Source of the DNA: a virus
IMG/VR virus record: IMGVR_UViG_3300021425_000014
Location: 1-64,000 of that record
Length of the DNA stretch: 64,000 nucleotides
Reading direction: 5' to 3' (one strand)
Shown: piece by piece, positions 1-64,000 of the stretch
How positions within the stretch are numbered: the stretch's first letter is position 1
Layout: each line of letters starts with the position of its first letter
The notes under the pieces: generated by a model
The model's database searches: none
What the model saw: the letters and a program-made list of their open reading frames with translations, nothing else
What the model was told of the DNA's origin: nothing
Translations under genes and position numbers: made by a program

Positions 1-2
1 GT

Positions 3-2642
3 GGGGGAGCTATGGCTGCTGGCGGCGGTGGCGGTGGTGGCGGCGCTGGTGGCTACCTTGAGGACGTGTCAACGGGCCTAAGTCTATCGCCTGGCACGAC
101 CTATACAGTCACTGTTGGCGGCGGCGGCACCGGCTCTACGGGCAATTCAACACCTGGCGGCGATGGCGGCAACAGCGTATTCAGCACGGTTACATCAACG
201 GGCGGCGGCGGTGGTGGAATTTTCGATGGGAACGGCAGGGCGGGTGGCTCTGGCGGTGGCGGTGGTGGTGGCACTGGGACATCAAGCGGCGGCGCTGCAT
301 CGCCATCGGGTCAAGGAAATACTGGGGGCGGCAGCACGACTACGGGCAGCCCATATAGTGCGGGCGGCGGTGGCGGTGCGGGTGCATCTGGTGCAGCAGC
401 AACATCTAACTCAGTCAGCGGGAGCGGTGGAAATGGACTCTCGTCGTCAATTACTGGATCGTCAGTCACAAGAGGCGGTGGTGGCGGCGGTGGTATCGGG
501 TTAGCAGGTACGGCTGGCGCTGGTGGATCTGGTGGCGGCGGCACTGGTTGTGTCAGAAACTCGAGCCAGGCCACGGCTGGGGAAGATAACAAAGGCGGCG
601 GTGGTGGCGGTGGCTGCATCGAGGCCATTTCGCCAAACCCAGCATTTCCAGGCGGCAACGGCGGCAGCGGCGTGGTCATCCTGCGCTACAACAAAAAATA
701 CACTCCTGTTTTCTCAGCCGGTGTATCTGCAACAACCATAGAAATCGGCGAAAATAAAGTCACAACAATTACAGCAGCCGGTACAACGGATACCATGGCG
801 CTCGTTGAATCCACACCTGTATCAAGCTTTGATGTTGAATATCTTGTGGTTGCTGGGGGTGGCGGTGGTGCGTCTAGCGGCGGCGGCGGCGGCGGTGGTG
901 GAGGCTATCGGTCGTCAGTGTCGGGTGAGTCGTCCGGCGGCGGTGCGTCTGCGGAGTCTGCTTTCAGCCTATCGATTGGCACGACGTACAGCGTGACTGT
1001 TGGCGCAGGCGGTGTTGGCACACATGTGACAGGAACTCCGGCCGGCACAAGTGGCGTAAACTCTATATTTGCAACTATAACCAGCACGGGTGGGGGCAAG
1101 GGTGGTAGGGTCACGGCTGCGGCAACGGGTGGATCAGGTGGAGGTGGATATACCTCTCATATCACTGGTGGCTCTGGCACAGCCAACCAGGGATATGCTG
1201 GCGGCGATGGGCTTAGTGGATACGTTAATGGGGGAGGCGGCGGCGGCGCTGACGCAGTTGGATCAAATGCAACATCGACAAGAGGCGGCAATGGCGGCGC
1301 TGGTGTGTCGTCATCAATTACCGGCTCTTCGGTTTGCCGCGCTGGAGGCGGCGGCGGCGGAACCCACGCAACAGGCAGTAGTGGCGCATCAACGGCCACT
1401 TGTGGAGGTGGCGCCGGTGGCACTTATAATTCTTCCGCAGATGCCAGCCCTGGAGGCGTAAATACTGGCGGCGGTGGCGGTGGCGGTGGTGGCCGCCAAG
1501 GTGTGATCGGCTCAGGGGGCGGCGCTGGCGGCTCCGGCGTTGTCATCCTGCGCTATCCCAAGCGCTACAATCCAGTATTCTCTGCCGGTGTAACCGCAAC
1601 CACGGAAATAATCGGCGACAACAAAGTTACAACTGTAACTGCTGCTGGTACATCAGACACTGTTAAATTCACTGATAACCAAATCACGCAAACATTAACA
1701 CCTGAACTAAAAGTCCAATACCTCGTCGTCGCTGGTGGTGGTGGTGGTGGCATTGGTTATACTGCCGCATTCGTTGCCGCAGGCGGCGGCGGCGGCGCTG
1801 GTGGTTATCGCTCAAGTGTTACCGGGGAATCTTCTGGTGGTGGCTCATCGGCAGAGTCTACGTTAAGCCTGACCGCCGGAACAACCTACACTGTAACCGT
1901 CGGTGGAGGTGGGACTGGCGGCGTCAATACAGGCAGTCTGGCCACCGCTGGTGTGGACTCAGTTTTTAGCACGATTACTAGCACTAAGGGTGGCAGAGGT
2001 GGCTCTTATTGGGCACCCACTGGCACAAGGGTTTCGGCTGAGGCAGACGGAGGAACAGGGGGTTCAGGTGGTGGCGGGGCATACGCTAAGCCTACGGCTT
2101 CAGTGGGTGGGGCCGGAACAACAAATCAAGGGTATGCTGGCGGCAACGGAGTTAATACCGGAGGATGTGGGTGCGGCGGCGGCGGCGGCGCTGGCGGCGC
2201 CGGGGCGAATGGACAAGCAGACGCTCTTGGCACAGGCGGCGCCGGAGGAGTTGGTATTGAATCATCAATTACCGGCAGCGCGGTTTATCGCGGTGGCGGG
2301 GGTGGTGGCGGCGCTGGCTGGGGAGCTGCGCCATCATCTGGTGGAAATGGTGGAGGCGGCGACGGCGGCGACGGGGCGACCCGTGGGGACGGTGAAAACG
2401 GAGACAACAATACCGGCGGCGGCGGCGGCGGCGCGGCCAACGATGGCGGCGACAATGGCGGCCAGGTCTCCGGCAACGGCGGCAATGGCGGCTCCGGCGT
2501 CGTCATCCTTCGCTACCCCAAAGAATACTCAGCATTCTTCACGCAAGGCGTTACACAAACAACCTCAATCGTTGATTCAGATAAAGTTACTATTGTGACG
2601 GCTGCTGGGCCTACGGATACCGTAACATTCGATTTATTGTAA
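3..2642 (+). CDS. Glycine-rich tail fibre/adhesin protein, 5' end missing
   Basis: The reading frame is open to the window edge, and GGG GGA GCT precedes the first ATG at 12, so the true start lies upstream. Three long repeats of Gly-rich loops are visible. The complete ones begin YLVVAGGGGG (near 838 and 1717), and all three end in GGSGVVILRY (near 660, 1530 and 2490) followed by a short FSAGV..TT beta segment. Poly-Gly loops between short beta motifs are typical of phage receptor-binding tips. Position at the head of a tail-protein block supports a tail-fibre role. GC is well above the neighbouring genes because of GGC/GGT runs. The receptor cannot be told from sequence. Confidence 0.75.
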   Translation, partial: GGAMAAGGGGGGGGAGGYLEDVSTGLSLSPGTTYTVTVGGGGTGSTGNSTPGGDGGNSVFSTVTSTGGGGGGIFDGNGRAGGSGGGGGGGTGTSSGGAASPSGQGNTGGGSTTTGSPYSAGGGGGAGASGAAATSNSVSGSGGNGLSSSITGSSVTRGGGGGGGIGLAGTAGAGGSGGGGTGCVRNSSQATAGEDNKGGGGGGGCIEAISPNPAFPGGNGGSGVVILRYNKKYTPVFSAGVSATTIEIGENKVTTITAAGTTDTMALVESTPVSSFDVEYLVVAGGGGGASSGGGGGGGGGYRSSVSGESSGGGASAESAFSLSIGTTYSVTVGAGGVGTHVTGTPAGTSGVNSIFATITSTGGGKGGRVTAAATGGSGGGGYTSHITGGSGTANQGYAGGDGLSGYVNGGGGGGADAVGSNATSTRGGNGGAGVSSSITGSSVCRAGGGGGGTHATGSSGASTATCGGGAGGTYNSSADASPGGVNTGGGGGGGGGRQGVIGSGGGAGGSGVVILRYPKRYNPVFSAGVTATTEIIGDNKVTTVTAAGTSDTVKFTDNQITQTLTPELKVQYLVVAGGGGGGIGYTAAFVAAGGGGGAGGYRSSVTGESSGGGSSAESTLSLTAGTTYTVTVGGGGTGGVNTGSLATAGVDSVFSTITSTKGGRGGSYWAPTGTRVSAEADGGTGGSGGGGAYAKPTASVGGAGTTNQGYAGGNGVNTGGCGCGGGGGAGGAGANGQADALGTGGAGGVGIESSITGSAVYRGGGGGGGAGWGAAPSSGGNGGGGDGGDGATRGDGENGDNNTGGGGGGAANDGGDNGGQVSGNGGNGGSGVVILRYPKEYSAFFTQGVTQTTSIVDSDKVTIVTAAGPTDTVTFDLL

Positions 2643-2661
2643 TTAACCAAGGAGAACCAAA

Positions 2662-3039
2662 ATGGGTCATTACGCAAAATTAGATGAAAACAATATCGTT
2701 ACAATGGTATTTGTTGGAAAAAATGAAGGTGAGCTTGGCGCAAATGGCGAAGCCCTAGATTGGGAACAGTATTACGGCGCAAAGCAAACCAGTTATAACA
2801 CCCGTGGCGGTGTACACCTCACTGGTGGAACCCCGTTCCGTAAAAACTATGCCGGAATCGGTTATCGCTACGATGAAGCCCTTGACGCCTTCGTGCCGCC
2901 CAAGCCCTTCGAGTCTTGGCTCCTAAACGAAGAGACTTGCCTCTGGGAACCACCTGTTCTTATGCCAGAATCGGGGCCACATACCTGGAACGAAGAAACC
3001 CTATCATGGGAACCTTTACCTCTGCCAACTGAGGAATAA
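2662..3039 (+). CDS. Virion-associated protein of a cyanophage-type family
   Basis: 125 aa, with a good ribosome site (AAGGAG) before ATG. The segments QTSYNTRGGVH, RKNYAGIGYRYD and FVPPKPFESWLLNEETCLWE match my memory of a small conserved protein next to tail-fibre genes in cyanophages and other marine T4-like phages. Function is unknown. It is rich in Trp/Tyr and Glu. It lies 19 bases after the Gly-rich fibre and 2 bases before the LamG fibre gene, so it is probably co-transcribed with them. Confidence 0.6.
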   Translation: MGHYAKLDENNIVTMVFVGKNEGELGANGEALDWEQYYGAKQTSYNTRGGVHLTGGTPFRKNYAGIGYRYDEALDAFVPPKPFESWLLNEETCLWEPPVLMPESGPHTWNEETLSWEPLPLPTEE

Positions 3040-3041
3040 TA

Positions 3042-5909
3042 ATGCCTTATTACGGAACTAACGGATTTTATTTACCATTCAACGATAACTCTAGTGTAGC
3101 CGCCTTGGGCTTCGACCAATCGGGGGACATTACTCCTAGAGTTAACGCTTCTGTATTTGGTAATACTAAAATATCGACCGCTCAAAGCAAGTTTGGCGGT
3201 AGTTCCGCGTATTTTGATGGAAATGGCGATTATTTAACTGTTGATGGTAAAGATAGCTTAGCTTTTGGAACTAATGATTTTACGATTGAATTTTGGTATT
3301 TTCCACTTGCTGCTTCCACATCTACACCAGCCTTTTTGGACTTTAGACCTTCAGCTACGGATGGGGCTTACATACATCTAGGTTTAAATTCGAGCAATAA
3401 AATTGTTCTGTGGGTTAGCACGGCATATCGTATTACATCGAGTTCGTCAATGTCGAATAATACTTGGAATCATATTGTCTTATCTAGATCGGGTACATCT
3501 ACCAAATTATTCTTAAACGGTGTGCAGGAAGGGTCTACATATACTGATAATACAAATTATATCGTTGGAGCTAGTAGACCTGCGATAGGCGTAAACGGTA
3601 ACGGTGCGCCGACGACACTTAAAGTTATTAATGGCTACATAGACGATCTACGCATCTATAAAGGCGTAGCCAAATATACGGCAAACTTTACGCCACCAAC
3701 TGCTGCTCTACCTTTGGGCCTAGATGATCCTTACTGGCAGTATTGTGTATTAGTAATGCCCATGGATGGCACGGCTGACTCGACGCTATTTCCTGCGTAT
3801 GCGGCCAATTCCTGGACGCCTCTCAATTTGAGCGTCACCGCTGGCGCTGGCAACGATAGCGTGATTGACAGTCCTACTGATTATGACGATGACGGGAATG
3901 GTCGGGGTAACTATGCCACGCTTCAAAATATTATTTATGCACCTGCATTTTCTTTATCAGATGGATTGTTGAGAGTAACAAGTGGAACAACTGGTTTTAC
4001 ATCCGCTGCGTATTCTAGTATTGCCGTGAATTCTGGAAAATGGTTTTTTGAAGCAACGATTCTAAATATTGGCTCAAATAATTTATGGATTGGTGTTAAA
4101 TATGATTTAGTTTATCAGCGAACTAGCTTTTATGGACGGTCTTGGTCTTATAATAAAAATGGGCAAAAAACTACAAATGCCGCCACTGGGCCAGCGTATG
4201 GTGCATCCTATACCACGAATAATGTTATTGGTGTTGCGGTGGACGCAGATAATGGTACAATAACTTTTTATAAAAATGGAGTTAGCCAGGGGGTGGCATT
4301 TTCATCTTTAAATATGTCCGGTGGAGTACTTATGGGTGGAGGTGGAGATAATAATTCATCAATTGCATTTAATTTTGGACAGCAGCCATTCGCCTACACC
4401 CCGCCCGCTGGCTTTAAAGCCTTAAACACGGCAAATCTACCAGAACCTACCATCAAGAAGTCTAACACTCAATTTGATGTAGTCACCTATACGGGCAATG
4501 GCGCTCAGCAAACAATCGCGGGACTAGACTTCACCCCTGACCTCGTATGGATTAAGTCACGTTCTGCTGCTACGGATCATGCGCTTTATGATACCGTTCG
4601 TGGTGCTACAAAGGATCTTGTAAGCAATAGCACTGCGGCTGAAACTACACAGACTGAAGGGCTGAGATTTGGATTCCCTTCTCAGGGTGGATACGCAATT
4701 GGCGTATTTAACGGCTTTATGTATATTGTATCCCCTAAGTCTACTGAAGTTACTAGGGCCTGGAAGACTACTAATACTGCTACTTCAGGTACTGCTTCTA
4801 CTACAGATGGTCTAGCAAACTCTAATGCTATGAATGATGCTAATCATCCGGCTGCTCAATACTGTAGAGGATTAACAACCGGCGGATATACAGATTGGTA
4901 TTTACCAGCTAAAGATGAGCTAAACTTCTTATATCAAAATAAAGCTAATTTACCTTCAGGCGAAGACTTTGTGTCTAACACCTACTGGTCTAGTACTGAG
5001 GCCTCAAGTCTCAATGCTTGGATCCAGTTCTTCGCTAGTGGTACTCAGTTCAGCGGCGCTAAGACTTCCTCCTCGCTCTACGTTCGTGCCGTTAGGAGAG
5101 TTCCGGTAAATGAATACTTATCAAGCCTATCGGGCCAAGCTGGCTTCTCGATCGGTTCACTCGCTAAAATCAATACTAACGCTGCAAGCTACGTAGCCTG
5201 GTGCTGGAATGCGGGGGAAACTACCACAACAAATACAGATGGATCTATTACAAGCACAGTAAGAGCTAATCCAAGCGCTGGGTTTAGTGTGGTGAAATGG
5301 ACACACGGAGTAGGTAGTCAATCTATTGGACACGGACTAAATGCTTTACCTGCTTTTATAATCTTAAAAGGCTCTAATGTGGTAACTAGCTGGTGGGTTT
5401 GGCACAAATCATTAGCCAACCCACAACAAAGCTTTTTAAACCTTAATAGCAATGCCGCCGCAGGAGCAAATACCAATGCTTGGAATAATCAAGCGCCGAC
5501 TTCTAGCGTAATTTATCAAAAAGAATACATACTCGCTTCGGGTAATCAAGGCGTGGCGTACTGTTTTTCAGAAGTTCCAGGATTCTCATCCTTCGGCTCC
5601 TACACTGGCAACGGCAACGCCGATGGCCCATTCATTCACCTTGGATTCAAACCTGCGCTTGTGATTATTAAAATGAGTAGCAGTACGGGCAACTGGGCAA
5701 TGATGGACAATAAGCGCGAAGGCTATAACGTGGACAATGACCCCTTGTGGGCTAATCTAACCACTACCGAAGGTACAACTGATCTAATCGACTTCGCTGC
5801 AAATGGATTTAAAGTTAGAAGTACAGATGCAAGTGTAAATACAAATGCGGGCACGTATGTGTACATGGCTTGGGCTGAGATTCCGTTTAAAAATAGTTTA
5901 GCAGAGTGA
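3042..5909 (+). CDS. Multidomain tail fibre: LamG, SPRY, DUF1566 (C-type-lectin-like) and a DUF7483-like domain
   Basis: 955 aa. Residues ~45-225 look like a LamG/concanavalin-like jelly roll (FDGNGDYLTV, FTIEFWYFP, YIDDLRIYKGVAKYTANF). Residues ~300-450 look like a SPRY domain (WFFEATI, GVAVDADNGTITFYKNG). Residues ~550-690 carry the DUF1566 signature (HPAAQYCRGL, GGYTDWYLPAKDEL, YWSSTE, YVRAVRRV). The rest resembles the DUF7483 family of marine phage fibres (LDFTPDLVWIKSRS, IGSLAKINTNAASYVAW). The DUF1566 block appears inserted into that last domain, because family-like sequence flanks it on both sides. Likely role: host recognition at the tail tip. Confidence 0.75.
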   Translation: MPYYGTNGFYLPFNDNSSVAALGFDQSGDITPRVNASVFGNTKISTAQSKFGGSSAYFDGNGDYLTVDGKDSLAFGTNDFTIEFWYFPLAASTSTPAFLDFRPSATDGAYIHLGLNSSNKIVLWVSTAYRITSSSSMSNNTWNHIVLSRSGTSTKLFLNGVQEGSTYTDNTNYIVGASRPAIGVNGNGAPTTLKVINGYIDDLRIYKGVAKYTANFTPPTAALPLGLDDPYWQYCVLVMPMDGTADSTLFPAYAANSWTPLNLSVTAGAGNDSVIDSPTDYDDDGNGRGNYATLQNIIYAPAFSLSDGLLRVTSGTTGFTSAAYSSIAVNSGKWFFEATILNIGSNNLWIGVKYDLVYQRTSFYGRSWSYNKNGQKTTNAATGPAYGASYTTNNVIGVAVDADNGTITFYKNGVSQGVAFSSLNMSGGVLMGGGGDNNSSIAFNFGQQPFAYTPPAGFKALNTANLPEPTIKKSNTQFDVVTYTGNGAQQTIAGLDFTPDLVWIKSRSAATDHALYDTVRGATKDLVSNSTAAETTQTEGLRFGFPSQGGYAIGVFNGFMYIVSPKSTEVTRAWKTTNTATSGTASTTDGLANSNAMNDANHPAAQYCRGLTTGGYTDWYLPAKDELNFLYQNKANLPSGEDFVSNTYWSSTEASSLNAWIQFFASGTQFSGAKTSSSLYVRAVRRVPVNEYLSSLSGQAGFSIGSLAKINTNAASYVAWCWNAGETTTTNTDGSITSTVRANPSAGFSVVKWTHGVGSQSIGHGLNALPAFIILKGSNVVTSWWVWHKSLANPQQSFLNLNSNAAAGANTNAWNNQAPTSSVIYQKEYILASGNQGVAYCFSEVPGFSSFGSYTGNGNADGPFIHLGFKPALVIIKMSSSTGNWAMMDNKREGYNVDNDPLWANLTTTEGTTDLIDFAANGFKVRSTDASVNTNAGTYVYMAWAEIPFKNSLAE
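5001..5081 (+). other. Candidate hypervariable stretch in the DUF1566 domain
   Basis: 27 codons between the YWSSTE and YVRAVRRV motifs. 21 of 27 end in C or T (for example GCC, CTC, ATC, TTC, GCT, ACT, TCC). This NNY pattern is what adenine-directed mutagenesis of AAY template codons leaves in diversity-generating retroelement targets. No reverse transcriptase or template repeat is visible in this window, so the call is tentative. Confidence 0.35.
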
Positions 5910-5925
5910 TACAAAGGAACTAAAA

Positions 5926-6528
5926 ATGGCACTTTTACTTGATGGTCGTAAATTATCTTTAGATGCCCCGTTTACTCACAACGGGTTCTCGTACCCTGCT
6001 AACTGGCTTCGCCTTGCCAGTAAAGCAGATAAAGATGCCCTTGGCATTGTTGAAGTGCCTGATTTGGTCGAGTCTTGGGATCAGCGCTTTTTCTGGGGCG
6101 TTGACCAAGAGGGCATGCTAATTCCCAAGGATCACGAGCAGCTTAAAAAGCAATGGGTGCAGACCGTAAAAGAAACCGCTGGTCAATTGCTCGCTCAAAC
6201 TGACTGGATGGTCATTCGCCAGATGGATACGGGTGTTGAAATGCCTCAAGACGTTAAAGACTTGCGTAGTGCCATCCGAATCGCGGCAAATGAAAAAGAA
6301 CAATCACTATTAGATACCCTAGATACTCTATCTTTGTCAGAAGTAGTAGGAGCATCAGGATTCTTTATGTGGCCCGGAATGCCCAAGGAAGAGCCTGTCG
6401 CTGAAGAATTTGCAGCCGAAGAAGTAATGGTCGAAGAGCCTGCGATTGAGGAAGAACCCCTAGCTGAAGAAGCTGCACTAGAAGAGCCAGTTGTTGAAGA
6501 ATCAGCGCCAGAAGAAGAGCAGCTTTAA
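5926..6528 (+). CDS. Tail-fibre-associated protein with acidic repeat tail
   Basis: 200 aa. The N-terminal half (LDGRKLSLDAPFTHNGFSYPANWL, read in two parts) and the middle segment QLLAQTDWMVIRQMDTG resemble the DUF4376-like domain found near phage tail fibres. The C-terminal ~45 residues are degenerate acidic repeats of the type EEPxxEE. RBS AAAGGA lies 8 bases before ATG. Likely a fibre-assembly or baseplate accessory protein; the exact function is not known. Confidence 0.5.
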   Translation: MALLLDGRKLSLDAPFTHNGFSYPANWLRLASKADKDALGIVEVPDLVESWDQRFFWGVDQEGMLIPKDHEQLKKQWVQTVKETAGQLLAQTDWMVIRQMDTGVEMPQDVKDLRSAIRIAANEKEQSLLDTLDTLSLSEVVGASGFFMWPGMPKEEPVAEEFAAEEVMVEEPAIEEEPLAEEAALEEPVVEESAPEEEQL

Positions 6529-6564
6529 TTAAAATCATTACTGAACCACAAATAGGGGAATGTA

Positions 6565-7149
6565 ATGAAAAAAGTATTCGTAAGCCCATTACAAGAGATC
6601 TTAGATACTCACGTTACTCAGGTTCAGGACTATCTAGAAGATGCCCTGAAAATGATGTTCAGTGGGTATCTTGAATCATCTTCTGGTGTAATTTATGGCC
6701 TAGAGCCAACTATCGGAACTGGCCTAAATCTTAATATCTCCGTTGGCTCAATCTTAATGGATGGAGTGTATGGCGAAATCGAATCACCAACTGCTGTTGT
6801 TCTAGAAGGAACTTCTGGTGTTGGCGTATTTAGAGATGACTTAATTGTATTAAGCTACGAAGAGATCTTCGATTCTCAATCTTCAGGATATGTGCTACTC
6901 GACGTTGTGTCAAGAGCAGAGCAGATTGTCTCATTACCAACACGCCGATTCGGGGCAATTAAACTCGAACAACTACAAAACACTACATACCTATCAAGAC
7001 CATCTAACAAGATTCCTCTTTGTCAAGTAACAGTATCCAATACTGGAATAACATCGTTAACCGATTATAGAGAATACTCTTTAATAAATAGATTCAAAAA
7101 AGAACTAGAATTAGGATTTAGCGGCTTCTTCTATGGAAGCATGTACTAG
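6565..7149 (+). CDS. Putative tail/baseplate structural protein
   Basis: 194 aa, unrecognised. Mostly predicted beta strands (GTGLNLNISVGSILMDGVYG, SPTAVVLEGTSGVGVFRDDL), a pattern common in phage baseplate-wedge and tail-tip proteins. It sits within the tail block with an AGGGGA ribosome site. Codon use matches its neighbours. Confidence 0.45.
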   Translation: MKKVFVSPLQEILDTHVTQVQDYLEDALKMMFSGYLESSSGVIYGLEPTIGTGLNLNISVGSILMDGVYGEIESPTAVVLEGTSGVGVFRDDLIVLSYEEIFDSQSSGYVLLDVVSRAEQIVSLPTRRFGAIKLEQLQNTTYLSRPSNKIPLCQVTVSNTGITSLTDYREYSLINRFKKELELGFSGFFYGSMY

Positions 7150-7159
7150 GAGTAAATAA

Positions 7160-7540
7160 ATGGCCTTCGGACTTTTAGGGCACTGCAAACCGGCAGCAAC
7201 GACTGAAACTTTAATTTATACAGCGCCTGCAAATAAAAAGGCCGTTGGTAGCGTCACAATTATGAACTCAGATTCTTCAGATGCTAGAGCTTCATTAGTT
7301 ATGACCACCACTCCAGCAACTGGCACATTAACTGGTTTATATACCACAGCAAAAGCTGGAACTGACCCCACTAAGGCATTAGCTTTATATAATGCATTAG
7401 TAAAGAATACAGCAACCGATGATGGCATTCCTGTTGTAATTAGTGGCGTAGTATTAGGCCCCGGTCAGTCTCTAGTTGCTTACAGCGAATCTGGATCAGC
7501 TTTGCACTATGTGTTTAACGGAATTGAGGAGGCTGCGTGA
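7160..7540 (+). CDS. Small virion structural protein, beta-sandwich type
   Basis: 126 aa, beginning MAFGLLGHCKPAATTETLIY. Alternating hydrophobic strands and LGPGQSLVAYSE near the C terminus resemble small head/tail decoration or fibre proteins described in marine phages, but I cannot name a family. Its stop overlaps the GTG start of the next gene (GTGA), indicating translational coupling. Confidence 0.45.
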   Translation: MAFGLLGHCKPAATTETLIYTAPANKKAVGSVTIMNSDSSDARASLVMTTTPATGTLTGLYTTAKAGTDPTKALALYNALVKNTATDDGIPVVISGVVLGPGQSLVAYSESGSALHYVFNGIEEAA

Positions 7541-8226
7541 GAATACAGAAAGCAGACAATGGCCTATATCAAGCTAAATTAGCCTTAGCTGGCGTAGGTC
7601 AAAACGAGTTATTAATTGAATCTACCAGTGGCATTTTGCAGGGAAACATCGAATCTACCAGTGGCATTTTGCAGGGAAACATCGAATCTACTAGTGGTAT
7701 TTTGCAGGGAAACATCGAATCTACTAGTGGAACTTTGGACGGAAATATTAATACAGTATCTGGCGATTTAAACACCGTAAGTAGTAATGTTGATAAACTT
7801 CTTAATTTTTCTAGATTTGAAACTTCTGGATACAGAAGTTTGGGTTCAACAACAAGTCCATTTCAATTTATAACTACTCAAAATGTTTATGTTGTATCAA
7901 GCGATAATTTACCTCTTAATACAATACAGGGTAGAAATACTATTTATATTTTAAATTTTTGTTATTCAAGTGTGTATACTGGAGCAGCACCCTCCTGTTC
8001 CGTTGAGTATTCAGTATCGACTCCAGATTCATGGATTGGACTATCTTCACTGCCGGTACAAGCTTCTGGTGAAACATATTCATGTTTGCAGAGATTTAAT
8101 GAAAATAGGGAAAATTCTGGCATTAAGCTAAGATTTAGAGTTACTGGGGCATCTACATTAACTAGTTTTTCTATAAATCTTATTCAGGGCTTCGCGATTA
8201 CTGGGCCACCTGAAAGTGGATATTAA
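7537..8226 (+). CDS. Tail-fibre protein with tandem IESTSGILQGN repeats
   Basis: 229 aa with a GTG start overlapping the previous stop. Residues ~27-70 hold four 11-residue repeats (IESTSGILQGN with variants), followed by a heptad-like stretch (NTVSGDLNTVSSNVDKLLN) and a beta-rich C-terminal domain. Short repeats leading into a trimeric coiled coil and globular head are typical of a fibre stalk and tip. Confidence 0.5.
   Translation: MRIQKADNGLYQAKLALAGVGQNELLIESTSGILQGNIESTSGILQGNIESTSGILQGNIESTSGTLDGNINTVSGDLNTVSSNVDKLLNFSRFETSGYRSLGSTTSPFQFITTQNVYVVSSDNLPLNTIQGRNTIYILNFCYSSVYTGAAPSCSVEYSVSTPDSWIGLSSLPVQASGETYSCLQRFNENRENSGIKLRFRVTGASTLTSFSINLIQGFAITGPPESGY
7615..7746 (+). repeat. Four tandem 33-bp in-frame repeats
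   Basis: Copies start at 7615, 7648, 7681 and 7714. The first three differ by a few silent changes; the fourth diverges at its end (GTLDGN). Recent in-frame expansion of a fibre stalk is the simplest reading. Confidence 0.9.
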
Positions 8227-8227
8227 T

Positions 8228-8617
8228 ATGCATAAAAAATATAATTTAAATCAAGAATATGACTTCGAATCACTTAACGAGCATATTATAAATTTAAAAA
8301 TTAATGGCTTTCTTGGTATAGCAGCGGAGCCTACTTGCGTTACTGTATATTTTGAAGAATCAAAAACAAAGTTAACTGCATCTGAGCAAAAAAAGCTAGA
8401 TGGATTATTGCTCAACTATAAAGATCTACCAGGCTTAGTGAGAGTCAGAAAAGACCGCGAGCCATTGCTTCTTGAAGCGGACTGGAGGTTATTAAAAGCC
8501 CAAGACGACCAAGACGTGGAGCTAGAGTCAAAAATAAGAGAATATAGAAAGCAATTAAGAGATATTACGCTTCAAAAACCTGTGGAGTTAGTTTGGCCTG
8601 AAAAGCCTTGGGGGTGA
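8228..8617 (+). CDS. Phage tail assembly chaperone-like protein
   Basis: 129 aa from ATG 8228, one base after the upstream stop; a GTG at 8216 in the same frame is an alternative start. The C-terminal half has the pattern R.(E)PLL.EADWRLLK followed by YRKQLRDIT, which matches the small Phage_tail_APC family that accompanies fibre genes. The N-terminal half is unrecognised. Confidence 0.55.
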   Translation: MHKKYNLNQEYDFESLNEHIINLKINGFLGIAAEPTCVTVYFEESKTKLTASEQKKLDGLLLNYKDLPGLVRVRKDREPLLLEADWRLLKAQDDQDVELESKIREYRKQLRDITLQKPVELVWPEKPWG

Positions 8618-8620
8618 GAA

Positions 8621-9142
8621 ATGGTACAACTCTGGAATATTCTAAAGGCGGTATGGTCAACTATTATATCGCTGATAGATTATCCAGAGCGAGAACCTAT
8701 CAAGCAATTTAATTCACCAGAAGAAGTTGCAGAATATTTATCTGAACATTTCATTTACACCGGAGATCCATTAAATGGGGCCGGTGATTTTTATACTCAC
8801 CCAGAAATTATGCAGGCCGCTTTTACTGCTGGCAGAGTAGCAACATCAAATCTGTGGCTCGATTGCGATGACTGCGCTGTATATGCTTACGTTGCATTGA
8901 AAACGATACCAGGCTGTAGACCTCTGCTTTACACAATTTATGATAGCAGTGGTGGATGGGGGCATCACGTAATATGCGGCTTCAAAATCGGGGACAGATA
9001 CGGCGTCATAGATGTAAATGGATTAAACGAGCTTCCATCTTTGAACCCTAAAATAATATGTGAATTATTCACCAATATATATAAACCAAGGGGGTATGTT
9101 TACACTTCGTGTATCCATACACCTTTTCCTTTTAGGATGTGA
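8621..9142 (+). CDS. Transglutaminase-like cysteine peptidase domain protein
   Basis: 173 aa. A Cys-His-Asp arrangement is visible: LDCDDCAVYAY (candidate nucleophile Cys), GWGHHVICGF (His), YGVIDVNG (Asp). This order fits the transglutaminase-like/NlpC-type peptidase superfamily, as in phage tail-tip proteins that help penetrate peptidoglycan. The N-terminal ~20 residues are hydrophobic (LWNILKAVWSTIISLI). It precedes the lysis genes and could act in entry or lysis. Confidence 0.5.
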   Translation: MVQLWNILKAVWSTIISLIDYPEREPIKQFNSPEEVAEYLSEHFIYTGDPLNGAGDFYTHPEIMQAAFTAGRVATSNLWLDCDDCAVYAYVALKTIPGCRPLLYTIYDSSGGWGHHVICGFKIGDRYGVIDVNGLNELPSLNPKIICELFTNIYKPRGYVYTSCIHTPFPFRM

Positions 9143-9537
9143 GAATGTTTGTACAAATTGAAGATCTAACTAGGCATGACTGGACATTGGTAAGACACTT
9201 CGTCGATCTTACTGATGAATTATTTATTCCGCCAGCGTCTTCATTCATCACGCTAGATTATCAAGATAAGCTACCAAAGAGAATTGAATTTGCATTTGAA
9301 AATTTAACCAATAATCATAACGCAACACAAGTATCTTTTTTCTTCTGGAGACTACAAAGCGGAAAAGTCCACAAGATCGGGAAAGTTACTTATCAGAAGG
9401 GTACTGAGTGCGACTGCCCGATTCCCGTCATTCTTGAAGTTAATGGGGCCTCCGTTTGGGTTACTCATAACGATGGCGACACAAATCAAAATCACCAAAT
9501 AAATGGTTCAGTTTACTGTAGAATTGTAGAACAATAA
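9139..9537 (+). CDS. Unrecognised small protein before the endolysin
   Basis: 132 aa with a GTG start overlapping the preceding stop; ATG 9145 is an alternative. Predominantly beta (EFAFENLTNN, TQVSFFFWRL, PVILEVNGASVWVTHN). Its stop shares a base with the amidase ATG (TAATG), so it is probably translated with the lysis genes. No family recognised. Confidence 0.5.
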   Translation: MRMFVQIEDLTRHDWTLVRHFVDLTDELFIPPASSFITLDYQDKLPKRIEFAFENLTNNHNATQVSFFFWRLQSGKVHKIGKVTYQKGTECDCPIPVILEVNGASVWVTHNDGDTNQNHQINGSVYCRIVEQ

Positions 9538-10067
9538 TGTCAGATCCATTAACTAATAAACAGATCGAAAGTCTTAAGCAAGTCATCTCCGGCGTTGTGC
9601 TTCACTGGACTGCCGGAACGCATACTGCCACATTTAAGCATTATCATTTTAATATTCAATTAATTGATGGCAAACCAAGGGTAGTTCAAACATTATCAAT
9701 TAGAGAAAGAGCAGCGCATACTTGGAGAAGGAATACTGGCAGAATAGGAATCTCATTATGTGGCGCAGCGAGAGGATTCCCAATTCACAAGGTTCAAATA
9801 GAAGCAATGTCAAAACTTGTTGCCGAACTATGTTTCTTGCTTGATATTGATCCAAAGGGCAATCATGTTGCGATGGATTTATATGATACCACGAAGTTTC
9901 ATCAGATCCCAAACGTAACTGACCACGTTTTTTATGGCAAACTTGATAAATACGGAAAGCCTGATATTGGCGAACTATTGCCAGTAGTTCTAAATAAAAT
10001 GAATTGGTACTACTCTAAATTGAAATCCGGCGAGCATAAACTGGAATACGTTTCCAACATCTTTTGA
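9537..10067 (+). CDS. N-acetylmuramoyl-L-alanine amidase endolysin (Amidase_2 type)
   Basis: 176 aa. Metal-ligand candidates fit the family: VVLHWTAGTH (first His), an internal RAAHTW segment (HTW), and a downstream TTKFHQIPNVTDH. Expected role: cleaves the MurNAc-L-Ala amide bond of peptidoglycan at the end of infection. No export signal, consistent with holin-dependent release, and the holin gene follows directly. Short single-domain form without a visible cell-wall-binding module. Confidence 0.7.
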   Translation: MSDPLTNKQIESLKQVISGVVLHWTAGTHTATFKHYHFNIQLIDGKPRVVQTLSIRERAAHTWRRNTGRIGISLCGAARGFPIHKVQIEAMSKLVAELCFLLDIDPKGNHVAMDLYDTTKFHQIPNVTDHVFYGKLDKYGKPDIGELLPVVLNKMNWYYSKLKSGEHKLEYVSNIF

Positions 10068-10078
10068 TTGGCGTCAAA

Positions 10079-10624
10079 ATGAATAACATCGAAGAATGGC
10101 TTCGTGCAGCTAATTTGGACATTCCAGCTGTCCTTAAGATAGCAACTGTAATCCTAGCTCCGGTATTTAACTTCTTTAATGTAAATATTTTATTAGGTCT
10201 AATGGTATTTTTACTAGTAGACCTATTAACTGGTCTTTACAAAGCAAAGTTGCTTAAGAAGTTAGCTTCCGCGAAATTTGGCAAGGCTCTAGATCGCGCA
10301 CTTTACTACCTCTTTGTATATGTAATCCTTCATATTCTAACACTAGTTCTGCCATTCGGATCCTTCTCTTCATTCTTCGAGACAGCAATCTTAACGGGGT
10401 ATCTGCTAAAAGAAGCACTATCTGTTCTTGAAAACCTAAGAGTGATCAGAAAAGTGCAAGGACATGAAACGGCTTTTATTGATGCGGTAATCCAAAGATT
10501 AGGAATGGACTTAGAAAGAATCACGCAAGAAATTGAATCAGGAAAAACGCCCACAATTACAGAAGCAGTAACTAACAAGGGGGAGATGAATGAAGAACCT
10601 AAAGGAATGGGCGAACCAGAATAA
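10079..10624 (+). CDS. Holin, phage holin family 4-like
   Basis: 181 aa from ATG 10079. Three hydrophobic segments (VLKIATVILAPVFNFF, ILLGLMVFLLVDLLTGLY, ALYYLFVYVILHILTLVL) with a following amphipathic stretch (AILTGYLLKEALSVLENL) match phi29-type/toxin-secretion holins, including the VDLLTGLYKA motif. The C terminus is charged. It overlaps the next gene by 35 bases. Expected to permeabilise the inner membrane for the amidase. Confidence 0.65.
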   Translation: MNNIEEWLRAANLDIPAVLKIATVILAPVFNFFNVNILLGLMVFLLVDLLTGLYKAKLLKKLASAKFGKALDRALYYLFVYVILHILTLVLPFGSFSSFFETAILTGYLLKEALSVLENLRVIRKVQGHETAFIDAVIQRLGMDLERITQEIESGKTPTITEAVTNKGEMNEEPKGMGEPE

Positions 10625-11258
10625 ACTACTACTCTTCTTTCTTTGCATTTTGTCGGTAGTTGCGATTAACTACCTACACTTTCTGCAACCGCATCCAGCT
10701 ACTCCACCAATTCAAAAAGAAGAAACAAAGATAGAAGTAAAAAAAGAGCAAGCTAAGCAAGTAAAGAAGCAACAGGCTCTTAAGGTTAATAAATCAAATA
10801 ATACTAAAACAACTACAAGAACTTACGACAAGAATACCGGAAAGATTGTCAAAGAAGTTGTCAAGGAATCGGCGACCAAGACTGAGTTAGTTAAAGATAC
10901 AGAAGTAGAAAAAGCAAAAGAACAAAAAGTTGAACAAAAACAAGATACCAAGGTAAGTTACAAAAAACCATATACTGGTCTAACCACTGGGATTATAGTC
11001 ACACCATCTGGTGCTGGTGGAGTTGCTGGTGTTACCTTAGCAGAGATAGCGCCTATAACGGCCAGCGCTCAAGTTGGCTTACTAATAGAGCCACAGAAGT
11101 CAATAGTTGTAGGTCTAAGCGTAAATGGTGAAGTGGCGACTAATCTTGAAGCTGGAATAGGTGTCTACCTTGGCCCGCAAACTTCATTCGGGTATACGCC
11201 AATTTCTGGACTTCCTATATCAGTTCAGCCGGGCGTAAGTCTACAGTATCGCTTTTAA
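10590..11258 (+). CDS. Spanin-like membrane-anchored protein with charged linker
   Basis: 222 aa. ATG is preceded by GGGGAG. One N-terminal membrane segment (residues ~13-30), then about 95 Lys/Glu-rich residues likely forming an extended or coiled linker, then a Gly/beta-rich C-terminal domain that could be outer-membrane-facing. Position just after amidase and holin suggests a Rz-like role in outer-membrane disruption. This is inference from architecture; no family match recalled. Confidence 0.45.
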   Translation: MKNLKEWANQNKLLLFFLCILSVVAINYLHFLQPHPATPPIQKEETKIEVKKEQAKQVKKQQALKVNKSNNTKTTTRTYDKNTGKIVKEVVKESATKTELVKDTEVEKAKEQKVEQKQDTKVSYKKPYTGLTTGIIVTPSGAGGVAGVTLAEIAPITASAQVGLLIEPQKSIVVGLSVNGEVATNLEAGIGVYLGPQTSFGYTPISGLPISVQPGVSLQYRF

Positions 11259-11292
11259 TATCCTTAATTCTTGCTTCTAAAAGTGATTACAG

Positions 11293-11326
11293 AAAGGCCC
11301 GAGGGTGATTATACCTTCGGGCCTTT
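11293..11326. terminator. Bidirectional intrinsic terminator between convergent blocks
   Basis: Stem AAAGGCCCGA / TTCGGGCCTTT around an inner AGGGTGATTATACC, with A/T runs on both sides. It separates the plus-strand lysis genes from the minus-strand glycosyltransferase block. The loop resembles the core of the repeated structured element in the right-hand region. Confidence 0.75.
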
Positions 11327-11355
11327 ATTATGCCTTAAAATCAATCAAATTATAT

Positions 11356-12129
11356 TCATAGCTCTCTAAAAACGGGGCCATTAACATCTTGAGCCATAAT
11401 TGAGCGATTATCTGAAATACTATCGTTGGTCTCTTTTTGATCAATTGATCTTGTAAAAATATTACAATAATTAGAATTTATATATATATTATGATTTACG
11501 TTTGAGGAAAAATGAGCATAATCAAACGCGAATAAGTAATCCTGAAGATCACCGATCGTTAAATTAATTCCGTGATTATTATGAAGTCCAGACTTGTATA
11601 CCCTATAAGTATATGTTGCGTGCTCAAATCCGTATACGCCATAATCCTTGTTAAATGCTCCAACTTTTTCAATAACTTCTTTAGTTAAGAACATGAATAC
11701 GCCGCCAACGTTTCTGCATTCTTCGACAGAAAAATTATCGTACTTTTTAGTTGATATATGTTCATGTAGTGCTTTATCTAGTAGATTAAAGTGATGAACT
11801 CCGCTTTCTTTATGGCACTTAATAACATATTCAGCCCATCCAGCCTTAAGTGGATAGCAATCATCATCAAATAAGAAAATATAATCACAATCTCTAAGAG
11901 AACTAAGGCATAAGTTCTTGTTCTTGGCTACACCTTTTCTGGTTCCATCGTGCTTATATTCAAAGCCAAATTTTTCGGCCACCATTTTATTGGCGACCTT
12001 AATCTCTTCATCTTCGGTATCATCACAAACAACAACTAGGCAATTCGCGGGAAGAAACTTAGAAATATTCTCAAGAGTAATACTTAAGATATTTGTTCTA
12101 TTCCTAGTAGTAACGCCAATTCCAATCAT
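11356..12129 (-). CDS. Family 2-type glycosyltransferase (GT-A fold)
   Basis: 257 aa. Begins MIGIGVTTRNR, with nucleotide-binding strand VVVCDDTED, the metal-binding YIFLFDDDCYP (DxD), and a later VGAFNKDYGVYGFEHATYTYR that fits the acceptor-site ED/FEH region of GT2 enzymes. Likely transfers a sugar to a virion protein or host surface glycan. It shares ATGA with the upstream 55-aa gene and lies downstream of a dTDP-sugar dehydratase gene. Confidence 0.65.
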   Translation of the reverse strand: MIGIGVTTRNRTNILSITLENISKFLPANCLVVVCDDTEDEEIKVANKMVAEKFGFEYKHDGTRKGVAKNKNLCLSSLRDCDYIFLFDDDCYPLKAGWAEYVIKCHKESGVHHFNLLDKALHEHISTKKYDNFSVEECRNVGGVFMFLTKEVIEKVGAFNKDYGVYGFEHATYTYRVYKSGLHNNHGINLTIGDLQDYLFAFDYAHFSSNVNHNIYINSNYCNIFTRSIDQKETNDSISDNRSIMAQDVNGPVFREL

Positions 12130-12293
12130 TCTTCTTTAACCTTATTTATTAAAGCCTCTATTACTTCAAAGTATTTGAATAGTTTTGAGCCTTCTGGGAA
12201 TCTAGCCATTGTATCACAAACAGGGCAAGCGCGGAACTCAAACCGTTCGGGAATTATTGGCTGTGCCTGCTCACTTTCATTTTGCTCTTGCAT
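12126..12293 (-). CDS. Small protein with a CPVC motif
   Basis: 55 aa, beginning MQEQNESEQAQPIIPERF. The start is fixed by AAGGAG spaced seven bases before ATG 12293, and its stop overlaps the glycosyltransferase ATG (ATGA). A single CPVC pair suggests a half zinc knuckle. No function known. Confidence 0.55.
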   Translation of the reverse strand: MQEQNESEQAQPIIPERFEFRACPVCDTMARFPEGSKLFKYFEVIEALINKVKEE

Positions 12294-13239
12294 CCAACCA
12301 CTCCTTATTTTCTTTAGACCATTCTATAAGTTCTCTAATGCCTTCATCAAAATTGCGGAAGGGAACAAATCCAAACTCTTTTTTAGCTAACCAAAAATCA
12401 ATTGAATACCTTAGGTCATGTCCGAGCCTATCGGTAACATATTCTACATTGTCTTCATAGTCACCACCGACTGTATTGTCAACAATGTACTGAATTACGC
12501 CAACATTTGATAGCTCACAATCACCACCAAAGTTGTAAACCTCTCCGTATTCTCCAAACCTTAGAGCAAGAAAAATTCCATGGCAATGATCAGCAACATG
12601 AATCCAATCTCGAACATTCTCACCCTTGCCATATACTGGAACTTTTTCACCATTTAGAATCTTTCCAATAGCCTTTGGAATAAACTTTTCTGGATGTTGC
12701 CAAGGGCCGTAATTATTAGAACAACGAGTAATTACTACTGGAAACTTATATGTTTCAAAGTAAGCGCGACACATTAAGTCTTGTGCCGCTTTTGATGCCG
12801 AATATGGACTATTCGGCTGAATCTTATGTTCTTCAGTAAATGGGCGATCACATTCCTCCAAAGTTCCATACACTTCATCTGTGCCGACTTGTACAAAGCA
12901 TTCGATGTCACCATATTGCCTACAGGCTTCCAGTAGGGAATGAGTTGCATATGTATTAGAAACCGTAAAACTTAGAGGCGATTCAATAGAATTGTCAACG
13001 TGAGATTCTGATGCAAAGTTAATTACTTGCTTAATTCTACGCTCTTTGAGCCATTCCTTAGTAATGCCAGAAATGCAACCTCGAAATGTATCTTCCTGAG
13101 GAAGTGAATTAAAGAATTCAATATCAGAACAAGTTGATAGCTTATCGGCGTAATAAACTTTGTCGAATGTTTTGCCGTAAATATCAATAAAATTGCGGGC
13201 AATAAAACCAGCAGCACCAGTAATTAAAACATTATACAT
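12277..13239 (-). CDS. rfbB: dTDP-glucose 4,6-dehydratase-like SDR enzyme
   Basis: 320 aa. Extended short-chain dehydrogenase: N-terminal ITGAAGFIARN (GxxGxxG, NAD binding), VGTDEVYG, the YSASKAAQDLM catalytic Tyr/Lys, and RCSNNYGPWQHPEKFIP typical of RmlB. It converts dTDP-glucose to the 4-keto-6-deoxy sugar used for deoxyhexoses. Start chosen at ATG 13239, where homology begins; a GTG at 13257 is in frame. The partner nucleotidyltransferase gene is on the other strand at 22.9 kb. Confidence 0.8.
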   Translation of the reverse strand: MYNVLITGAAGFIARNFIDIYGKTFDKVYYADKLSTCSDIEFFNSLPQEDTFRGCISGITKEWLKERRIKQVINFASESHVDNSIESPLSFTVSNTYATHSLLEACRQYGDIECFVQVGTDEVYGTLEECDRPFTEEHKIQPNSPYSASKAAQDLMCRAYFETYKFPVVITRCSNNYGPWQHPEKFIPKAIGKILNGEKVPVYGKGENVRDWIHVADHCHGIFLALRFGEYGEVYNFGGDCELSNVGVIQYIVDNTVGGDYEDNVEYVTDRLGHDLRYSIDFWLAKKEFGFVPFRNFDEGIRELIEWSKENKEWLDARAK

Positions 13240-13246
13240 TTTTAAT

Positions 13247-13426
13247 TCACTTTCCACTCAAGATCCTACTGCCAATTAAGTCAACAGTAGAAGAGGTAAT
13301 TGCGCCAAAAATAAAAGCCACAACAAATACAGTATCTTTGTGCAGATTGTCGGTTAAATTTTGACCCGTCATAATAGCTAGCACGATTATAGCTACCGAT
13401 ACAAGTGCAAACAAAAACTCTTTCAT
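13247..13426 (-). CDS. Small two-helix membrane protein
   Basis: 59 aa, starting MKEFLFALVSVAIIVLAIM. Two hydrophobic helices are separated by a polar loop (TGQNLTDNLHKDT). RBS AAGGAGAAG lies before ATG, which overlaps the stop of the preceding gene (ATGA). Function unknown. Confidence 0.55.
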   Translation of the reverse strand: MKEFLFALVSVAIIVLAIMTGQNLTDNLHKDTVFVVAFIFGAITSSTVDLIGSRILSGK

Positions 13427-13920
13427 AAAAACTTCTCCTTAAAAAGCTCTTCGCCAACAACGTAAAATCTTTTACCGTCTTTATTTTCTATACACAGTAT
13501 ACCATAGCGTTTGCCAGCACGCAAGCAATCAGTGTTAACTTTTTCAAATTCGTCAACACTAATTACTGGATCTTTTCTTGTTGATTGGAGTTTAACGTCA
13601 ATAACGAGATCTTCTGTCTTGAGATCTCCGTCATTGTGGATTCTGCCGGAATTGAGTGTTGATTTAACCTTCTCCTCAATCTTAGCTGCCTTTTTAATGA
13701 GTGCAGATCTTTCGCGGTTTTTCGCCTGCTTTTCAATCTGCTTCTCCTTTTTCTTTTCAGCCTTACGATTAGCTTTGTTTTCTTCTATGATTGGGTGCTT
13801 AATTGATTTATTTATTGGGTTATATAGATTATCTCCACTGCCGCTACAGCGATCACCGTCAAAACGACAATAGAAACATCTAGAATTGTTAAGGCAATTG
13901 CTCGAAACACTACAACTCAT
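13423..13920 (-). CDS. Possible PD-(D/E)XK-like nuclease with Cys-rich N terminus
   Basis: 165 aa. N terminus has six Cys (MSCSVSSNC, RCFYC, RCSGSG), then a Lys/Glu-rich coiled segment, then LKTEDLVIDVKLQSTRKD and RAGKRYGILCIENKDGKRFYVV. The IDVK strand followed by an alpha/beta segment is compatible with archaeal Hjc or RecB-like nuclease folds. The motif match is partial, so this is a suggestion only. Coupled by ATGA overlaps to small membrane-protein genes on both sides. Confidence 0.4.
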   Translation of the reverse strand: MSCSVSSNCLNNSRCFYCRFDGDRCSGSGDNLYNPINKSIKHPIIEENKANRKAEKKKEKQIEKQAKNRERSALIKKAAKIEEKVKSTLNSGRIHNDGDLKTEDLVIDVKLQSTRKDPVISVDEFEKVNTDCLRAGKRYGILCIENKDGKRFYVVGEELFKEKFL

Positions 13921-14051
13921 CCTTCAAGTAGCCCGCCAAAGAATGCGCCAAAGAATGCAGCAATTAAGAAAATAGGCAAAAATGACATGATCACAATAGC
14001 CGCAAGACACCAAAATAAAATTTCACTAGTAATTCTCAATGCTTTACTCAT
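13917..14051 (-). CDS. Small single-pass membrane protein
   Basis: 44 aa. Starts MSKALRITSEILFWCLAAIV and ends FFGAFFGGLLEG; nearly all hydrophobic after residue 10. Its ATG overlaps the end of the upstream gene by 8 bases and its stop overlaps the downstream ATG (ATGA). Function unknown. Confidence 0.5.
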   Translation of the reverse strand: MSKALRITSEILFWCLAAIVIMSFLPIFLIAAFFGAFFGGLLEG

Positions 14052-14421
14052 CTAATCCAACATCTTTCATCTCTTGTATCAAAGAAGCTAGAATGCTTTT
14101 TTGAGCACTAATTTTATTTATTAAGCCTCTATGGAGGGTATCGAGAACATCTCTTTGATACCTCAAGCCGCTTGTTTCACCCTCAATCCAAACTCTTCTT
14201 GCATCGCCTTTGAAATCTCCAGGAACACGCTTGACTACTTCCATTTTAAGAAGTCTATATTCGCGTTCAGCCTTAGAGGCCAAAGTAGCCATGTCTGGAA
14301 TACAAGAAAAAGTTCTCTGAATCTGGAGCCTAAGTATTGCGATGTTTTCAATCTCAATACTTTCTCGCCAAACTTTGTTGGCTTCATTGATCTTATCCTT
14401 GAATTGGTCTAAGTAATCCAT
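14044..14421 (-). CDS. Unrecognised helical protein
   Basis: 125 aa, largely alpha-helical with heptad-like charge spacing (MDYLDQFKDKINEANKVW, ASKAEREYRLLKMEVVKRV). First gene after the terminator that ends the portal transcript, so it probably has its own promoter, which I could not identify convincingly. Confidence 0.45.
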   Translation of the reverse strand: MDYLDQFKDKINEANKVWRESIEIENIAILRLQIQRTFSCIPDMATLASKAEREYRLLKMEVVKRVPGDFKGDARRVWIEGETSGLRYQRDVLDTLHRGLINKISAQKSILASLIQEMKDVGLDE

Positions 14422-14442
14422 ACATCAATTATACCAACCCCA

Positions 14443-14477
14443 TAAAAAAAGTCAAGGCCCCCATTTAGGGGCCAAGA
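14443..14477 (-). terminator. Intrinsic terminator after the portal gene
   Basis: On the minus strand GGCCCC and GGGGCC form a stem about 10 bases past the portal stop, followed by a run of seven T. Confidence 0.75.
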
Positions 14478-14486
14478 CTATCTGGT

Positions 14487-15998
14487 CTACCCTTCAACCA
14501 TATCCTTTAAATCACCCCCAAGGCCAGTTGATCCTGCCGTTAGGGCAGATGCTTTATCTCCAGCAGCATCCGCGCTCTCGCCGGAAACCTTCTGTTGTTG
14601 CATATTCATAGACTTGTCAATAAGTGTTGGAACTTCTTCGCCGGTCTGGGGATCTAGGCCAATAATATCTTCGAACCTAACTAGGCCATTATTGGTTCTA
14701 ATTACCATAACTTTATTGATTTCATCAATCTCAAGTGAACGCATTCCAAGAAGCTCTCTTGCTTCAGCAACCGTGATTCCAATTTCACCAAGAGCCCTTA
14801 CTGCGTCGATCGAATCCTTAATTGCAAACTTTGATAAAGTGCCAGGCTGAATCTCAAGATCTCTATCATCAAGAAATTCGCGAATTAACTTGTGCTGAAT
14901 CTTATCAAAGACCAACTTATGCAATCTATCGACAGTGTTACGCTTGAATGCTTTTTCTTCAGAAGCTACGATTTCAGCGTTACCAAGACCCTGATCTGAG
15001 CGAACGCCAGCCATAGAAACGGGCACACCAAAACAAGAAAGGATTACATCTCTTCCGATAGCAGCCATTTCATCGAACTTGATATTTCCAATATATTTAT
15101 TGCCATCAGATACTAATTCGGTACTACCTTCTAGTAATAGAATTCGTCCATAGTTCTTTGCGCCAGAATAGTGATCGCGTAAGAACTCGCGATTGCGTTG
15201 AGCAACAAGCTCGTCAGCATCCATTTTAAAGATGGCGCCACCAGCAAATCCTTCTTCAAACCAATTGTTAATTGCCTGAAGTGACTGTGCATTAGCTGTA
15301 ATATGCCCCATCATTGAGTACATTCGGGGTTTGCCGTACAGGAATGACTTCTCATTAGTATCTTTAAAGTGAATAATTTCATGCTCTAAGAAGATGTCGC
15401 CGTTACGCATATCTACAACATCTTTTTGGTAATAAGCGCAATGAAGGATGCCAAACTTGTCAATAAAAGGAATTACTCTAATCGTTTCTGGGGGCAGTGT
15501 GTAAATTGAATGAATCTCGCCAGACTTTGTGCGAATAATTTGCCAATAAGCATTTGCATATGTAGCGAGGTTTTCATATGTAGTGAGAAACAATTCATAC
15601 CCAGTTTGATGAGGATTTGGGTAAGTTAGTTTATCCATTAACATTTCAACACGTTTATTCGCCGCCTTAGATTTATTTCGACCATTGGCTTTACTAAATA
15701 CCTGAAAAAGCGGCGTAGTTGACGCACAAGATGCTCCAATAGTTTTTACAGCTAAATCAGCCCAAGAGTTTTCATTGACAATAAGAGTCATTAACTCAAG
15801 TGGATGAGCCAATGGAACACCTGTCTTGGCAGAATATTCCCTATTGTATACATCTTTTACATTTGGAATCTTAGTGGTCTTGGTTTCTTCAATTGAGGTA
15901 ATACTAGGCTTCGAGGGAACTTCACCAACACTTTTTGGAAAGTTATGAAGCTCGGTAGCTAATTCACGCTTTACTTGTTCATCATCAAATGGTTGCAT
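14487..15998 (-). CDS. Phage portal protein
   Basis: 503 aa. Features of HK97/PBSX-type portals: an N-terminal stretch with WADLAVKTIGASCASTTPL, a crown/wing region with LPPETIRVIP and HFKDTNEKSFLYGKPRM, and a C-terminal VPVSMAGVRSDQGLGNAE stretch followed by helical stem and KFAIKDSIDAVRALGEIGI. It forms the dodecameric DNA gate at the capsid vertex. Directly downstream of terminase large subunit, with GAGGTAATTAA before ATG. Confidence 0.8.
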   Translation of the reverse strand: MQPFDDEQVKRELATELHNFPKSVGEVPSKPSITSIEETKTTKIPNVKDVYNREYSAKTGVPLAHPLELMTLIVNENSWADLAVKTIGASCASTTPLFQVFSKANGRNKSKAANKRVEMLMDKLTYPNPHQTGYELFLTTYENLATYANAYWQIIRTKSGEIHSIYTLPPETIRVIPFIDKFGILHCAYYQKDVVDMRNGDIFLEHEIIHFKDTNEKSFLYGKPRMYSMMGHITANAQSLQAINNWFEEGFAGGAIFKMDADELVAQRNREFLRDHYSGAKNYGRILLLEGSTELVSDGNKYIGNIKFDEMAAIGRDVILSCFGVPVSMAGVRSDQGLGNAEIVASEEKAFKRNTVDRLHKLVFDKIQHKLIREFLDDRDLEIQPGTLSKFAIKDSIDAVRALGEIGITVAEARELLGMRSLEIDEINKVMVIRTNNGLVRFEDIIGLDPQTGEEVPTLIDKSMNMQQQKVSGESADAAGDKASALTAGSTGLGGDLKDMVEG

Positions 15999-16007
15999 TT
16001 AATTACC

Positions 16008-17438
16008 TCAAATGAAAGAGAATCCGCTATTGTTACGCCTAGTCCTACAGGCATGGGCACAAATGATAGCAGAGGGTATGTCGTCGTGATTGGTTCTCCA
16101 GGAACCCATTGCTGCAATTCTACCCGTTACCGGATTGAATCCCAAATTCTTAAACTGTTTAATCATCTCATGATGTTCTGGAGATTTCATTTTATGACTC
16201 TCCATCCTGTGCTTAATCTCCGTGTATTCCTGAGTCTTGAAGTTTGTCGAGAACGTAACAGGATATAGTAGATGATTAATTTTCGTCTCTTTTAGTCTAG
16301 ACTCGAAAGCTACGCCCATGCCGCCAGTTTTATCGAAACCAACTTTTGTTGCCCTGAAGTGTAAAGCTATTCTACTAACATAATCGCATTGTGGCCCAAC
16401 CTCCATACCCTTCGGCAAAGTCCTTATGAATATATGTTCCCATTCTTCACCATTGACGCCCCATACGGTTATAACAGAGCCGTCGATCGTAATAGCTGGG
16501 TCGAATCCGACGTATATCTTGTCATATTTTTTTCTTAATTCATTATTTACAAGACTATCTGGACAATCGTCACCATTTAATCTTTCAACTTCATCTAATA
16601 CTACGAAACTTGATGTTTTGTCAATGAACTTTCCATGAATTAGCTCAGAATCGAATAGTACGCTATCTTCATCGTCAACAAACTCGCAGCAGTATTCCTG
16701 AAGAAATAATTTATGCGGCATCTTGCTCGTAAGATCCATTTCTTCAACTGCTTTTTTTACGTGAGGAACTTCTGACCAGTGGATCTTAATTAGCTTATCT
16801 GGCCTAACGCCGATCTGCGTTCCGTCGTCATCATACTTTGGATTGCATAAATCAAAGAAGAGGTTATTCTTGCCGCGAGGTGTTGAGACTACCGTCATAT
16901 TCCAGCCTTTAGTTAAGGATGGTAATAGGGCGGCCCACATTTCCTCAGAATCTTTGCGCGACAAGACGCCAAACTCGTCCAAGAATACTTCAGCCGAATA
17001 ACCACGAACCGTAGAGGGGTTAGATGGTAGGGAAATAATCTTGGTGCCAGATGCGAAGTGAACTTCGGTTTCAGTTTCCTTAACAAGTTCTGGGCGCATA
17101 AACTCAGGCATTGAATTAATCACTTCTTTAACTTCTCGAAGCAATTTAACAGACTGAAGGTGTGAAGCGGAGCAAATAAGAATGTTTGGAACAATTCCAA
17201 AATATGCTTTATGAATCGCTCTGCCTTTGATCGCAGTAGAGAAGCCACTCTGGCGACTCTTGACCACAACCGAGACCTTTTCATTAGGTTTCGCTAGATT
17301 CATGAACTCTACTTGCTTTGGGTATAAATCCTGCTTTGCGCCATCAGCGTCATAGAACATTTTTGTAAACGCAACACAAAACCCAGCAGGATCTTTTAAG
17401 AATCTATTGTAAATCTTTTCCGCTATATCACTATGCAT
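16008..17438 (-). CDS. terL: Terminase large subunit
   Basis: 476 aa. ATPase motifs: VVVKSRQSGFST (Walker A-like, residues ~57-68) and VFLDEFGVL (Walker B). The C-terminal nuclease has IYVGFDPAITIDG, KVGFDKTGGMG and NHDDIPSAI, acidic residues expected for the RNase H-like nuclease. Packages DNA through the portal encoded next. Overlaps the small-subunit gene by 8 bases. Confidence 0.85.
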   Translation of the reverse strand: MHSDIAEKIYNRFLKDPAGFCVAFTKMFYDADGAKQDLYPKQVEFMNLAKPNEKVSVVVKSRQSGFSTAIKGRAIHKAYFGIVPNILICSASHLQSVKLLREVKEVINSMPEFMRPELVKETETEVHFASGTKIISLPSNPSTVRGYSAEVFLDEFGVLSRKDSEEMWAALLPSLTKGWNMTVVSTPRGKNNLFFDLCNPKYDDDGTQIGVRPDKLIKIHWSEVPHVKKAVEEMDLTSKMPHKLFLQEYCCEFVDDEDSVLFDSELIHGKFIDKTSSFVVLDEVERLNGDDCPDSLVNNELRKKYDKIYVGFDPAITIDGSVITVWGVNGEEWEHIFIRTLPKGMEVGPQCDYVSRIALHFRATKVGFDKTGGMGVAFESRLKETKINHLLYPVTFSTNFKTQEYTEIKHRMESHKMKSPEHHEMIKQFKNLGFNPVTGRIAAMGSWRTNHDDIPSAIICAHACRTRRNNSGFSFI

Positions 17439-18117
17439 CTTCTGCCTCTATGTCAATAACGGGAAATTTAAATTCGGGGTCATTTAATAAGTCATCAATT
17501 TCATTATATTGCTTACCCTGATTCTTGTAATGATTAACAATAAGAATAGAGATGTCTTGCTTATTATCGCCATCCTCTTTCTTGTCAACCAATTCAGACA
17601 ATTCTCTATTATGCTCAATAATCATTTTCGAGATTGTTGTAACACTTAATTGATCAATATCATCAAGTTTATCAAAAAAGGCGTCGTTTAATTTCTGTAG
17701 TCTACGCTTGGCAGCCCTAACCCTTTCTGATTTATTAACAAGACCATCACTATAAATATATTCATTGATTTGTTTAGAGAAAGCCGGAATCTTAAGCCAC
17801 TGTTCAAAAGTTGTGTTCATTATGTGAACTTTATCGCTAACTTCAGCAATACTATATCCGCTTGCATATAGCAAGGCAGCTTCTTTCTGAATATCAGATA
17901 ATTCTTGCGTAATCTCCAAGTCCATTCTTGCTGCCATTTCCTTAGCAATTTTCTCAGCAGTAACGGACATCTCTTCCTTTTTTTCTTCAATTATTTTTTT
18001 GCGAACATTTTCTTCGACATTTTTAGCTTTTTGCTCAGTGCTTAGCTGGCGACCGGGCCTTCTTTTAATTGCAGGCTTTATCGGCTCTCCATTGGCATCA
18101 ACTTTTCTTCGAGGCAT
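17431..18117 (-). CDS. Terminase small subunit-like DNA-binding protein
   Basis: 228 aa. Basic N terminus (MPRRKVDANG, KRRPGRQ), coiled segment, then a helix-turn-helix (QKEAALLYASGYSIAEVSDK, then FEQWLKIPAFSKQI), which is the typical layout of phage TerS proteins such as those with phBC6A51-type HTH. Assignment rests on the HTH plus position immediately upstream of terL. Confidence 0.6.
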   Translation of the reverse strand: MPRRKVDANGEPIKPAIKRRPGRQLSTEQKAKNVEENVRKKIIEEKKEEMSVTAEKIAKEMAARMDLEITQELSDIQKEAALLYASGYSIAEVSDKVHIMNTTFEQWLKIPAFSKQINEYIYSDGLVNKSERVRAAKRRLQKLNDAFFDKLDDIDQLSVTTISKMIIEHNRELSELVDKKEDGDNKQDISILIVNHYKNQGKQYNEIDDLLNDPEFKFPVIDIEAEDA

Positions 18118-19172
18118 TAGAATAACTCCTCTCTAAAGAAATCAACACGTTTTTTGTTAATTTCCCTGAGATTATAAATGCTTTCAATAGTATTTTTAGT
18201 TTTTAACACCATTTCTTGTCTTTTTTCTGAGTCATCTAAAAGTGTACTAATCTTACGAACCCATTCATTTACATCGTTTTTGTAAACTAGCAGGTTGCCG
18301 CCTTCGGATAGCTCATTAAAGCGCTTATATGGTGCTTCGAGAGTACATACGCTTGGGACACCCCAAACGCCAGCCTCAAGAACCTTTAATTCTGACTTAC
18401 AGGAGTTAAAAATACCAGGAACAATCGGGGCAAGAGAAACATCAAACATAGACATGACGGGAGGCCATTCCTCGAAAGGCTTATGCTGAACATATAGCTT
18501 CCTATCTTTAGGAATATCAAATAATTGAAGAAACTCTGGATTAGAGCAAAGCGCGAATGAGACATCATCTCTTTGCGAGATAAGCTTCTTAATAGGCTTT
18601 GTGATCTCTCTGAGTGATTCAAGATGGCTACTGGAACCAGCCCAACCTATAACCTTCCTATTGCGCGGCATGTCGTTATATCTATTACGCTCTGGAAGAT
18701 AAATAGGATCCTGAAGATTCAAGCCATTAAAAAAAACGGCACAGTTATCAATTGCATATACTTCAGAAAGCTGCGGAGTAGAGAAAAATATTTTGTCGCA
18801 AAGCTTAAGTGCCTCTTTAAGCGTAGTCCAAGCATCTGAGTTTGGATTCCATACCCTATATGCCGGATTACTCTTGCTAACATGCAACAATGCATCATCA
18901 ATATCCATATAGATCTTCTTCCCCATTTTCTTGACTTCCTTCATGATGCCAAGAATTTTGGGGGAAGCTACTCTTTGAAACACTACTGCATCGTAATCTT
19001 TGAGTACAGAAATAAGAGTTCCGAAGTTAGTGTTATTAGATACTTTATCGTGAACTAATTCAAATTCAAGATCTTCAACGTTCATTTTCTTAAGATCTTT
19101 CGCGGGTTGAATCATTCTAAATTGGCCGCAACCTGCGAAATCTGCCGGGAGATAAATAATTTTCTTCTTCAT
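18117..19172 (-). CDS. Family 1/4-type glycosyltransferase (GT-B)
   Basis: 351 aa. N-terminal MKKKIIYLPADFAGCGQFRM and C-terminal VIGWAGSSSHLESL, FDVSLAPIVPG and SELKVLEAGVWGVPSVCT, which is the donor-binding EAxxxGxP-like region of GT-B enzymes. It sits between the terminase small subunit and a group of small genes, overlapping the former by one base. Likely modifies a virion or host surface component. The embedded position in the packaging operon is unusual. Confidence 0.7.
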   Translation of the reverse strand: MKKKIIYLPADFAGCGQFRMIQPAKDLKKMNVEDLEFELVHDKVSNNTNFGTLISVLKDYDAVVFQRVASPKILGIMKEVKKMGKKIYMDIDDALLHVSKSNPAYRVWNPNSDAWTTLKEALKLCDKIFFSTPQLSEVYAIDNCAVFFNGLNLQDPIYLPERNRYNDMPRNRKVIGWAGSSSHLESLREITKPIKKLISQRDDVSFALCSNPEFLQLFDIPKDRKLYVQHKPFEEWPPVMSMFDVSLAPIVPGIFNSCKSELKVLEAGVWGVPSVCTLEAPYKRFNELSEGGNLLVYKNDVNEWVRKISTLLDDSEKRQEMVLKTKNTIESIYNLREINKKRVDFFREELF

Positions 19173-19447
19173 TGTACACCATCGCGACTAACATCTAATG
19201 TGGTTTTATAAAGGTCAATTAGTTTGGCATGCTGATTAAGAAAATCTATATATAATTGATCTTCTATGAGTTCTGCGATTTCGCGCAAAATAATTGGTTC
19301 TGGCATTGAATCAATAGTTTGCTGAATAAAGCTATCACAGAACTTTAAAGCAGTTGAATAAATATCATTAGACAACTTAAGTTCGGCAATTTCGTTTTGC
19401 TGCCTAATTAACCTTGCTGTTAATAAGTCTTCTGGGCCATCACTCAT
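19169..19447 (-). CDS. Unrecognised helical protein
   Basis: 92 aa from ATG 19447 (MSDGPEDLLTARLIRQQNEI), which overlaps the upstream stop; an in-frame ATG at 19492 would add 15 poorly conserved-looking residues. Alpha-helical throughout. Function unknown. Confidence 0.45.
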   Translation of the reverse strand: MSDGPEDLLTARLIRQQNEIAELKLSNDIYSTALKFCDSFIQQTIDSMPEPIILREIAELIEDQLYIDFLNQHAKLIDLYKTTLDVSRDGVQ

Positions 19448-19883
19448 TAGAAAATTCCCCGAAAATAGAGTTATATTCATCAATGTTTTCAATCATTTCC
19501 CAAGGATCATCTGAGCGAACATTAACTGGAGTTCGCTCATCTGAAAACAATATGTCTCCACATTTTTCCTCATAAACCTTAGAGTACATTTCAAGATACT
19601 CTGTAAGTATACCATGTTTGTTATAAATTTCAAGAAGTTGCTCTCTAGAATTTAAATCCTCAACATGACCTAATTCGTTTTTATTGTCTTCTATCCATTT
19701 CAGCGCTTCTGAATTATCCGAATAGTCATTCAATAGCTCTTGATAAAACGAAGTCCTTTTCTTGCTCTGTGATACATTGCGAGGCTGAGTAGTCCTAGCT
19801 CTTCTCCTTTCACTGATTAGGGCCTTCGTTTCAGCGGTATGCTTTCTTCCAGTTCTTCTAGTTTGCTTCTTCTTGTTTTCCAT
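19440..19883 (-). CDS. NUMOD3-like DNA-binding motif protein
   Basis: 147 aa from ATG 19883. Residues ~6-27 (RTGRKHTAETKALISERR) match the GKKHSEETKAKIS-type NUMOD3 motif usually found in GIY-YIG/HNH homing endonucleases, but no nuclease domain follows; the rest is acidic and helical. It overlaps the end of recA by 26 bases. Could be a stand-alone DNA-binding factor or a remnant. Confidence 0.45.
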   Translation of the reverse strand: MENKKKQTRRTGRKHTAETKALISERRRARTTQPRNVSQSKKRTSFYQELLNDYSDNSEALKWIEDNKNELGHVEDLNSREQLLEIYNKHGILTEYLEMYSKVYEEKCGDILFSDERTPVNVRSDDPWEMIENIDEYNSIFGEFSNE

Positions 19884-20907
19884 TTTCCAATCTCCGCATA
19901 AGTTCATTCTTTAGTTGCTCATTTGAATTTATTTCCTTGAGTAAAGCATCTTCCCCTTGTATCTTATTGCCGTCTGGTAATGTGAACCAGCCAGCACCAC
20001 CTTTATGAATAATTCCACTAGATACGCAAAGCTCTAATATGCCGTGAGCCTTATTTACTCCAATTCCCCAATCTATTCTAAAGAAAGCAACCTGCTGAGG
20101 GGAGGAAGACTTGTTTTTTCTTGTGATTACTTTTACAAGTTGACCAACTTTTTCTCCATTGAATGTTAGTTCTTCATCTCTGCGAATCTCTACGCGGGAA
20201 CTAGAATAGTAAAGCAATCCGTTTCCGCCATTAACCGTTTCGGGGTTTCCATATCCGCCAATCTTGTGACGGATCTGTGATACGATCAAAAGAGTGCAAT
20301 CATTTTCCCTTAAGATTGTTGGAATCTTGGCTAGGAACCTGTTGTTAACTCTAGCTCCAAGGCCCATAAATTGATCATCTGCGCTTGCCTCAACAATAGA
20401 TCGCGGAACTAAACCATCGAGAGAATCAATAACGATCATTCTTACTATTCCACTTTTAGCAAGAGTCTCAATGGTATCATATGCTTCTTCAGCGCAAGTT
20501 GGGTTCATAACTAAAAGAGAATCAATATCAATACCAATCGAAGCAGCATAAGAGGGATCGTATGTACATTCACTATCAATCAGAACAGCAATGCCTTCTT
20601 TTTGAGCCTCAGCTAAACTAGTTAAAACAAGCGTACTTTTACCGGCACTAGAAGGGCCATGAATACCATGAAAACGGCCACGAGCCCATCCCCAACCATT
20701 AGGGCCTTTTCCAAGAATCCTATCAAGCGTAGGGATGCCGGAACTAATCCTTGAAATGCCAAGAGCCTCTGGGGTATCAGAGGCGTATTGCTGTAATATA
20801 ACTCTCTTCATTTGAGAGTTGATTTGATCCCTTAGTAGTTTAGCCTTTTCGGGCATTGACATATCTTCTGAGAAATTAACTTCCTCTACTCTTTTAGCTC
20901 TTGCCAT
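19858..20907 (-). CDS. recA: RecA/UvsX-family recombinase
   Basis: 349 aa. Walker A GPSSAGKST, Walker B VRMIVIDSLDGLVP, the DNA-binding loop region with SQIRHKIGGYGNPET, and YYSSSRVEIRRDEE, all in RecA order. Catalyses strand exchange for phage recombination and replication restart. RBS is weak; the gene follows a terminator, so it may start a new transcript. Confidence 0.85.
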   Translation of the reverse strand: MARAKRVEEVNFSEDMSMPEKAKLLRDQINSQMKRVILQQYASDTPEALGISRISSGIPTLDRILGKGPNGWGWARGRFHGIHGPSSAGKSTLVLTSLAEAQKEGIAVLIDSECTYDPSYAASIGIDIDSLLVMNPTCAEEAYDTIETLAKSGIVRMIVIDSLDGLVPRSIVEASADDQFMGLGARVNNRFLAKIPTILRENDCTLLIVSQIRHKIGGYGNPETVNGGNGLLYYSSSRVEIRRDEELTFNGEKVGQLVKVITRKNKSSSPQQVAFFRIDWGIGVNKAHGILELCVSSGIIHKGGAGWFTLPDGNKIQGEDALLKEINSNEQLKNELMRRLENGKQEEAN

Positions 20908-20961
20908 TTCAAATACCTCATATTCGATATATCAATATTATAAACATCTTGCAAGCAAAAG

Positions 20962-20986
20962 TCAAGCCCCCTTTCGGGGGCTTTTA
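20962..20986. terminator. Intrinsic terminator between thyX and recA
   Basis: AAGCCCCC / GGGGGCTT stem with a TTTC loop and short T tracts on both sides, immediately after the thyX stop on the minus strand. Confidence 0.75.
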
Positions 20987-20987
20987 A

Positions 20988-21842
20988 TTAATCTGCTTTA
21001 ATTAGAAATGAATTACCAATCTTTTCTTTTAATTCCCTAATTCGAGAATCACTCAATCCTTCCTTCTTGCATAGATTATCAAATAATAATTCAGCATTGT
21101 TGCCACTAAGTAGCCATTTCTTCAATACTTGCATCTCTGTCTTGCTAAAGGTTTCTGAACCAAGTGTGTGTTCCTCGAATACATCACAACAAAGAGGGAA
21201 CAAATCCTTAAGTATAGAATAAATAGCCTCAGATAGGTCACGTATTTCACGCTGTGCTCCTTGTGCTAGCCGCTTCTGGAGAAAGAATAGCCAATCCCTT
21301 AAATTAGCAGTTGCCATAATTCGAGTATAAGCACTAACTGGCTGAAAGTCCCTAACGCGCTCTTTTGCAATTCCGCGATTCCTATGCTTTTCATATCTAG
21401 CCTGATTCAAAATTGCATCACATTCTGCATCATTAATAAATTCACTAATATGTTTTTCAGATGCCTGTTCGCCGCTTGATTGTTTATTATGCTTATTGTC
21501 TAATGCAATATAATCTGGCTCTGGAACATAATAGAGGTGTAATGGCTCAGAATAGCGCATACTGAACTCATTAACGTGCAAACTTTTATGGCGCATAAAC
21601 TGACGGGCGATAAAAATCGGAACCTGAATCTCAACAGTTAGTCCGGCCTGCTCAAAAGGAGAAACATGTCCATGCCTCCACAAGAATGAGCGAAGTGCAT
21701 CGTCTTTTTTCTTATCTAGCCCTGTTGGATTTAAAGTGGACATCCGGGCTGTGATGAGTGGCGTATTATCATCACCATAGTGATTAAAATAGCGGACATA
21801 ACCAGCATTCCAAAGATAAATTTCTTTCGAATAATTATTCAT
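20988..21842 (-). CDS. thyX: Flavin-dependent thymidylate synthase
   Basis: 284 aa. The ThyX signature is present as RHKSLHVNEFSMRY, preceded by IFIARQFM. It makes dTMP from dUMP using FAD and methylene-tetrahydrofolate. Start taken at ATG 21842, preceded by GGAGAG and overlapping the upstream stop; an earlier ATG at 21887 lies within the previous gene. Works with the dUTPase, deaminase and class II RNR encoded elsewhere in the window. Confidence 0.9.
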   Translation of the reverse strand: MNNYSKEIYLWNAGYVRYFNHYGDDNTPLITARMSTLNPTGLDKKKDDALRSFLWRHGHVSPFEQAGLTVEIQVPIFIARQFMRHKSLHVNEFSMRYSEPLHLYYVPEPDYIALDNKHNKQSSGEQASEKHISEFINDAECDAILNQARYEKHRNRGIAKERVRDFQPVSAYTRIMATANLRDWLFFLQKRLAQGAQREIRDLSEAIYSILKDLFPLCCDVFEEHTLGSETFSKTEMQVLKKWLLSGNNAELLFDNLCKKEGLSDSRIRELKEKIGNSFLIKAD

Positions 21843-22092
21843 TCTCTCCACCATTAACAACTGATTGAAAATTTTCTGATACATCAATGTTCAGGGATTC
21901 GACGGCATCATTAAAAATTTCTTTTAACTTAACTGCCGTCTCAAATAAACCAATAGAAATAAAAGCCATTACCTCGTTCGATACCTGCTCCTTAAAGGTA
22001 AAATCGGCAAACGTACCATTTTCTTCAAGAACCATTGCAATAAGTTCTTTAACGGTTAATTCCATTACATCCTTCGAATTAATATTTGTCAC
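21835..22092 (-). CDS. Unrecognised acidic protein upstream of thyX
   Basis: 85 aa, acidic (FNDAVESLNIDVSENF). First gene of the leftward block, with a GAGGAGAATAACG ribosome site before ATG. Overlaps thyX by 8 bases. Function unknown. Confidence 0.5.
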   Translation of the reverse strand: MTNINSKDVMELTVKELIAMVLEENGTFADFTFKEQVSNEVMAFISIGLFETAVKLKEIFNDAVESLNIDVSENFQSVVNGGENE

Positions 22093-22165
22093 GTTATTCT
22101 CCTCTCGTGGATATGATTAAATATTAGCACCGCAAAGAGTAGGAGTCAATAAGAAAATAGGGGGG

Positions 22166-22194
22166 TTGACGAAAGTTTTTTTACGTGCTAAACT
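22166..22194 (+). promoter_or_regulatory. Sigma70-type promoter of the rightward middle block
   Basis: TTGACG, 17-base spacer, TAAACT. It lies in the divergent region between the leftward block and the HNH gene, about 170 bases before that gene's ATG. Confidence 0.7.
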
Positions 22195-22219
22195 AATGCT
22201 CGGACGTGAGGACGAGTAT

Positions 22220-22345
22220 TTACATGATCTATATAAATATAAATATATTAAGATCTTTAATTACCATGATCTTTTATTTACATGATCTATTTACCATGAT
22301 CTATTTAAAAGATCTTATTTACCATGATCTAATTACCCATGACTT
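22220..22345 (+). promoter_or_regulatory. Cluster of ATGATCTA/GATC repeats (candidate operator array)
   Basis: Seven GATC sites at 22226, 22252, 22268, 22284, 22298, 22311 and 22326, most within TTACCATGATCTA-like repeats spaced 13-16 bases. They lie downstream of the promoter and before the HNH gene, a position suited to repression or methylation control. The TGATCT core is the same as in the motif upstream of the cassette promoters. Confidence 0.6.
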
Positions 22346-22360
22346 CCGGTAGGTGTACTA

Positions 22361-22864
22361 ATGAAAGAAATTGTGGTATTAAATACTTCCTTTTTGCCGA
22401 TCGCTAGAGTTAGCGTAGAAAAGGCTATAATTTTATTAGTATTAAATAAAGCCTTCTCTTTGAAAGACAGAAAAGAAGTTATTAGATCACAATATTTGAC
22501 AATTAACATCCCAGATGTTATAGTGTTAAAAGATGTTAATTATGTGCACAGAATACCTGTAGCTTATAGCAAAAGAGCGGTATTTAGACGTGATAATTAT
22601 ACATGTCAAATGTGTGGTTGCAAAGAAAGAAATAAATTGACATTGGAACATTTGATACCAAAATCTAGATGGGAAGAGGTGTCAAAAAATCGGCAACTTA
22701 CCTATAAACTAAATAGTTGGCTAAATACTTGTTGTCTTTGTGCAGAATGCAACCGAAAGAAATCAGATAAATTACCAGAAGAAATAAATTGGGATTATTC
22801 GCCAAAAGAGCCAGTCACTGATTTTATTATTGATTGGGAAGAGATATTCGGAGGATTAGAATGA
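22361..22864 (+). CDS. HNH endonuclease
   Basis: 167 aa. N-terminal VLNTSFLPIARVSVEKAIIL domain typical of cyanobacterial/phage HNH proteins, then YTCQMCGC, LTLEHLIPKSR and LCAECNRKKSD: two CxxC zinc pairs around the catalytic His. Ends by overlapping the nucleotidyltransferase ATG (ATGA). First gene of the rightward middle block behind a GATC-rich control region. Confidence 0.75.
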   Translation: MKEIVVLNTSFLPIARVSVEKAIILLVLNKAFSLKDRKEVIRSQYLTINIPDVIVLKDVNYVHRIPVAYSKRAVFRRDNYTCQMCGCKERNKLTLEHLIPKSRWEEVSKNRQLTYKLNSWLNTCCLCAECNRKKSDKLPEEINWDYSPKEPVTDFIIDWEEIFGGLE

Positions 22865-23595
22865 AGGGCGTAATACTCGCAGGCGGACACGGAACCCGCC
22901 TCTCCCCATTTACAAGGGTTAACAACAAAGGGATGGCGCCAATTTACACCAAAGAAGGTGCAGTGCCTCAAATTCTTTTCCCTTTGCGAACCTTAATTGA
23001 TAGCGGGATTAATGAAATTTTAATTACATCCTCAAGAGAGCATTGTGGTGATATTATCGAGTTTCTTGGCGATGGAGAAGAGTACGGTTGTCACTTAACT
23101 TATCGTGTCCAAGAAATGCATAGGCCAATTACCGGAATTGCTCAAGCGCTAAAACTGGCAGAACCATTTGTTAACGAGCAAAAGTTTGCCGTAGTTCTTG
23201 GTGATAATTATTATCAACAATCATTTGATCATGAAGTTGCCGACTTTGAAAATGATGAAGGCAACTTATGTTATTTATTCCTCAAAGAAGTAAATGACCC
23301 CAAAAGATTCGGTGTAGCAACAGTGAACGAAAAAGGCGCTATTCTTGAGATCGAAGAAAAGCCGATGCGTCCAAAGAGCAAACTAGCAGTAACTGGCTTG
23401 TATTTTTATACCCCAGATGTATTTGAGATTATTAAAGATCTTAAGCCAAGCGGGCGAAACGAACTCGAAATCACAGATGTAAACAACCACTATGTTGACA
23501 ATCAATGCGCTAGAGGTATAATTCTAGAGTCACATTGGCAGGATATGGGAGTTCCAAAGTCCGCAATGAATTTGTCGAGGTATTTATCAAAGTGA
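22861..23595 (+). CDS. rfbA: Sugar-1-phosphate nucleotidyltransferase (RmlA-like)
   Basis: 244 aa from ATG 22861, overlapping the HNH stop. Begins MKGVILAGGHGTRLSPFT, the nucleotide-binding signature, followed by FAVVLGDNYY, EEKPMRPKSKLAVTGLYFY and GRNELEITDVN. Expected to make dTDP-glucose (or a related NDP-sugar) for the dehydratase encoded at 12.3-13.2 kb. Slightly short for RmlA (about 290 aa) but all core motifs are present. Confidence 0.75.
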   Translation: MKGVILAGGHGTRLSPFTRVNNKGMAPIYTKEGAVPQILFPLRTLIDSGINEILITSSREHCGDIIEFLGDGEEYGCHLTYRVQEMHRPITGIAQALKLAEPFVNEQKFAVVLGDNYYQQSFDHEVADFENDEGNLCYLFLKEVNDPKRFGVATVNEKGAILEIEEKPMRPKSKLAVTGLYFYTPDVFEIIKDLKPSGRNELEITDVNNHYVDNQCARGIILESHWQDMGVPKSAMNLSRYLSK

Positions 23596-24605
23596 ACATT
23601 TACAATCATACTGCTTTTACGTATGACGATATTCTTCTAGAGCCAAGAAAGTTTTCTGGAACATCGCGTAGGGAAATTGACTTATCTACGGAAATTTGCG
23701 GGGCAAAACTAGATACACCAATTATCGCAGCACCAATGGATACAGTTGTAGACAAAAAGACTGTAATGAAATTAGAAAATCTTGGCGCACTTGGGATCAT
23801 TCACCGTTTTTGCGACTATCAAGAAATTATTAAAGACTTAATACGGGATTCATATTATGCAGTTCTTCCGATTGGATCAATTACACGCGAAGAGGCAAAA
23901 AAGCAGATAGATAATACAAATCCAAATTGTGTTCTAATTGAAGTTGCACATGCTCATCAATCAAATGTTTTGAAATTAGCGGAGTTTATTAAAAATAATT
24001 ATGAACATATCCCACTTATGGTTGGAAATATTGCAACAAGAGCAGCGGCACTTGATTTCGCAAAAATCGGAGTTGATGCAATTAAAGTCGGAATTGGGCC
24101 TTCACCAGTCTGTTCTACTAGAAGTGTATCAGGATGTGGTGTACCTCAAGCAACTGCTGTCAAAAATGTTTATGAGGCTTTATATGGTTATTCTCAAAAA
24201 ATGCCCACTATTATTGCAGATGGTGGAATTAAGAATTCGGGAGATATTGTCAAAGCATTAGCGCTTGGTGCAGATGCCGTAATGATTGGTTCATTGTTGG
24301 CTCAGGCCACGGATGGCCCCGGAGAAGTATTTCACGTTGATGGCGTTGCTTATAAAGCATACAGAGGCATGGCATCAGAGGATGTTATGAAAGAGCGCGG
24401 AATCAAACGTGCAGCAGAAGGGATAACCGCAAAAATTCGCACAACAAAACCACTAGACGAAATCCTACAAGATCTAACAGATGGAATACAATCAGGATTA
24501 AGCTATCTAGGCTTTAATTCATTAAAAGAATTAAAAGAAAACAGGGATTCTATCTTTGCCCATCTAATTACAAATGCTTCTAGGGCAGAAACTTCAACAA
24601 TGTAA
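23592..24605 (+). CDS. IMP dehydrogenase/GMP reductase-family enzyme
   Basis: 337 aa with a GTG start overlapping the previous stop (GTGA). TIM-barrel family features: FTYDDILLEP, IIAAPMDTV, VKVGIGPSPVCSTR (active-site Cys loop), PTIIADGGI and YRGMASEDVM. No CBS domains. The loop reads GPSPVC where GMP reductase usually has GPGSVC, so IMPDH versus GMPR is open. Adjusts guanine-nucleotide supply. Confidence 0.75.
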   Translation: MNIYNHTAFTYDDILLEPRKFSGTSRREIDLSTEICGAKLDTPIIAAPMDTVVDKKTVMKLENLGALGIIHRFCDYQEIIKDLIRDSYYAVLPIGSITREEAKKQIDNTNPNCVLIEVAHAHQSNVLKLAEFIKNNYEHIPLMVGNIATRAAALDFAKIGVDAIKVGIGPSPVCSTRSVSGCGVPQATAVKNVYEALYGYSQKMPTIIADGGIKNSGDIVKALALGADAVMIGSLLAQATDGPGEVFHVDGVAYKAYRGMASEDVMKERGIKRAAEGITAKIRTTKPLDEILQDLTDGIQSGLSYLGFNSLKELKENRDSIFAHLITNASRAETSTM

Positions 24606-24633
24606 TTGACACTCAATATGGTCATGCTATAAT
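24606..24633 (+). promoter_or_regulatory. Consensus sigma70 promoter before the tRNA cluster
   Basis: TTGACA, 16-base spacer, TATAAT, immediately after the IMPDH-like gene and 43 bases before the first tRNA. The leader between them contains a GTCGG...CCGAC inverted repeat. Confidence 0.8.
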
Positions 24634-24675
24634 AGTATTGTCGGTAGAGAGTTTTGGACGACTTGGCCGACAAAT

Positions 24676-24748
24676 GGAAGCTTAGCTCAGTGGTTAGAGC
24701 AAGCTACTCATAATAGCTGGGTCGTGGGTTCGAACCCCACAGCTTCCA
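24676..24748 (+). tRNA. tRNA-Met (CAT anticodon)
   Basis: Full cloverleaf: acceptor GGAAGCT/AGCTTCC, D arm GCTC..GAGC, anticodon arm AGCTA-CTCATAA-TAGCT, T arm GTGGG-TTCGAAC-CCCAC. The CAT anticodon could be elongator Met or, if lysidine-modified, Ile. No CCA encoded. Confidence 0.85.
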
Positions 24749-24760
24749 CTGGAGGATGAT

Positions 24761-25030
24761 ATGAGAGAAGAATTTGTATCTGAAATTACAACATCATTAG
24801 TCGAAGGTATCTGGCGCGTTGAACTAGAACACAGGCCAATTGATTCAATTTTCAATATTATTTATGGCTCAAGGTTTGCTTGGTCAAATCATTGCGAAGA
24901 ATCTCTAGCACTAGAAGAGTTTAGAAGTCTTTTCAAGCTATTTAAAGAATTAGATAGAATTATAGAAGAGAAGGAAAAATCTCACAATGTTAGTGTACAG
25001 CAAAAGGAATTTCAAACCGATGCCACTTAA
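24761..25030 (+). CDS. Unrecognised small protein after tRNA-Met
   Basis: 89 aa with an ideal GGAGGATGAT-ATG ribosome site. Mixed alpha/beta; the C-terminal third is Glu/Lys-rich helical. It ends within the next gene. No family recognised. Confidence 0.5.
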   Translation: MREEFVSEITTSLVEGIWRVELEHRPIDSIFNIIYGSRFAWSNHCEESLALEEFRSLFKLFKELDRIIEEKEKSHNVSVQQKEFQTDAT

Positions 25031-25160
25031 AAAGGGATACTCACAGAAAAGTATTTCAGAAAACATTAAAACTTTAATTGGTGAAGGATACGATCAAAAG
25101 CAAGCTCAGGCAATTGCATTAGATCTAGCCAAGAAGGCAAAAGCCGCAAAGAAAAAATAA
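25020..25160 (+). CDS. Small basic protein, MPLKKGYSQ family
   Basis: 46 aa: MPLKKGYSQKSISENIKTL, then GYDQKQAQAIALDLAKK and a poly-basic end. This matches a very common short phage protein of unknown function that begins MPLKKGxS and has QAxAIAL. ATG 24987 in the same frame would add 11 residues. Confidence 0.6.
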   Translation: MPLKKGYSQKSISENIKTLIGEGYDQKQAQAIALDLAKKAKAAKKK

Positions 25161-25167
25161 AAGTTTT

Positions 25168-25239
25168 CCGCCTATAGTGTAGTGGACAGCACAAGAATCT
25201 TCTAAATTCTTCGGCCAGGTTCGAGTCCTGGTAGGCGGG
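25168..25239 (+). tRNA. tRNA-Arg (TCT anticodon)
   Basis: Acceptor CCGCCTA/TAGGCGG, D arm GTGT..GCAC-like, anticodon arm AGAAT-CTTCTAA-ATTCT, T arm CCAGG-TTCGAGT-CCTGG. Reads AGA/AGG codons, which are used often in the phage genes (for example in the terminase and ThyX regions). Confidence 0.8.
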
Positions 25240-25242
25240 CCT

Positions 25243-25318
25243 GTTCTGGTTGATCTAATTGGAGAAGATGCCCATCATAAAATAGGGGCAATGCGGGTTC
25301 GAGTCCCGTACCAGGACA
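25243..25318 (+). tRNA. tRNA-like gene with aberrant anticodon arm
   Basis: Acceptor GTTCTGG/CCAGGAC pairs fully, the D arm ATCT/AGAT and T arm GCGGG-TTCGAGT-CCCGT are good, but the anticodon stem pairs only over GCCC/GGGC and leaves a 12-base loop containing TCATAA. If functional the anticodon is probably CAT; it may be a decaying or modified tRNA. Confidence 0.45.
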
Positions 25319-25334
25319 TAATCGAGGAAATAAA

Positions 25335-25463
25335 ATGCTGCAAGATGCTTTAATTTACTTACTAGGAAAAGATTTATTGGCGTTTACCGGACTAATGCTT
25401 TACACATTCTTCTTGTTTGGAATAGTAAATGCCGCATCTAGCTATTCGCAATATAGTGAATAA
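25335..25463 (+). CDS. Small membrane protein
   Basis: 42 aa, MLQDALIYLLGKDLLAFTGL then a hydrophobic helix LYTFFLFGIV. RBS GAGGAAATAAA. Function unknown. Confidence 0.45.
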   Translation: MLQDALIYLLGKDLLAFTGLMLYTFFLFGIVNAASSYSQYSE

Positions 25464-25476
25464 ATTTGGTGCTACA

Positions 25477-25668
25477 ATGCATAGGAAAATACGTGCTCAA
25501 CTAATTAACGACTTTAAAGGCGATGTAATTAGGGAGCACTTTTTTGATGAAAAAAACGAAACCCTTGAAAGCGTATTGCAAAGAATAGAAAGATATGTTA
25601 CGCTAGAGAATCTAAATAAAGATTTTCCTATAAGAATTAAAGTGGATTATTCTGGAAGGAGTCAATAA
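25477..25668 (+). CDS. Unrecognised small protein
   Basis: 63 aa from ATG 25477 (MHRKIRAQLINDF); a GTG at 25456 in frame overlaps the previous gene and is an alternative. Alpha-helical and charged. Its stop shares a base with the next ATG (TAATG). Confidence 0.45.
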   Translation: MHRKIRAQLINDFKGDVIREHFFDEKNETLESVLQRIERYVTLENLNKDFPIRIKVDYSGRSQ

Positions 25669-26120
25669 TGGGTAGACCAAGGAAGAATAATTTTAAAAAA
25701 GAAATTGATATTGAAGATCTTCTTGCAACCGAATTAGTAGTCGAAGAAAATGGAACACAAGAAGAGGATAAAGAAAGTGATATCATTTCTATTGATACTC
25801 AAGGCTTATATGGTTTAAGAGCTTATAAATATGGATATGAACTCCATTGCAGGCACAAGTTTACAAAAGATACTGCTTATGAAATTAAGCCGCCAAAGGG
25901 CGACCCATATATTGTTTCCTATAAAGCTGGAGAATTTAGCCCCTGGAAGTTGGCAGACAAACCATTTCATGGTAGACTAGATTCGTTATTTGTTGCGGCT
26001 TCTCAACTAATGATCAAGGATAAAATCATTGAGAGCAGTAGTATCGCAAATCTATCTAAGATTATCAGGGAATCAGAAGAGCGGTTAATTAAAACCGCAA
26101 ATGGAGGCCAGCATGACTGA
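25668..26120 (+). CDS. Unrecognised protein
   Basis: 150 aa with AAGGAG ribosome site. Basic start (MGRPRKNNFKK), acidic linker, then a folded region with YGYELHCRHKF and EFSPWKLADKPFHGRL. No family recognised. Overlaps the next gene by 8 bases. Confidence 0.45.
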   Translation: MGRPRKNNFKKEIDIEDLLATELVVEENGTQEEDKESDIISIDTQGLYGLRAYKYGYELHCRHKFTKDTAYEIKPPKGDPYIVSYKAGEFSPWKLADKPFHGRLDSLFVAASQLMIKDKIIESSSIANLSKIIRESEERLIKTANGGQHD

Positions 26121-26295
26121 AGAAGAAAATCGGCAACAGCACCTAGCTCGTTTTGTCCATAATACATTATTTTTAGATAAACTACACAAAGTCCCAACAG
26201 CCTTATCTTTGCCAATTTCCGTAGATGTACCCAATCAAAGTTTAGCGAGAACATACATCTTAAATCGTAAGCCAACCCAGATTGAGGGTTACTAA
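26113..26295 (+). CDS. Unrecognised small protein before the metallophosphoesterase
   Basis: 60 aa from ATG 26113, preceded by GGAGG. Starts MTEEENRQQHLARFVHNTLF. Stop overlaps the phosphoesterase start (TAATG). Function unknown. Confidence 0.45.
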   Translation: MTEEENRQQHLARFVHNTLFLDKLHKVPTALSLPISVDVPNQSLARTYILNRKPTQIEGY

Positions 26296-27332
26296 TGTTT
26301 AACAAAGACTTTTATGAAGCCGTACTTGAGCTACGCAAAGACGGCGAAACGTGGCAGAACATTCACAAGTATCTGCTAAAAACAAAGTCAATTGCTACGA
26401 CTACTAGCATTCAGGATATTAAAGATAGATTCTTTGGTCTTGCTGCTAAGATTATAGCTGGCGAGATTGATCTCGAAGAATCAGATATATTTAATAAATA
26501 TGTCGAAAAAATTGATCAATTAATCTCTAGAAAACCAACCAAACAAAAGAAGAAACCTATTCAGCCTACAAATTTAGACAAGATTCTAGTCCTAAGCGAT
26601 GTTCACGTTCCGAACTATGATGCAGGGTGCTTTGAGCGTGCAGTAAATATTGGCCTAGATAATCATTGTAGTATTGTAGTAATCAACGGCGATTTCCTTA
26701 ACGGTGATCGCCTATCCACGCATGCAAAGTTCAAACATGAAAACTTCAAAGAAGAAATTGCCGAAGGTCGTGCAATGCTGGAAATGCTTGCAGATAAATT
26801 TGAATGTGTTTTTATGCTTGATGATAACCACGTTCACGATCGTTGGCGCAGGTTCCTTGGCAATAATATCGCCCCAGACTTGCACTTCCTTCTAACTCAT
26901 CCTTATGACTATATGTGCCACGGACTAGATAATGTAATTCGTTCACGCGAGACTCTGCCAAGTGATTGCAAGGGCTTCGAAGAGGAATTAAGCCACTGTA
27001 TGTTCTTAGGTGATGCAATGTTCTCTCACGGGTTTGTGAGTGGTAAGGATGGTGCTTCAGTGAGGACAGTGCGTGCCTGGTATGAGAAGTGGAAGCCAGC
27101 ATTCAATCTGCCTGATGCTAAAGTATTCCTACACGGCCATACTCACAAACTTGGCATTCAATATGACTACGATAGTGCGATTATTCAAACCGGAACACTT
27201 GCCAATTTAGAAGGTTTGAAGTATTCTATGGAAGGCCATTTGAAGGGTAGTCCTCCAATTCACGGTTGTGTTATACTTGAACAAATTAACGGAATAACAC
27301 AACTAGACACTATTAAGGTAATTAAGCTTTGA
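26295..27332 (+). CDS. Calcineurin-like metallophosphoesterase
   Basis: 345 aa. N-terminal ~85 residues are helical, possibly DNA binding. The catalytic core has ILVLSDVHVPNYD (DxH), INGDFLNGD (GD), LDDNHVHD in place of the usual GNH(D/E), and FLHGHTHKLG (GHxH). Likely a nuclease- or phosphatase-type enzyme of the early block, followed without gap by a Cas4/RecB-like nuclease. The DDNH substitution may affect activity. Confidence 0.7.
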   Translation: MFNKDFYEAVLELRKDGETWQNIHKYLLKTKSIATTTSIQDIKDRFFGLAAKIIAGEIDLEESDIFNKYVEKIDQLISRKPTKQKKKPIQPTNLDKILVLSDVHVPNYDAGCFERAVNIGLDNHCSIVVINGDFLNGDRLSTHAKFKHENFKEEIAEGRAMLEMLADKFECVFMLDDNHVHDRWRRFLGNNIAPDLHFLLTHPYDYMCHGLDNVIRSRETLPSDCKGFEEELSHCMFLGDAMFSHGFVSGKDGASVRTVRAWYEKWKPAFNLPDAKVFLHGHTHKLGIQYDYDSAIIQTGTLANLEGLKYSMEGHLKGSPPIHGCVILEQINGITQLDTIKVIKL

Positions 27333-28126
27333 ATTTAAATGACATTTTTGCAGGGGTTAACAACTACGCCCCTGCAATTAAAAGAAAATTGCTTCCAGTT
27401 CTTATAGAGCAAATGGAGTTGGAAAGCAAGAAAACCTATCCACCAAAAGAAGAGGCGCAATTTAGAGCATCTGGCATAGGTGGATGTAAGCGAAAGATGA
27501 TGTATAAGTTGCTTGGATATGAAGAGCAGCTTGATCATATCAGCGTGTTTACTCTTGAGCAAGGAACACTGATTCACGAAATGATTCAAGGGTATTTGCA
27601 AAGGGCGGGCATTATTGAATCTCTTGAAGAGGAGCTAAAGATACTTCCTAATTTAAATGGACACTATGACGGCGTAGTAGTCCTAAACGGGGAAAGATAC
27701 CTTCTTGAGATTAAGACAATAAACGGCGAAGCATACGAAAGACTTTTAAAATACAACTCTGTATATAAAAAGTATATCCTTCAGGCACATTGCTATATGC
27801 ATGCACTTGGACTTGATAAAACATTATTCCTATTTGTTAATAAGAATCATATGCTATCAGATTCTTGCAAAGATGAAGTGCCTGGCGCAGATCCATTGTT
27901 TCACGAAGTTGAAGTCAGATTTGATCATAGCGTATGGAAAGAAGTTAAAGATAAGGTAAGTGAATTAACGAATGATTTTAAGAATGGCATTATGCCAGCA
28001 TTTAAGAGAGTTTCCGAATGCTCATATTGCAACTTCAAGACGCAGTGCGAATCAGATTGGAAAATAGAGAAAGAAAATAAGAAAAAAGCTAAAAAAATAA
28101 AAGCGTCAGAAGCTAAGAAAGATTAG
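27329..28126 (+). CDS. Cas4/RecB-like PD-(D/E)XK exonuclease
   Basis: 265 aa with a TTG start overlapping the phosphoesterase stop (TTGA). A Cys near residue 52 (GIGGCKRKMMY), nuclease core GHYDGVVVL and YLLEIKTING, and a C-terminal CSYCNFKTQC cluster give the one-plus-three Cys layout of Fe-S Cas4/AddB-like nucleases. No CRISPR genes are near, so a role in recombination or DNA processing is more likely. Confidence 0.7.
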   Translation: MNLNDIFAGVNNYAPAIKRKLLPVLIEQMELESKKTYPPKEEAQFRASGIGGCKRKMMYKLLGYEEQLDHISVFTLEQGTLIHEMIQGYLQRAGIIESLEEELKILPNLNGHYDGVVVLNGERYLLEIKTINGEAYERLLKYNSVYKKYILQAHCYMHALGLDKTLFLFVNKNHMLSDSCKDEVPGADPLFHEVEVRFDHSVWKEVKDKVSELTNDFKNGIMPAFKRVSECSYCNFKTQCESDWKIEKENKKKAKKIKASEAKKD

Positions 28127-28231
28127 TTAAAAACGGCCACAATACAGCAATAAAGCCAAAAATAGCTCAAGGCTGTAGTAAAAATAATATGTGGAGGCTG
28201 TTTCCCACCCTTTGTATCGAAAGAGTATTAA

Positions 28232-28969
28232 ATGGGCAGACGACGCAGACGCTCAGACGAGGACTATCAATTTGAAGAACAACTACCTTATGAGAAAACT
28301 CAATACGCAAGAGTAAAGCCATTTAAACCAAAAACCGAGTCACAAGCGAAGGCGCACGCCATTGTAAAGGAAAATACACTAACATTCCTTGGTGGGCCAG
28401 CAGGGACGGGCAAGACCTTAATCCCTTGCCAACTAGCCCTTGATGAGTTAGCAAATAATAAAATCAAAAAGATTATCATTACCAGACCAAATGTAGAAGC
28501 CGGTAAATCACTTGGATATTTACCAGGCTCTGCCGAAGAGAAACTGTTTCACTATCTGGTTCCAATCTATGATAATCTAGAAATCTTTATCGGCAAAGAA
28601 AAATTGGCACAATTACTCGAAGAAGAAGTAATTCAATGTGTGCCAATTGGATTTATGCGCGGTAGAACACTTAATGACGCATTCGTAATTATTGATGAAG
28701 CTCAAAATATGACACGTGAGCAGCTTAGGATGGTGCTTACACGCATTGGTTTTGGCAGCAGAGCGGTCGTAACCTATGATACTGAGCAGATTGATATTCG
28801 CAAATCTGATAGCTGCGTACTTGACATTCCCTTATTTGAAGGCCATAATAGTATAGGATATTTCAAATTCGGGCCAAACGATGTAGTCAGGTCTGAAATT
28901 GTTAAGACCGTACTACAGGTTTATATGGAGGCACAAAATGAAGAAGAAGTACGTGGGACTATCATATGA
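28232..28969 (+). CDS. phoH: PhoH-like ATPase
   Basis: 245 aa. Walker A GGPAGTGKT, Walker B VIIDEAQNMT, and the family segment TRPNVEAGKSLGYLPGS. PhoH proteins are ATPases/possible RNA helicases common in marine and cyanobacterial phages; the biological role in phage is unsettled. A ~100-base gap precedes it with no ORF. Confidence 0.85.
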   Translation: MGRRRRRSDEDYQFEEQLPYEKTQYARVKPFKPKTESQAKAHAIVKENTLTFLGGPAGTGKTLIPCQLALDELANNKIKKIIITRPNVEAGKSLGYLPGSAEEKLFHYLVPIYDNLEIFIGKEKLAQLLEEEVIQCVPIGFMRGRTLNDAFVIIDEAQNMTREQLRMVLTRIGFGSRAVVTYDTEQIDIRKSDSCVLDIPLFEGHNSIGYFKFGPNDVVRSEIVKTVLQVYMEAQNEEEVRGTII

Positions 28970-29222
28970 GAGTGATGATTCAAACTGGAGATTGGAGCCT
29001 GTCTTAGATGAATATGATCTCATTTTTAGAGATGATGTAAGTCTAACTGCAAATGTAGCTCAGCTTATTTCCCTAAGAGATCTAATTACCGATGTACTAA
29101 GGGAGGTTGGTGCTGAGGAGCCAGTTCAGATCTCGAATATGGGAACATCATTCGTACCGACAGCGGTAGCCAAAATGGATCCAAGATTCCACCCAGACCC
29201 AGATGGGGTCATGGGCCTTTGA
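28938..29222 (+). CDS. Unrecognised protein downstream of phoH
   Basis: 94 aa from ATG 28938, preceded by GGAGG inside the end of phoH. Begins MKKKYVGLSYESDDSNW. Acidic. Its stop overlaps the TTG start of the resolvase. Function unknown. Confidence 0.5.
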   Translation: MKKKYVGLSYESDDSNWRLEPVLDEYDLIFRDDVSLTANVAQLISLRDLITDVLREVGAEEPVQISNMGTSFVPTAVAKMDPRFHPDPDGVMGL

Positions 29223-29716
29223 TTCTAACTATAGATCCTGGCATTAGATTTGCAGCAGTTACAATATTTACAGAAGATGGCGATGTTAAATATAGTGAAA
29301 CAATAAAATTCAACGGAAAGCATTCTCAAGAAAAAAGAATGTATGAATTTTATGAAATACTATGTAACTTGTCAAAAGAATATGATGTCAAGGTCGTTGT
29401 CGCCGAATCCCAGTTCGTCCAAATAATGGGAAACATCGTTGGAATGATAATGACTTACGCCGGATTCGCGGAGGCAAAACTAGTAAGAATGAATCCCAGC
29501 CAATGGAAGAAGCTATCCACTGGAAAAGGTAATATTAGCGAGGCAGAATTAAGAGAAAAAATAATTAATATATTCCCTTTTGCTGATGCATACTCTGAGC
29601 ACCAAATAGATACTCTTGGAATGTATTTAGCATACAAGAATCAGGAGACAGGTGATGCTACGCCCGCTAAAAAACCTAGTAAAAGAAAAAACACTCGCAA
29701 GAATAAACTTCCTTGA
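29219..29716 (+). CDS. RuvC-like Holliday junction resolvase
   Basis: 165 aa with a TTG start overlapping the preceding stop. Acidic active-site residues in order: LTIDPG (Asp), VVVAESQ (Glu) and EHQIDTLGMYLAY (Asp), as in the RuvC/RNase H-like fold. The C terminus is strongly basic. Expected to resolve recombination or replication junctions before packaging. Confidence 0.7.
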   Translation: MILTIDPGIRFAAVTIFTEDGDVKYSETIKFNGKHSQEKRMYEFYEILCNLSKEYDVKVVVAESQFVQIMGNIVGMIMTYAGFAEAKLVRMNPSQWKKLSTGKGNISEAELREKIINIFPFADAYSEHQIDTLGMYLAYKNQETGDATPAKKPSKRKNTRKNKLP

Positions 29717-30065
29717 TGGATATAGTGTTCACGGATTCGTCACACATGTTGACGAAGAAACCATGGAAGTGTATACTATAGATAACGTATACAACCAACT
29801 AATCATAGAAGAGAGCGAAGAGGGAATAGCCCTAGAGAGCGAAGAAGATGCCGAATCTATTGACTTCCTATTCGTAAAAACAATCTTTAGAACAGACTCT
29901 GTATCCTCTATTATCTGCGACATAAGCCATAAGTTCCCTATAGAAAAGACTACATATATTGACCAAATGAAGATTGCCATATATAATAAACCTGGGTCAA
30001 AAAGGAGAGCAAAAGATGCAAAGCCTAATCAACCAGAATGTAGTAATCAGGGAGACATTCTATAA
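29655..30065 (+). CDS. Unrecognised acidic protein
   Basis: 136 aa from ATG 29655, with AGGAG inside the 3' end of the resolvase gene (62-base overlap). A beta-rich N terminus (RINFLDGYSVHGFVTHVD), a central run of Glu (IIEESEEGIALESEEDAE) and a basic tail. Function unknown. Confidence 0.45.
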   Translation: MLRPLKNLVKEKTLARINFLDGYSVHGFVTHVDEETMEVYTIDNVYNQLIIEESEEGIALESEEDAESIDFLFVKTIFRTDSVSSIICDISHKFPIEKTTYIDQMKIAIYNKPGSKRRAKDAKPNQPECSNQGDIL

Positions 30066-30204
30066 TTGCAAGGGCTGCAATAAGAAAGTCAGCCGCTATG
30101 TTGATAATACACCCGGCGCAATTGTAGCAAAATACATCTGCGGATGTGGTTTCAGGGGGCCATATTTCCCCCTATTCAAGGAGACAAATGATGAAACTGC
30201 TTAA
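30016..30204 (+). CDS. Zinc-ribbon small protein
   Basis: 62 aa from ATG 30016 after AAAGGAG. Two Cys pairs, FYNCKGCNKK and YICGCGFRG, suggest a zinc ribbon. Function unknown. Confidence 0.55.
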   Translation: MQSLINQNVVIRETFYNCKGCNKKVSRYVDNTPGAIVAKYICGCGFRGPYFPLFKETNDETA

Positions 30205-30577
30205 CGAAGAGTTGCTTGAAAAGTATGCTGATGCTAATAGGCAAACATTTTACACTTCAGTTGTTGGAACAACATTCAGAGATCAGGAACACATCAAAAA
30301 GGTAAACGACGGCGACTTCGCTGTCCTTATCCCAGAGCTTGATAACAAGTATGATACAACGGCTGTTTCAGTTGTTCATAATGATACTGGAAATTGTATT
30401 GGCTACATCAAGCGCGATTTAAACTCTGACATCTGGCAAAACATTGTAAAAAGCGGGGATCTTTACGTCTGTAAGATCACAAAGACTGGCGGAACTGAAG
30501 ATAAGCCAAATATTGGCTTCAATCTTACTGTCGTAAGGATGTATCATGAAAGACAATCAGTTAATACCACTGTTTAG
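30191..30577 (+). CDS. HIRAN-domain protein
   Basis: 128 aa from ATG 30191 (AAGGAG seven bases upstream). Contains TSVVGTTFRDQ, PELDNKYDTTAVSVVH and GNCIGYIKRDL, which follows the HIRAN pattern (VGxx..., pxNpyDpnAvxV, vGYlxR). HIRAN domains bind 3' DNA ends or stalled forks in HLTF/Rad5 and occur as stand-alone proteins in phages. May sense replication intermediates. Confidence 0.65.
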   Translation: MKLLNEELLEKYADANRQTFYTSVVGTTFRDQEHIKKVNDGDFAVLIPELDNKYDTTAVSVVHNDTGNCIGYIKRDLNSDIWQNIVKSGDLYVCKITKTGGTEDKPNIGFNLTVVRMYHERQSVNTTV

Positions 30578-30866
30578 AATCATCGGAATAGAATCAGAAC
30601 GCAAGCAGCTATACCTTGAATTCCAAGATTTATTTGATACATATGATGAATTTCTAGAGTTCATCAATATGCAATCTAGATTCTACCCAAATGGAATTAT
30701 ACGAAAGACCCTTCAGGAAAACGCGGCAAATTACGCCGTAAATGCTACGATAAATAAGTTGCGCCAGAAGCTTGGATCTGATAACATAGAAGAGCATACG
30801 CTAGACGACGGCTCTACATTTTACAGATTGAAGGGCGAAAGATTCGGTGAGCAAAGTGGAAAATGA
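30546..30866 (+). CDS. Unrecognised protein, first of a tandem pair
   Basis: 106 aa, AAGGA before ATG. Contains FQDLFDTYDEFLEFINMQ and RFYPNGI..., then a winged-helix-like C-terminal part. The next gene shares the same order of motifs, so the two look like diverged duplicates. Confidence 0.45.
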   Translation: MKDNQLIPLFRIIGIESERKQLYLEFQDLFDTYDEFLEFINMQSRFYPNGIIRKTLQENAANYAVNATINKLRQKLGSDNIEEHTLDDGSTFYRLKGERFGEQSGK

Positions 30867-31161
30867 ACAGACATTTATCATCATAAACAAATTCGAATAC
30901 GGTAAAGATCTTCATCTCTTTGAAGAAAATGAATATTTCATGGAACTATTCGAAACATATGATGAGTTCTTTAGCTTCTGGAATACATTAGCTGATACAT
31001 ATCCAGAAGGTGTCCCAGAAGAATATATACACCAAAAATTAAATCAATACGCCACATTCAAACTTCTCGACGCACTAGATGAATTGGTAGAAGATGGACT
31101 AGTAGTTAAAAGCCAAAACGAAGATGGCGAAGATGTTTGGAGAATTGCAGGTACGGTCTAA
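30847..31161 (+). CDS. Unrecognised protein, second of a tandem pair
   Basis: 104 aa with a GTG start inside the previous gene (GTG 30856 is an alternative). FMELFETYDEFFSFWNTL followed by TYPEGVPEEYIHQKL parallels the upstream protein; LLDALDELVEDGLVVKSQ then reads like the wing of a winged helix. Followed by a terminator. Confidence 0.45.
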   Translation: MSKVENEQTFIIINKFEYGKDLHLFEENEYFMELFETYDEFFSFWNTLADTYPEGVPEEYIHQKLNQYATFKLLDALDELVEDGLVVKSQNEDGEDVWRIAGTV

Positions 31162-31196
31162 AATTATACTCACAAGGAGAGCAGCATCCCTTTATA

Positions 31197-31222
31197 AAAC
31201 CCCTCTTAATCGGGGGGTTTTA
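31197..31222 (+). terminator. Intrinsic terminator before the RNR gene
   Basis: AAAACCCC / GGGGTTTT stem with a TCTTAATCG loop and T run. Confidence 0.75.
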
Positions 31223-31242
31223 CTGTCCACAGGTTAAATAAA

Positions 31243-33315
31243 ATGGTATTCCTAACGAAAGATTTTCTTAAGAAGTACGAAGGCATTAGCCCATTCAGGA
31301 ATGCAATGTCAGAGTTCGTATACCTACGAACCTATTCGCGCTGGTTAGAAAAGCGCAGAGAGACTTGGCTTGAAACCTGCGAGCGAGTTGTAAACTACTC
31401 ATTCAGGCTATATAGCGGCCCCAAGGGCCATCAAGAACTAGCGCAAGAAGCAGAAAAGATGTTTGACGATGTTTTCAATCTTCGTTACCTTCCCGCTGGT
31501 CGAACTCTATGGGTTGGCGGAACAGAAATTATTGATCACGTAAGTGAGGCAAACTTCAACTGTTCATTTACTGCTATTGAAAAAATCGAGGACATTAAAG
31601 ACCTATTCTTCCTTTTGATGGTAGGAACAGGCGTAGGATTCTCTGTTCAAAAGCAGCATATTGAGAAACTTCCTAAGTTTAATAATAAGATTTCATTAGA
31701 AATTCAAGAGTATCAATCTAGACAGCCACATCTGCGAAACGAAGATACTTGGTCTTCTTGCAGCGCAGACGGTATTGGTGTTCTTACTATTGGCGATTCT
31801 CGCGAAGCATGGGCGAACGGATTAGAAGTTTTCCTAAACTTAATGAGGAATGATAAGCTCAACAAGATCATTCTTAATCTAGACAATGTTCGCCCGAAAG
31901 GTGAGAGGTTAAAGCGTTTCGGAGGCAAAGCATCTGGCCCAGAGCCATACGCTCAAATGATTAAAAAGATGCATGAAATAATCGCGGCAACTGATGGTAC
32001 GCTTAAACCTGTAGATGTATTAGATATCTGTAATATCGCAGCAGAGAATGTAGTTGCCGGGGGTGTTAGACGCTCCGCCGAGTTAGCTATGGTTGACGCA
32101 GATGAAGAAGAAGCCATTTACGCCAAGAAGGGCTATTGGCTGACTGGCAAGTATCATCGTGCAATGTCAAACAACTCCATTGCTTTCTGGGAAAAGCCAA
32201 CGAAAGAATATCTTGGCACGCTTATTGAATCAATCAAAGAGTCATATGAGCCTGGATTTATTAACGCCGAAGCCGCAAACCGGCGCAGGCCGTGGTTTTC
32301 CGGTTTCAATCCATGCGTTGAAATCATTTTGGCTAACAAGGGATTTTGTAATCTTTCAACCGTATTCGTTCCTGCATTTATTAATGATAAAAATGAATTG
32401 CAGCTATACGAGTTAGAAAAAGCGGTACGAAACTCCGCTCGTCACTGCTTAAGAATCACTAATGTAGATATTTCATTAAAAGAATGGGATAAAAACCAAA
32501 AGCGAGATAGATTGCTTGGCGTAAATCTAACTGGCGTAGAAGATGCATTCGACAAGTGCGGTATCTCAGATGATAAAAGAGGTTATATCTTTAACCTATT
32601 AAAGAGTGCTGCAAATGATGAAGCTGCTAAATATGCAAAAGAGATGAGAGTTCCTACCCCACTTTTGGTGACTACCATTCAGCCCGGCGGAACACTTAGC
32701 CAACTCAATGCTTCCGGGCCTTGTTCGCCAGGTTTTCACAAGTCCTTTGCTCCATTTATCAAGCGCACTGTCCGCATTTCTAGTCAAGATGCTCTAGCTA
32801 AGACGGTTCTCAAGCAAGGTTACAAAGTATATCCAGATCCCATGTCAGGCATCTCTTCTGCGGAATTCGACGCCATGACGCCAGAGAATCAGAAGAAGTG
32901 CTTGTCAACCGTACCAACTTGGGTCGTAGTCTTTGGCATTGATACAGGTGCCAAAATGAAGGCATCGGACGAATCTGCCATTTCACAGCTAGAAAGATAT
33001 AAGCAATATTTACAAGACTACTCCGATCACAATGTATCATCCACAATTCAAGTTGCTGATGATGAATGGGATCAAGTAATTGACTGGATCTATGATAATT
33101 GGGATAGCTACATTGGTGTGTCCTTCCAGAATAAATCTAATGATAAATATGATCTTCCGCCATACGAGGCAGTCACGGAAGAAGAGTATCATGAGATTAT
33201 GAAGAACTGCCCGCCGATCGACCATGATCTGCTTAATAAGATTGAGAATGGTCATTCAAGCGCGGACGATGATCTTGGCAATGATTGCGCGGGAGGGGCT
33301 TGTCCAATCCGCTAG
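31243..33315 (+). CDS. Adenosylcobalamin-dependent ribonucleoside-triphosphate reductase (class II, monomeric)
   Basis: 690 aa. Features of the Lactobacillus-type RTPR: LRYLPAGRTLW, NFNCSFTAIEKI, the active-site region with GFNPCVEIILANKGFCNLST (in two parts), VTTIQPGGTLSQL, and a C-terminal redox pair DCAGGACPIR almost identical in pattern to the known DCEGGACPI tail. Reduces NTPs to dNTPs without a second subunit or oxygen, using B12. Flanked by terminators, so a separate unit. Confidence 0.9.
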   Translation: MVFLTKDFLKKYEGISPFRNAMSEFVYLRTYSRWLEKRRETWLETCERVVNYSFRLYSGPKGHQELAQEAEKMFDDVFNLRYLPAGRTLWVGGTEIIDHVSEANFNCSFTAIEKIEDIKDLFFLLMVGTGVGFSVQKQHIEKLPKFNNKISLEIQEYQSRQPHLRNEDTWSSCSADGIGVLTIGDSREAWANGLEVFLNLMRNDKLNKIILNLDNVRPKGERLKRFGGKASGPEPYAQMIKKMHEIIAATDGTLKPVDVLDICNIAAENVVAGGVRRSAELAMVDADEEEAIYAKKGYWLTGKYHRAMSNNSIAFWEKPTKEYLGTLIESIKESYEPGFINAEAANRRRPWFSGFNPCVEIILANKGFCNLSTVFVPAFINDKNELQLYELEKAVRNSARHCLRITNVDISLKEWDKNQKRDRLLGVNLTGVEDAFDKCGISDDKRGYIFNLLKSAANDEAAKYAKEMRVPTPLLVTTIQPGGTLSQLNASGPCSPGFHKSFAPFIKRTVRISSQDALAKTVLKQGYKVYPDPMSGISSAEFDAMTPENQKKCLSTVPTWVVVFGIDTGAKMKASDESAISQLERYKQYLQDYSDHNVSSTIQVADDEWDQVIDWIYDNWDSYIGVSFQNKSNDKYDLPPYEAVTEEEYHEIMKNCPPIDHDLLNKIENGHSSADDDLGNDCAGGACPIR

Positions 33316-33324
33316 GAAACAAAG

Positions 33325-33352
33325 AAACCCCTTGCTTCGGCAGGGGGTTTTT
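33325..33352 (+). terminator. Intrinsic terminator after the RNR gene
   Basis: AAACCCCTTGC / GCAGGGGGTTT stem with a TTCG tetraloop and T5. It overlaps the next promoter's -35 element. Confidence 0.8.
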
Positions 33353-33360
33353 GCTATAAT
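33332..33360 (+). promoter_or_regulatory. Promoter of dUTPase, kinase-like and helicase genes
   Basis: TTGCTT, 17-base spacer, TATAAT. The -35 lies within the terminator hairpin of the RNR gene, a compact arrangement. ATG of dut follows 20 bases after the -10. Confidence 0.65.
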
Positions 33361-33379
33361 GGTATTCAAGGAGGGCCAT

Positions 33380-33850
33380 ATGAGCCAAAATATTATGGTA
33401 TATCAAACTATTCCTGTTATTACTTTTCAAAAGACAGAAAGCTGTCCAGATGTAGTTCAGTTGCCCGATTATAAGACAGATCTCGCGGCGGCATTTGATC
33501 TACAGGCCGCTGAAACTGTCACGATCCCTGCTCGCTCTAAGGCGATTATTGGAACTGGCTTGCGGGCCTTGATTCCTGAGAACTTCTACGTTAGAATTGA
33601 ATCACGTTCTGGCCTTAGTGCTAAATTTAGTATTGAAAAAGGCGCAGGTATAATTGACGCTGATTACTGTGACGAATGGCGTGTAATCCTTTATAATCAC
33701 TCAAACGAGGCAATCCATATTGTTGCAGGCGATCGCGTTGCGCAGGCCATTGTAGCACCCTGTATTCAGGCTTATTTAGAATGGGGCGAAGTACCAAACA
33801 AGCACCCTCAATCGAACCGCAAGGGCGGATTTGGCTCAACTGGAGTTTGA
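33380..33850 (+). CDS. dut: dUTP diphosphatase
   Basis: 156 aa from ATG 33380 (AAGGAGG seven bases upstream). The five trimeric dUTPase motifs appear in order: AAFDLQA, RIESRSGLSAK, GIIDADYCDEW, GDRVAQAI and NRKGGFGSTG. Removes dUTP and supplies dUMP to ThyX. Confidence 0.9.
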   Translation: MSQNIMVYQTIPVITFQKTESCPDVVQLPDYKTDLAAAFDLQAAETVTIPARSKAIIGTGLRALIPENFYVRIESRSGLSAKFSIEKGAGIIDADYCDEWRVILYNHSNEAIHIVAGDRVAQAIVAPCIQAYLEWGEVPNKHPQSNRKGGFGSTGV

Positions 33851-33851
33851 A

Positions 33852-34400
33852 ATGAAAATTGCTTTAATGGGAGCAAACAACACGGGTAAGACTACCCTAG
33901 CTATTGAGCTACATAAGATCGTTGGAAACACTCATGGCCTAATCGCATATAGTAGGCCAACCGCTGCCGCAAGGCGACTGGGGTATCAAAGCGCAAGAGA
34001 TGTTCCAGAAGATGTAGAAAAACAATTCGAGTTTCAATATGAATGTTTATTGGAACAAATTCGGGCACAAAAACAAATGGGAAAAAACTACATAGCAGAT
34101 AGATCAACGCTTGATCCGCTCGCATTTTTAAACGCTAAGTTACCATTTTTAAATCTAACAATACAGCATCAAATGTATGAGAAGTTGGCTTTCGAATTCT
34201 GCGAATATGACTTTCTGTTCTTTGTGCCAGCATTTGGTGGCAAGATGGAAGATAATGGCGTCAGATTATTAACACCACAGGAGCCAGTAGAATTAGAAAT
34301 AAAAAAACTACTTGCAAAGAGTAAGAAGCCGGCGTATACTCTCAAAACAACTTCGCTAACTAATCGCGTTCAGGAAGTTTGCCAGATTTTGAGGATCTAA
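33852..34400 (+). CDS. P-loop kinase-like protein (AAA_28 type)
   Basis: 182 aa from ATG 33852. Walker A GANNTGKTT at the N terminus, IADRSTLDPLAF in place of a Walker B/lid region. Resembles the AAA_28/NadR-like family used as nucleotide or nucleoside kinases in phages. Next to dut, so a dNMP-kinase role is plausible but unproven. Confidence 0.6.
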   Translation: MKIALMGANNTGKTTLAIELHKIVGNTHGLIAYSRPTAAARRLGYQSARDVPEDVEKQFEFQYECLLEQIRAQKQMGKNYIADRSTLDPLAFLNAKLPFLNLTIQHQMYEKLAFEFCEYDFLFFVPAFGGKMEDNGVRLLTPQEPVELEIKKLLAKSKKPAYTLKTTSLTNRVQEVCQILRI

Positions 34401-35623
34401 TGAATTACGACAAAGACACAAAGGATTATCTTCTTCGCGCACTTATTACAAAAATGTGCGAGGAAAAAGAGTACATCGATCTTCGTTATGATAAAGACTT
34501 CTTCGAGGATCACTGGTTAATATTTAAAAAGATCAATGATCGCAAGAATGATATGCCTTCATTGACCTACATTAAAGAAACGTACAAATTTAAACCGCAC
34601 TCAACGGATTACACCATTACCGATCTAGTAGAGAAACTTAATCAGTTCTATTACTACGAAAAAACAAACATCGTGCTTAGAGACGTTATCACCGCTCGTA
34701 AAAATGGAACCGATACGAATGATGCTATTACTGCCCTAGACAATCTGAACAAAGAGTTCTCTAAGATTCGTAGTGCAATCACTAACACTCAAGTTGTTGA
34801 CATTGCAAATGAACCAGAAAAGGTTGCCGAAGAATACCGTAAGGTAAAAGAAAACCTAACACTTATTCCAACTGGACTTGGAAGGCTTGACGACATCTGC
34901 TGCCCAAGGCTTGGTAACTTCCTGTTACTATGCGCTGCAACTGGTGGCGGCAAGTCGCTTATTATGACTCATATGCAAAAAGCGGCGAACGAAAACAACA
35001 TTCCCTCTTTGTACATCTCTCTAGAAATGACTCTAGTGGAGCAAACAAACCGCTTATTGGCACTCAAGGGCATCAAATCGTTTACAGATCTGCACAATAA
35101 CAATGTAGACCCCAAAGAGTATCAAGACCTGGTTAAACAGCTAAATAGCTCAAATACTCATATTCTTACAAGGACAACGGAAACAAAGATCAATCTTCAA
35201 ACTATTGAGAAATATGTGCAAGAATTAAAGCCGCGCGTTGTTTTCCTAGATTATATGACACTGCTGCAAGATGCTGACTTCTCTTGGAATTCGGAAGTAT
35301 CAATCAGTGCAGAATTAAAGCGTATCGCGCTACAGAATAATCTACTGATGATCTCAGCAGTTCAAGCAGACTCAGCCTCTATGACGAGTGGCGAGGTTCC
35401 AGATCTTCATAATGTTCGCGGTAATAAATCGTTCTCTTTTGACACAGATATGTTCGTTGGCCTAGCTTCAGAACGCTACTTAACTGAGCCCGATAAGTTT
35501 AAGTTTAAGTTTGCTGTTCGTAAGAATCGCAATGGCATCCTTACCGAGTTTGCCTATCGCGTTAAGCCCGAAACTGGAATATTCGAAGACATTACCGATG
35601 ATGTTGCGAATGGTTTAGCATAA
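34400..35623 (+). CDS. Replicative DNA helicase (DnaB/gp41-like)
   Basis: 407 aa starting at ATG 34400 (TAATG overlap). The RecA-like motor has Walker A CAATGGGKSLI (near residue 180), SLYISLEMTLVEQTNRLLAL, Walker B PRVVFLDYMTLL, the ISAVQADSAS sensor, and VRGNKSFSFDTD. Unwinds DNA at the phage fork, with the primase encoded 1.1 kb downstream. Confidence 0.8.
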   Translation: MNYDKDTKDYLLRALITKMCEEKEYIDLRYDKDFFEDHWLIFKKINDRKNDMPSLTYIKETYKFKPHSTDYTITDLVEKLNQFYYYEKTNIVLRDVITARKNGTDTNDAITALDNLNKEFSKIRSAITNTQVVDIANEPEKVAEEYRKVKENLTLIPTGLGRLDDICCPRLGNFLLLCAATGGGKSLIMTHMQKAANENNIPSLYISLEMTLVEQTNRLLALKGIKSFTDLHNNNVDPKEYQDLVKQLNSSNTHILTRTTETKINLQTIEKYVQELKPRVVFLDYMTLLQDADFSWNSEVSISAELKRIALQNNLLMISAVQADSASMTSGEVPDLHNVRGNKSFSFDTDMFVGLASERYLTEPDKFKFKFAVRKNRNGILTEFAYRVKPETGIFEDITDDVANGLA

Positions 35624-36429
35624 TGTCAAATAATTTTCATATCAAACCAATAATCAAGCAAGTTGGCAACAAAAGCTGGCTCAAGGAAGATGTATGGAGA
35701 TTTTATCTAAGGTCTTCGGTTAATGCTGGGAAAAGCCTTAGATTCGTTGATCCCTTTTGCGGAAGCTTAGCGGTTCCATTTTTTATTATCCCAGATCGGG
35801 CTTGGGTTAACGATGCAAATCATTATATAATTAATTTATACAAACAACTTATTATTAACCCAACTATGCCACCACAAGAAAGAAGCAAGGAGCTATATCT
35901 ATCAAAGCGAAATGAGTTTAATAATCTAATTGAAAATGGCGTAACTGATGGTAGAGAATTAGCGGAATTATTTTACTACTTAAATAGATTTGGATATAAT
36001 GGGGTGATTAGATTCAATAAAAGTGGTAAATTTAATACACCATTTGGCATGTCGAAAATATATAATACAGATTTTGAGACTGAAGCTAGTGTTCTAAAAG
36101 ATTGGAAGATAACAAATCTAGACTTCAGGGAAGTGATTCATAATTGCGATGAATCCGATTTTATATTTGCAGATCCACCATACGATGAGCAATTTAATCA
36201 CTATGTAAAAGCTTCATTTCCTTGGGAGAATCAAGTAGACTTAGCACAATTACTAGCAAAGCACCCTGGGCCAGTAGTGACAACAAATAATCCTAGTGAT
36301 AGAATCGTTGAATTATATACTTCACTTGGCTTCTCAAGAATTAACAGGCGTAGGTTTAATCATTTAAAAAATGCTAAACTTCAAACTGGATTGGTATTCA
36401 AGGAAGTTATTTTTACGAGGAACATCTAA
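35623..36429 (+). CDS. dam: DNA adenine-N6 methyltransferase (Dam/D12 class)
   Basis: 268 aa. Motif order of the alpha/D12 class: KQVGNKSWL at the N terminus, FVDPFCGSLAVPFF (SAM-binding FxGxG variant), FNRFGYNGV-like segment, and FADPPYDEQFNHY (DPPY). The usual target of this class is GATC. GATC clusters in the control regions of this window make that target attractive, but specificity is inferred. Overlaps its neighbours by one base on each side. Confidence 0.8.
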   Translation: MSNNFHIKPIIKQVGNKSWLKEDVWRFYLRSSVNAGKSLRFVDPFCGSLAVPFFIIPDRAWVNDANHYIINLYKQLIINPTMPPQERSKELYLSKRNEFNNLIENGVTDGRELAELFYYLNRFGYNGVIRFNKSGKFNTPFGMSKIYNTDFETEASVLKDWKITNLDFREVIHNCDESDFIFADPPYDEQFNHYVKASFPWENQVDLAQLLAKHPGPVVTTNNPSDRIVELYTSLGFSRINRRRFNHLKNAKLQTGLVFKEVIFTRNI

Positions 36430-36761
36430 TGAATATGCCAGCAGAAAAGCGGTGCGAAAAGCTTCTTTCCGTAATTAATGCAAAGGAGTATTATCATTCT
36501 GGAATAACTGATAGATTTGCGGCAAGCCATCTTGGTTGGGAAATTAGCTCAGTTAGATCAACCGCTAGTCAACTACAAAACAAGGGCTATGTCTACGTGG
36601 TAAAAGATGATGATGATTATTGGAAACTTTTTTCCGATACAACATTAGATGAAGATGACACTCAGGAAATCCAAGAAGAACTAGATGACGCAATTTACGA
36701 GCTAGGACAAGATATCGCAAATGCTATTGCAAAATATGTCAAATCAACTAAACGTAACTGA
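36429..36761 (+). CDS. Winged-helix-like small protein
   Basis: 110 aa. ITDRFAASHLGWEISSVRST followed by ASQLQNKGYVYVVKDDDDYW resembles a winged helix; the C-terminal third is acidic. Lies between dam and primase; overlaps the primase start. A regulatory role is possible but not shown. Confidence 0.45.
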   Translation: MNMPAEKRCEKLLSVINAKEYYHSGITDRFAASHLGWEISSVRSTASQLQNKGYVYVVKDDDDYWKLFSDTTLDEDDTQEIQEELDDAIYELGQDIANAIAKYVKSTKRN

Positions 36762-37620
36762 ATCCAAGCTACAGAAAGCAGGATTCTTGATCTCGTATCG
36801 CTCAAAAGGTGAGCTTAAACTACAAAACTGTCCACTCCATCGCGATAAAACGCCAAGCCTAAGTATTAACACAATTGATAAAACTTATAATTGTTTCTCA
36901 TGCGGAGACAAAGGTACTATCAATAAGCTTCTTTCGTATTTTGGGATTGATAGTTATAATGCCCCAAAATTGGATGAACTTGAAGATTTACTTTTGGAAC
37001 AAGAAGAGCAGCAAATTGAGGAAAATCAATACACTGCCGACGAAAGAGAACTAATTAAATTCAGATACTTTCATCCGTATCTAGTAAAACGCGGCCTATC
37101 AAAAGACTTCATTCTTGCAAATAAAATAGGTTTTGATCCAGAAAGAGCAAGAGTGACGATCCCTATTTACTTTGATGATAAATATTATGGCTGTGCAGCA
37201 AGAACGGTTATTGACGAGATCCCGAAAATAACTTATAATAAGGGTATGCCAAAGGACAAGATACTCTATATGCCGGTTGTTCGGCACGATTCAGAGTTTA
37301 TTGTCGTAGTAGAAGGCCCGATTGATGCCCTAAAAGCATCTTACTTTGGTCAAGATTCAGTCTGCATTATGGGATGCAATCCTTCGCTGGTTCAGATCAA
37401 TTTGATCAAGCGTATTGCCAACGGTCGCAAGGTTGTGTTAGCATTAGATAATGACGATCCAGGAAAGAGAGGTATTGAAAAATGGTTCAAGCTAACTTCG
37501 GATATTGAGACAAGTGTATTTGCTTATCCTCAAGGCGTCAAAGATATTGGCGATATGAATAAGCAGCAATTCGAAAATGGTTTGCAGCAATCAGTTTTGT
37601 TTTGGGAGTCTATAGCTTGA
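36736..37620 (+). CDS. DnaG-like primase (zinc finger plus TOPRIM)
   Basis: 294 aa from ATG 36736. Zinc-binding CPLHRDKTPSLSIN...YNCFSCGDKGT (C-H-C-C, residues ~30-60), then TOPRIM motifs VVVEGPIDALKASYF and VVLALDNDDPGKRG. Shorter than bacterial DnaG and without a recognisable helicase-binding domain, typical of phage primases. Synthesises RNA primers for DnaE. Confidence 0.8.
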   Translation: MSNQLNVTESKLQKAGFLISYRSKGELKLQNCPLHRDKTPSLSINTIDKTYNCFSCGDKGTINKLLSYFGIDSYNAPKLDELEDLLLEQEEQQIEENQYTADERELIKFRYFHPYLVKRGLSKDFILANKIGFDPERARVTIPIYFDDKYYGCAARTVIDEIPKITYNKGMPKDKILYMPVVRHDSEFIVVVEGPIDALKASYFGQDSVCIMGCNPSLVQINLIKRIANGRKVVLALDNDDPGKRGIEKWFKLTSDIETSVFAYPQGVKDIGDMNKQQFENGLQQSVLFWESIA

Positions 37621-37772
37621 GCCTGAATGATAGCAAATGGTTTGATACTGAGAGTAACTTCAAGGATGTTGTCAAGAGAAAGCGGGGAAATAAAGCCCGA
37701 GAAGCGTATGACACATTAGATGAAGAACTCGAAGCCCTTAAAGAGATTGACACTGACTTTTTTGGAGATTAA
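37617..37772 (+). CDS. Small acidic protein
   Basis: 51 aa, TTG start overlapping the primase stop (TTGA). MSLNDSKWFDTESNFKDVV then a charged helix and the acidic end IDTDFFGD. Function unknown; sits between primase and SSB. Confidence 0.5.
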   Translation: MSLNDSKWFDTESNFKDVVKRKRGNKAREAYDTLDEELEALKEIDTDFFGD

Positions 37773-37779
37773 TTAACAA

Positions 37780-38544
37780 ATGAACTTGAATGATATTTTT
37801 AATGCACCGGCCACCAGCAGCGAATCAACCGAAAGCGTGTATGTCAAATATGACTACAAGACGCAATTCATCCGCTTTCGATTCCTAGAAGAGCTAGAAG
37901 TCCTTAAGGCAAATACCCAAGTATCACACTGGGTAAAGGGCGTTGGTATGGTTCAGTGCAACCTTAAACCCCTATACGACAAGAACAAAGGAACAATCTT
38001 TCTTTGGGATGGCTGGGGAAAGGATAAGACCACTGGTGTTAGGATCAACAAGAGCCCTGAATTCAACTGCGTATTCTGCGCCGAAACGCGCAAAGCGAAG
38101 GACGAAGCAGGCAATGATCTACAGGCACAAATCACGGCAGGTAACCTGCATCGCCGCTCACAATCTTTCGTAGCAAATGTAGTATATGAAATCCTTGAAC
38201 GCAAAGCTGGCCAAAAGAAGCCAGAAGTTGTTAAGCAAGCATCTCAAGCGCTGCTTCGTATTCGCATTAATGATCTATTCTCCGATAAAGGTAAGGGTGA
38301 ATACAAGACTCTTAATAACTTCAACGACATCAAGGGAACTATCACGGAACATTGGTTTGTTATGAATGGCGAAGGCCGCATCACGCCAGACGATCCTCTT
38401 ACCACTGCCGAAAAAGAGGAAGTCTTCGAATGGATTGAGCGCAAGGCACCGATGCCCTATCAGGACGGCAAGGAGCGTTACGCCAAGAAGTCGCAGGCGG
38501 TATCCGAAGCTGAACCGTTCAAAGAAGAAGACATCGCCTTCTAA
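37780..38544 (+). CDS. Single-stranded DNA-binding protein-like
   Basis: 254 aa. Aromatic and basic residues through residues ~20-180 (YVKYDYKTQFIRFRFLEE, GTIFLWDGWGKD, FNCVFCAE) and an acidic C-terminal tip EPFKEEDIAF resembling the SSB/gp32 protein-interaction tail. Context of helicase, primase and polymerase supports this. Not a recognisable OB-fold by eye. Confidence 0.55.
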   Translation: MNLNDIFNAPATSSESTESVYVKYDYKTQFIRFRFLEELEVLKANTQVSHWVKGVGMVQCNLKPLYDKNKGTIFLWDGWGKDKTTGVRINKSPEFNCVFCAETRKAKDEAGNDLQAQITAGNLHRRSQSFVANVVYEILERKAGQKKPEVVKQASQALLRIRINDLFSDKGKGEYKTLNNFNDIKGTITEHWFVMNGEGRITPDDPLTTAEKEEVFEWIERKAPMPYQDGKERYAKKSQAVSEAEPFKEEDIAF

Positions 38545-38559
38545 TCTAAGTAAGCCCTG

Positions 38560-38583
38560 CCCTCGATCTGAAAAGATCGGGGG
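38560..38583 (+). terminator. Hairpin terminator after the SSB-like gene
   Basis: CCCTCGATCT / AGATCGGGGG stem with GAAA loop; the T run is poor (TATTGCTTT), so termination may be partial. The next promoter follows directly. Confidence 0.5.
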
Positions 38584-38585
38584 TA

Positions 38586-38614
38586 TTGCTTTATGGGTGT
38601 AATTGGGTTACAAT
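38586..38614 (+). promoter_or_regulatory. Promoter of the deaminase-polymerase unit
   Basis: TTGCTT, 17-base spacer, TACAAT, 24 bases before the ATG of a 25-aa ORF that leads into the deaminase gene. Confidence 0.6.
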
Positions 38615-38637
38615 ATGGTAACAGAAAGGACATTGAA

Positions 38638-38715
38638 ATGCAGTTATTTCCATTATTCTTTGAACTACCGCGCTTCTCATTAAATTATTCCGACTTCTGG
38701 GAGGAACGACTGTGA
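38638..38715 (+). CDS. 25-aa leader ORF before the deaminase
   Basis: MQLFPLFFELPRFSLNYSDF plus five residues, with AAAGGA eight bases upstream of ATG. Its TGA overlaps the GTG of the deaminase (GTGA), so it may exist to couple translation. Confidence 0.4.
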   Translation: MQLFPLFFELPRFSLNYSDFWEERL

Positions 38716-39137
38716 TTCCACAGAGAAGTTACGACATAGAAGATCCTTTGATAGAAGAGGCTAGGCATTATCGTTGGCTTAGCTGCGCTGCTAAATTAGC
38801 GCACAAATCAACTTATAAGAAGTATAAAATGGCCGCAGTATGCGTCAAGGGCGGAAGAGTTGTTGGAGTTGGCTTCAATAAAGACAAAAACGGCGTAATT
38901 AAAAATAAAAACTATTTACTCAAAGGGCATCACGCGGAGCTTGATCTGATTCTTTCCATGCCAAGAGAAGTTTTAAAAGGCTCTATAATATATGTAGCTG
39001 GAATCACACGCGGTGGTTCGCTCTGTTGGTCGTCTAAACCCTGCTCAGCCTGCCAGGCCACGCTGCGCTCATATGGCATTAAAGCTGCGATATACCACGA
39101 TCAGTACGGGAGGGCATACGAATGGCGAACCAAGTGA
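38712..39137 (+). CDS. Zinc-dependent cytidine/dCMP deaminase-like protein
   Basis: 141 aa with GTG start. Zinc motifs GHHAELDLI (HAE) and SSKPCSACQATL (PCxxC). Likely deaminates dCMP or cytidine to feed dUMP to ThyX; the substrate cannot be fixed from sequence. Confidence 0.7.
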   Translation: MIPQRSYDIEDPLIEEARHYRWLSCAAKLAHKSTYKKYKMAAVCVKGGRVVGVGFNKDKNGVIKNKNYLLKGHHAELDLILSMPREVLKGSIIYVAGITRGGSLCWSSKPCSACQATLRSYGIKAAIYHDQYGRAYEWRTK

Positions 39138-39316
39138 TGACAGAAGTAGCAATCGGCGTTACTATGTTATACGCTATATCCTCAACTTTAATTCTTAGTC
39201 TAAAAATCAGGGAACTAAACAGAAGAATATTAAGACTAGAATTTCAATACAGAGGGCGCGCGTTTAGAGAGCTTGTGGGCCTGAGTGAAAAAATGGGCCT
39301 ATACGAAGACAAATAA
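39122..39316 (+). CDS. Small membrane protein with charged tail
   Basis: 64 aa. One hydrophobic helix (VAIGVTMLYAISSTLILSL) then a basic/helical cytoplasmic tail. Overlaps the deaminase gene by 16 bases. Function unknown. Confidence 0.45.
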   Translation: MANQVMTEVAIGVTMLYAISSTLILSLKIRELNRRILRLEFQYRGRAFRELVGLSEKMGLYEDK

Positions 39317-39363
39317 GTGTCATTCGTGCTAAACTTGATTGTCCCACTTTTTGGAGAACGACA

Positions 39364-39834
39364 TTGAATATCTTTGTTCTTGACCGCAACCCTGTTACCG
39401 CTGCTAAATATCATTGCGACAAACATGCCGTCAAAATGGTTTGCGAGGCAACTCAGATGCTATCGGCAGCGATGCATTTAACTGGTGCTATCGGCCCATA
39501 CAAGTTAGCATATAAGAATCACCCCTGCACTATCTGGGTTCGCGAGACTCGCAGTAATTATCTCTGGATGTGTGAACACTTCGAGGCGTTGTTACAGGAA
39601 TATACAGAGCGCTATGGTAAGATCCATTCTTGCGCTAGGCTTTTAGATCTATTCTTAGAGCATGCAGATAATATCCCAGAAGGCCCATTAACTGAGCATC
39701 CACAGTGCATGCCAGATTACTGCAAGTCCGAAGACACTGTCGCGGCTTATCGCAACTACTACATTAACGAGAAGTCATACTTCGCAAAATGGAAGAATGG
39801 CAATGTGCCCGAATGGTGGACAGCCAATGTGTAA
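39364..39834 (+). CDS. Conserved phage protein of the MNIFVLDxNP family
   Basis: 156 aa with a TTG start (GAGAACGACA upstream). MNIFVLDRNPVTAAKYHCDK, HAVKMVCEATQMLS, NHPCTIWVRETRSNYLWM and YRNYYINEKSYFAKWK match a conserved phage protein often annotated as hypothetical in T4-like and cyanophages. Conserved His/Cys pairs suggest an enzyme, but no reaction is known to me. Confidence 0.6.
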   Translation: MNIFVLDRNPVTAAKYHCDKHAVKMVCEATQMLSAAMHLTGAIGPYKLAYKNHPCTIWVRETRSNYLWMCEHFEALLQEYTERYGKIHSCARLLDLFLEHADNIPEGPLTEHPQCMPDYCKSEDTVAAYRNYYINEKSYFAKWKNGNVPEWWTANV

Positions 39835-42800
39835 ACATTCAATGGTTAACTTTCATGGTCATACTAATCGTTCGTTTCAGGACGCGATTATTAGGCCAGA
39901 AGACTATGTAGAGCTTGCTGGTATGCTCAACTCCAAGAGCATCGCAATGTCCGATCACGGTAATATTTGTTCCTGGATTGAGTTCGAATCGGCAATGAAA
40001 AAAGCCGGTATCAAACCAATACTCGCTGTTGAATTTTATTTCTACTTTGCAGATGATGCAAAAGCTAAAAGTTCTCATCACTTGTTGGTGATCGCTAAGA
40101 ACGATGTTGGTTATAGAAATATATTGAAACTATTATATATGAGCAATATTCCACTTGAGCAGGGCGGTGGATTCTTTTATCGTCCGCGAATCTCAGATGA
40201 AATGTTGTTTGCAAATAAAGAAGGACTACTAGTTGGCTCAGCATGTCTTTCATCTCCAATCACTTCGAGACTCATCAATGGCGACGAAACCAATGCTCGT
40301 ATTGTTGCCGAAAAGTTTAAACAGGAGTTTGGCGATAACTTCTTTATGGAAATATTCCCGCATAAACTAGCAATTCAAGCCGAAGCCAATCGCAAGATTG
40401 AGCAGATGGCTAAGGATATGGATATTCCAATTTGCGTGACGCTTGATTCGCATTTTAAGAATAATGAATACGAAGAAGCCTATTTGGTTAATGGCAGAAA
40501 TCGGCGCAACATCAAAGAAAAAGATGTTGATAGCAATCCAGATTGCCTAAAGGAAGCAGACTTCCATCTTAAGACCTCAGACGAAGTATATGAAACGCTT
40601 GTAAACAAACACGGTCTTCAATCCTCTACCGTCTTAGCGGCGATGGATCACACTGTTCAGCTAGATAAACTAATTACTTTTGAATATAAGGACAAGTTCG
40701 AGCTTCCGAAGTTCTGCGAAGATTCTGATAAATACTTAGAAAAACTATTAAGCGAAAAGTTAATCAAGCATTTTGGCGGAAGGGAAAACATTCCACAAGA
40801 ATATAAAGAAAGACTTCGTTATGAGTTTACTGTAGTCAAAGAAAAGAAGTTTAGTGATTACTTTAATATTCTGTATGACACCGTAGAGTTCTGCCGAAAC
40901 GACGGCATTAGGCTTGGTGGCCGTGGCTCTGTTGGTGGCTCGCTAATGGCCTTCCTGCTTGGCTTTAATCCTATGGATCCTATCAAGTACGCGCTGCCGT
41001 TTGAGCGCTTCCTGAACCCATTCCGCTCCAGCATGCCTGACGTTGATCTGGATTGCCCAGGCTCAAAGCGCGAATACATCATTGAATACCTGAAGTCAAA
41101 GTGGGGATCAAAACGAGTAGTACAGGTAATCACATTCGGTGAAGTAAAAGCTAAAGTAGCAATTAAAGAAGTTGCCAAATATCTCGACATCCCGTTCCAA
41201 GAGGTAAACGCACTAACATCGCACATCCCTTCCTTCGAGAAGGAAGATGGCGCTCTTCACGATCTTCCACTTAGCAGGGCTTTGGAGATCCCAGAGGTTG
41301 CTGTATATAATAAAAAGAATCCAAAACTATTTGACCTAGCGCTCAAGCTAGAAGGCACATATAAGAGTTATGGCGTACACGCTGGTGGCGTTGTAATCCT
41401 TCCAGATAATGCTGAGAACATCATTCCAGTTATGCATAAGAAGGGTGAGTCTGGCGCAGATGTCCAGATTTCAGCTTGGGAGAAAAAGGACATTGAAAAA
41501 ATCGGGCTAGTTAAATACGACTTCCTTGGTCTAAACACTCTTGAGATACTTGGAGAATGCGAAAGATTAACAGGTATTAAGCTAGAAGATATTCCATTAG
41601 ATGATCCTAAGACTTGGCGCTTTATTCAAGAAGCTAAGTATATGAACTCTATCTTCCAGCTATCAGAGCCAAAGACGCGTAAATATCTAAGAGATGCAAA
41701 GCCAGAGAACCTATTCGATCTGGCGGCTGTGAATACAGGCATTCGCCCCGGCGCTGACTGGGATACTTTCATCGAAGGCAAGAAAAAGCGGCAATACAAT
41801 GGCAAGTTCAATCTCCCAGAATTTAAAGAAACACTAAAGAATACATACGGTGCTATTCTATTCCAAGATGATATTCTATTCCTCTTTGCTAGACTATCAG
41901 AGCTAACCCTTGGGGAAAGTGATCTACTAAGGCGTGCTCTAGAGAAGGGCGACAGAAACGGCGCAAAACAATACGAAGATAAATTCATTTCCACTTGCAA
42001 ATATCCAGAACTGGCATCAGAAATATTTGAGTATATATGCGGCTCCATGGGCTACGTCTTTAATTCCTCGCATTGTTTAGTTTATAGCCTAAATGGGTAT
42101 TGGACAGCGTATTTTAAATCTAATTATCCCAATGAGTTTCTTGTTGCAAATATTAAGTTTGCGCGATCTTCTGGCAAGATGACTGAAACTGAATCTATTG
42201 CTGAACTTATCAAAGAAGCGAGAGAGATGGGTATAAACGTAAAGATTCCCGCTTTCTCTAGGGCTAGAATTGAACCCTGGCACGATCGCTCAGAAGGTTG
42301 CGTTTACCTTGGTATAAGCAATCTAAAGGGCGTTGGCGAAGTTGCTGCTGGCGTTATCACTGAGGCAGCAAATAAAACAAATACTTTTAAAGAGTTTAGT
42401 GATTACTGCATTAATACAAAGGTTGAAACTGGCAGGATGCGTAAAGATGGGACTCCTATTATGCGTCCTCTGGTAAATAAATCACATATTCATACTTTAG
42501 TATGCATCGGATTTTTCGGCGAAATAGAATCAGTAGCACAAGAATATGAGCAATTATTTAAAGAACAAGTTGAGATCAAGGCTGAGTCTGAGATGATAAA
42601 CGAAGCTCTTGGTTTCGATTATTATTCACCGTTTGAAGGCTATAGGGCTAAGTTGCCAGATTATCTTCAAGACCAAGATAGGTATCTAATCATAAAAATT
42701 ATTGAAACAAAATCGGGGCAAAAGAACGGAAGAAAATGGCATATGTTAAAAGCTAACTCAGAGATCGGCCAGATCACAGCTTTCGCAGACTCCGTTGCTG

Positions 42801-42886
42801 GCATTGACAAGGGAGATACTCTTTTGGTAGAATACTCTAGAGGCAGAGGTGACGCACTAAGCATTAAGAGTCACAAGCTTCTTTAG
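39827..42886 (+). CDS. dnaE: DNA polymerase III alpha subunit (DnaE-type)
   Basis: 1019 aa from ATG 39827, overlapping the previous stop. N-terminal PHP domain (VNFHGHTNRSFQDA, AMSDHGN), polymerase core with GLGGRGSVGGSLMAFLLG-like segment (RLGGRGSVGGSL), PDVDLDCPGSKREY (catalytic Asp pair), RVVQVITFGEVKAK and GVHAGGVVIL, then a C-terminal OB region. About 150 aa shorter than bacterial DnaE. No clamp, clamp loader or separate exonuclease is recognisable here, so host factors may be used. Confidence 0.88.
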   Translation: MCKHSMVNFHGHTNRSFQDAIIRPEDYVELAGMLNSKSIAMSDHGNICSWIEFESAMKKAGIKPILAVEFYFYFADDAKAKSSHHLLVIAKNDVGYRNILKLLYMSNIPLEQGGGFFYRPRISDEMLFANKEGLLVGSACLSSPITSRLINGDETNARIVAEKFKQEFGDNFFMEIFPHKLAIQAEANRKIEQMAKDMDIPICVTLDSHFKNNEYEEAYLVNGRNRRNIKEKDVDSNPDCLKEADFHLKTSDEVYETLVNKHGLQSSTVLAAMDHTVQLDKLITFEYKDKFELPKFCEDSDKYLEKLLSEKLIKHFGGRENIPQEYKERLRYEFTVVKEKKFSDYFNILYDTVEFCRNDGIRLGGRGSVGGSLMAFLLGFNPMDPIKYALPFERFLNPFRSSMPDVDLDCPGSKREYIIEYLKSKWGSKRVVQVITFGEVKAKVAIKEVAKYLDIPFQEVNALTSHIPSFEKEDGALHDLPLSRALEIPEVAVYNKKNPKLFDLALKLEGTYKSYGVHAGGVVILPDNAENIIPVMHKKGESGADVQISAWEKKDIEKIGLVKYDFLGLNTLEILGECERLTGIKLEDIPLDDPKTWRFIQEAKYMNSIFQLSEPKTRKYLRDAKPENLFDLAAVNTGIRPGADWDTFIEGKKKRQYNGKFNLPEFKETLKNTYGAILFQDDILFLFARLSELTLGESDLLRRALEKGDRNGAKQYEDKFISTCKYPELASEIFEYICGSMGYVFNSSHCLVYSLNGYWTAYFKSNYPNEFLVANIKFARSSGKMTETESIAELIKEAREMGINVKIPAFSRARIEPWHDRSEGCVYLGISNLKGVGEVAAGVITEAANKTNTFKEFSDYCINTKVETGRMRKDGTPIMRPLVNKSHIHTLVCIGFFGEIESVAQEYEQLFKEQVEIKAESEMINEALGFDYYSPFEGYRAKLPDYLQDQDRYLIIKIIETKSGQKNGRKWHMLKANSEIGQITAFADSVAGIDKGDTLLVEYSRGRGDALSIKSHKLL

Positions 42887-42895
42887 GAGAGAATA

Positions 42896-43171
42896 ATGCG
42901 TATAGATCTAGAGCCAATCAAGGCGCGGCTAAACATAGAAATAAGTCCTTCTTGGGACGTGCATTTATATGTCAATGGCTCGACTTACGTGAAAACCTGC
43001 AAGGGTGACTTAGTGTGCAATGTTTACGGCAATCGCGTGGACATTGCCAAGTTTATCGCCAATGCCCCGACAGATATCACCAACCTAATCGCGGAAGTAG
43101 AACGACTCCAAGAAGTTGTAGAACATCAAAAAGAAACCATTGACTTTATGCTTGAAAAGGTAAATAGCTAA
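42896..43171 (+). CDS. Ea22-like small protein, paralogue 1
   Basis: 91 aa. Begins MRIDLEPIKARLNIEI and has FIANAPTDITNLIAEVERLQ before a coiled-coil end. Same plan (LEPIKARL at the start, TDI..LIxEVERL near the end, variable middle) as four or more genes that follow. Function unknown; such proteins resemble the ead/Ea22 group. AGGAGAG ribosome site, 9 bases after dnaE. Confidence 0.6.
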   Translation: MRIDLEPIKARLNIEISPSWDVHLYVNGSTYVKTCKGDLVCNVYGNRVDIAKFIANAPTDITNLIAEVERLQEVVEHQKETIDFMLEKVNS

Positions 43172-43246
43172 TTCGCTAGAAAAATAGTTATAAAAATATA
43201 CAAACCATACTGAGGATTAGCTCGATATGGTATAAGGAGATATATA

Positions 43247-43498
43247 ATGTATCAATCAGAAAGAGCTATTGACCCACCTCCGCATTGGACTGACAACCTG
43301 CTTGGTCACTATGTGTTTTTAAATGGCGAAGTAGTAGCATGTGAGTCTGAACGCGAGATTGACATTATCGCAAGATTTGTACACGATCTAGCCGACGATA
43401 ACATTCCCAGCGTTGATGTGTTCGATAGGCGTGGTATTAAACGTGGCGAGATCGACCACAGTGGTTTCAGTGCGATGCCTTATGATGAGGACGCGTAA
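43247..43498 (+). CDS. Unrecognised small protein within the paralogue array
   Basis: 83 aa, AAGGAG site before ATG. MYQSERAIDPPPHWTDNLLG; acidic C terminus. Does not share the LEPIKARL/EVERL plan. Stop shares a base with the next ATG. Confidence 0.45.
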   Translation: MYQSERAIDPPPHWTDNLLGHYVFLNGEVVACESEREIDIIARFVHDLADDNIPSVDVFDRRGIKRGEIDHSGFSAMPYDEDA

Positions 43499-43827
43499 TG
43501 TTAAATCTTGAGCCAATAAAAGCCCGCTTGGCGGCGGCAACACCCGGCTTGAGCCATCCCTTTAGGGACTGGCCGCTGAAGCCAGATGATGCGGCCCTGA
43601 TCGCCAATGCCGCCACTGACCTAACTGCCCTAGTAGAGGAGGTCGAGCGGCTGCGAGTAAGGTTAGAGCAGCTAGAAGCAACGGAAGCGCTAGAGAGAGC
43701 AATATGGAGAAAATGTATTCTTGACGATGAAGATCGTGTTAATGGATTGCATAAAGAGGCAACAAAGAATCTGGATTTGATGCCCGGAAAGCCTATTGAT
43801 TGGAGTAGATATAATGCTGAATCTTGA
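43498..43827 (+). CDS. Ea22-like small protein, paralogue 2
   Basis: 109 aa. MLNLEPIKARLAAATPG, LIANAATDLTALVEEVERLR, then a coiled coil. Its last residues NAES and stop are encoded by the same bases as the start of the next paralogue (AATGCTGAATCTTGAG). Confidence 0.65.
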   Translation: MLNLEPIKARLAAATPGLSHPFRDWPLKPDDAALIANAATDLTALVEEVERLRVRLEQLEATEALERAIWRKCILDDEDRVNGLHKEATKNLDLMPGKPIDWSRYNAES

Positions 43828-44185
43828 GCCCATTAAAGCCCGGTTGGCAGAAGCCCCGCCAGGCCCTTGGACAGCCGAATATGATGATTTGGTCGAAGAA
43901 ACCTATTTAGTAGACGCGAAAGGCGAGTTTGGCATCGCAACTATTCATAATCCAAACAAGACGCTAGATCCTTTAGTTAACTACCCCACTGATGTGTCGG
44001 CTCTTATTGAAGAGGTTGAACGACTTCGAGCGGAATGTAAACGATACAGAGATGTTTTTGTTGAGTTAGGTATAACCCTCGGAAGGCTTGAGAATACCGT
44101 AATGGATACTATCGTCCATGATGGATATATCGGCTCAAAGGTGGACATAAACGAAATAATCACATCGGAAAAAGATGAGAATTAA
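43814..44185 (+). CDS. Ea22-like small protein, paralogue 3
   Basis: 123 aa from ATG 43814. MLNLEPIKARLAEAPPGPW, YPTDVSALIEEVERLRAE. Longest coiled-coil tail of the group. Overlaps paralogue 2 by 14 bases. Confidence 0.65.
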   Translation: MLNLEPIKARLAEAPPGPWTAEYDDLVEETYLVDAKGEFGIATIHNPNKTLDPLVNYPTDVSALIEEVERLRAECKRYRDVFVELGITLGRLENTVMDTIVHDGYIGSKVDINEIITSEKDEN

Positions 44186-44217
44186 ATATTCTAACAGTAA
44201 GAAAAGAGCCTGTATAA

Positions 44218-44556
44218 ATGCTTGACTTAACTTACTTAAAAAGTCGCCTTGAGTGGCTAAAAAATAAACCAGTCGAGTACGAATACGAATACACCACAGA
44301 CCCCGCCACTGGATACCACATAGGCCCAGATTGCATACGTTGCGGCACTAAAGATTGTCATCCTTATTTCAAAGGATATTGCAGCGAGCAATGTGCAGAT
44401 ATTGCTTACGACGAAGAAGATATGCTAGAGTTAGTTAACGAAGTGGAACGACTTCGAGCGGCTATCCAAAAACATAAGGATAGTACCTTAGCGAATTATA
44501 AGTTTCAAAAACTAAGGGATCTAGAATTATGGAGTACAATAAATGCTGAATCTTGA
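44218..44556 (+). CDS. Ea22-like small protein with a zinc finger insert, paralogue 4
   Basis: 112 aa. MLDLTYLKSRLEWLKNKP and LVNEVERLRAAIQKH keep the family ends, but the middle holds CIRCGTKDCHPYF..GYCSEQC, a Cys-rich insert likely to bind zinc. Ends in NAES, overlapping the next start as for paralogue 2. Confidence 0.6.
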   Translation: MLDLTYLKSRLEWLKNKPVEYEYEYTTDPATGYHIGPDCIRCGTKDCHPYFKGYCSEQCADIAYDEEDMLELVNEVERLRAAIQKHKDSTLANYKFQKLRDLELWSTINAES

Positions 44557-44782
44557 GCCTATTAGAGATAGATTGGCAGCTACAACGCGCGGCGAATGGT
44601 GGGTTGATTCAGATCTAATTAGAGCATCTGGATTAAACCAAATTTTATTTCGTAGCGAAGAAGCATCTGAGGCAGATAAAAAGTTTATTTCTTATGCGCA
44701 TAGTGACATTTCCAAGCTATTGGCAGAAGTTGAGCGATTGCGTGATGAATTAGAAAAGAGAAAATATAAATGCCTAACTTAG
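44543..44782 (+). CDS. Ea22-like small protein, paralogue 5
   Basis: 79 aa. MLNLEPIRDRLAATTRGEWW, FISYAHSDISKLLAEVERLR. Overlaps the upstream gene by 14 bases and the next by 13. Confidence 0.65.
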   Translation: MLNLEPIRDRLAATTRGEWWVDSDLIRASGLNQILFRSEEASEADKKFISYAHSDISKLLAEVERLRDELEKRKYKCLT

Positions 44783-45033
44783 ACTTAATTATCGAAGACC
44801 TGGACAACAGATTCGCTCTAGAGATGGCTGGAGAGAAAGATCAAGATCTAGATGATAGAATCTTTACTCACGCTTTTGGTCTATTTTTAACAGTCAGTTG
44901 CCTTAGAAAAGCATTGGAAGATTTGATTAAAGCCTGTCGCGATGGCGAGGATCAAGAGGGCATGGAGATTGTATTATCAGACGCTGAAGATACCTTAAAG
45001 GGGGCATTTAGTGCTAAATCTAAAGACGATTAA
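44770..45033 (+). CDS. Small protein, diverged member of the array
   Basis: 87 aa. MPNLDLIIEDLDNRFALEMA; weak resemblance to the N terminus of the family, with a different acidic C terminus. Its last codons overlap the GTG of the next gene. Confidence 0.45.
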   Translation: MPNLDLIIEDLDNRFALEMAGEKDQDLDDRIFTHAFGLFLTVSCLRKALEDLIKACRDGEDQEGMEIVLSDAEDTLKGAFSAKSKDD

Positions 45034-45307
45034 ACAAAGAATAAATAATGCTTATAAACAAGATTGGCACTATTGTGCATATGGAATAGAGTCAACCGGC
45101 AAGAGAGACGGAATAATCTCAGACCTTGGCTATACATTTAGAGTTATAGAGAGTGAGGATACGGAAAACATTGATCCACACGAAAGGCTTATTGCTTGGT
45201 CTTTTTATGACTTAGTTAGACTTGTTCACGAACTTGAATCACAAAGAGAAGAATGCAGAAAGTTAACTTCTAAGTTAGAAGGTATTCTGGAGGCTAAAAA
45301 TGAGTGA
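45011..45307 (+). CDS. Ea22-like small protein, paralogue 6
   Basis: 98 aa with a GTG start. MLNLKTIKQRINNAYKQDW, DLVRLVHELESQREEC. Keeps the family plan in weaker form. The start lies within the previous gene (23-base overlap). Confidence 0.5.
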   Translation: MLNLKTIKQRINNAYKQDWHYCAYGIESTGKRDGIISDLGYTFRVIESEDTENIDPHERLIAWSFYDLVRLVHELESQREECRKLTSKLEGILEAKNE

Positions 45308-45638
45308 AAATGAAATTGAAGCAAAAAGCTATGTTGTTCCAAAGAACAAAAAGCAACTAATCGAGTACATCAACGAGGTTGGTATTGAAGACATTTTCTG
45401 TACAACTATCCTTCAGGATGGGCCGCATTTTGGGGTAGAAATACTAACTAAAGATAAAAAGTGCTTCAGCATTACACAAGATGTTAATGTAACCTTTGGC
45501 GAGATGGTGGTTGAAGATTTCAGTACAGGAAATGGATACTCCGTTTTGAGTCTTGGTAAGCATTTTAATCCAAAAAAATATAGTTATAATCTAGATTCCC
45601 CTTGGGTTATTGAAAGCGAATTCACAGAAGAGGATTAG
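45300..45638 (+). CDS. Unrecognised protein at the end of the array
   Basis: 112 aa, GGAGG upstream of ATG. MSENEIEAKSYVVPKNKKQL; mixed alpha/beta. Followed by a dyad. Function unknown. Confidence 0.45.
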   Translation: MSENEIEAKSYVVPKNKKQLIEYINEVGIEDIFCTTILQDGPHFGVEILTKDKKCFSITQDVNVTFGEMVVEDFSTGNGYSVLSLGKHFNPKKYSYNLDSPWVIESEFTEED

Positions 45639-45659
45639 TGTTCCGCGAATCGTGGAACA
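45639..45659. promoter_or_regulatory. Near-perfect dyad (hairpin or operator)
   Basis: TGTTCCGCGA-A-TCGTGGAACA: ten-base arms that pair as RNA with one G-T, only one central base, no T run. Better as an operator than a terminator. Lies 56 bases before the matrixin gene. Confidence 0.5.
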
Positions 45660-45714
45660 TCAATAAATATGAAATATAGCTGAAATAACATGTGTACTAT
45701 ATGGAGGTATTATC

Positions 45715-46212
45715 ATGAAGAGAATTATTTCAGCTTTTTTATTAGCTACATTAAGCCTTCTTTTAATTGGCGCAGATGGTGATTATTGTCCGCGATTTCG
45801 CCCTGAGATCGTCTCAGTTCGTGGCGTATCGAAAGAACACAGGAGTGAAGTAATTGAAGCTGTAAAGGGTTGGAATAAAGCTCTTGGATATAACTACTTC
45901 CAACTAGGCGATTATACCTTCACGCTATCTATCTTTACGCATAGAATACCAGAGGAGTTTGGCGCTGCTGGACTATACTATGATGATATAATTATGCTAG
46001 ATGAGTCAGTGCCAGACTTCGCTGTTAGAATCGTGGCATATCACGAATTAGGCCACGCTATCGGCCTACCGCACCATACAGATGCATTTAGCATAATGTT
46101 TCCAAGTGTGCAAGGTTTGAGAGTTTTCTCGCCACAAAAGGTTGATGTACTATTGGCCCATCATTATATTGAACAAAGAATAAATGGAAAAGTTAGATCC
46201 CAGATCAATTAA
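45715..46212 (+). CDS. Matrixin/metzincin-type zinc metalloprotease with signal peptide
   Basis: 165 aa. N-terminal signal-like helix (MKRIISAFLLATLSLLLIGA). Active site YHELGHAIGLPHHTD is an exact HExxHxxGxxH metzincin motif, followed by FSIMFP (Met-turn) about 10 residues later. TATGGAGG ribosome site. Export to the periplasm is likely; possible roles are envelope attack at lysis or cleavage of a surface protein. Unusual cargo for a phage. Confidence 0.75.
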   Translation: MKRIISAFLLATLSLLLIGADGDYCPRFRPEIVSVRGVSKEHRSEVIEAVKGWNKALGYNYFQLGDYTFTLSIFTHRIPEEFGAAGLYYDDIIMLDESVPDFAVRIVAYHELGHAIGLPHHTDAFSIMFPSVQGLRVFSPQKVDVLLAHHYIEQRINGKVRSQIN

Positions 46213-46222
46213 GGAGGTTAAA

Positions 46223-46453
46223 GTGTCTACTATTTACTCAGATAAAGATGACGAGCACACTAAAAAGTTAATTCAACTTTTTTTAGCTAAGCGTCTTGGA
46301 AAAAAAGTGGCACTTTCACTCTTCGCAGATGTATACGGTAAAGAAGTAACAACAGAGCCAATTAATGTAGTTGTTGCTGGCGTAAACAATGGTAAAGCAT
46401 GGTTCTGCGTTGATACTGACGAGATCTCTTCCGTAGACGATACTGTATACTAA
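46223..46453 (+). CDS. Unrecognised small protein
   Basis: 76 aa with GTG 46223 after a strong AAGGAGG; an upstream in-frame ATG (46184) lies inside the protease gene. MSTIYSDKDDEHTKKLIQLF; mixed fold. Function unknown. Confidence 0.5.
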   Translation: MSTIYSDKDDEHTKKLIQLFLAKRLGKKVALSLFADVYGKEVTTEPINVVVAGVNNGKAWFCVDTDEISSVDDTVY

Positions 46454-46467
46454 TCCTGATCTAGCTC

Positions 46468-46496
46468 TTTACTTCATAGCCCCCCAGTGCTATACT
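46468..46496 (+). promoter_or_regulatory. Promoter of the zinc-finger to clpP unit
   Basis: TTTACT, 17-base spacer, TATACT with an upstream TG (extended -10). 34 bases before the GTG of the next gene. Confidence 0.6.
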
Positions 46497-46530
46497 TAAT
46501 TTGTAAGGCAACGAGATTGAGGTTACTGAA

Positions 46531-46743
46531 GTGAACTGCAAGAAGTGCGACGACACGGGAAGTTGCTTCGAAACTCGCTGGTATGTTGATGAGTTTCGTG
46601 GCTATGGCCTTATTGAAGATGTTTATGATTACTGGTGCAATTGCAGCATTGGTAGGCATCTTCGCGCCAAAGACGAAGAACGCTTAGCTAAAGAAGAAGA
46701 AGAGTTCAAGCAAAAGTGCGGACTTGACTACGTTGGATTTTAA
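46531..46743 (+). CDS. Zinc-finger-like small protein
   Basis: 70 aa, GTG start. NCKKCDDTGSCFE and YWCNCSIG give four Cys in a DnaJ-like CxxC...CxC pattern, followed by a charged helix. Function unknown. Confidence 0.5.
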   Translation: MNCKKCDDTGSCFETRWYVDEFRGYGLIEDVYDYWCNCSIGRHLRAKDEERLAKEEEEFKQKCGLDYVGF

Positions 46744-46757
46744 AGGAGTTTATTAAA

Positions 46758-47126
46758 GTGAAAGAAAATAAATTTGATCCAGAAGTGATCTCAACGGGAT
46801 TCCAGAATAATTTCTTGTCAAAGTCTACGCCTAGAATTTCTTCAATGACAGAAGGCATACTAAGTATTCATAAGGTTAACAATCACTACTATTTTAACGT
46901 ATCATTCTTCCCGCCATTTGAAACAAAAAGATTAGAATTGGAGTGGCAGGATCGCGAAACCGGAAACCTTATCGGTGGAACATTTTTTGCGGCAAAAAAT
47001 GATAGTTATGAGTGGACTATCATGGCACACATCTATGACTACGAAAAACAGAAACTAACTAAATATGAAAAGATTGACAATAAATTCGTAGAAGTAGAAC
47101 CAACTTACCAGAAGATTCTTTATTAA
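46758..47126 (+). CDS. Unrecognised protein upstream of clpP
   Basis: 122 aa, GTG start after AAAGGAG. Mostly beta (HYYFNVSFFPPFETKRLELE). Function unknown. Confidence 0.45.
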   Translation: MKENKFDPEVISTGFQNNFLSKSTPRISSMTEGILSIHKVNNHYYFNVSFFPPFETKRLELEWQDRETGNLIGGTFFAAKNDSYEWTIMAHIYDYEKQKLTKYEKIDNKFVEVEPTYQKILY

Positions 47127-47189
47127 TGAGTAAGTTTGGCGATTATAAATTTCTTCTACCGTAGTCCTGAAATAGAAAGAGTATTAATT

Positions 47190-47813
47190 ATGCCCTTAGT
47201 TCCTATGGTAATCGAGCGTTCTAGCAATGGCGAAAGGTCTATGGATCTCTGGAGTCGCCTAATGGATGAGCGTATTGTAATGGTCACTGAGCCAGTAGAT
47301 GACGCTATGGCAAGCATTATTATCGGCCAACTTCTATTCTTAGACTACAAAGATCCTAGCAAGGACATTACTCTTTACGTGAATTCGCCTGGCGGTTCCG
47401 TGACCGCAGGATTAGGAATCTTCGATACAATGAATCTTGTTACCTGCGATATTGCGACCGTATGCGTTGGACAAGCCTGTTCTATGGGCTGCTTTCTTTT
47501 GGCAGCAGGGACTAAAGGTAAGCGCTACGCAACACCAAGCGCTACGATTATGGCCCATCAGCCTTTGGGTGGGGCTAGAGGTCAAGCAACGGATATTCTT
47601 ATTCAGAACGCCGAAATGCAGCGATTGAAGAAATATCTGACTGAAACAATGGCTGATAATTGCGGCATGGAGCACTCTAAGATGTATGAACTCTGTGAGC
47701 GCGATTACTTCATGAGTGCAGATCATGCCAAGGAACTTGGCTTTATTGATGAAATTATTGGCAAGAAACCAGAAAGTTCAATGGATCAATTCAAGGGCGC
47801 GGTGAATCACTGA
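47190..47813 (+). CDS. clpP: ClpP-like serine protease
   Basis: 207 aa from ATG 47190 (MPLVPMVIERSSNGERSMD, the usual ClpP start); an in-frame TTG at 47136 would add 18 residues. Catalytic Ser in GQACSMGCF, His in MAHQPLGGARG, Asp in the RDYFMSADHAKELGFIDEI region. Could partner with host ClpX/ClpC or process phage proteins. Full length for the family. Confidence 0.85.
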   Translation: MPLVPMVIERSSNGERSMDLWSRLMDERIVMVTEPVDDAMASIIIGQLLFLDYKDPSKDITLYVNSPGGSVTAGLGIFDTMNLVTCDIATVCVGQACSMGCFLLAAGTKGKRYATPSATIMAHQPLGGARGQATDILIQNAEMQRLKKYLTETMADNCGMEHSKMYELCERDYFMSADHAKELGFIDEIIGKKPESSMDQFKGAVNH

Positions 47814-48037
47814 TGACTGAAGCAGAGAATATCAAAAAGCGGTACAGAAAAATAATCGAAGAATGTGATAAAATGGAAGAGAACATTCTATCTGCTCTCG
47901 TTCTAGTATATAATGAAAGACTTAAAGAGTTAGAACAAGAGTGTGAAGAATTAACGGGCCACGATTGGTACGATGCCTACTTCGGTAGTCAATCTATTTG
48001 CAGAAACTGTGACGCAAGAAAGCAGAATAATGCCTGA
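47813..48037 (+). CDS. Unrecognised small coiled-coil protein
   Basis: 74 aa, start overlaps the clpP stop (ATGA). Helical/coiled N-terminal two thirds, C-terminal SICRNCDARK Cys pair. Function unknown. Confidence 0.45.
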   Translation: MTEAENIKKRYRKIIEECDKMEENILSALVLVYNERLKELEQECEELTGHDWYDAYFGSQSICRNCDARKQNNA

Positions 48038-48668
48038 ATATACTTATGAAATTAAATTGAATAGCGAACAAACGCTGCTCGTTGCAAGAGCCTTGGACTT
48101 CTGGGCTCGTTGTAGTGCAGGTCAATTATCAGAATTGAGTTTTGAGTTCAAAAACGAGGAAGCTCACTATGTAGAAGTTGATTATCATATTCTTCAACTT
48201 AAAAAGTTATTGTTCCCAAATTTTGATAAGTATCAATGTAACTTTGATCAACCTAAAACAAAAGAGGCTCTAAACATTGTAAGAGCAATTGAATCATGTT
48301 ATTATAATACGGAGCACCCAATCAAGAAAAGGGATCCAATGGACGGCAGCTTCGTTGGAAGCAGATACGAAGGCCCATACGAAGACTGGTGGATTGACAA
48401 GCCAGCAGAAGTTAGTGCCTGGGCTAGTGCCAGCGGTGAAGAGCCTGAAGACTACTCAATCTTCTCAGTTGGCCAAGAGTCAGACGAAGAAGAGAAAGTA
48501 TGGTGGAGTTTTGACAAGGGAAGAATGGAGTGGATGTGCGAGCATGGCGTAGGGCATCCTGACCCCGCTCTTAATGAAAACTCAGTCCATGGCTGCGATG
48601 GCTGTTGTGGTAGAGAAGACTTTCCCGGTAATCATGCAAATAATCTAGGTAAAGATGGAAAGTGGTGA
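48030..48668 (+). CDS. Unrecognised acidic protein
   Basis: 212 aa from ATG 48030. Begins MPEYTYEIKLNSEQTLLVAR, has ARCSAGQLSEL and HILQLKKLLFPNF, and an unusual Trp/Glu/Gly-rich C-terminal half with clustered Cys (VHGCDGCCGRED). The N-terminal half resembles a short phage protein seen in many genomes, which I cannot name. Confidence 0.45.
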   Translation: MPEYTYEIKLNSEQTLLVARALDFWARCSAGQLSELSFEFKNEEAHYVEVDYHILQLKKLLFPNFDKYQCNFDQPKTKEALNIVRAIESCYYNTEHPIKKRDPMDGSFVGSRYEGPYEDWWIDKPAEVSAWASASGEEPEDYSIFSVGQESDEEEKVWWSFDKGRMEWMCEHGVGHPDPALNENSVHGCDGCCGREDFPGNHANNLGKDGKW

Positions 48669-48672
48669 AATA

Positions 48673-48939
48673 ATGCCAGCTTATATTGATACTGGACTTA
48701 TGGCTAAGTATGGCCTACCCTCACCAAAAAGAATTGAAACCCTTGAAATGTTGATGTTGGCTGAAGAAGCTGACGCTATTGATAAGATCGTTGAAAAAAT
48801 GAGGGGTAAAAACCGCGCCCCATTGAATGAAAAAACGCGGGAACTTCACAGACAAGCATCCATCCTTTGGAGTAAATATTATCAAATTGATTCAGAAGTA
48901 AATAAAGAGTATCATGCTTTCTGGTCAACCGAATCATAA
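48673..48939 (+). CDS. Unrecognised small helical protein
   Basis: 88 aa from ATG 48673 (MPAYIDTGLMAKYGLPSPKR); ATG 48655 in frame is an alternative. Helical, charged. Function unknown. Confidence 0.45.
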   Translation: MPAYIDTGLMAKYGLPSPKRIETLEMLMLAEEADAIDKIVEKMRGKNRAPLNEKTRELHRQASILWSKYYQIDSEVNKEYHAFWSTES

Positions 48940-48941
48940 CC

Positions 48942-49000
48942 CCCCAAGTTACCCCCTAAGTACCCCCCATGTACCCCCTAAGTTCCAAATATACCCCCTG
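48942..49000 (+). repeat. Imperfect tandem TACCCCCTAAGT repeats
   Basis: About five copies of a C-run 12-mer (ACCCCCTAAGT, ACCCCCCATGT and similar) in the gap before the next promoter. May be a protein-binding array or slippage product; no hairpin. Confidence 0.7.
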
Positions 49001-49013
49001 TCTGACAGAAATC

Positions 49014-49042
49014 TTGCAAATGCGCGCGATGCATGTTAAAAT
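49014..49042 (+). promoter_or_regulatory. Promoter of the 83-aa gene
   Basis: TTGCAA, 17-base spacer, TAAAAT; 25 bases before ATG 49067. Same -35 type as the first cassette promoters. Confidence 0.6.
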
Positions 49043-49066
49043 CTATTCAGCAAGATTGGAGGAGTA

Positions 49067-49318
49067 ATGAGCACAAAAGAAACAATAGATGCACTATATA
49101 AGCTAAATAAAAAACTAACATCTAACAACAGGAAGTTCAGCAACCAATCATCAGCAATGCTGGACGCTATCAAGCAATCTTTGATCATGATTCACGATCA
49201 TAAATGTACAACAAGGAATGAATTTGAAGAGCTTCTTGGTAAAATATCGGGCGCACTAACTCTATCAGTCACTAAATCTATTAACTACAGTAAGGACTAC
49301 TCAGTAGAGGATCGTTAA
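49067..49318 (+). CDS. Unrecognised small helical protein
   Basis: 83 aa, GGAGGAGTA before ATG. MSTKETIDALYKLNKKLTSN; helical with basic residues. Ends the ordinary coding region; a terminator follows and the repeat-rich region begins. Function unknown. Confidence 0.5.
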   Translation: MSTKETIDALYKLNKKLTSNNRKFSNQSSAMLDAIKQSLIMIHDHKCTTRNEFEELLGKISGALTLSVTKSINYSKDYSVEDR

Positions 49319-49362
49319 ATATCATCAAAAGAAATGCACAAACTAGTCAGTCAAAAAATTTG

Positions 49363-49388
49363 GGAGGCGGATTAAGTTTCGCCTCCTT
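49363..49388 (+). terminator. Intrinsic terminator
   Basis: GGAGGCG / CGCCTCC stem with a 10-base loop and T/A-rich tail. Confidence 0.65.
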
Positions 49389-49731
49389 ATATACATGTAT
49401 ATATAAAAACTTTTTGGCCCCATGGGGGGGATCTCCAAACTAAAAAAAGCAGCTAATATATGTTTTGAATTTTAATTCCTTAATTTTTTAACAGAAAATT
49501 TTTTCTCGCGCGAGCGAGCCCTCATTGTATTGCATCGTATTGAATTGTATTGTATTGCTTGGTATTGTATTAAGTTGTATTGTATTGTATTGCCGACACC
49601 CCAGCGCCCGAACCCCAATACAATGTAATGCAATCAAACGCGGAACCCCAATACAATGCAATGTGATAAGCTAGATCACATTCCTTATACATGCGAGAAA
49701 AAAGTTTTTTTAGTTTTTTTCAAAAAAGGGC
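49389..49731. repeat. Spacer before C1: ATTGT pentamers then ACAAT pentamers
   Basis: AT-rich stretch with no ORF, then forward pentamers (ATTGTATTGC-like, 49524-49592) and inverse ones (CAATACAATGTAATGCAAT at 49616 and a second at 49650). A TGTGAT/ATCACA dyad with a central GATC lies at 49662-49680. First occurrence of this repeat in the window. Confidence 0.8.
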
Positions 49732-49799
49732 TTGCAATCGATCGCGCATTGCCCTATGATGTTTTTGTTCCCCACACAACAGAGGAGATTAAAACCATC
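49732..49799 (+). promoter_or_regulatory. C1 promoter and leader
   Basis: TTGCAA (49732), 17-base spacer, TATGAT (49755). Core identical over about 29 bases to the C2 promoter. Leader ends in AGAGGAG; no clear hairpin against the ribosome site here. Confidence 0.65.
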
Positions 49800-50618
49800 A
49801 TGGCTTGCACACTCATTAAGCCGGAAGCCCCCAAGTATCGCACTCCCAAGCGCGATGAATACAAGTCTATGGCGTTCTTTCATGCTCTTATGGATGACGC
49901 CAAGCGGGCATTAGAGCGGGCCCCGATGCCCGAGATCGGGAAAAATGGCAACAGCAAGATCGGCGCGCGTGGCGTCAAGGCATACACTCTGGTATATTCC
50001 GGCGTGGCGTGGCACGATTGCACGCCTACGATCGGCTGTAATTCCTGCTATGCGATGGGCTTTAGATACATGCATGCCATCGCACACCGCAAGGGTAAAT
50101 CGTGGCTTTATTCCTACATGGCGCGGGAAGCGATCGAACCATTAGAATTTATCATCCGCCATGAGATCATGGAAGCGCTGATCAAGTCTAAGCGATTGGG
50201 CTTAACTCTGGCCGTCAGGATTCACGAAGCGGGCGATTTTATATCACCTGAACACGTCGCGATGTGGGATCGCATTGCAAAAGAATTTAAAACGGCTGTT
50301 TTTTGGTGCTACACTCGCTCAGATCTGGCAAGCGATGCCATGCGCGATGCCTTAGTATCTTTCGCGGAAAATGAAAATGTGCATTGTCGCGCATCATTTG
50401 ATCCTGTTAATGATGGGGAAGAAATCAAGCTTACCCGTAATGGTTTACCCGGCGCGATCATCGTTGGCACTAAGCATAAGGGCAAGCGCAAGGGCCCCGA
50501 ACACGTTAAGGGGGCTGTTAATTGCCCCGAACAGCTTACAAATGGTGAGATCGGCTGTTCCGATTGTGGGCTATGCTGGAATAAATCCAAGCCTGTGATC
50601 CGATTCTGGAAGCACTAG
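49800..50618 (+). CDS. GP88-like phage protein (C1)
   Basis: 272 aa from ATG 49800. CTPTIGCNSCYAMGF, then AVRIHEAGDFISPEH (RxHxxGDF), VFWCYTRSDL and a C-terminal CSDCGLCWN cluster follow the pattern of the phage 'gene product 88' family, whose biochemical role is unknown to me. The Cys clusters suggest zinc or an Fe-S centre. First gene of the cassette array, with its own promoter and terminator. GC is higher than in the block to its left. Confidence 0.6.
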   Translation: MACTLIKPEAPKYRTPKRDEYKSMAFFHALMDDAKRALERAPMPEIGKNGNSKIGARGVKAYTLVYSGVAWHDCTPTIGCNSCYAMGFRYMHAIAHRKGKSWLYSYMAREAIEPLEFIIRHEIMEALIKSKRLGLTLAVRIHEAGDFISPEHVAMWDRIAKEFKTAVFWCYTRSDLASDAMRDALVSFAENENVHCRASFDPVNDGEEIKLTRNGLPGAIIVGTKHKGKRKGPEHVKGAVNCPEQLTNGEIGCSDCGLCWNKSKPVIRFWKH

Positions 50619-50631
50619 CTTGTATTGTATT

Positions 50632-50655
50632 GCCCCCCGCAAGGGGGGCTTTTTT
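50632..50655 (+). terminator. C1 terminator
   Basis: GCCCCCC-GCAA-GGGGGGC then T6. The same tetraloop recurs in the terminators of C5, C14, C15, C16 and C17. Confidence 0.9.
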
Positions 50656-50876
50656 CTGCGTGCCCATATATTGCATTGTATTGTATTGCCGTTCGCTCTC
50701 GCCTGAGATTGTATTGCATTGTATTGTATTGGCAGGCCCCCCGGCTTCGCCGGGCTCCGAGCCCCGATCGCGGCACAATACAATATCATACAGTATAAAT
50801 AAAATCCCCAATACAATACAATTACATACATCGTTACACCAGCCGCTGGCCCCAATACAATGCAATCTAACATAGG
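50656..50876. repeat. C1-C2 spacer: facing pentamer repeats
   Basis: Forward ATTGCATTGTATTGTATTG blocks (50670-50735) around a GGCCCCCCGGCTTCGCCGGG hairpin, then inverse CAATACAATACAATT blocks to 50867. Minus-strand ORFs over this stretch only translate the repeat (QYN/TIQ peptides) and are not genes. Confidence 0.8.
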
Positions 50877-50879
50877 GCC

Positions 50880-51023
50880 AGATCTGAGCCAGATCGAGCG
50901 AAAAAAGAAAATCAAAAAAAGATCGTTTTGGGGCTTGCAATCGATCGCGCATTGCCCTATGATGGGTTTGTTAAGGCAACGGGGGGCACGGAAAACCCCC
51001 CCTGAATAAGGAGAGTGGCCGCC
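50880..51023 (+). promoter_or_regulatory. C2 upstream motif, promoter and leader
   Basis: AGATCTG (50880) and AGATCGA (50891) lie 55 and 44 bases before TTGCAA (50935); 17-base spacer; TATGAT (50958). The leader has a GGGGGG...CCCCCC hairpin followed by AAGGAG. Confidence 0.65.
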
Positions 51024-52013
51024 ATGGCACACGAAATGAAAAACAACGATCACATGGTTTCGGGTATGGGCATCAAGCCCTGGCACGGTCTGGGAACCGT
51101 CGTAGACGGGCTGTTGACGGCCCGCGAGACTCTGGAAGCCGCCAGGCTTGATTGGGAAGTTATCAAACACCCGATCACGCTGCAAGGTTCCGATCAAATC
51201 GTACCCGATTCGTTCGCAACCATCCGCACAGATGATCGCTCTGTGCTTGGCATCGTCGGCAATCAATACACGATTCTTCAGAATGTCGATGCTTTCAACT
51301 TTTTCGATAGCATCGCAGAACGCGGCGATGCGATCTATGAAACAGCGGGATCGCTGTTTGGTGGGCGTAAAATCTACGTCACCGCAAAAATCCCAGGCTT
51401 GATCCGCGTTGGTGATGCGGGCAACGAAGATGTAAGCGAAAAATACGTATTACTCACAAACAGCCATGACGGCACTGGGGCTGTTACAGTCAAGCTGATC
51501 ACAACCAGGGTGGTCTGCAACAACACGTTAACGGCAGCATTACGCGAAGGCGGGCGCGGTGTGTCGATCCGGCACTCCCAACTAATGCATGATAAATTGG
51601 CGCTTGCATCGAACATGCTAGGGATCGCTAATCAGCGCTTCCAGCAAATGGAAGAAACATTTAACCAGTTTGCCAACGTGCAACTAAAAGAAATCGAGGT
51701 ACGCGATTTCTTGCGGAAATGTTTTGAGCTTCCATCTGATGCAGATAAAGCAACCGATAAAGACAAACGCGCCATTGCCCAGGTAATGGAACTGCATGAG
51801 TCTGGCCGTGGCTCAGAGTTTACCCGTGGCACTCTCTGGGGGGCATTTAATGCCGTCACAGAGTGGACAAACCATTACCGCACATATAAAGAGCAGGCAA
51901 ACGGTAACACGCGGGCAGATAACAAGCTTGGATCTATCTTTTACGGTCAATCTGCTACACTCACCGATCGAGCGTATGACCTTGCGCGGGATCTTGTGTT
52001 AGCTAAGCGCTAA
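51024..52013 (+). CDS. DUF932 phage/plasmid-like protein (C2)
   Basis: 329 aa from ATG 51024. PWHGLGTVVDGLLTARE near the N terminus, VGNQYTILQNVDAFNF, TRVVCNNTLTAAL and IRHSQLMHDKLALA are hallmarks of the DUF932 (TIGR03299) family found in phages and plasmids, of unknown function. Full length. Own promoter and terminator. Confidence 0.75.
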   Translation: MAHEMKNNDHMVSGMGIKPWHGLGTVVDGLLTARETLEAARLDWEVIKHPITLQGSDQIVPDSFATIRTDDRSVLGIVGNQYTILQNVDAFNFFDSIAERGDAIYETAGSLFGGRKIYVTAKIPGLIRVGDAGNEDVSEKYVLLTNSHDGTGAVTVKLITTRVVCNNTLTAALREGGRGVSIRHSQLMHDKLALASNMLGIANQRFQQMEETFNQFANVQLKEIEVRDFLRKCFELPSDADKATDKDKRAIAQVMELHESGRGSEFTRGTLWGAFNAVTEWTNHYRTYKEQANGNTRADNKLGSIFYGQSATLTDRAYDLARDLVLAKR

Positions 52014-52024
52014 CGCGGGGCAAT

Positions 52025-52048
52025 GGGGGCCCCAAATCGGGGCCCCTT
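52025..52048 (+). terminator. C2 hairpin terminator
   Basis: GGGGCCCC / GGGGCCCC around AAATC, followed by TTA only; a weak U tract. Confidence 0.65.
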
Positions 52049-52061
52049 ACCCGACACGTGG

Positions 52062-52116
52062 TATACTTACCATACCAGTTATACGATCGGCCCTTATGGG
52101 GCTTGTGTGAGGGCTT
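52062..52116 (+). promoter_or_regulatory. C3 promoter (extended -10) and leader
   Basis: TGG-TATACT (52062) without a good -35; leader ends GTGAGGG before ATG 52117. Confidence 0.35.
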
Positions 52117-52233
52117 ATGCACCTTTTATTTTTACCGCTTGTTTTAGTTTTTTGTTTCGCCGTTTTACTTATTCAATTTATAGGCATGGCGATCATTCAC
52201 GGGATCTCTGGCCGTCGCAGATGGTATAGTTAA
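52117..52233 (+). CDS. Small membrane protein (C3)
   Basis: 38 aa: MHLLFLPLVLVFCFAVLLIQ then FIGMAIIHG and a basic end (GRRRWYS). GAGGG ribosome site. A single hydrophobic helix; could be a toxin-like, holin-like or superinfection-exclusion peptide, but nothing proves it. Confidence 0.45.
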   Translation: MHLLFLPLVLVFCFAVLLIQFIGMAIIHGISGRRRWYS

Positions 52234-52248
52234 TCTGTCGGAATCATC

Positions 52249-52269
52249 GGGGCCCCAAATCGGGGCCCC
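52249..52269 (+). terminator. C3 hairpin (copy of the C2 terminator stem)
   Basis: GGGGCCCC-AAAT-CGGGGCCCC without a T run, 20 bases before the next ATG; may act as an mRNA-end or 5' leader hairpin of C4 rather than a terminator. Confidence 0.5.
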
Positions 52270-52288
52270 ACACAGAAAGGATCATAAA

Positions 52289-52672
52289 ATGACAACTTCT
52301 CTAGACATGTTCAAGGTTCGCTGGGATAAGCAAGATACAGAATGGAACAGCAGCAACATAAACCCTATGGCTTGCCATGATTTCTTCGATAAATTCATTA
52401 ATGATGTGGAGTTTCAAACTAGCATTAACTTGAATAACAACATTCAAATTTACAAAGATTATTACGTAAGGGGCAAATATAACTTTGTAAAAGTATTTCA
52501 ATCGTTAATGCGGATCCTGAATACGTACCGCAAAAAAACGGGGGACACGACGATCACAACAATTGATGAAATTAAATTTATTGCCGATATGGTAGAAAAT
52601 AACATATGGAACAAACACCTAGTACCGTTAACCATTCAACGGGAATACATTAAGTCTATCTACTCCGAATAA
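52289..52672 (+). CDS. Unrecognised protein (C4)
   Basis: 127 aa, AAAGGATCATAAA before ATG. MTTSLDMFKVRWDKQDTEWN; helical, with QSLMRILNTYRKKTGDTTI and an Ile/Lys-rich end. Lower GC than most cassettes. Function unknown. Possibly transcribed with C3. Confidence 0.5.
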   Translation: MTTSLDMFKVRWDKQDTEWNSSNINPMACHDFFDKFINDVEFQTSINLNNNIQIYKDYYVRGKYNFVKVFQSLMRILNTYRKKTGDTTITTIDEIKFIADMVENNIWNKHLVPLTIQREYIKSIYSE

Positions 52673-52703
52673 TCACAGAGCGCAGAGCAGAGAAACAAGC
52701 AAA

Positions 52704-52729
52704 GGGGCCCCCCAAAATCGGGGGCCCTT
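52704..52729 (+). terminator. C4 terminator
   Basis: GGGGCCCCCC / GGGGGCCC stem with short TTA tail. Confidence 0.65.
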
Positions 52730-53678
52730 ACTGCATGAATAATATATATATTATAGATAATACCATAAGCTTATAAGGTATAAAGAATAACACGAAGGTA
52801 CAAACACTCAAGGAAAGAAAATCAAGCCCCTTCTAGGGCATTCTAGGCCCCTCTATTGAGGCCCTTACCGATCCAGTTTTCAAGCCCCCATGAAAAACCC
52901 TGTATAAACCTTTTTATTTGTCTGCTAGGGGCCCTTGAATCAATACAAAATACCCCCTTTGGGGCATCCCCAGCCTAAAAATAGCACTATAAGCCCCTTT
53001 CGGGCAGATTCTTTAAAAAATCCAGCGCCGCATAAGAGGCTGTACCATATTAAATTGTATTGTTAAGCTCTATGTTTAGTTCTTTTACTCCTCTATATAT
53101 AGTATGATATTGTATTGATACTATATATATATTATAAGTTATTATATTGTATTGGGGTTATTAGGCCCCGTTTTGTGTTGTATTGTATTGTAGACTCAGT
53201 TCGACACCTTTAGTACTTTCGCACAGCCGAGTGGAATACAATTCAATACTCTACAATGCTTATTTTAGTTCAAAGATATATATATATTATATTGTATTGT
53301 ATGGGCCCCCGTTTTCTGTGGGGTAGTTTAGACTAAAAGTTTAGGCCAACTTTTCGGGGCCCCTTACTTTGTAGTTATTAAACATGTATATATATAATAA
53401 ATAAAAACTTCGAGCCCTATATATAGGATCCCCCACTTTCTTTTAACAGCTTTATATATATAATACAATACAATACATTAGGTGCCCCGCTTTTTCACCC
53501 AACCGCGAGCGCCCTGTATTGTATCGCATCACATTGTATTACATTGTATTGTATTGCCTTGTATTGTATTGTATGACATTGTATTGTATTGGTGATGGGT
53601 GGCGGTGTGTCCTCAATACAATATAATGCAATGCGAGAGCGAGGGGCCCCGGCAATACAATGCAATCTAATGCGAGCC
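52730..53678. other. Long non-coding spacer C4-C5
   Basis: About 950 bases with no convincing ORF. Holds TATATATA tracts (for example near 52741, 53120, 53280, 53455), scattered GGGGCCCC-type stems, several forward ATTGTATTG blocks (53055, 53175, 53290, 53515-53590) and inverse CAATAC blocks (53236, 53463, 53613, 53652). May contain decayed cassettes. Confidence 0.6.
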
Positions 53679-53787
53679 TGATCTGGCCTGATCTGACACA
53701 AAAGATTTTTCTTGCAATCTTTCGCCAGATATGTTGTAATTAGATTGTCGCACAAACGAGATGCCCAAACGGGCGGGAGACAAGACC
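53679..53787 (+). promoter_or_regulatory. C5 upstream motif, promoter and hairpin leader
   Basis: TGATCTG at 53679 and 53689 (33 and 23 bases before the -35), TTGCAA (53712), 17-base spacer, TGTAAT (53735). Leader hairpin GCCC-AAAC-GGGC (53763-53774) is followed at once by GGGAG, eight bases before the TTG start. Confidence 0.7.
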
Positions 53788-54219
53788 TTGCATACAGAAT
53801 TGACCAAAGACCAAATCGCTTTCTTGCGTAAGGCACGCCACATTTACTTCAGCGCACGTCGCAATGATGACGGTGTGTTTGTTGGCCACATCGAAGCAAT
53901 CCAAGAAGATAAGGATAACCATTCCGTGGCGCGGATGGAAATCACAACACGCGCCATGATTAGTGGTGGGAACCGTGCTAACTGTTCGATCGCAATCGCT
54001 GGATTCTGTGAAGTCTGGCAAACTGTGTTAGCTTTCATCAAGTCTGGCGATTCGCTTGGCCTACGCTTTGAGGCCAACGGATTCCGCCCGTTGGATGAAA
54101 AGTACAATGACGTTAATCTTGATGTCTTGTATGTCAGTGTAGAACGGAATAATAAATTCTATAAATTCTTACTGGATGTTCACTTGACCAAGGAGGGTCA
54201 TTACCGGATCATCCAGTAA
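53788..54219 (+). CDS. Unrecognised protein (C5)
   Basis: 143 aa from TTG 53788. An ATG at 53761 is in frame but lies in the conserved leader hairpin, and GGGAG sits eight bases before the TTG, so TTG is preferred. Begins (M)HTELTKDQIAFLRKARHIYF; contains HIEAIQEDKDNHSVARMEIT and FLLDVHLTKEGHYRIIQ. Mixed alpha/beta, near neutral. Function unknown. Confidence 0.6.
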   Translation: MHTELTKDQIAFLRKARHIYFSARRNDDGVFVGHIEAIQEDKDNHSVARMEITTRAMISGGNRANCSIAIAGFCEVWQTVLAFIKSGDSLGLRFEANGFRPLDEKYNDVNLDVLYVSVERNNKFYKFLLDVHLTKEGHYRIIQ

Positions 54220-54224
54220 ACCAC

Positions 54225-54247
54225 GGGGCCCCGCAAGGGGCCCTTTT
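54225..54247 (+). terminator. C5 terminator
   Basis: GGGGCCCC-GCAA-GGGGCCC then T4. Confidence 0.9.
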
Positions 54248-54489
54248 AACTAAAGTTAATTATATTGTATTGTATTGCATTAGTTCTTTTAATTGTATTG
54301 TATTGGCGTACTGGCCTCCGAGAAATCGGGGGCCTTTACGTTTCAATACAATTCAATACTATATATTAAAAACATTGTATTGTATTGTATGTGTAATTGG
54401 TTGGCCCCGAAATCGCGGCCCTCAACCTACCAATACAATACTATAATATATATACCAAATATTAAATAAAAATAGTTTCAAAAAAGGGC
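54248..54489. repeat. C5-C6 spacer: pentamer repeats
   Basis: Forward ATTGTATTGTATTGC at 54263 and 54295, a GGCCTCCGAGAAATCGGGGGCC hairpin, inverse CAATACAATTCAATAC at 54344, forward again at 54375, inverse at 54431. No ORF. Confidence 0.75.
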
Positions 54490-54569
54490 TTGCAATGATT
54501 CTCAGGATATGCTTTAATGGTATTGTCAGGTTATGGCCCCACCTTTGAGCGGGCCCGGAGATCGGAACC
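54490..54569 (+). promoter_or_regulatory. C6 promoter and hairpin leader
   Basis: TTGCAA (54490), 17-base spacer, TTTAAT (54513). GGCCC...GGGCC hairpin (54535-54555) abuts CGGAG, which lies about ten bases before the TTG start. No TGATCTG motif. Confidence 0.6.
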
Positions 54570-54761
54570 TTGCCTAACACAAAACTTATCAGCAAGCACG
54601 GAACCAAAGATCGCGTTTTCTGCCCCCGGTGTTTGAGAGAGTTGCAGAGTGATATCAAAAGCGATATAAGTTTTTGGTTTCATTGGGCAGATAATTATCA
54701 CGCGGCTGGACACCAAACGGAAGAGCCATGCCAGCGGTATGCAGATACTTGCGGAGATTAA
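54570..54761 (+). CDS. Cys/His-rich small protein (C6)
   Basis: 63 aa, TTG start fixed by the leader hairpin and CGGAG. FCPRCLRELQ, then HWADNYHAAGH and CQRYADTC give enough Cys/His for a zinc site. Function unknown. Confidence 0.6.
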   Translation: MPNTKLISKHGTKDRVFCPRCLRELQSDIKSDISFWFHWADNYHAAGHQTEEPCQRYADTCGD

Positions 54762-54766
54762 GCCCT

Positions 54767-54789
54767 GCCCCCTTCGGGGGGCTTTTTTA
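54767..54789 (+). terminator. C6 terminator
   Basis: GCCCCC-TTCG-GGGGGC then T6. Confidence 0.9.
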
Positions 54790-54967
54790 TTATGCCTATA
54801 TATATTGGATTGTATTGTATTGGCGATCGCCATCCGCCAAATCGCGAACACTCACTCTTTGAATACAATATAATATATTAATCTTATTGCATTGTATTGT
54901 ATTAAGGCACCCCGATTCGCGGGCCCTTAAAACTTACCAATACAATACACTATAATAATAAAACCAA
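54790..54967. repeat. C6-C7 spacer: pentamers and GCGATCGC
   Basis: Forward GATTGTATTGTATTG (54808), GCGATCGC (54823-54830), inverse CAATACAATATAAT (54862), forward (54887), inverse CAATACAATACAC (54938). Confidence 0.75.
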
Positions 54968-55079
54968 AGATCTGGCTCAGATCAACATGACCTTGATCAC
55001 TTGCGCCATGCCCCCCATCGTGCTACACTAAGGTTGTTCGGTTAAGCGATGGCGCTGGACGCGCCGGGAGGTAAACGCA
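54968..55079 (+). promoter_or_regulatory. C7 upstream motif, promoter and hairpin leader
   Basis: AGATCTG (54968) and AGATC (54979), 33 and 22 bases before TTGCGC (55001); 17-base spacer; TACACT (55024). GGCGC-TGGAC-GCGCC (55051-55065) directly followed by GGGAGGT. Confidence 0.7.
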
Positions 55080-55271
55080 ATGGGTGATTTAAACTGGCCT
55101 TTCTGGCACACGCAAGAAGAGTGTGACGAGATGAACAAAACGCTTGTGGATGATATGAAAAACAACATGAGCAAGATTCTGTGGAACAACGATCATGATA
55201 CAGTTCAAGAAATTCTTTCGAGATGGGAAGAAAACACAGGCATCGATCTTCGCCTTGAGCGCGATTGGTAA
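55080..55271 (+). CDS. Unrecognised small acidic protein (C7a)
   Basis: 63 aa: MGDLNWPFWHTQEECDEMNK, helical, acidic. GGGAGG nine bases before ATG. First of two genes sharing one promoter. Function unknown. Confidence 0.6.
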   Translation: MGDLNWPFWHTQEECDEMNKTLVDDMKNNMSKILWNNDHDTVQEILSRWEENTGIDLRLERDW

Positions 55272-55286
55272 AAAGGGAGGTAAGCA

Positions 55287-55571
55287 ATGCAGACCACGCA
55301 AGTTTATAACAACGTCATCGAGGCTGTTGTGTGCAACAGCATGGCGTATGACTTTCAATTACCCATCGGCAAGTTCGATGGCGAAAGTTTACTCAAAAAG
55401 ATCTGGTTCAAGATTCAAAAGAAAGGGAATAGTAAAAGCCCTGACATCCAAATGCAGCGCGCCATGTGGCTAAGCCCTTGCAGGTTCGATGGAAGCGCTT
55501 TAAGGTCAATGGATATGAAAGGGCAATGGTGGGACACAGGCATGGAGCTTGTAGCCAAGCGAGACATTTAA
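55287..55571 (+). CDS. Unrecognised small protein (C7b)
   Basis: 94 aa, preceded by GGGAGGT. MQTTQVYNNVIEAVVCNSMA, KFDGESLLKKIWFKIQKKGN. The only cassette with a clear second gene. Function unknown. Confidence 0.6.
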   Translation: MQTTQVYNNVIEAVVCNSMAYDFQLPIGKFDGESLLKKIWFKIQKKGNSKSPDIQMQRAMWLSPCRFDGSALRSMDMKGQWWDTGMELVAKRDI

Positions 55572-55583
55572 TAGTATTGTATT

Positions 55584-55606
55584 GCCCCCCGAGAGGGGGG
55601 CTTTCT
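55584..55606 (+). terminator. C7 terminator
   Basis: GCCCCCC-GAGA-GGGGGGC then TTTC. Preceded directly by AGTATTGTATTG, so here the pentamer repeat lies before the hairpin. Confidence 0.85.
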
Positions 55607-55772
55607 CGTATGCCCCTGTGTATTGTATTGTATGGGCGGATACCCCTGCTTAATCAAAATTCAAAAAAACGCGCCGCCGCATATTCGATACAATTCAATT
55701 CAATGCGATGAATGTATGGTATTGTATTGTATAAAAACGCGGGCACTCACTCTTTGCCAATACAATACAAAC
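55607..55772. repeat. C7-C8 spacer: palindromic pentamer element
   Basis: Forward ATTGTATTGTATGG (55620), inverse GATACAATTCAATTCAATG (55687), forward TGGTATTGTATTGTAT (55715), inverse CAATACAATACAA (55759). The middle pair folds with a short loop. Confidence 0.75.
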
Positions 55773-55869
55773 AGATCTGACTCTGATCTAAACACTTGCG
55801 TCATTAATATATATCTGCTAGAATTAAAGAGTAAAGGCAAGGGCTCAAGCGAGCCGGAAAGTGAAGGTT
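55773..55869 (+). promoter_or_regulatory. C8 upstream motif, promoter and hairpin leader
   Basis: AGATCTG (55773) and TGATCTA (55784), 23 and 12 bases before TTGCGT (55796); 17-base spacer; TAGAAT (55819). GGCTC-AAGC-GAGCC (55842-55855) followed by GGAAAG. Confidence 0.7.
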
Positions 55870-56100
55870 ATGATCCCTTTTGCTGAGATTGAATTGTGGG
55901 ATGACTACGGCCACAAGAAGTGGATTGAATATGACAATATTGATGATGTCATATGGGGCCATAAATGGGATGACTCGGACGATCATGAGTGTGAGAGATC
56001 GGGTAACGTAGAAATCCACAAGCTGGGGCCCAAGGATCATTATTATTGTATTATCATGGTTAAGAAATACGGGATGCCCAAACTCGAACTCCAACTCTAA
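55870..56100 (+). CDS. Unrecognised small acidic protein (C8)
   Basis: 76 aa from ATG 55870 (GTG 55861 is in frame but too close to GGAAAG). MIPFAEIELWDDYGHKKWIE; rich in Asp, Trp and His (IWGHKWDDSDDHECE). Function unknown. Confidence 0.55.
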   Translation: MIPFAEIELWDDYGHKKWIEYDNIDDVIWGHKWDDSDDHECERSGNVEIHKLGPKDHYYCIIMVKKYGMPKLELQL

Positions 56101-56122
56101 CTTAACAGCTTTATATTGTATT

Positions 56123-56154
56123 GCCCCTCTGGCTCTGGCTGGCGGGGCACTTTT
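56123..56154 (+). terminator. C8 terminator
   Basis: GCCCC / GGGGC around a 16-base loop, then ACTTTT; weaker than most. Confidence 0.55.
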
Positions 56155-56305
56155 GCGCTCAGGCCCGCCTCGCTGTATTGCATTGTATTGTATGCCCCCG
56201 TCGTATTGCATTGTATTGTATTGGTGGCCATCGACCCACGGCAATACAATTCAATTCAATGTAAAGGTTGTATGGTATTGTATTGTATTGGTCGGATCCG
56301 GGGCC
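56155..56305. repeat. C8-C9 spacer: palindromic pentamer element
   Basis: Forward TATTGCATTGTATTGTATG (56174) and again at 56205, inverse CAATACAATTCAATTCAATG (56242), forward GGTATTGTATTGTATTGG (56273). Confidence 0.75.
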
Positions 56306-56413
56306 CGATCTGGCCTGAAAAATGTTTTCAAAAACTATTGACTTGGCCATGGACGGCATGTTACTCTTGAGGAGTCAACACAAGCGATGGCGCTGACGCG
56401 CCGGGAGGCTCAA
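56306..56413 (+). promoter_or_regulatory. C9 upstream motif, promoter and hairpin leader
   Basis: CGATCTG (56306) 32 bases before TTGACT (56338); 17-base spacer; TTACTC (56361). GGCGC-TGAC-GCGCC (56389-56402) abuts GGGAGG. Confidence 0.65.
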
Positions 56414-56782
56414 ATGCTCAAGAACATGATCGCCACGGATGCCCTGGGTGGGTTGCAGGTCAAGGTGTACCGCAACCTTCACAAGAAGTGCCTCAGCGTG
56501 TGGCATGCGGGCTATGTCGTGGCCCATGTTGACTCCATCACGCTGGATGGCGTGCTTTTCAAGGTGAACGAAGCTGGACGCCAACGCGTGTTGCGTGAGA
56601 AGAAAAAGAACGTCCACGCTTTCGTGACGGGCACAGTCACAGGCGTTAACGCGCCCCCACGGGGGGCTGTTCCCGTGTCCTACAACCCTTATAAGGGGGC
56701 TTCTTTCACCCTGCCTGATGGCCAGGCCATTATGGCGGCCGGAACGGTCACGGTGACGACCAGGGGGGCCTTCGTAGACTGA
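56414..56782 (+). CDS. Unrecognised protein (C9)
   Basis: 122 aa from ATG 56414. An in-frame ATG at 56387 would add MALTRREAQ, but those bases form the leader hairpin and the GGGAGG site seen in other cassettes. MLKNMIATDALGGLQVKVYR; NLHKKCLSVWHAGYVVAHVD; C-terminal half Gly/Thr-rich beta. Function unknown. Confidence 0.55.
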   Translation: MLKNMIATDALGGLQVKVYRNLHKKCLSVWHAGYVVAHVDSITLDGVLFKVNEAGRQRVLREKKKNVHAFVTGTVTGVNAPPRGAVPVSYNPYKGASFTLPDGQAIMAAGTVTVTTRGAFVD

Positions 56783-56897
56783 GGGCCCCGGCTCTCTTTC
56801 CCCATAGGGATCAATACAATGCAATGCAGTCCAATACAATGCAATTCAATGCAACGGTTATATTGTATTGTATTGTATGGCCCCCATCCGGGGGGGC
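56783..56897. repeat. C9-C10 spacer with terminator hairpin
   Basis: Inverse CAATACAATGCAATGCAG and CAATACAATGCAATTCAATG blocks, forward TATTGTATTGTATTGTATGG, then GGCCCCC-ATCC-GGGGGGGC (56879-56897), which lacks a T run because the TGATCTG motif starts at once. Confidence 0.7.
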
Positions 56898-57010
56898 TGA
56901 TCTGGGGCTGATCTGGGCTGAAAAATCTTTTTTGAAATCGTTGACATCTCGCTTGAAACTTGCTACTATTAAAGAGTAGTCGTTATGGCGCTGAGCGCCG
57001 GGAGGTCAAA
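56898..57010 (+). promoter_or_regulatory. C10 upstream motif, promoter and hairpin leader
   Basis: TGATCTG at 56898 and 56909 (43 and 32 bases before the -35; a degenerate TGAAAAA follows at 22), TTGACA (56941), 17-base spacer, TACTAT (56964). GGCGC-TGA-GCGCC (56987-56999) abuts GGGAGG. Confidence 0.75.
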
Positions 57011-57244
57011 GTGAAGGGCATCGACATCATTCGGGAATCGGACAACGGCGGAGAAATCATCGGATTTCGCATCAGCGCCAAGCACGGCGGATTCGGGTTT
57101 GACGTACCGCTTGTAGACTTAGTCAACGCTGAGGTGTTCACGGAAGAGAAGCGCGAGGCGCTGCTCAAGCGATACCAGGCCTACTTGGCCGATATCGTCA
57201 AAACCTGGGAGCAGCCGGGCACGGCTAATCGCTGGGATGTTTAG
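57011..57244 (+). CDS. Unrecognised small protein (C10), possible C16/C17 relative
   Basis: 77 aa, GTG start four bases after GGGAGGTCAAA. MKGIDIIRESDNGGEIIGFR, GGFGFDVPLVDLVNAEVF. The GF/GI...G...(V/I)..(L/V)DLVNA segment recurs in C16 and, weakly, in C17. Function unknown. Confidence 0.6.
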   Translation: MKGIDIIRESDNGGEIIGFRISAKHGGFGFDVPLVDLVNAEVFTEEKREALLKRYQAYLADIVKTWEQPGTANRWDV

Positions 57245-57250
57245 CCCAGG

Positions 57251-57274
57251 GCCCCCCGAAAGGGGGGCTTTTTT
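57251..57274 (+). terminator. C10 terminator
   Basis: GCCCCCC-GAAA-GGGGGGC then T6. Confidence 0.92.
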
Positions 57275-57284
57275 CGTGTGGCTT

Positions 57285-57345
57285 ATCAATACAATACAAT
57301 TCAATACAACGCGGGGGGAATATATTGCATTGTATTGTATGGGCG
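57285..57345. repeat. Palindromic pentamer element
   Basis: Inverse CAATACAATACAATTCAATA faces forward TATTGCATTGTATTGTATGG across about 15 bases: a clear stem-loop of pentamers. Confidence 0.85.
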
Positions 57346-57400
57346 GGATCGCCGTGCGCCATTCGGCCTCATCGGGCCAGCAATGCGGTGCGCAACGCAG

Positions 57401-57507
57401 CATCGCATTTAAGGGCCCTGTGAGGGCCATGAAGGGGCTTATAGGTATCCGGGAGGGTGATTGTACCCTGAACGCCATCAGGGGCCTTTACGGGCCTTGT
57501 GGTGGCT
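57401..57507. ncRNA. Structured element copy 1 (AGGGTGATTGTACC core)
   Basis: Core 57454-57467 with AGGGT/ACCCT inner arms and flanking TTTAAGGGCCCTG...GGGGCCTTTACGGGCC. Conserved with three other copies at 59.0, 60.75 and 61.55 kb. Lies just upstream of the C11 motif. Could be RNA or DNA structure; no homology known to me. Confidence 0.5.
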
Positions 57508-57606
57508 TGATCTGGAATAAAAAGTTTTTCTTGACATCCAATGATGGGGTTGATATGATGAAAGAGTCAGGCAAACGAGATGGCGCTGACGCGCCGGGAG
57601 GTCGAA
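57508..57606 (+). promoter_or_regulatory. C11 upstream motif, promoter and hairpin leader
   Basis: TGATCTG (57508) 23 bases before TTGACA (57531); 17-base spacer; TATGAT (57554). GGCGC-TGAC-GCGCC (57582-57595) abuts GGGAGG. Confidence 0.75.
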
Positions 57607-57768
57607 ATGATGGTAAGCTTTCAGGAAGAAGAAAAGGGATTCTTGGTAGCGGTGACTGAAGACGATTTCGTCTTCATTCCCGTTCAGAACGGGAACCGCG
57701 TAGCCGCCTTCGAAGAGGCGATCGAGCAGCTTAACGAATGGTTCTATGCATCACTTAAATACAAGTGA
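57607..57768 (+). CDS. Unrecognised small acidic protein (C11)
   Basis: 53 aa from ATG 57607; an in-frame ATG at 57580 belongs to the leader hairpin. MMVSFQEEEKGFLVAVTEDD, AAFEEAIEQLNEWFYASLKY. Acidic. Function unknown. Confidence 0.6.
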   Translation: MMVSFQEEEKGFLVAVTEDDFVFIPVQNGNRVAAFEEAIEQLNEWFYASLKYK

Positions 57769-57774
57769 TGCGAG

Positions 57775-57796
57775 GCCCCCGAAAGGGGGCTTTTTT
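57775..57796 (+). terminator. C11 terminator
   Basis: GCCCCC-GAAA-GGGGGC then T6. Confidence 0.92.
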
Positions 57797-57924
57797 CGTG
57801 CCAATCATCAATACAATACAATTCTATACAATCACTGCATCGCATTGTATTGTATGGGGAAGAATCGGGGGGCCATACCTACTTCCCTTTGAATCACCAA
57901 TACAATACAGTTTAATATATGACC
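57797..57924. repeat. C11-C12 spacer: pentamer repeats
   Basis: Inverse CAATACAATACAATTC (57808), forward GCATTGTATTGTATGGGG (57842), inverse CAATACAATACAG (57898). The first pair folds. Confidence 0.8.
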
Positions 57925-58047
57925 TGATCTGGCCTCAAAATATTTTTAAAATAGTTTCTGAAAAGGGGTTTACATTCCCAGGTGAAACGGGTATGATATT
58001 AATGTAAGGGTTAAGCGACACCCCTGAGTCGCGGAGAACAGACCACC
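57925..58047 (+). promoter_or_regulatory. C12 upstream motif, promoter and hairpin leader
   Basis: TGATCTG (57925) 44 bases before TTTACA (57969); 17-base spacer; TATGAT (57992). GCGAC...GTCGC hairpin (58015-58032), a stem unlike the other cassettes, abuts GGAG. Confidence 0.7.
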
Positions 58048-58284
58048 ATGGCTATCTTCAATGTTGTAATGGTTAAGGATCCGATGATGGCCCCCGTGCT
58101 CGTTGAGCAGCACAAAGTCGAGAGCCTGAAAGAGGCTCGTAAGATCCTCAGCCAGTGGGCTGAAGATGGGGACAAAATAGTAGCCCTCAAGAAGGCGCCG
58201 CTTCCCTCAGGGCGCCACGTGACGCCACTGGTTATACAGACGATGGAAGAGGATTCCGATATCTTCGGACAATACATAGATTAA
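58048..58284 (+). CDS. Unrecognised small protein (C12)
   Basis: 78 aa: MAIFNVVMVKDPMMAPVLVE, ESLKEARKILSQWAEDGDKI, then a beta-rich end. Mixed alpha/beta. Function unknown. Confidence 0.6.
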   Translation: MAIFNVVMVKDPMMAPVLVEQHKVESLKEARKILSQWAEDGDKIVALKKAPLPSGRHVTPLVIQTMEEDSDIFGQYID

Positions 58285-58288
58285 GCGA

Positions 58289-58315
58289 GGGGCCCCGCGA
58301 GGGGCCCTTTTTTTT
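58289..58315 (+). terminator. C12 terminator
   Basis: GGGGCCCC-GCGA-GGGGCCC then T8. Confidence 0.92.
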
Positions 58316-58484
58316 ATGCCCCTGTGTATATTGCATTGTATTGCCAGGGCGATCGCCCATCGGGACTTATCAATACAATTCAATGCAACCAATGTATTGC
58401 ATTGTATTGGACGGGGGCCCCGGCGAGCTTGCGCCAAATCGCGCGCCCTTACTCTTTGCAATACAATACAATCTAATTCATACC
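58316..58484. repeat. C12-C13 spacer: two facing pentamer pairs and GCGATCGC
   Basis: Forward ATTGCATTGTATTGCC (58330), GCGATCGC (58349-58356), inverse CAATACAATTCAATGCAA (58371), forward TATTGCATTGTATTGG (58394), inverse GCAATACAATACAATC (58458). Confidence 0.8.
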
Positions 58485-58611
58485 TGATCTGACCTTGATC
58501 TGACACAAGTTGATTTATTTGACATCCTTCCCGATAGTTGTTATTATAAAAGAGTCAAGGCAAGCGGGCCCGACGCCCGCCAGATGAACCCCAGGGGTTC
58601 GGGAGGTAAAC
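58485..58611 (+). promoter_or_regulatory. C13 upstream motif, promoter and two-hairpin leader
   Basis: TGATCTG at 58485 and 58496 (34 and 23 before the -35), TTGACA (58519), 17-base spacer, TATTAT (58542). Hairpins GCGGGC/GCCCGC (58564-58580) and GAACCCC/GGGGTTC (58586-58600); the second abuts GGGAGG. Confidence 0.78.
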
Positions 58612-58833
58612 ATGACCATCACCATTGCCGTTGTTATCGCTGTGCTTACATTTGCGCTGGGCATGTCGCTCGGCGTGAGCCTTCAGCAATCATACGGTAA
58701 TCGTACCGAAAGAATTTTATATGAGGCGTACCGCCAGGCGCGGGATGAGGCCCTTCACCTTGAAAGGAAAATCGCCACGGGCGAAAGTTTTAGGAGAAAC
58801 GTCATCCGCTCAATAAAGAAAATCTCAGACTAA
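58612..58833 (+). CDS. Small membrane protein (C13)
   Basis: 73 aa. N-terminal helix MTITIAVVIAVLTFALGMSL, then a basic helical tail with RQARDEALHLERKI. Function unknown; inner-membrane location likely. Confidence 0.6.
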   Translation: MTITIAVVIAVLTFALGMSLGVSLQQSYGNRTERILYEAYRQARDEALHLERKIATGESFRRNVIRSIKKISD

Positions 58834-58837
58834 CACA

Positions 58838-58864
58838 GGGCCCCCGAAAGGGGGCTCTTTTTTT
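58838..58864 (+). terminator. C13 terminator
   Basis: GGCCCCC-GAAA-GGGGGCTC then T7. Confidence 0.92.
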
Positions 58865-59198
58865 ATGCCTGTTAATATATTGCATTGCATTGTATTGTTA
58901 GCCCCCCTTTTCTTCGTGCGTTCGAAACATCCGATAAGCCCCACAGCGTAGCACCCTTTTAAAGCGTGCTGTGAGCCCGTTAAACGCGTTTCAGGGGGGT
59001 GGGTAGGGTGATTGTACCTTAGAACAATTTAAACGCCTTTAAAGCCCGTATGTTTAATCAATGCGATCGCCCATAGAAGATCAATACAATTCAATTCAAT
59101 GCAGCCGTGGTATCGCATTGTATTGTATGGACACAGGGCAGGGGCAAAAGCGGGGCCCGTCACTTTTTGCAATACAATATAATTATATATAAAAGGGT
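58865..59198. repeat. C13-C14 spacer: pentamers, structured element copy 2, GCGATCGC
   Basis: Forward ATTGCATTGCATTGTATTG (58879), element copy 2 (core AGGGTGATTGTACC at 59005-59018, flanks 58978-59052), GCGATCGC (59063-59070), inverse CAATACAATTCAATTCAATG (59082), forward ATCGCATTGTATTGTATGG (59112), inverse GCAATACAATATAAT (59169). No ORF. Confidence 0.75.
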
Positions 59199-59290
59199 TG
59201 ATCTGGGTTGATCTGGTTTAGTTGACATCATAAGCCTGGTTTGATATGATTAAAGAGTAAAGGTTATGGCCTGATGGCCGGGAGGTTCTA
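59199..59290 (+). promoter_or_regulatory. C14 upstream motif, promoter and hairpin leader
   Basis: TGATCTG at 59199 and 59209 (23 and 13 before the -35), TTGACA (59222), 17-base spacer, TATGAT (59245). GGCC-TGAT-GGCC (59268-59279) abuts GGGAGG; the leader ATG GCC TGA forms a two-codon ORF. Confidence 0.78.
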
Positions 59291-59545
59291 ATGCGCGAGT
59301 ACGTGGGCAATGTCGAGGATCTGTGGGAAAACCCTTTCGATGGCTATTGCCGTGCGCTTGACCGTTATGACCGCTTTGCGGTCTATGAACGGGACACGGA
59401 CGGGTATGGATTCCCGATCTATCATTGCTGGTCAAGCAAGGAGCAGGAAACCATATGGTTCACAAGAGAGGACGCCGCCATGCGCTGGTGTCAAAACATG
59501 ATGGTTGCCCTACGACTTGAGGGGCATTATATCTGGATGGTTTAA
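59291..59545 (+). CDS. Unrecognised small protein (C14)
   Basis: 84 aa: MREYVGNVEDLWENPFDGYC, RYDRFAVYERDTDGYGFPIY, TREDAAMRWCQNMMVALRLE. Aromatic-rich, acidic. Function unknown. Confidence 0.6.
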   Translation: MREYVGNVEDLWENPFDGYCRALDRYDRFAVYERDTDGYGFPIYHCWSSKEQETIWFTREDAAMRWCQNMMVALRLEGHYIWMV

Positions 59546-59547
59546 CA

Positions 59548-59575
59548 GGGGGCCCCGCAAGGGGCCTCTTTTTTT
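59548..59575 (+). terminator. C14 terminator
   Basis: GGGGCCCC-GCAA-GGGGCC then TC and T7. Confidence 0.9.
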
Positions 59576-59584
59576 ATTGCCATA

Positions 59585-59640
59585 AGTCCATACAATACAA
59601 TTCAATAACTTGATTAGATTGCATTGCATTGTATTGCCCC
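59585..59640. repeat. Palindromic pentamer element
   Basis: Inverse CATACAATACAATTCAATAA faces forward GATTGCATTGCATTGTATTG across a ~10-base loop. Confidence 0.85.
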
Positions 59641-59650
59641 GATACCGGGC

Positions 59651-59760
59651 TGATCTGGTCTGATTTGACAAGAAAAGTTTTTCTTGACATCCCGCTTGCG
59701 ATTTGCTATTATTAAATTAGTCAAGCAAACGAGATGGCGCTGAGCGCCGGGAGGTTGAAA
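59651..59760 (+). promoter_or_regulatory. C15 upstream motif, promoter and hairpin leader
   Basis: TGATCTG (59651) and TGATTTG (59661), 33 and 23 before TTGACA (59684); 17-base spacer; TATTAT (59707). GGCGC-TGA-GCGCC (59736-59748) abuts GGGAGG. Confidence 0.78.
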
Positions 59761-60084
59761 ATGGCAAAGCAACTTTGGTACGACATCAACAAGTTTCACG
59801 AAGGAAAGAATGTAGCCGATTGCCTTATCGGCACTGCAAGCCGCGAGGATCTGCACCATTATTTCTTGGTGCTGAATCGCTACAATGACACCAAAACGGG
59901 ATACCTCCCTGGGGCATATCTTGAAAACCCAGAAAAAGATTATGTACTTGTGTCGGGAACGGAAACTACTGAAGAAATCGAAAGTTTCATGAAAAAAATT
60001 GTCCAGTGGTCACTGGAGGATAAGGATTTTTCGGAAGAATTCAACGAAAGAACAAGACAGCTTGAAAAGGAATTCCAAGCTTAA
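59761..60084 (+). CDS. Unrecognised acidic protein (C15)
   Basis: 107 aa from ATG 59761; an in-frame ATG at 59734 lies in the leader. MAKQLWYDINKFHEGKNVAD, then YLENPEKDYVLVSGTETTEE and a strongly charged helical end. Function unknown. Confidence 0.6.
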   Translation: MAKQLWYDINKFHEGKNVADCLIGTASREDLHHYFLVLNRYNDTKTGYLPGAYLENPEKDYVLVSGTETTEEIESFMKKIVQWSLEDKDFSEEFNERTRQLEKEFQA

Positions 60085-60089
60085 AGCCA

Positions 60090-60112
60090 AGCCCCCGCAA
60101 GGGGGCTTTTTT
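60090..60112 (+). terminator. C15 terminator
   Basis: AGCCCCC-GCAA-GGGGGCT then T6. Confidence 0.92.
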
Positions 60113-60245
60113 CTTGGCTTACCTTCCATACAATACAATGCAATTTAATGATTGTATGGGATTGTATTGTATTGATTAGTGGCAGGGCGCTAAAGGGCGA
60201 TCGCCCATCGCGGCACAGCAATACAATGCAATGAGATACATCACC
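60113..60245. repeat. C15-C16 spacer: pentamers and GCGATCGC
   Basis: Inverse CATACAATACAATGCAATTT (60127), forward GGGATTGTATTGTATTG (60158), GCGATCGC (60197-60204), inverse CAATACAATGCAATG (60220). Confidence 0.8.
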
Positions 60246-60356
60246 TGATCTGGCTTGATCTTAAAATGTTGACATCAGGTGTGCCAGATGTTATTATTAA
60301 ATAGTCAAGGCGACGGGGCGCTGCCCCAAGATGGCCCCAGTGGCCGGGAGGTTCTA
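60246..60356 (+). promoter_or_regulatory. C16 upstream motif, promoter and two-hairpin leader
   Basis: TGATCTG (60246) and TGATCTT (60256), 23 and 13 before TTGACA (60269); 17-base spacer; TATTAT (60292). Hairpins GGGGC-GCT-GCCCC (60315-60327) and GGCC/GGCC (60333-60345), the latter abutting GGGAGG. A leader ORF ATG GCC CCA GTG ... TAA ends on the gene's ATG (TAATG). Confidence 0.78.
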
Positions 60357-60563
60357 ATGTTGGTTGACGCGATCAAGCTCAAGGGCAAAGGTTCTGACGC
60401 GGCTGATCCCGCTTATGGGATCGCTTTCACCGATAAGGATGGGGTCATCCTCGACATCACCGTCGAGGATCTGGTGAACGCTGCGGCGTTGCACAACCCA
60501 TACCTTGACAAGGTGTCGTACCAAAAACATATCGAGCGTTGCATCGAAAGGATTTTCGAATAA
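60357..60563 (+). CDS. Unrecognised small protein (C16), related to C10
   Basis: 68 aa: MLVDAIKLKGKGSDAADPAY, GIAFTDKDGVILDITVEDLV. The segment GIAF..(K)DG..LDI.VEDLVNA parallels C10 (GFRI..KHGGFGFDV..VDLVNA). Function unknown. Confidence 0.6.
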   Translation: MLVDAIKLKGKGSDAADPAYGIAFTDKDGVILDITVEDLVNAAALHNPYLDKVSYQKHIERCIERIFE

Positions 60564-60568
60564 AGCCA

Positions 60569-60591
60569 AGCCCCCGCAAGGGGGCTTTTTT
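60569..60591 (+). terminator. C16 terminator
   Basis: AGCCCCC-GCAA-GGGGGCT then T6, a near copy of the C15 terminator including CTTGGC downstream. Confidence 0.92.
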
Positions 60592-60807
60592 CTTGGCACA
60601 TGTTCAATACAATACAATTCAATGCGTTTAAGTTATTACATTGCATTGTATTGGCGATAAACCGTGCCCCCGGCGATCGCCCGTGGCGTCGTACACCACG
60701 ACATCGCGTTTAAGGGGCCTGTGAGGGCCGTAAAGGGGCCTCTCGGTGTCTGGCAGGGTGATTGTACCCTAGCAGGGTTCAAGGGCCTTTACGGGGCTCC
60801 TGTGGCC
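60592..60807. repeat. C16-C17 spacer: pentamer palindrome, GCGATCGC, structured element copy 3
   Basis: Inverse CAATACAATACAATTCAATG faces forward TTACATTGCATTGTATTGG (60604-60652). GCGATCGC at 60673-60680. Element copy 3 at about 60709-60800: core 60755-60768, outer arms CGTAAAGG (60729) / CCTTTACG (60786). Confidence 0.8.
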
Positions 60808-60935
60808 TGATCTGATGGTTGATCTGGAGTGAAAGATTTTTGTTGACATCCTGTGACCGGCTTGCTATGATGAAATAGTCAAGGCGACGGGGCCCGATGC
60901 CCCGGTTATGGCCCCCAGGGGGCCGGGAGGTAAAC
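60808..60935 (+). promoter_or_regulatory. C17 upstream motif, promoter and two-hairpin leader
   Basis: TGATCTG at 60808 and 60820 (35 and 23 before the -35), TTGACA (60843), 17-base spacer, TATGAT (60866). Hairpins GGGGC/GCCCC (60889-60903) and GGCCCCC/GGGGGCC (60910-60924), the latter abutting GGGAGG. Confidence 0.78.
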
Positions 60936-61190
60936 ATGACCATGATCGTTAACAAAGAGTACACCGTAAAGCTGGCTATAAACGGTAGCCAAGATCCGGT
61001 GGATCCAGTGGGAACCTTGAGGTTCCACGGTTTCACCGTTATCGGTGAAAACGGCGAAGAATTCTTCGTCGACTTTCAGGACTTGGCCAACGGTCGCCAG
61101 GTCGATGAAAAGTTCGACGTGACGATCTTGTGGCGGCTCAGTGAGTTCTACAAGTCACAGTTTCTCAAGGTTATCGGCGAGAAACTGTAA
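60936..61190 (+). CDS. Unrecognised small protein (C17)
   Basis: 84 aa: MTMIVNKEYTVKLAINGSQD, GFTVIGENGEEFFVDFQDLA then NGRQVDEKFDVTILWRLSEF. The GF....NG..F.VDF.DLANG segment resembles C10 and C16 weakly. Function unknown. Confidence 0.6.
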   Translation: MTMIVNKEYTVKLAINGSQDPVDPVGTLRFHGFTVIGENGEEFFVDFQDLANGRQVDEKFDVTILWRLSEFYKSQFLKVIGEKL

Positions 61191-61197
61191 CCCAAGG

Positions 61198-61222
61198 GCC
61201 CCCCGCAAGGGGGGCTTTTTTT
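61198..61222 (+). terminator. C17 terminator
   Basis: GGCCCCCC-GCAA-GGGGGGC then T7. Confidence 0.92.
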
Positions 61223-61882
61223 ATTGCCCCCTATTATATGGCATTGTATTGTATTGCCCCCGGCATATAGCCCCTCCCCATCAATGCCCCTGTTAATCAG
61301 AAAAATAAATGTTTCACGCGCCGTATATTATAAAAATAATCGTTCGGTGGCCCCGAATGGCGGCCAATACAATTCAACACAATTCAATTCAATTCTAAAA
61401 CATTTTATTGCATTGTATTGAAAAAAGTTTCTGGGGGTGCGCAAAAAGCGGGAAGATTAATTCCCCACATTTTTCACTCAACCCTTAAAACTTAACACCC
61501 TTTTCTTTGCGTACAGAATGGCGTTAAACACGTTTCAGATACCACGGCAGGGTGATTGTACCTTGAACGATTTTCAGGCACCTTTACGGGGCTTGCGTAG
61601 GCTGTTTTAAATTTAACTCACATCAGGCTTGTTCAACTTGACGTTGAATTGACACAGCCTGAAAAATCCCATACAATACAATTCAACACATGGGGCCATG
61701 ATCATGAGTTTTCCCCATGTATAGGATCCCCAACTTTCGACCAATAGCTTTAAAAACCCTTTCCCGCTTTCGATCGCCAGCCCCGGCGCACAGGGCGAAA
61801 AAAGTCGATTTTTGCTGTATTGTATTGTATTGTATTGTTAACCTAACCTTACCCTCATCTTAACCTGTTCTTAACCTTCGAT
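61223..61882. other. Non-coding stretch with pentamers and structured element copy 4
   Basis: Forward GGCATTGTATTGTATTGCC (61240), inverse CAATACAATTCAACAC then AATTCAATTCAATTC (61365-61395), forward TTATTGCATTGTATTG (61405). Element copy 4 has its core at 61549-61562 (flanks 61521-61600). Inverse CATACAATACAATTCAACAC at 61670 and forward (TGTAT)n at 61816-61838, then AACCTAACCTTACCCTC. No ORF. Confidence 0.6.
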
Positions 61883-62293
61883 GTCAACTAAGAGATCTTT
61901 AAGAGATCGTTAAATTTAGGTTAAATTTTGGTGTAAAATATTTTACCATATTTCGTCGAAAATGTCAATTAAAAGATCTTTAAAAGATCTTAAAATTTAG
62001 GTTAAATTTTGCTACCACGAAAATCCAGATCTGTCAACTAAATTTAGGTTAAAGATCTTTAAATTATGGTTAAATTTTACGATCACAGATCTCGTCGAAA
62101 GTCAATTAAATTTGAGTTAAAGATCTTTAAGTTTAGGTTAAGTTTTACGATCAGATTTTTCGTCGAAAGTCAATTAAAAATAAGTTAAAGATCTTAAAGG
62201 TTTGGTTAAATTTTACAGGCACATTTTTCACCGAAAGTCAATTAAATTCAGGTTAAAGATCTTTAAGATTTGATTAAACTTTTTTCGTCGAAA
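61883..62293. repeat. Six iterons of 68-81 bp, candidate origin or partition site
   Basis: Units begin GTCAAYTAAA at 61883, 61964, 62033, 62101, 62169 and 62237 (spacing 81, 69, 68, 68, 68). Each carries RGTTAAAGATCTTTAA-like palindrome(s) with a central GATC, then GGTTAAATTTTA, and most end CGTCGAAA. AT-rich, no ORF. Iterons plus an AT-rich flank (62314-62360) are typical of replication origins; partition or enhancer roles are also possible. Confidence 0.75.
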
Positions 62294-62303
62294 AAAATCA
62301 GAT

Positions 62304-62527
62304 GAATCGGATTTTGTCAATACTTTTTTACAATTTGTAATATTCCTGATCAGTAATATTTGTTGTCAGATCCGCAACGTGACAACAAAAAAAAATCATG
62401 GAAAATCTAATATGTCAATGGTTCAGATCAAGCTCAGATCATGTGAGTCTCATGCACTCAACATGTTGCCACGGCGGAAAAATCATGCGAATCGGATTTT
62501 GTCAAGCTTTACATTGCTTCACATTAT
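62304..62527 (+). promoter_or_regulatory. Repeated GAATCGGATTTTGTCAA with possible promoters, and a dyad
   Basis: The 17-mer occurs at 62304 and 62489. In both, TTGTCA is followed after 17 bases by a weak -10 (GTAATA at 62337, CATTAT at 62522). Between them, AATATT-C-CTGATCAG-T-AATATT (62339-62360) is a 22-base dyad. No gene follows closely, so transcripts, if any, would be non-coding. Confidence 0.4.
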
Positions 62528-62959
62528 CGTATGACATAAAAACGATCCCCGAAACCGGCTCCCAGTGCGGGCCCGTTTACAGGATGCCCGTAAAGGCCCT
62601 TGATCTACCCTTGCCCTTATGTCCGGACGTTGGACGCCTCAAGGGGCCCGGACGGGCATCCAGGGGCCCTAGGATGGCCTGTGAGGGGCCCGCCATCGGG
62701 CACGATTTGCCGATCACGTCGAACATACAATCGAACAGTCATGCGCGCGCCATGCGTGTCGCGCGGGTACGCTGTGCGCTTGACGCCGTGATCTGACGTC
62801 AAACCCTGATGTGGCGCGGGTTTCCGGGTTTCCAGATCTAGCACGGTCAAACTGGATTGAATTGTATTGAAAGACGGGAAACGTAGACGCCGTGCCGGTT
62901 TCCGGGTTTTCATGCTTGGATAGGCTCAAAATCGAGTCGATTTTGGGCTGTACATCAGG
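62528..62959. other. GC-rich non-coding stretch
   Basis: No convincing ORF; the longest plus-strand frame has improbable composition. Contains many GGGCCC stems and a repeated GGTTTCCGGGTTTYCA (62818 and 62896). Confidence 0.5.
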
Positions 62960-63036
62960 GGCCCGATGTGAGACTATATTCATGGCCAAGGGGCCACGGG
63001 GCAAAGCGGGGCCCGATACCCGCGGGGAGATACCAC
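62960..63036 (+). promoter_or_regulatory. C18 leader with hairpin, possible promoter
   Basis: TATATT near 62975 could be a -10, but no good -35 is in place. GCGGG...CCCGC hairpin (63006-63023) directly precedes GGGGAG, keeping the cassette-leader plan. Confidence 0.45.
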
Positions 63037-63558
63037 ATGTCCGATATCACCACATTGCAAGCCGCCCTCGCACGTATCGCTGAGCTTGAGGCCGCTCAAT
63101 CGGCACAAGCAGCCCCCTCGATTGCGGTAGAAGTCACAATCGAGGATCTCGATGTGGAGGGGGTGCAAACGGATGTACGTGCTGCTAACTTTGAACCCGC
63201 CGTTCGCGGCTCGCGGCTCGCGAAAAATCCAAGCGTGACGGGCAAGGGTATGAAGTCTTGTCATCACGCCGTTGACCTTGAACATGCCGTAAAAACGTTA
63301 AATAAGCTGGTCGCAGAATTCGGGCCCGTGTTCAAGCGGCCTCAAGCCCGCCGCTGGTTTTTCAATGCAGCCCGTACGGGTTTCGGGGAATATCAGCGCT
63401 ACACGAACGAGGGTAGCGTAAACGGCCACTTCAGTGGCCTTAAGGCGCGCGTTGACGACGAAGCACCGGGTCTGCTCACCACGAGGAGCAAACCCGAAAC
63501 TTGGACGGTTGACCTATTCAAACTTGCACAGCTTAACAAACTCTTTAACATCTCTTAA
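63037..63558 (+). CDS. Unrecognised protein (C18)
   Basis: 173 aa from ATG 63037. N-terminal coiled coil (LQAALARIAELEAAQSAQ), then VEVTIEDLDVEGVQTDV and a helical C-terminal half (VKTLNKLVAEFGPVFKRP, RRWFFNAARTGFGEYQRY). Larger than the other cassette genes and at the far side of the iterons, so it could be an iteron-binding or partition protein; this is a guess from position only. Confidence 0.6.
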   Translation: MSDITTLQAALARIAELEAAQSAQAAPSIAVEVTIEDLDVEGVQTDVRAANFEPAVRGSRLAKNPSVTGKGMKSCHHAVDLEHAVKTLNKLVAEFGPVFKRPQARRWFFNAARTGFGEYQRYTNEGSVNGHFSGLKARVDDEAPGLLTTRSKPETWTVDLFKLAQLNKLFNIS

Positions 63559-63566
63559 CCTTGGGT

Positions 63567-63593
63567 GGGGGGCCCGTCCAGCGGGCCCCCTTT
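63567..63593 (+). terminator. C18 terminator
   Basis: GGGGGGCCCG / CGGGCCCCC stem then TTT. Confidence 0.85.
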
Positions 63594-63694
63594 AAGTTCT
63601 GGTTAAGGTTTTCCCCTGTGGAAGACCCCCTCCTTAACAAAAATTTAACCTTCCCTTAAGAAAGGGCGTTATAACAATCTAGTGCGTGACCTTG

Positions 63695-63768
63695 TTACCA
63701 TAGACAGGAATGGCATAAAACGCCACTACAACCTCACCCGGCGCTATGGCTTTACCATAGACAGGATT
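63695..63768. repeat. Direct repeat TTACCATAGACAGGA(A/T)T
   Basis: Copies start at 63695 and 63752, 57 bases apart, in a stretch without ORF. Possible protein-binding sites. Confidence 0.65.
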
Positions 63769-63770
63769 CA

Positions 63771-64000
63771 TTAAAGCATACTTGTGTATAGGGGGATACT
63801 CATATTTAGTTCTGATTGTAGTTTATTATTTGATAAGGGTATTGATAATACTCTATTAGGGGTTAGTATTCTTTTATGGTTTTGTTGTCCCAATATTTTG
63901 GCTAGTTGATATATTGTTATTGGGGTTCCTGAGTTTACTGCGTTGTATATTCCTTTTTGTATGATGCCGCCTTTTATTAGCATATGTGAGAATACGAAGA
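63771..64000 (-). CDS. Possible partial minus-strand gene with different codon use
   Basis: Open to the window edge; ATG at 63983 gives 70 aa (MLIKGGIIQKGIYNAVNSGT ... SIPLYTSML). Ile is almost always ATA and Leu often CTA, unlike the rest of the phage. Could be the end of a gene entering from the right or a chance frame in an AT-rich segment. Confidence 0.3.
   Translation of the reverse strand, partial: FVFSHMLIKGGIIQKGIYNAVNSGTPITIYQLAKILGQQNHKRILTPNRVLSIPLSNNKLQSELNMSIPLYTSML

Follow-up and report, generated by a model that had tools for sequence, protein, structure and literature searches.

The minimal replication origins of phage T4, such as oriF and oriG, span about 100 bp and consist of a promoter and a downstream AT-rich unwinding element (PMC3016281). 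In the chromosome II origin of Vibrio cholerae (oriII), the sites of the initiator RctB each hold a GATC, and RctB binds them well only if they are fully methylated (PMC2865523). Methylation-dependent control is also known at phage promoters such as P22 gtr and Mu mom (PMC2909390), and the packaging site (pac) of P1 contains seven TGATCA/G repeats (PMC10028697). Dam-like genes are common in phages, often with an unclear role: what T4 Dam does in vivo is not yet settled (PMC12707154). GATC methylation by the Dam-like enzyme of phage KASIA has been shown by experiment (PMC8541194). Among the 50,697 records searched here, 803 match the Dam-like gene of the virus described below. A phage in which GATC is undepleted, and is concentrated in control DNA and in two promoter-fed arrays, offers a concrete place to ask what a phage Dam does.

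The array considered here lies in a 95,012-base virus record, of which bases 1-64000 form the window, that is, the 64,000-nucleotide stretch presented above. The first 100+ bases of the record are found again at 94873, which gives an end overlap of 140 bases, and the genome was therefore treated as circular, with 94,872 bp. The virus is a myovirus of bacteria, with tail sheath, TerL and portal among its genes and with a UvsX-like recombinase, a DnaE-type polymerase, a DnaB-like helicase and a primase for replication; a search for a close named phage found none. At the 22.2-kb site leftward genes give way to rightward genes, and two candidate promoters stand there back to back, of which the leftward one would serve the thyX/uvsX/terL operon. 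The features are collected in Table 1. An 85-aa protein adjoining the array has a predicted structure of low confidence and was left out of the argument.

Table 1. Location of the array at 22.2 kb, its counterpart at 67.8 kb and the other GATC-bearing features (genome coordinates).
Feature	Position	Strand	Remark
Candidate leftward promoter, TTGACT-17-TAATAT with TG	22121..22149	-	consensus match only
Promoter match TTGACG, 17 bp, TG-c-TAAACT (extended -10), G run in front	22166..22194	+	9/12 consensus match
Seven-GATC array and one decayed unit (CCCATGACTT)	22217..22345	+	AT 81%, 5' leader
HNH endonuclease gene, 167 aa	22361..22864	+	first gene after the array
Dam-family (D12) adenine methylase, 268 aa	35623..36429	+	replication module, between DnaB-like helicase and primase
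Cassette promoters with GATC boxes CYTGATCTG upstream of -35	about 53678..60843	+	
68-bp iterons containing AAAGATCTT	61885..62275 (61.88-62.30 kb)	-	
Paired TGATCTG boxes 11 bp apart and TTGACA	62413..62440	-	cassette-like layout, directed into iterons
Second array, seven GATC	67769..67872	-	beyond the 64-kb window; promoter-array unit no. 2 spans 67.77-67.89 kb
Second promoter match, TTGACG-17-TACGAT with TG	67955..67927	-	consensus match

Two arrays behind two like promoter matches

The preliminary description had drawn attention to seven GATC within about 105 bases at 22.2 kb, and the count bears this out: they start at 22226, 22252, 22268, 22284, 22298, 22311 and 22326, seven in 104 bp, with spacings of 26, 16, 16, 14, 13 and 15 bp. 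When the entire 94.9-kb genome was simulated 60 times by a Markov-3 model that keeps its 4-mer statistics, the maximum in any 105 bp was three to six GATC and never above six. All seven are GATCT, five of them in CATGATCT and two in AAGATCT. The repeat unit is longer than the bare GATC, being an oriented unit of about 14.7 bp in which (T)TTAC(C)ATGATCT alternates with TTAAAAGATCT. The array sits in the leader of the HNH gene and begins about 25 bp past the rightward promoter match, from which, judged by its letters, the HNH gene and the rightward operon would be transcribed.

The second array, at 67.8 kb, is 87% identical to the first across about 67 bp and lies in the opposite orientation. 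Its GATC are spaced by 15, 14, 30, 15, 14 and 15 bp, and the unit period of about 14.7 bp is seen in both arrays (R=0.99 at 67.8 kb and 0.88 at 22.2 kb); no helical phasing at 10.5 bp was found for the 22.2- and 67.8-kb units (R=0.09 and 0.17). In the two arrays together, 14 units all end in GATCT, ten as CATGATCT and four as AAGATCT, and ahead of this core stand TTTAC(C), TTAC(C) or comparable AT-rich letters. Direct reading reveals two more unit positions where the GATC is lost, CCCATGACTT near 22339 and AAGGTTCTCTC at 67.8 kb, and GATC is thus retained in 14/16 unit positions. In either copy, every unit lies past the predicted start site and has one direction relative to its promoter.

Both promoter matches have a G run before the -35 element. 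Their elements and spacing are alike, but the sequence outside them aligns poorly between the two places. Since such promoter matches are not clearly more frequent in the genome than in shuffles, what carries the argument is the likeness of the two promoter layouts. No open frame was found after the 67.8-kb array; consequently, the array is not merely the leader of a gene. A leader peptide was also considered and rejected: by direct reading the frame from 22224 stays open for about 44 codons, but the units are not spaced by multiples of three, and the frame in the second array is closed early. On the plus strand, a two-gene operon (66912-67722), encoding a winged-helix protein and a phrog_984 protein, ends just before the second array. 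The winged-helix protein (66912-67154) has an AlphaFold pLDDT of 77, and its nearest match, a weak one, is a winged helix of the TFE-alpha type.

The computed duplex stability sets the two arrays apart from the rest of the genome: in 94,872 bp, no other 130-bp stretch is as unstable as these two. Among 110 promoter-like sites, the 130 bp downstream are least stable at the two array promoters (-1.094 and -1.111); the mean is -1.308 (sd 0.091), and the third-lowest value is -1.179. At both arrays, the strongly destabilised AT-rich stretch comes directly after a promoter, as identified by consensus match.

Relatives carrying the array were sought by exact pattern scans of viral contigs and bacterial genomes, which returned only coding repeats or unrelated short matches, and by scans guided by the DNA polymerase, HNH and ThyX proteins, which found none. 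The TerL search gave four true relatives (65-85%), whose contigs of 5-6 kb end before the 22.2-kb region, and alignment of the UvsX-like protein recovered one of these relatives, together with distant matches only.

GATC in control DNA, the methylase and the cassettes

In non-coding DNA, GATC occurs 87 times against about 43 expected (2.01-fold, Poisson p=3e-9), which is the highest excess of the 16 palindromic tetramers there, while in coding DNA it is at expectation (0.97x). With the arrays, iterons and cassettes removed, the non-coding count is still 39 against 25 (p=0.006). This enrichment makes GATC-centred control sites look real; it should be noted that a protein motif containing GATC would yield an equal non-coding excess without any methylation. 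Genome-wide, CATG (0.66) and GTAC (0.63) are depleted and GATC is not, hinting at host restriction at those two sites; in non-coding DNA, CATG shows no depletion (1.24).

Three further statements of the preliminary description, on a D12-class methylase at 35.6 kb, on GATC in most cassette upstream motifs and on GATC in the iterons, hold up. The methylase is a member of the Dam family: it scores 139.2 bits against NCBIfam 'dam' TIGR00571 (cut-off 114.85) and 113 bits against PF02086 (cut-off 22), and keeps the E. coli Dam motifs NRxGYNGxxRxNxxGxFNxPxG and DPPY, with DpnM similar. Its DPPY and NRFGYNGVIRFNKSGKFNTPFG align with EcoDam and DpnM, and the alignments (1.3e-16 for DpnM, 7e-14 for EcoDam) span DPPY and the GATC-reading loop NG-x-x-R-x-N-x-x-x-F-N-x-P-x-G. 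D12 enzymes with targets other than GATC exist, and the sequence comparison makes GATC the likely target of this one. A second, unrelated DNA methylase (N6_N4_Mtase, 372 aa) is encoded on the minus strand at 64700-65818 of the genome, with a TGATCTG about 60 bp ahead of its start; a 40% identical homologue lies right behind the terminase-portal block in the relative contig L153.

In the cassettes, GATC lies no more than 46 bp upstream of the -35 element at 8/8 strong promoters (at least 10/12), compared with 2/23 promoter-like sites elsewhere, and the boxes are often paired, at 10-12 bp from each other. GATC precedes -35 by 12, 22, 31-34 or 42-43 bp, with a period of 10.25 (R=0.92); 0/5000 random sets were equally good, and the phasing holds when the nearest box alone is used. 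Such placement is the signature of a factor that contacts RNA polymerase from one face of the helix, implying an activator, and predicts one to look for. GATC is not required in every box, since TGATTTG replaces one box of a pair at about 59662. The cassettes are flanked by CAATACAAT / TATTGTATTG repeats, which are dense and occur in both orientations (window 53000-61900). The cassette gene at 56387-56782 is a member of the mycobacteriophage L5 gp82 family (PF25735, 5.6e-30), and no Pfam family was found for the other cassette genes that were scanned.

The iterons, each read on the minus strand, carry GATC 10 and/or 20-21 bp upstream of TTGAC. They can be read as promoter-like units on that strand, with TTGACA-17-TAAAAT at 61968. 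Based on this layout and on the paired boxes that are directed into the iterons, cassettes and iterons may share one factor.

The suggestion that one regulator acts both at 22.2 kb and in the cassette array, in contrast, is weakened. The base after GATCT is G in 15/17 cassette boxes but in 0/14 units of the 22.2- and 67.8-kb arrays (p=5e-7), the motif CYTGATCTG is distinct, and the cassette boxes stand upstream of their promoters with helical placement, whereas the array units follow the start site with a period of about 14.7 bp. Of the earlier idea of methylation-linked control, the GATC-centred sites, backed by the non-coding enrichment, and the Dam-family gene are supported, and the single shared regulator is not. 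The wider picture, in which the programme of a lytic phage would be run via GATC-centred sites in promoter-fed unwinding arrays, helically placed cassette boxes and iterons, its own Dam setting their state and the methylation of new DNA timing origin firing and cassette expression, appears unlikely to us.

A possible opening site and its alternatives

On the reading that we favour, the 22.2-kb site combines a promoter with a downstream array of easily unwound, oriented units to which a phage protein would bind, and it would act as an opening or initiation site, probably for replication. The probability of this reading is put at roughly 0.36, and an operator array downstream of the promoter is a close rival. 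RNA polymerase would start at about 22201 and transcribe the AT-rich array, a phage protein recognising the repeated (T)TAC(C)ATGATCT/AAAGATCT unit would bind it, and the opened array could permit a replication start that is either RNA-primed (R-loop) or based on helicase loading, as at T4 oriF/oriG. The occurrence of like unit arrays behind like promoters at two places supports this reading, as do their extreme instability, the regular unit spacing, the lack of an open frame behind the 67.8-kb copy and the position of the 22.2-kb site at the change of gene direction; the low stability could, however, be incidental, following from the AT-rich repeat. Dam sensitivity would be a plausible addition to the main claim, by analogy with the V. 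cholerae RctB 12-mers; as the phage encodes a Dam-type enzyme, methylation tuning of the site is a reasonable, unproven idea.

The minimum of the cumulative GC skew, at 22105, is close to the 22.2-kb site; a shift in strand asymmetry would be expected of an origin that fires in both directions, although it does not define the T4 type. However, the strand-corrected skew at fourfold sites does not single out 22.2 kb, with a gain of 11 compared with 38 for a split at 3/66 kb. Therefore, the minimum may only mirror gene direction, and skew as proof of an origin was not upheld after correction for gene strand. No DnaA box was found near the 22.2-kb array, and no initiator family among the ORFs scanned, several of which have no family. 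Identity of the units with oriC 13-mers was rejected, since the best match, 10/11, is nothing unusual against the background of this genome. The iterons at 62 kb compete with the arrays as a candidate for the origin.

If the units were instead operators, a regulator would bind them cooperatively and block or tune the promoters at 22166 and 67955, in the manner of clustered operators or stoperators, and Dam methylation may lower or raise the binding. The regular spacing and common orientation of the units, and their position past the predicted start site at both places, would suit such an array, as would the winged-helix protein, whose operon has its 3' end next to the second array, and the precedent of P22 gtr and Mu mom (PMC2909390). 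On the other hand, no gene stands behind the second promoter, and the 14.7-bp spacing sets neighbouring sites on different faces of the helix. We regard this explanation as a tentative possibility.

AT-rich tandem repeats are known to expand by slippage, and the arrays might be a repeat of this kind, copied between two places, with no function and with its GATC incidental. The likeness of promoter layout and orientation at both places, the GATC kept at most unit positions and the general excess of GATC in non-coding DNA make this doubtful.

Still less probable is an element at the RNA level, in which the leader RNA, or a plus-strand antisense RNA from 67.8 kb pairing in trans with the 22.2-kb leader, would control the HNH operon. 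Because the arrays are nearly alike in opposite orientation, read-through of the 66912-67722 operon would give an RNA complementary to that leader, but the leader folds no better than shuffles (z=-0.55) and no Rfam family was found there.

Finally, a P1-like packaging site, at which Dam methylation of clustered TGATCN hexamers licenses cutting by a headful terminase, is very improbable, since P1 pac identity was rejected on layout, position, composition and missing homologues: the seven TGATCT/AGATCT hexamers, the phage Dam gene, the adjoining HNH gene and an end overlap compatible with a circularly permuted genome recall P1 (PMC10028697), but the P1 site is split, with four hexamers and then more beyond a 96-bp gap holding the cut and IHF sites, and lies inside pacA, while the units here are evenly spread behind a promoter, 4-5 kb from the terminase genes, PacA/PacB homologues are absent among the ORFs (no significant blastp or phmmer match), and two arrays half a genome apart would mean two pac sites.

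Comparison with described systems

The likeness to P1 pac is thus confined to seven TGATCN-type hexamers and a phage-encoded Dam; the array here is unsplit, lies outside the terminase gene and has an AT content of 81% compared with 52%. With KASIA (PMC8541194), the phage shares a Dam-family gene in the replication module; GATC is the likely target of the present enzyme and the experimentally shown one in KASIA. GATC sites at a phage promoter recall Mu mom and P22 gtr, where, however, GATC overlaps the regulator sites and host Dam acts, whereas the array here lies downstream of the promoter.

There are also likenesses to two kinds of origin. Compared with the 11/12-mer iterons of RctB, the units differ in length and spacing and no RctB homologue was identified, yet they too are tandem units of near-constant length (11-15 bp), each holding a GATC. 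Compared with T4, there is no known MotA-type box, the site is a candidate origin only, and the array is an ordered GATC repeat, which is dispensable in T4 unwinding elements. As at oriF and oriG, however, some 100-130 bp of highly unstable, AT-rich DNA come immediately after a promoter, the genome holds more than one such site, and the phage has its own helicase, primase and UvsX-like recombinase. Since the arrays unite the promoter and unwinding element of T4 with the GATC-bearing units of oriII, a promoter-driven opening site is favoured.
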